DNA of 11,396 nt. Source: an uncultured cyanobacterium. Lineage in GTDB: Bacteria > Cyanobacteriota > Vampirovibrionia > Gastranaerophilales > Gastranaerophilaceae. The notes below the pieces were generated by a model that had not been told where the DNA came from, made no database searches, and worked only from the letters and a program-made list of their open reading frames with translations. The stretch is taken from assembly GCA_947073895.1 (NCBI GenBank), contig CAMTNN010000036.1, forward strand, positions 1 to 11,396. The letters run 5' to 3'. Shown here one piece after another: positions 1 through 11,396 of the stretch; position 1 is the first letter of the stretch, and every line of letters begins with the position of its first letter. Position numbers and translations under genes: made by a program.

Positions 1-97
1 TTATAATTAGAAGACGAGTTGGGTGATGACTTTACTTTAATTGATGAATAATAGTAAATATTAATGTAGACAAAGGCTATTAAAAACAGAAAATTAA

Positions 98-349
98 ATG
101 AAAAAAAATAATAGCAGACATCTTAATTCTTATAAAATCATAGGAAATAATATCAGAACTATACGAAAGGCAAAGAATTTATCACAAGAAGAATTGGCTT
201 TTCGTATATCAAGCACAAGAAATTATATAGGCTGTATAGAGCGAGCAGAAAAGTTTCCTAGTGTTGCTTTTCTTTTGGATATTGCTACTGTCCTTGAATG
301 TAAATTACAAGACTTATGTGCAGATGCTTATCCTGCCATCAATCAATAA
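98..349 (+). CDS. Small XRE-family helix-turn-helix regulator
   Basis: An 83-residue protein that is almost entirely one Cro/C1-type HTH domain (about residues 14-73). The scaffold is typical: 'IGNNIRTIRKAKNLSQEELAF' covers helix 1 and the start of the HTH, 'SSTRNYIGCIERAEKFPS' is the recognition helix followed by the family's xIExG-like turn, and 'LLDIATVLECKLQDL' is the closing helix pair. It should be a cytoplasmic DNA-binding regulator; there is no ligand, protease or membrane domain. The ATG at 98 lacks a close Shine-Dalgarno; the nearest purine run (AAAGG, 73-77) is 20 bases away, so the start is only moderately sure. It lies 59 bases upstream of the co-directional SIS gene, which has its own extended -10 promoter, so the two need not be one operon. 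The target is unknown; autoregulation or control of the next gene is only a guess from position. Confidence 0.82.
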   Translation: MKKNNSRHLNSYKIIGNNIRTIRKAKNLSQEELAFRISSTRNYIGCIERAEKFPSVAFLLDIATVLECKLQDLCADAYPAINQ

Positions 350-373
350 ATAATACAAATCAACTTCAAAATA

Positions 374-382
374 TGTTATAAT
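374..382 (+). promoter_or_regulatory. Extended -10 promoter of the SIS isomerase gene
   Basis: TGTTATAAT is a perfect sigma-70 extended -10 element (TGnTATAAT). Transcription would start near base 389, about 20 bases before the ATG at 409. No good -35 hexamer is visible around 354-360, as is often the case for extended -10 promoters. The placement between two co-directional genes supports separate transcription of the isomerase gene. The region is very A+T-rich, so chance similarity is possible. Confidence 0.5.
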
Positions 383-396
383 ATTAATATAAATTT

Positions 397-400
397 GAGG
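397..400 (+). promoter_or_regulatory. Ribosome binding site fixing the SIS gene start at 409
   Basis: GAGG eight bases before the ATG at 409 is a well-placed Shine-Dalgarno. It matters because it shows that translation originally began here, upstream of the in-frame TAA at 487-489, and not at the TTG at 520, which has only a weak purine run before it. An 8-base palindrome (GGGCGCCC, 399-406) sits between this site and the ATG. Confidence 0.6.
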
Positions 401-408
401 GCGCCCTA

Positions 409-1479
409 ATGTTTTTAAAAAAGACTAAGACCAATATGGAATCGGAAATTGCTGAACAGGCGAAGATTATTCCTTATATTTTGTTTTAATATATTGACCC
501 TGTTAGTGGCGAGATTAAGTTGAATCTTCCGCAGGGTATCAAAAAAATTGTTCTTGTTGCATCAGGTTCGTCTTATCATTGCGCGCGTTTCGCGGTTGAT
601 TTGGTTGAAAAAATTTCCAAAATTGAGACAAGAGCTATTTATTCGAGCGAATTCTTGTTGAAAAATCTTATCCCGCATGATGAAAACACCCTTTATATCT
701 TTATTACTCAATCAGGTGAAACCAGCGACACACTTAAATCAATTGAGCGGGTGAAGACGGAAACAAACCTCCCGACTCTTTGTATTACAAATGTTGTTGA
801 TTCGTCTATCTGGAAGGCTTGTGATTACCAGGTAGCGTGTTATGCAGGTGAAGAGACAGGAATCGCGGCTACAAAATCTTTTACTTCTCAAATGCTTTGT
901 TTGATTTTGATTTCGCTCAAACTTATTGAGAATACAGGATTGGAAACAAACGAATATAAAAAATCACTTTTCCATTTAGGCGCTATTGTTGAAAAAGCTT
1001 TAGCTAAAAGAGCAGAAATAAAAAGATTCGCTAAACATTTAGCTAAAGAAAATATTGTTATCATAACAGCAGATGGAATTTCTTATTCTTTAGCCAAAGA
1101 AGCTGCGCTAAAGATAAAAGAAACTTCTTATAAAAACATTAGTGCAGCTATTTTGGGCGAATTTATGCATGGTCATGTTGCTGTTTTAAATAACAAATCG
1201 ACTTTGATTTATATTTCGGTGCATAAGATTTCTGAACGCTCGGTAAGCAATATTAATAAAATCAAAGCTGATTATAACCCTACTATTGCTGTAATTGGAC
1301 CTTCCGATGAAAGATTGACACCGGATTATCATATAAATATTGAATGCGAAAACGAGATACAACAATTGTTTGCAAACGTAGTTGTATCGCAGCTAATAGC
1401 GCTTGAAACAGCGCTTAAACTAAAACGCAATGTGGACAGCCCGAAAGGACTTCATAAAGTTGTGGTAGAAAAAATCTAA
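409..1479 (+). pseudogene. GlmS-like SIS-domain sugar-phosphate isomerase with in-frame TAA
   Basis: This matches the isomerase half of GlmS (fructose-6-phosphate to glucosamine-6-phosphate) as two SIS domains, without the N-terminal glutaminase domain, so it belongs to the stand-alone SIS isomerase/deaminase group. From the ATG at 409 it encodes the usual entry motif 'TNMESEIAEQ' (GlmS: xxMxKEIxEQP), then TAA at 487-489. The same frame resumes without shift through 'SGSSYHCA' (sugar-phosphate loop), 'TQSGETSDT' and 'GIAATKSFTSQ' to the end. The three GlmS catalytic positions survive: Glu in 'KIKETSY', His 16 residues later in 'EFMHGH', and Lys in the C-terminal 'GLHKVV'. Restart from TTG 520 would give 319 residues with both SIS domains but no entry helix. 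It ends 4 bases inside the convergent gene. Cause: a recent nonsense mutation, a base-call error, or a shortened functional product. Exact substrate is uncertain (GlmS-like, AgaS-like or FrlB-like). Confidence 0.75.
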
Positions 1480-1712
1480 CCGTTACTTGCTTTGTCTTTA
1501 TATCTGGCTTTTGCATTAATTGCATAACAGGTGCTGTATAGTTTCTGTGACAGCGTAAACATATTGCGCTGAACCATTGCAACATCATTCATTGCTTCAA
1601 GCATTTTTTTAGGATCAACCATCGATTCTAATGCGTCATGGTTATCAACTTTTTCATCTGCATATTTTTTTACAAGAAGTTTGTCAATATAATCTCTAGC
1701 TCCGATTGCCAT
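1476..1712 (-). CDS. Small alpha-helical protein of unknown function
   Basis: A 78-residue protein I do not recognise. It is treated as real because GGAGA (in AGGAGAATATCT) sits seven bases before the ATG at 1712 and because its stop (TAG) interlocks with the neighbour's stop. It is hydrophilic and predicted mostly helical, with no signal peptide and no hydrophobic span long enough for a membrane segment. The C-terminal half ('MLEAMNDVAMVQRNMFTLSQKLYSTCYAINAKARYK') has regularly spaced hydrophobic residues compatible with an amphipathic helix or helical hairpin that oligomerises. It contains one cysteine. The glycosyltransferase lies 73 bases upstream on the same strand, so it could be co-transcribed or have its own promoter in the A+T-rich gap. 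No function is proposed. Confidence 0.7.
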   Translation of the reverse strand: MAIGARDYIDKLLVKKYADEKVDNHDALESMVDPKKMLEAMNDVAMVQRNMFTLSQKLYSTCYAINAKARYKDKASNG

Positions 1713-1785
1713 AGATATTCTCCTAAATCCTGTTTTTCCCTATATATAAATAAAAACATTTTGCCGGAGAAAATTGACTTGTTTG

Positions 1786-2745
1786 TTACAAAAGTTCACT
1801 TTCTTTAATATATCTTGGTCGGGCTTTGACTTCACGGAAAATTTGACCGAGGTATTCTCCAATAATACCAAGACAAACAAGCTGTAATCCACCGAAGAAT
1901 ACAAGTAAAATAACGATTGTAGCATATCCGCTCGGAGCGTCATGTCTAAACAGCGCGTCACAAACTGCATCAATCCCTACACAAGTGCTTATTAATACAG
2001 TTATAACCCCGAGAACCGAAATTAATCTCAAAGGAACAATGCTGTATGAAGTGATTCCGTTTAGTGCAAGACTTGTAAGTGAAAAGAAATTAAACTTAGA
2101 ACAACCTAAAGCTCTCGGTTTAACATCAAAATGTACAAAAGCTGTTTTTAATCCTGTTTCGTGGAAAAATCCTCTGAGGAATAATTCTTTTTCAGGGTAA
2201 TTGCTTAAGATTTCAAGCGCTTTTTTACTCACGAGTCTGAAATCCGAATGATTTGGAGGAATTTTTACTCCTAAAATATTCATTACTTTATAGAAACAAA
2301 GTGCTGTGAATTTTTTTAAGAAAGAATCGGTTTTACGGTCGTTTCGGATGCCTGAAACGATATCTGCGCCGTTATGGTATTCGTCAACAAATTTTTCAAT
2401 AGAGTTTTCATCTTGCTGTAAGTCTGCATCAATTGAGATTGCGCAGTCACATCCGCTTTCTTTTACGCCTAAGAGCCCTGCAATGAGTGCTTTTTGGTTG
2501 CCGTAGTTGCGTACAAATTTCATTCCTTTAACCCTATTAGGGTATGCAGAATGTAATTCTTCAATAATTTCCCAGGTTGAATCCTTAGAGCCGTCATCTA
2601 CAAGATAAATATAAGAGTCTTGAGAAATTTTATCTTTAGAAATAATGTCATCAAGAACTTTTAAAAGTGTTTCTACGGTTGATTTTATAACTAAGTCTTC
2701 GTTATAGCATGGAATTATTAATGCTAATTTTGTATTATTGCTCAT
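1786..2745 (-). CDS. Polyprenyl-phosphate glycosyltransferase (GT2, DPM1/GtrB/ArnC-like)
   Basis: A 319-residue inverting GT-A enzyme that should transfer a sugar from a nucleotide donor to undecaprenyl phosphate at the inner face of the plasma membrane. Visible landmarks: N-terminal 'LIIPCYNED' (8-16), nucleotide-binding 'VDDGSKDST' (49-57), 'RNYGNQKAL' (79-87), the metal-binding 'DADLQ' (106-110), 'SDFRL' (167-171), 'GCSKF' (214-218, normally GxSKY), two C-terminal membrane spans at about 238-258 and 273-296, and the family's closing 'GEYLGQIFREVKARPRYI'. Length and topology are normal for bactoprenol glucosyltransferases. GAGAGG lies six bases upstream of the ATG. It is transcribed divergently from a YdjC-type deacetylase 60 bases away, which suggests an N-acetylated sugar as substrate, as in polyprenyl-phosphate aminosugar pathways of lipid A modification; this is inference. 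The actual sugar cannot be read from the sequence. Confidence 0.9.
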   Translation of the reverse strand: MSNNTKLALIIPCYNEDLVIKSTVETLLKVLDDIISKDKISQDSYIYLVDDGSKDSTWEIIEELHSAYPNRVKGMKFVRNYGNQKALIAGLLGVKESGCDCAISIDADLQQDENSIEKFVDEYHNGADIVSGIRNDRKTDSFLKKFTALCFYKVMNILGVKIPPNHSDFRLVSKKALEILSNYPEKELFLRGFFHETGLKTAFVHFDVKPRALGCSKFNFFSLTSLALNGITSYSIVPLRLISVLGVITVLISTCVGIDAVCDALFRHDAPSGYATIVILLVFFGGLQLVCLGIIGEYLGQIFREVKARPRYIKESELL

Positions 2746-2758
2746 TGTATTCCTCTCA

Positions 2759-2778
2759 ATCCTATAATATAATAGGAT
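2759..2778. promoter_or_regulatory. Inverted repeat, possible shared operator of divergent promoters
   Basis: ATCCTAT (2759-2765) and ATAGGAT (2772-2778) are perfect 7-base arms around a 6-base A+T spacer. The element lies in the 60-base gap between the divergent glycosyltransferase and deacetylase genes. It overlaps the minus-strand -10 box and a plus-strand TATAAT (2763-2768). A dimeric repressor site is a natural reading; a chance palindrome in A+T-rich DNA is the alternative. Confidence 0.4.
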
Positions 2779-2792
2779 AACAATAAAAACAA
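2764..2792 (-). promoter_or_regulatory. Candidate sigma-70 promoter of the glycosyltransferase gene
   Basis: On the minus strand TTGTTT (2792-2787) and TATTAT (2769-2764) are 17 bases apart, the optimal spacing, with the ATG at 2745. The -10 box lies inside the inverted repeat at 2759-2778, so a protein bound there would block this promoter. Confidence 0.5.
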
Positions 2793-2805
2793 GCAGGAGA
2801 TTGGC

Positions 2806-3666
2806 TTGACAAGTAAACGATTTATTTTAAACGCAGATGATTTTGGAATGTCCAGAGCTTTTAACAGGGCAGTTTTGGAAGGGTATCAAGAAGGACTTTT
2901 AAAGAGTGCGAGCCTTACTGCAAACGGGGTTGCATTTGAGGATGCCGTAAACGCTGTGATTCCTAAATGTCCTGATTTAGGAGTTGGTATTCATTTGAAT
3001 ATTATTGAGGGTAAATCTTTGTGTGAGGATGTTAATACTCTGATAGATTCAGACGGAAATTTTTGTAACTCATACGGAAAACTTCTTTGGAAAGCTTATA
3101 ATCCTAAGGATACAGCATTTTTGAATGATGTAGAAAGAGAGTTTCGTGTTCAGATTGAAAAAGTGCTTTCAAGAACTAAGGTCTCTCATATAGATTCTCA
3201 TGTGCATACACATTCTATTCCAAAGATTTTTGAAATTGTATGCCGATTGGCTAAAGAATATGGAATAAATCAGGTTAGAACTCAGTTTGAAAAGCCTTAT
3301 ATTATTCCTGATTTGCATAAGCATTTGACGATAAAATATCCTATTAATCTTATTAAAGTAGCTTTGTTGGATACGTTTACCGCAATTAACGAAACAACGC
3401 TTATTAAATACGGGCTAAAAACTAATGAATTTTTAATCGGCGTAACCTATACTTCTATGATGGATGCTCTGGCTGTTTCGTATGGGCTTATGGCTGTTAA
3501 TTACAAAAATACAACGGTAGAAGCTTTGATTCACCCTTGCAGATATGATGACGGTACGATTGATAATCATTTTACCGAGTTTATGATAACTAAGAATAAA
3601 AAACTCAAAGAAAAAATTGAGAATATGGGATTTGAGATAACAAATTATGTTGAAAAAGATTCTTAG
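2806..3666 (+). CDS. ChbG/YdjC-family carbohydrate deacetylase
   Basis: A 286-residue YdjC-fold (TIM-barrel-like) metal-dependent deacetylase removing the N-acetyl group from an amino-sugar substrate. Hallmarks: 'LNADDFGMSRAFNRAV' (8-23) with the catalytic Asp and metal Asp at 11-12, 'GVGIHLNI' with metal His 63, 'HIDSHVHTHSIPKIF' (128-142) with the HxHxH metal cluster, and 'HPCRYDD' (243-249). All key residues appear intact and the length is normal. The start is TTG 2806, chosen because AGGAGA (2795-2800) is five bases upstream and the protein begins directly at the family's first strand. Family members include chitooligosaccharide deacetylase ChbG, hopanoid-pathway HpnK and lipid-A-modifying NaxD. 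The divergent polyprenyl-phosphate glycosyltransferase favours an HpnK/NaxD-like role on a lipid-linked sugar over soluble chitobiose; that is inference. Its last 20 bases overlap the PLD gene, implying translational coupling. Confidence 0.9.
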   Translation: MTSKRFILNADDFGMSRAFNRAVLEGYQEGLLKSASLTANGVAFEDAVNAVIPKCPDLGVGIHLNIIEGKSLCEDVNTLIDSDGNFCNSYGKLLWKAYNPKDTAFLNDVEREFRVQIEKVLSRTKVSHIDSHVHTHSIPKIFEIVCRLAKEYGINQVRTQFEKPYIIPDLHKHLTIKYPINLIKVALLDTFTAINETTLIKYGLKTNEFLIGVTYTSMMDALAVSYGLMAVNYKNTTVEALIHPCRYDDGTIDNHFTEFMITKNKKLKEKIENMGFEITNYVEKDS

Positions 3667-5305
3667 TATTGTCTTTGTTATTGCTTTATTTCTGGGCTGT
3701 ATTCTTTTTATTATTCCGCATGATAAGATGTATAGAGTTGTAGCGCTCGACTCTCCGACGAAGATTATATTAGATAACGGAAGTTTTGAATTAAATGATT
3801 ATGATACTTTTGATTCGAAATTTACTTCGCATAATAAAGAAATTGCAGACCGTTTGGGTATAAGCGAGATTGAAGCTTTTGTGCTCGGTAATCTAGGCAA
3901 ATACAAATTTGAAAATCTTTTAAAAGGCAGAAATGTTTATATAAAAGATGATGATTTGATTTATTATAAATTTGGTTATAAAGATAGGTTCTTTTATTCA
4001 GGATTTTGCATAAAAGATTTTGAGCCGTGTTCAAAAGATGCTTTTGAATATCAGTTAAAATCGATAAGACGTGCAAATTACAAAGTGCTCGATATGAATA
4101 CTGAAACACTTTATAACCTTGATGATGCAAAAGTGCGTGAACTTACAGATTTTATAGTTATAAGAAAATCTCATTATAAAAAGAAAGAAAATACTGTAAT
4201 TCCGAAACCTCCTATTGTGATGAGTCAAGGTGATATTAAGATTTATTTTTCGGATTCTACTATGAAATTAAAACCTGATAGGGAATGTTCAAGTGATATT
4301 TGTAAAGAGATTCTTTCCAATATTAATAAGTCCCAAAAGACTATTGATATGGCGATTTATGGTTATTCAAGAGTTCCTGAAATTGAAACTGCCTTAGATA
4401 ATGCAATAAAACGCGGAGTTAAAATCAGGCTGGTTTATGATTCTGATTCTAAAGGCGGAAATATTTATGAAGATACTCCGAGAATTGTTAAATTGATTTC
4501 ACAGAATATGAGTGATAGGAATTCAGCAGAATCTAATAATACAATGCATAACAAGTTTTATATTTTTGATGACAAAGTCTTGATAACAGGTTCTGCCAAC
4601 TTATCTCATACCGATATGTCTGGGTTTAATTCTAACAGTATTGTTGTAATTAAATCAGAGGATGTTGCGGGAATTTATAAACAAGAATTTGAGCAAATGT
4701 TTAGCGGAAAATTTCATTCCGACAAAGGTATAAATATAAAAAAGAAAACGGATTTAGGTATTTATTTCTCACCGCAGGATAAAAGTATTACAAATGCCGT
4801 TGTGCCTTTGATTCGCGGTGCAAAGAAATATATTTATATTCCGACCTTTGTGCTTACAGAAAAGCGAGTGACAGAAGAATTAATCAATGCTAAAAAGCGC
4901 GGTGTGGAAGTGAAAATTATAATTGATGCGCTAAATGCTTCAAGCAAATATTCACGCCACCAAATTCTGAGAGATAACGGAGTTCTTGTGAAAACAGAAA
5001 ATTATGCCGGCAAAATGCACTCCAAATCAATGATTATTGATGATGAATATACTTTAATCGGTTCAATGAATTTTTCATACAGCGGTGAAAATAAAAATGA
5101 CGAAAACCTTGTTGTAATAAAAGATGCTAAAATTGCCAAATTTTATAAAAACTTTTTCCTTTATCAATGGAATAAAATTGATGATAAATGGCTCAAATTC
5201 AATGCAAGGGCTGAAGGTAAAGATTCAATCGGTTCTTGTGAAGACGGACTGGATAATAATTACGACGGTTTAACCGACAAAGACGACTTGGCTTGTAAGG
5301 AGTAA
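3647..5305 (+). CDS. Membrane-anchored phospholipase D-like protein with extra N- and C-terminal modules
   Basis: A 552-residue protein with two complete HKD (PLD) motifs: H301-K303-D308 followed by 'GSANLS', and H458-K460-D465 followed by 'GSMNFS'. These pair into one active site that cleaves phosphodiesters via a phosphohistidine. An N-terminal hydrophobic segment (about 4-23, Lys-flanked, containing Cys18) is a signal anchor or signal peptide, so the enzyme probably acts outside the plasma membrane. Residues about 30-175 ('ILDNGSFELNDYD', then 'GKYKFENLLKGRNVYIKDDD') loosely resemble a degenerate staphylococcal-nuclease-like OB fold; this is tentative. The C-terminus (531-550, 'CEDGLDNNYDGLTDKDDLAC') is a Cys-bracketed acidic DGxDNxxDGxxD loop of the type that binds calcium in secreted proteins. 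The start ATG 3647 overlaps the deacetylase end by 20 bases. Substrate could be lipid or nucleic acid; the two domains are typical of non-specific endonuclease/cardiolipin-synthase-like PLDs. Confidence 0.85.
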   Translation: MLKKILSIVFVIALFLGCILFIIPHDKMYRVVALDSPTKIILDNGSFELNDYDTFDSKFTSHNKEIADRLGISEIEAFVLGNLGKYKFENLLKGRNVYIKDDDLIYYKFGYKDRFFYSGFCIKDFEPCSKDAFEYQLKSIRRANYKVLDMNTETLYNLDDAKVRELTDFIVIRKSHYKKKENTVIPKPPIVMSQGDIKIYFSDSTMKLKPDRECSSDICKEILSNINKSQKTIDMAIYGYSRVPEIETALDNAIKRGVKIRLVYDSDSKGGNIYEDTPRIVKLISQNMSDRNSAESNNTMHNKFYIFDDKVLITGSANLSHTDMSGFNSNSIVVIKSEDVAGIYKQEFEQMFSGKFHSDKGINIKKKTDLGIYFSPQDKSITNAVVPLIRGAKKYIYIPTFVLTEKRVTEELINAKKRGVEVKIIIDALNASSKYSRHQILRDNGVLVKTENYAGKMHSKSMIIDDEYTLIGSMNFSYSGENKNDENLVVIKDAKIAKFYKNFFLYQWNKIDDKWLKFNARAEGKDSIGSCEDGLDNNYDGLTDKDDLACKE

Positions 5306-5321
5306 TGGGTAAATTAATTTT

Positions 5322-5567
5322 TTATAAAGTATCTACGTAATTATCAATTTCTGTAAAATCAAAGAAATCTGTAACTCTAATTCCAAGTCCTGCACAAATT
5401 TTAGCAACGGTTCTTATTTTAGGTTCTTTCATATAACGACATATTTCGCTGAGCCCGCCTTTTGATATTCCGCTTTGCAAAGCAAGCTGTTCTTTAGTCA
5501 AACCGCTATTATTGCATAAGTCTATTATTCGTTGGCATATTATTTTATCAAGAACCTTGTCTGTCAT
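5322..5567 (-). CDS. XRE-family helix-turn-helix regulator, overlapping the permease gene
   Basis: An 81-residue single-domain Cro/C1-type DNA-binding protein. The HTH spans about residues 10-68: 'RIIDLCNNSGLTKEQLALQSGISKGGLSEICRY' gives helices 1-3, 'KEPKIRTVAKICAGLGIRVTDFF' gives the last two. The short acidic tail ('TEIDNYVDTL') has no effector domain. AGGTGG (in AAAAGGTGGAAAA) immediately precedes the ATG at 5567. The first 20 bases overlap the end of the sugar ABC permease gene, so the two are one transcript and the regulator is probably translated by coupling. This resembles other small XRE proteins of low-GC gut bacteria. The target is unknown; control of the permease operon itself is the simplest idea. 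It is convergent with the PLD gene, separated by 16 bases with no hairpin terminator. Confidence 0.85.
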   Translation of the reverse strand: MTDKVLDKIICQRIIDLCNNSGLTKEQLALQSGISKGGLSEICRYMKEPKIRTVAKICAGLGIRVTDFFDFTEIDNYVDTL

Positions 5568-6396
5568 TTTTCCACCTTTTCTGTAACAATGTTAATGCAA
5601 AAATTACTATAAACAAAATATACGCCAGAGCGCAAGATTTTCCTATATCAAAGTATTCAAATGCGTATTTGTAGATGGAATATACTATAACATTTGTTGC
5701 ATCTTTAGGACCGCCTTCTGTCATAACATAGATTAAATCAAATACCTGAAATGATGAAATTGCAGTTACTAAGGTTACAAAATAAGTCGTTGGTTTTAAA
5801 AGCGGAAGCGTTATTTTAAAGAATGTATCTTTCTCACCTGCTCCGTCTATTTTTGCAGCTTCGTATAAGTTTTGATTAATTGCGGAAAACCCTGTTAAGA
5901 ATAATACAACGTTATATCCAATGAGTTTCCAAACCGATACAAAAATCAATACCGGCATGGCAAGCTTGGTATCGAAAAGCCAGTTAAGATGTGTGTGGAA
6001 TAATATATTTACCCCTCCGATATTCGGGTCAAAAATCCAGCTCCAAACGATTGCAATAACAACCGCGGGGGTTATAAACGGGATAAAATAAATCGTTTTA
6101 AACCATTCTGAAAATCGAAGTTTTGTGTTAAGAATACTTGCCAGAACAAGCGGAATTATTACTGCAAAAACTGTAACGGATATTGCGTAAACAATTGTGT
6201 TTAATAGTATTTGAAAAAAAACGGGTTCCGTAAAAACAGATTTATAATTATCTAAACCGACAAATTTAATGTTATTCAGTAAATCCCACTCTGTAAAACT
6301 TAATCCAAAAGAGCAGATAATCGGAATTATAATGAAAATAAATGTTCCGATAAGAGCAGGTAAAACAAAAAATATGCCGACTTTATTATTGTTCAT
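5548..6396 (-). CDS. Carbohydrate ABC transporter permease (MalF/UgpA-type)
   Basis: A 282-residue inner-membrane permease of the MetI-like fold, CUT1 sugar type, with six membrane spans (about 8-30, 62-88, 100-121, 146-170, 202-226, 253-272). The cytoplasmic coupling helix (EAA motif) is clear at 179-201, 'EAAKIDGAGEKDTFFKITLP', and 'TEGGPKDAT' (226-234) is the conserved loop of MalF/UgpA homologues. It would form half of a heterodimeric channel with a MalG/UgpE-type partner and a substrate-binding protein. None of these is present: it is followed directly by an XRE regulator and preceded by the divergent phosphohexomutase. The partner genes must be elsewhere in the genome, or the protein is a remnant. 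No Shine-Dalgarno is seen before the ATG at 6396, and only 31 bases separate the two divergent start codons. Substrate (oligosaccharide, glycerol-phosphate or similar) cannot be told. Confidence 0.9.
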   Translation of the reverse strand: MNNNKVGIFFVLPALIGTFIFIIIPIICSFGLSFTEWDLLNNIKFVGLDNYKSVFTEPVFFQILLNTIVYAISVTVFAVIIPLVLASILNTKLRFSEWFKTIYFIPFITPAVVIAIVWSWIFDPNIGGVNILFHTHLNWLFDTKLAMPVLIFVSVWKLIGYNVVLFLTGFSAINQNLYEAAKIDGAGEKDTFFKITLPLLKPTTYFVTLVTAISSFQVFDLIYVMTEGGPKDATNVIVYSIYKYAFEYFDIGKSCALAYILFIVIFALTLLQKRWKNDRQGS

Positions 6397-6427
6397 GGTA
6401 TTATTTTACTATAAAAGAGGAGATATT

Positions 6428-7906
6428 ATGTTAGATTTATCAGCATTTGGCAAAAACGATATAAGAGGAATTTACGGAGAAAACGTTACAGAGGAAGTTT
6501 TCTATTATACAGGCAGAGGCTTTGTTAAATATTTAGAAGAAAAAACTTCAAAAAAACCTTCTGAAATATGGATTACGGTTTGCCGCGACGCAAGATTGAG
6601 CTCTCCGTCGCTTTCAAAATCACTTGTTGAAGGGGTTCTTTCAACAGGAGCTAATGTTGTTGATTTAGGCTTAGCTCCTACTCCGATTGGATATTATTCC
6701 GAAGTTGTAGGTCTTCCTCCTTATGTAACCAAATATGCGCAGGTTACAGGTGCAATGATTATTACAGCAAGTCATAACCCTAGCCAATATAACGGTATGA
6801 AAATGACTTATGCTAAACAATCTTTGAATGATGAACAGATTAAAGAGGTTAAGGCGTTAACAGAAAAAGAATACGAAATCAAAATGCCGGCTTCTTTAAA
6901 AGGTATCTATACAGAATATGACTTGATTCCTGATTATATAGAAGTTATGAAAAAAGATTTCGGCCGAATCGGGGAAGGCTTAAAAATTGTTGTAGATAGT
7001 GCAAATGCTACAGGCGGGGTTGTTGCTCCAAAATTATACAGAGCCTTAGGATGCGAAGTTGTTGAGTTATACTCAATGCCTGATGGAAGATTCCCGCACC
7101 ATCATCCAAACCCTAGTGATGAAAAAACTTTGAATGATATTAAAAAAGCTGTTGTTGAACACAAGGCTGATTTAGGTATTGCATTCGATGGTGACAGTGA
7201 CAGAATTGGGGTTATTGATTCGGAAGGTAATTCTCTGACAGGCGATAAACTCCTCTTAATTTATGCTAAAGATATTATTAAAAAATATAACGAAAAAGGT
7301 ATTAAGCCGTTTGTTGTTTCAGAAGTTAAATGTTCTCAAGTTCTTTATGACACAATTGATGAAGTCGGCGGAGTTTCTGTTATGTGCAAAACAGGTCACG
7401 GCTATATTAAATCAAAAATGAGAGAAGTCGGAGCTGTTCTTGCAGGCGAAATGAGCGGTCATACTTTCTTTAAAGACAGATACTACGGATTTGATGACGC
7501 GGTTTATGCGGGTTGCAGAATTATTGAAATTCTGGCTGATGAAAAGAAGAAAAATCCTGATTTCAAAATTTCTGATTTCCTTGAACCGTTTAAGAAAATG
7601 TTCTGTTCTTCAGAAGTCAGACTGTCTTGTCCAAATTCTTTAAAGAAAGTGACTCTTGAAACTTTTGAAAAAACTATTGAAGAAAATCCTGATTTCTTTG
7701 GCTCAAAAATTAAAGATATTATTACGCTTGATGGTATGAGAATAGTTTTCGAACAGGGCGGATTTGCACTAATTAGACAAAGTAATACAGAACCTGTGTT
7801 TACTCTTCGTTTTGAAGCTGTAGATAAAGATACTGCCCAAAGATATGAAGATTTGATGGTTAATAAATTACTTGAAATAATAAAAGAACAAGCTGTTAAT
7901 AACTAA
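6428..7906 (+). CDS. manB: Phosphomannomutase/phosphoglucomutase (alpha-D-phosphohexomutase)
   Basis: A 492-residue cytoplasmic enzyme interconverting hexose 6-phosphates and 1-phosphates (mannose and/or glucose), which feeds GDP- or UDP-sugar synthesis. All four domain signatures are visible: phosphoserine loop 'TASHNPSQYNGMK' with catalytic Ser115, metal-binding 'DGDSDR' (254-259), sugar-specificity loop 'GEMSGHTFF' (340-348), and the C-terminal phosphate-binding 'RQSNTEP'. The GEMSGH version is typical of dual-specificity PMM/PGM rather than GlmM (which has GEQSGH). The start is ATG 6428 with AGAGGAG (6416-6422) five bases upstream; an in-frame ATG at 6269 is rejected because it would add 53 residues antisense to the permease, upstream of the family's normal N-terminus. 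It ends in a 4-base interlocking stop with the convergent kinase. It probably supplies precursors for the surface glycans implied by the glycosyltransferase. The symbol is given by family, not by proven orthology. Confidence 0.92.
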   Translation: MLDLSAFGKNDIRGIYGENVTEEVFYYTGRGFVKYLEEKTSKKPSEIWITVCRDARLSSPSLSKSLVEGVLSTGANVVDLGLAPTPIGYYSEVVGLPPYVTKYAQVTGAMIITASHNPSQYNGMKMTYAKQSLNDEQIKEVKALTEKEYEIKMPASLKGIYTEYDLIPDYIEVMKKDFGRIGEGLKIVVDSANATGGVVAPKLYRALGCEVVELYSMPDGRFPHHHPNPSDEKTLNDIKKAVVEHKADLGIAFDGDSDRIGVIDSEGNSLTGDKLLLIYAKDIIKKYNEKGIKPFVVSEVKCSQVLYDTIDEVGGVSVMCKTGHGYIKSKMREVGAVLAGEMSGHTFFKDRYYGFDDAVYAGCRIIEILADEKKKNPDFKISDFLEPFKKMFCSSEVRLSCPNSLKKVTLETFEKTIEENPDFFGSKIKDIITLDGMRIVFEQGGFALIRQSNTEPVFTLRFEAVDKDTAQRYEDLMVNKLLEIIKEQAVNN

Positions 7907-9399
7907 AAACAAACTTCAATCGGCTCAGAAAGATGCTTTTGTTTTACAGGAATTTTGAATCCAAAACGATTGTGCTCATTTTTACTGCTATGAACAAATA
8001 TTTTTCCTGAATGTGCTTCAATAATCTTTTTGGAAGCATATAAACCAAGTCCAATCCCAAGTTCGTTATGCGTTGAAGCGTAGGACACGTACTGGGCAAA
8101 GATAGCTTTTTGCATATCTTTTGGTATATAAGGACTTTCGTTTTCAAATTCAAAACAAACCTTTGAGCCGTCAGGATAAATGTTTAAAGCTAGAACAGTG
8201 TCTTTGAACGCGTATTTTATACCGTTAGATATTAAATTCATAATTACACGCTTAATTTGGACACGGTCTGCAATTACGATATCTTTTTTTAATTGTGAAT
8301 CAATGGAAATACCGACATTTTTGTCTTTTGCAACATATATCATTTCCGAAACGCATTCCATAACCAAATCAGGCAGAGAAAACTCTTCAAAGTTTAACTT
8401 AACCGCTCCGTCATAGTTTCGATATGTTGCAAGTAAGGTTGATAACATTCCGTTCATATATCTGCATGAATCAAGAATCATTTCAATAATTTCGCTTTGT
8501 TCTTTTTTTAATTCCCCAAAGTCACCTTTTAAAAGTAATTCCAAACCGCGCATTTGAGCAATTGTCGGATTCTTTAAATCGTGACCTATAGAGGCTACAA
8601 AAGTTTCTCTCTGGGTTTGGAGTTGTTTTTCCGCATCAATATTGTTTGCTAATGTTATAATTCCGGTTACATTACCGTTAAAATCGTTAATTGGTACTTT
8701 GTAGATTTTATAGCGATGATATGTTCCTTTGAAATCCGGAAATTCTTTTTCTTTTACTAAAATCCTGTTATTGTTTAGTACAAAATTGTTTTCTTCAAAT
8801 TCTTCAACTCGTGCAACGGTTCTATCAATATGAATATTGGAGAACGCATCAAATCCTTCATTGACAAACTCTTGTGAAGGTTTTGTGCCAGCTATATACT
8901 TTTGGTTAACATCCTGCATATAAATAAGCATCGGAATGTTTTCTAAAAGCGATTTTAGTTGAAAATGTTTTAGAACAAATTTTTCTTTTATATGTTCTTC
9001 GTGCGTTATGTCTTTAGCGATAGTTACAATACCTAAAAACTCTTTGTTATCTAAAATCGGACTGGATGTAACACTATAGATTTTTCCTGTATCATTTAAT
9101 AAATATGTTATGGCTTTAAGTTCTTTTTTTACTGCCTTATCAACTTCTTTAACAATTTTTGCGTTTTCTTCAGCAAGAAATTCTGCAAATTCTTTGCCTA
9201 GAATCTTTTCAATGTCAGGTAATTTGAAAAGTTTGCAGAATGCAGGGTTTGCTGTTAAGTACCGCAAATTTTTGTCTTTATAAACAATTCCTTCGGGACA
9301 TTCTTTGAAAATTAGATTTAAGATATTTATATAAAAATGTCCGATACCAATTTCGTTAGCTTTATAGTCCAATAGATTAGGTCTCCGATTAGTTAACAT
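7903..9399 (-). CDS. Cytoplasmic PAS-PAS sensor histidine kinase
   Basis: A 498-residue two-component sensor kinase. It has no membrane span, so it should sense an internal signal. Domain order: PAS 1 (about 28-140, ending 'GIVTIAKDITHEE'), PAS 2 (about 150-258, ending 'GIITLANNIDAEK'), HisKA (262-330) with the H-box 'FVASIGHDLKNP' and phospho-acceptor His273, and HATPase (about 372-486) with N-box 'NLISNGIKYA' and G2 box 'GIGLGLYASKKIIEAHSGKI'. The G1 box, normally DxGxGIP, reads 'ENESPYIPKD', lacking the Asp and glycines, so ATP binding may be atypical. No response regulator gene is adjacent. It starts 33 bases after bioC on the same strand, so co-transcription is likely. The ATG at 9399 has no clear Shine-Dalgarno and a stop lies 13-15 bases upstream in frame. 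No haem, flavin or other cofactor motif was recognised in the PAS domains. Confidence 0.88.
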   Translation of the reverse strand: MLTNRRPNLLDYKANEIGIGHFYINILNLIFKECPEGIVYKDKNLRYLTANPAFCKLFKLPDIEKILGKEFAEFLAEENAKIVKEVDKAVKKELKAITYLLNDTGKIYSVTSSPILDNKEFLGIVTIAKDITHEEHIKEKFVLKHFQLKSLLENIPMLIYMQDVNQKYIAGTKPSQEFVNEGFDAFSNIHIDRTVARVEEFEENNFVLNNNRILVKEKEFPDFKGTYHRYKIYKVPINDFNGNVTGIITLANNIDAEKQLQTQRETFVASIGHDLKNPTIAQMRGLELLLKGDFGELKKEQSEIIEMILDSCRYMNGMLSTLLATYRNYDGAVKLNFEEFSLPDLVMECVSEMIYVAKDKNVGISIDSQLKKDIVIADRVQIKRVIMNLISNGIKYAFKDTVLALNIYPDGSKVCFEFENESPYIPKDMQKAIFAQYVSYASTHNELGIGLGLYASKKIIEAHSGKIFVHSSKNEHNRFGFKIPVKQKHLSEPIEVCF

Positions 9400-9432
9400 A
9401 ACTATTCTACATCAGCGAGACTATGCGTTATA

Positions 9433-10164
9433 TTAGCCGACTGTGCTATTTTTGAATTTTATATAAATCGGATTGTATGTTAATGTTGGCCTGTTTGGGC
9501 AAATGTTATTGTATGCGTTTTCAAACTTGGACAAATCTTTTTTTGTCCAGCTTTTGTTTTCAATAGCATTAACTCCCGTAAGCTGTAAATGTTTTAAAAC
9601 ATCTTTAGGAGAATTAAACGCCATTATATGAATCTCCGGTAAAATTTCGCTTTGAGGGAACATTTTTTCAAGTTCCTGCGGTGAATAATAATCAAGAGCT
9701 GTGCCTGTAATTAAGCCGATTTCTCTAAAATTTTCTCTGCCGAAAGTTGAAACAATAAGTTCTCCGTTTTCTGTAAGTTTTTGTTGCAGCGTTTTTATTG
9801 TTGCTTCAAAATTCTCAACCCACTGTAATGACGCGTTTGAGATTATTAAGTCGTATTGGACTGTATTGTTGGTTACGAAATTTTCAATATCATCATTAAT
9901 GAAATTAATTTCAGAGTTAATTTTATCAATATAGTTTTTGCATTCTTCTACAATATCAATGGCTGTGTAGTTTTCAAATTGAAATTTTTCGTTGATTAAT
10001 TCTGTCAATAATCCTGTTCCGCAGCCAATTTCCAGAATGTTTGAGTAAGAACTGTTATTTAGTATACTAACAAGTTTTTCTGCCATTTTTTTTTGAATTC
10101 TGGCATTATCATCATAAGTCGATAATGATTTCGAAAAACGAGCTTTGATTAAATCTTTATTCAT
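9433..10164 (-). CDS. bioC: Malonyl-ACP O-methyltransferase
   Basis: A 243-residue class I SAM-dependent methyltransferase that methylates malonyl-ACP (or malonyl-CoA), letting it enter fatty-acid synthesis as the primer for the pimeloyl chain of biotin. BioC hallmarks: 'ARFSKSLSTYDDNARIQKKMAEKL' at 8-31, SAM motif I 'NILEIGCGTGLLTELI' (42-57), the acidic residue of motif II in 'AIDI' (68-71), 'SNASLQWV' (109-116), 'GLITGTALDYYSPQELEKMF', 'HLQLTGVNA' (192-200) and the closing 'LTYNPIYIKFK'. The true start is ATG 10164, which overlaps the bioG stop as ATGA and has GGAG nine bases upstream; a longer frame from 10245 only reads through bioG sequence. It pairs with bioG: BioC adds the methyl ester and BioG removes it from pimeloyl-ACP methyl ester. 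Confidence 0.93.
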   Translation of the reverse strand: MNKDLIKARFSKSLSTYDDNARIQKKMAEKLVSILNNSSYSNILEIGCGTGLLTELINEKFQFENYTAIDIVEECKNYIDKINSEINFINDDIENFVTNNTVQYDLIISNASLQWVENFEATIKTLQQKLTENGELIVSTFGRENFREIGLITGTALDYYSPQELEKMFPQSEILPEIHIMAFNSPKDVLKHLQLTGVNAIENKSWTKKDLSKFENAYNNICPNRPTLTYNPIYIKFKNSTVG

Positions 10165-10760
10165 AAAAGCTCGCTCCATTTTTTGAAAAGTGAAAACGGA
10201 CAATGTCCTGATTTCAGGTTTGGTTCTATTTCCCAAAATGCGCACTGGCTCTTTGTCGGGATGATTTTGTCATTATCACTTATGAAAACTTTTGTGTATC
10301 TAAAACTTTCGTTAGCTGTATATTCTTTAATCGCAGATAATTCGCTTTTCTGATTCTCTAAATCCCGTGTAATTGAAATTTCTTGAGGCTCAGAAAACAT
10401 ATTTTGAATAAATTTTTCGCGTCCTTTTTCGTTGAATCCTCTGATTGTCAAATCATAAATCTTAGGATGAATCCCAAATTCTGTATCAATAGGTTTCAAT
10501 GTCCCGTTTACAGCAGTTGCACTTTTTACTCCAAAATCGAATTTTGAAGCTATCATAACGCCCATTGACCAGGCAATTAAATATTTTTCTTTATAGTTTT
10601 TAAGAATAAAATCAGTTTCAAGATTGTTGTAGTCATAAAACATAACAACATCATAATCTTCTGTATCAAGATGATTTACAACTGCTTCATCCATTCCCCA
10701 GCCGTTGAAGAATATAATCAGTTTATCGTTATTAATTCTGTTCAGCCATTTATATTTCAT
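10161..10760 (-). other. bioG: BioG unit: pimeloyl-ACP methyl ester carboxylesterase, probable native gene
   Basis: This is the part of the chimera I would annotate as the native gene. It begins at ATG 10760 ('MKYKWLNRINNDKLIIFFNGWGMDE' in two stretches: first strand, then the 'FNGWGMD' oxyanion segment typical of BioG). Within this unit the nucleophile is Ser65, the acid Asp164 and the base His186. The bases just upstream hold no Shine-Dalgarno, but TAA (10770-10768) in another frame shows that a preceding gene, normally bioF or another bio gene, could have ended here with translational coupling. That expected neighbour is not present; the mannanase fragment stands in its place. Confidence 0.75.
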
Positions 10761-11264
10761 ATAATTTTTATAACCGTCGCGAAGAGGGAGGGGTGCTTCT
10801 CCGTGACCTGTCCATTCAAGATATGTGCCATATCCGCCGCTCCATTCCCAGGCATTGTTTAAGTAGATTACGGCACGCATGTCACGCTTTTCGAGCTCGG
10901 CGATGAGATAATCGAGCCCTTCGAGAATATCTTGATTATACACACCGGGCTCGGTCTGAAGAGTAGGCTCTATATGGGAAGGTATCGAGCGGTTGCCGTC
11001 ACCTCCGGCGAGTATTCGAAGATTATCAATGCCTATAGCCTGGAGGGAGTCAAGCTCTTCGGCAAGACGTTGGCGGTCGCCCCCTTCGCCTTTGGATCCA
11101 AGTATTGCGCCATACCAGAAATAAGGGCCGGCATACTTATAAGGATGGTTGCGAAGAATGAAATCTCCGTTCTCAGACACGGTTACAAAATCATTGGCTC
11201 GAACAGTGAAATTTGCGATTGCCATGATGAACAATAATATCGAGAATTTGATTTTTTTTGACAT
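10161..11264 (-). CDS. bioG: Chimeric frame: GH5_7 mannanase N-terminus fused to complete BioG esterase
   Basis: One open frame of 367 residues joins two unrelated proteins. Residues 1-165 or so are a secreted GH5_7 beta-mannanase start with a signal peptide. From Met169 on is a complete BioG (DUF452), the alpha/beta-hydrolase that cleaves the methyl ester of pimeloyl-ACP in biotin synthesis. BioG's catalytic triad is intact: nucleophile in 'AWSMG' (Ser233), Asp332 in 'SDNDKIIP' and His354 in 'SGHCPF'. The BioG part from ATG 10760 is 199 residues, within the family's usual size, so nothing of it is lost. A signal peptide on a cytoplasmic ACP esterase makes no functional sense, and the DNA composition changes at the same point. 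An artefactual join of two genomes is therefore the leading explanation, a real fusion or transfer event the alternative. BioG's stop overlaps bioC's start as ATGA. Confidence 0.8.
   Translation of the reverse strand: MSKKIKFSILLFIMAIANFTVRANDFVTVSENGDFILRNHPYKYAGPYFWYGAILGSKGEGGDRQRLAEELDSLQAIGIDNLRILAGGDGNRSIPSHIEPTLQTEPGVYNQDILEGLDYLIAELEKRDMRAVIYLNNAWEWSGGYGTYLEWTGHGEAPLPLRDGYKNYMKYKWLNRINNDKLIIFFNGWGMDEAVVNHLDTEDYDVVMFYDYNNLETDFILKNYKEKYLIAWSMGVMIASKFDFGVKSATAVNGTLKPIDTEFGIHPKIYDLTIRGFNEKGREKFIQNMFSEPQEISITRDLENQKSELSAIKEYTANESFRYTKVFISDNDKIIPTKSQCAFWEIEPNLKSGHCPFSLFKKWSELL
10761..11264 (-). pseudogene. GH5 subfamily 7 beta-mannanase, N-terminal fragment
   Basis: The first ~168 codons of a secreted endo-beta-1,4-mannanase of Bacteroidales type. 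It has a signal peptide ('MSKKIKFSILLFIMAIANFTVRA', cleavage near residue 23) followed by GH5_7 features: 'YKYAGPYFWYGAILGSKGEGG' (43-63), 'LDSLQAIGIDNLRILAGGDG' (71-90), 'IEPTLQTEPGVYNQDIL' (98-114) and 'YLNNAWEWSGGYGTYLEW' (134-151). A full enzyme is usually 400 residues or more; both catalytic glutamates (the NEP acid/base and the later nucleophile) lie beyond the break, so this piece cannot be active. The absence of a Shine-Dalgarno before ATG 11264 and the richer G+C fit a Bacteroidota source and contrast with the rest of the window. Confidence 0.82.
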
Positions 11265-11288
11265 TGATTTATGGTGGTTAAATTTGGT

Positions 11289-11377
11289 AAAGAGGTTAAT
11301 AAGATTAAAGAGGTTAATGATTCAACTTTCGCATGCGAAAGTTGAGGGTTATGAGGTTATAAGGTTAAAAGGTTAAT
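11289..11377 (+). repeat. AGGTTAA-type short direct repeats flanking a palindrome
   Basis: AAAGAGGTTAAT occurs exactly at 11289-11300 and again at 11307-11318 (18-base period). After the palindrome come further variants: GAGGTTAT (11353-11360), AAGGTTAA (11361-11368) and AAGGTTAA (11369-11376), the last two being exact neighbours at 8-base spacing. The pattern suggests replication slippage in a simple-sequence intergenic region rather than a coding function. Confidence 0.6.
11323..11344. repeat. Perfect 22-base palindrome
   Basis: CAACTTTCGCA (11323-11333) is followed without spacer by its exact reverse complement TGCGAAAGTTG (11334-11344). It is far too long to be chance in 132 bases. It could be a site for a dimeric protein or the footprint of a dispersed repeat; without a loop it is a poor RNA hairpin terminator, and no T-run follows directly. 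Confidence 0.75.
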
Positions 11378-11396
11378 CTACAATTGTGGATAGATT

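What the first reader, a model, noticed from the sequence alone, without database searches (positions are those of the whole stretch)
10161..11264. In-frame fusion of a secreted mannanase start to a cytoplasmic biotin-pathway esterase
Residues 1-165 are GH5_7 with a signal peptide and no catalytic glutamates; from Met169 the frame is a complete BioG with Ser/Asp/His triad, followed by bioC with an ATGA overlap. The join falls exactly at BioG's own start, so both parts keep frame. A real fusion would be a cross-phylum event that puts a Sec signal on an ACP esterase, which seems non-functional; an assembly chimera of a Bacteroidales and an AT-rich gut genome is more probable. Either result matters for anyone using this contig.
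Basis: partly seen in the sequence, partly recalled or inferred. Interest (0 to 1): 0.7.

Follow-up and report, generated by a model that had tools for sequence, protein, structure and literature searches.

The report
Chimeric contig end, not gene fusion
The apparent fusion of a sugar-digesting enzyme to a biotin-making enzyme is almost certainly an artefact: the last 645 bases of this contig are a near-identical piece of a different gut bacterium's genome stuck onto an ordinary biotin gene.

Summary
The ORF at 10161-11264 (-) is real as letters: residues 1-168 are the front of a secreted GH5 mannanase/mannosidase, and from Met169 it is a complete BioG followed by bioC with an ATGA overlap. 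It is almost certainly not a real gene. The window is the whole contig, and its terminal 645 bp (10752-11396) match a Porphyromonadaceae (Muribaculaceae-like) MAG contig, CAMTMX010000013.1, at 642 of 645 bases. Identity stops abruptly inside the shared codons ATG-AAA-TAT. In that MAG the mannanase runs on to full length. The last ~77 bp of the window are a dispersed repeat of that genome, which probably explains why the contig stops there. The bioG side is native: 19 of 21 congeners searched have an unfused bioG, and none of 57 congeners searched has the mannanase. No fused protein is among the 120 best of 6,526 protein hits. A short identity at the join (at least 9 bp, at most 17 bp seen) explains the kept frame. 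Verdict: inter-species chimera at a contig end; BioG truly starts at 10760. Reads were not available, so a very recent real recombination is not strictly excluded.

The parts
10752..11396 (-). Foreign tail: Porphyromonadaceae/Muribaculaceae DNA carrying the 5' part of a GH5 mannanase/mannosidase gene and its upstream region
   Evidence: 642 of 645 bases identical to L005 (CAMTMX010000013.1), mismatches at 10769, 11123 and 11126; the match ends at 10752
10752..10768 (-). Join zone. AAAATTATATGAAATAT is shared by window and L005; its last 9 bases, ATGAAATAT, are also the start of bioG in 12 of 14 congener loci compared. The breakpoint cannot be placed more finely
10761..11264 (-). 5' part of the GH5 mannanase ORF (residues 1-168: signal-peptide-like start plus N-terminal barrel part, no catalytic glutamates)
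   Evidence: signal peptide by eye, no predictor run
11320..11396 (-). Copy of a ~77-bp dispersed repeat of the Muribaculaceae-like genome G037; probable reason why the contig ends here
   Evidence: dozens of matches in G037, at least four within 20 bases of a contig's first base; in G000 only this place and a 24-bp match of the stretch to its own reverse complement
10161..10760 (-). bioG, complete and native (199 aa + stop), pimeloyl-ACP methyl ester esterase by family
9433..10164 (-). bioC, malonyl-ACP O-methyltransferase by family, overlapping bioG by ATGA

Best explanation
The 367-aa 'fusion' is an artefact at a contig end: DNA of two organisms joined during assembly or, less likely, during library making. 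The start of bioG of the AT-rich bin organism was joined to a fragment of a Muribaculaceae-like genome, presumably present in the same sample. The join runs through a short identical stretch (ATGAAATAT at least, AAAATTATATGAAATAT at most) that reads M-K-Y in the same frame in both genes, so the open frame survives by accident. The foreign piece runs on to a dispersed repeat of its own genome, where the contig stops. In the real organism bioG starts at ATG 10760, is cytoplasmic and works with bioC in pimelate synthesis; in the real Muribaculaceae-like organism the mannanase runs on to full length. Shown: near-identity of the tail, abrupt breakpoint, repeat at the end, unfused relatives of both halves. 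Inferred: that the join was not made in a cell, that both organisms shared a sample, and that short reads were used.
For: Tail 642/645 identical to L005, ending at 10752. L005 carries the full-length gene: its protein aligns with 1uuq over residues 25-420. The window is the whole contig C36 and the foreign part is its last 5.7%. The last 77 bp are a multi-copy repeat of L005's genome, with copies at other contigs' ends, and have no other copy in G000. The rest of the mannanase was not found in G000. 0 of 57 other genus genomes searched hold the mannanase at E<=1e-10, while 19 of 21 congeners searched have a bioG in an open frame of 199-239 aa. No fused protein among the 120 best of 6,526 hits. 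G+C of the 504-bp mannanase stretch (47.4%) exceeds all 3,845 overlapping interior 504-bp windows of 60 other G000 contigs (max 45.2%). In 200,000 random placements between the two parents 0.005% reached 9 shared bases and none 12, so a join guided by short identity fits.
Against: No reads or coverage could be examined. The native sequence upstream of bioG in this genome was not found: UPF0047 and pnp, its neighbours in G009 and G014, gave no match in G000 (no positive control in those calls, and the bin is 83.6% complete), so the true continuation cannot be shown. In the survey of contig ends C36's foreign end passed the 99.5% G+C threshold only at the 500-bp size (0.426; 5 of 811 interior windows are as rich), because its last ~130 bp are AT-rich; 6 other ends passed at one or more sizes, and these looked like ordinary genes or a lysine riboswitch, so chimeric ends were not shown to be widespread. 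The random-join control used sequence drawn from everywhere, not start codons, and is only a rough yardstick.
Confidence: 0.96

Rival explanations
1. Sub-case of the best explanation (its odds are contained in the 0.96, not added): a molecular chimera formed before sequencing (ligation, PCR or whole-genome amplification joining two templates through the short identity), faithfully assembled, instead of an assembler misjoin.
For: The join has a short identical stretch, as template switching would give. Everything that supports an artefact fits equally.
Against: General knowledge: a single chimeric molecule rarely gains enough coverage to win over the true path in an assembly, though a thinly covered contig end could carry it. 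Not separable here without reads.
Confidence: 0.1
2. A real, very recent recombination put Muribaculaceae-like DNA next to bioG in this strain and created a secreted fusion protein, or a silent in-frame run-through with bioG still started at its own ATG.
For: The frame is open across the join and each part is intact up to it.
Against: Would need transfer of DNA 99.5% identical to a present-day Muribaculaceae-like genome, with the contig ending inside that donor's own repeat. 0 of 57 congeners searched have it and no fused protein was among the 120 best hits. It would put a Sec signal on an ACP esterase and leave half a barrel.
Confidence: 0.03
3. An old, functional gene fusion of mannanase and BioG.
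For: Only the uninterrupted frame.
Against: 99.5% DNA identity to the unfused gene, a G+C and GC3 step at the join, no relative with the same architecture among the 120 best hits, missing catalytic glutamates.
Confidence: 0.005

Closest known systems
BioG (PF04301), e.g. HI_1552 (PDB 5gng/5h3b)
   Same: Residues 169-365 match the Pfam profile 1-212 of 213, and residues 10-198 of the BioG part align with the solved structure, with the Ser, Asp and His positions kept; upstream of bioC with overlap
   Different: Here it is preceded in frame by mannanase sequence; none of the BioG hits that I saw has that
Bacteroidales GH5 mannanase/mannosidase (L005 gene; P0001, P0003; structure 1uuq)
   Same: Residues 1-171 are identical to the L005 protein except three residues (47, 48 and 166)
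   Different: Cut at residue ~171 of 423 or more, before both catalytic glutamates
BioG-BioC fusion of Bacteroides fragilis (PMC3494674; passages seen)
   Same: A genuine, tested fusion that involves BioG
   Different: There BioG is fused to its pathway partner; here bioC is separate and the partner is unrelated
Chimeric contigs in public assemblies (PMC10978663; two passages seen)
   Same: Sequence of two organisms joined in one contig
   Different: This one happens to keep the reading frame

Membership tests
BioG esterase | Pfam PF04301 above its gathering score over the whole profile | tested here: met
   110.6 bits against 27; profile 1-212 of 213
BioG esterase | Ser, Asp, His positions kept against a solved BioG | tested here: met
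   Aligned to 5gng; that BioG proteins keep these residues is from PMC3494674 passages
BioG esterase | bioC directly downstream | tested here: met
   TIGR02072 198.8 vs 184.95 bits; ATGA overlap
BioG esterase | Hydrolyses pimeloyl-ACP methyl ester | not testable with these tools
   needs an assay
GH5 mannanase/mannosidase | Sequence similarity to solved GH5 mannanases | tested here: met
   N-part only: 1uuq 6.5e-33; no Pfam match for the N-part. Subfamily GH5_7 was not tested
GH5 mannanase/mannosidase | Both catalytic glutamates present (NEP and EEFG regions) | tested here: not met
   Both lie after the join in P0001, P0003 and the L005 protein; the window protein has BioG there
Real mannanase-BioG fusion family | Same architecture in other genomes | tested here: not met
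   None among the 120 best of 6,526 protein hits (7,996 candidates sharing most words were scored); mannanase in 0 of 57 congeners searched; exact junction pattern in 0 viral contigs.
Inter-species contig chimera | Each side near-identical or syntenic to a different genome with an abrupt switch | tested here: met
   Tail 99.5% to L005 up to 10752; bioG side closest to congeners and in the same order bioG-bioC-kinase-pgm as in G009 (G009's kinase and pgm recognised by eye)
Inter-species contig chimera | No reads span the join, or coverage steps there | not testable with these tools
   no reads held

The most novel reading that the evidence does not exclude
A strain-specific, very recent in-cell recombination between a Muribaculaceae-like chromosome and this AT-rich gut bacterium, at a short identity, created a real in-frame secreted mannanase-BioG protein.
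Probability: 0.02. Interest if true: 0.5.

Novelty: not a real feature. Interest (0 to 1): 0.08.

Why it matters
It is a worked example of an artefact that passes as a protein: a join at a short identity kept the frame and sits exactly on a start codon, so a gene caller would produce a plausible two-domain secreted enzyme. Anyone using this contig should cut it at about 10751-10768 and restart bioG at 10760; the mannanase should not be credited to this genome. Beyond that it is ordinary.

Tried and rejected
Real fusion: rejected because no relative with both parts was seen and because of near-identity to an unfused gene.

The missing neighbour of bioG at another contig end of G000: in two of five congener loci inspected (G009, G014) bioG is preceded by a UPF0047 gene and pnp (Pfam on the G009 copies), with secA (by eye) further up. 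UPF0047 and pnp gave no match in G000 (no positive control in those calls). secA was found near the low end of C92, which at first looked like the partner contig, but the C-terminus of secA is on C113, followed by other genes. C92 is therefore not the neighbour, and I dropped that argument.

Widespread chimeric ends in this bin by G+C: 60 contigs chosen by number (C26-C86 without C36) plus C36, 122 ends. C36's end passed the 99.5% quantile of interior windows only at 500 bp. Six other ends (C42, C49, C61, C71, C76, C85) passed at one or more window sizes and look native (two adhesin-like repeat proteins, a phosphoglycerate mutase, an alcohol dehydrogenase and a flagellar-type protein, named by eye; a lysine riboswitch). 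No general claim is made.

Plasmid origin of the region: no match among 72,556 plasmid records. Junction in viral contigs: 0. Pfam did not recognise the N-part or the L005 mannanase in this copy; its identity rests on PDB matches and on full-length relatives P0001 and P0003, which carry a precomputed label PF26410. No call named the organism of G000.

The start of the SIS-domain gene was corrected from 410 to 409.

Full report
What is there. The window is the whole of contig C36 (11,396 bp) of a 210-contig genome bin of 1.52 Mb, 83.6% complete. The frame 11264..10161 (-) is open for 367 codons. Its first part matches GH5 mannanases/mannosidases with solved structures (1uuq, E 6.5e-33; 4lyp, 3e-28). 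Its second part, from Met169, matches the BioG profile from position 1 to 212 of 213 (110.6 bits) and the BioG structure 5gng with the Ser, Asp and His positions in place. bioC follows with an ATGA overlap at 10164-10161 and passes the curated BioC cut-off.

The mannanase half. A scan of genome contigs with the closest full-length relative, P0001, gave 43 loci. One of them, L005 (CAMTMX010000013.1, titled as an uncultured Porphyromonadaceae MAG; the next closest loci L002 and L004 are titled Muribaculaceae, L003 Porphyromonadaceae), matches the window from 11396 to 10752 at 642 of 645 bases, with differences at 10769, 11123 and 11126, and then stops matching. L005 carries the gene at full length: its protein aligns with 1uuq from residue 25 to 420, including the NEP and EEFG regions. 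A search of the window's own genome with P0001 found only this truncated place, and 0 of 57 other genomes of the genus searched have a match at E<=1e-10.

Why the contig ends where it does. The 757-base query 10640-11396 gave 55 matches in L005's genome G037; apart from the full one they all fall in its first 96 bases, that is, in the last ~96 bases of the window. Some are ends of other contigs (C115:1-77, C120:1-75, C40:3-87, C63:18-94). In the window's own genome the stretch has no other place; a 24-base part matches its own reverse complement. A dispersed repeat of the donor genome is a place where contigs of that genome would be expected to break.

The bioG half. Of 21 congeners searched, 19 have a bioG match, the best in each at 57-72% identity and in open frames of 199-239 aa; G005 and G016 have none. 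In G009 the order bioG-bioC-sensor kinase-pgm is the same as in the window (G009's kinase and pgm recognised by eye, those of the window by Pfam). Upstream of bioG the five inspected congeners differ (UPF0047 and pnp in G009 and G014; other genes, named by eye, in G010, G003 and G008), and none of the five genomes has the mannanase. The Muribaculaceae-like genome's own BioG-like match is only 36% identical and lies on another contig, so bioG here is not its gene.

The join. Window and L005 share AAAATTATATGAAATAT (10768-10752). My start pattern found 14 of 19 congener bioG loci; 12 of the 14 share ATGAAATAT at the start codon with L005, up to 12 bases in all; two (L045, L061) share other stretches of 7 and 9 bases. 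Both genes read ATG AAA TAT in the same frame. In 200,000 random placements between the two parents 0.005% reached 9 shared bases and none reached 12. A join guided by short identity explains both the position on BioG's start codon and the kept frame, without selection. The mismatch at 10769, directly before the shared stretch, may already belong to the native upstream of bioG; this is a guess.

Composition. The 504 bases coding the mannanase part have 47.4% G+C, above every one of 3,845 overlapping interior windows of 60 other contigs of the bin (maximum 45.2%); the bioG part has 32.5%, like the other genes of the window (31-35%). Measured from the contig end, the contrast is weaker: the last 500 bp have 42.6%, reached by 5 of 811 interior windows, and the last 100-300 bp are not GC-rich.

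Search for independent copies. The whole-protein search reported 6,526 proteins among 7,996 scored candidates and listed the best 120: two mannanases (448 and 435 aa) and 118 BioG proteins (201-240 aa); none has both parts. A fused protein should have ranked first; the window's own was not listed either. An exact junction pattern found nothing in viral contigs, and the region has no match in plasmids.

Other irregular ends in the same bin. secA is split: the C92 copy follows the G009 and G014 genes to about 200 bp from the contig's low end and then continues in unrelated sequence of 25% G+C; C113 begins with about 112-119 bp of 58% G+C sequence before a stretch alike to the secA C-terminus. 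These look like two more misjoined ends, but their sources were not traced. A survey of 122 contig ends by G+C found no further clear case.

Conclusion. The fusion is an inter-species chimera at a contig end (0.96). Whether it arose in the assembler or in the library cannot be told without reads. BioG should be annotated from 10760, and the foreign end (about 10752-11396) left out of this genome.

Noticed in passing
G000:C92 (L082:1-200) and G000:C113 (L084:1-119): secA is split over two contigs of the same bin, and both ends carry unrelated sequence (25% and 58% G+C): two further probable misjoins.
   Followed up: partly
409-1479 (+): A SIS-domain gene has an in-frame TAA at 487-489; the frame is otherwise open from ATG 409 to 1479, with a TTG at 520 as the first start after the stop. 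Either a nonsense mutation, a sequence error, or the gene starts later.
   Followed up: partly
11123-11126: Two changes four bases apart turn the G-T-N-F-W motif of the mannanase (L005, P0001, P0003) into G-P-Y-F-W; two clustered non-synonymous changes in otherwise near-identical DNA look like consensus error or a minor strain.
   Followed up: no
11320-11396; copies in G037 (L066-L072): A ~77-bp dispersed repeat with dozens of copies in a Muribaculaceae-like genome, containing a 24-base stretch that equals its own reverse complement; nature not examined.
   Followed up: no
L147: The Muribaculaceae-like genome's own BioG-like match lies in a 454-residue open frame, as a BioG-BioC fusion of the B. 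fragilis kind would; the second domain was not tested.
   Followed up: no
G004, G007, G012, G015, G017, G019: Six of 21 congeners have a second, weaker BioG-like match (32-41% identity) besides the main bioG; role not examined.
   Followed up: no
5322-6396 (-): A lone ABC-transporter permease gene (Pfam BPD_transp_1) is followed by a small helix-turn-helix-like gene (by eye) overlapping its end by 20 bases; no partner transporter genes were seen in the window.
   Followed up: no
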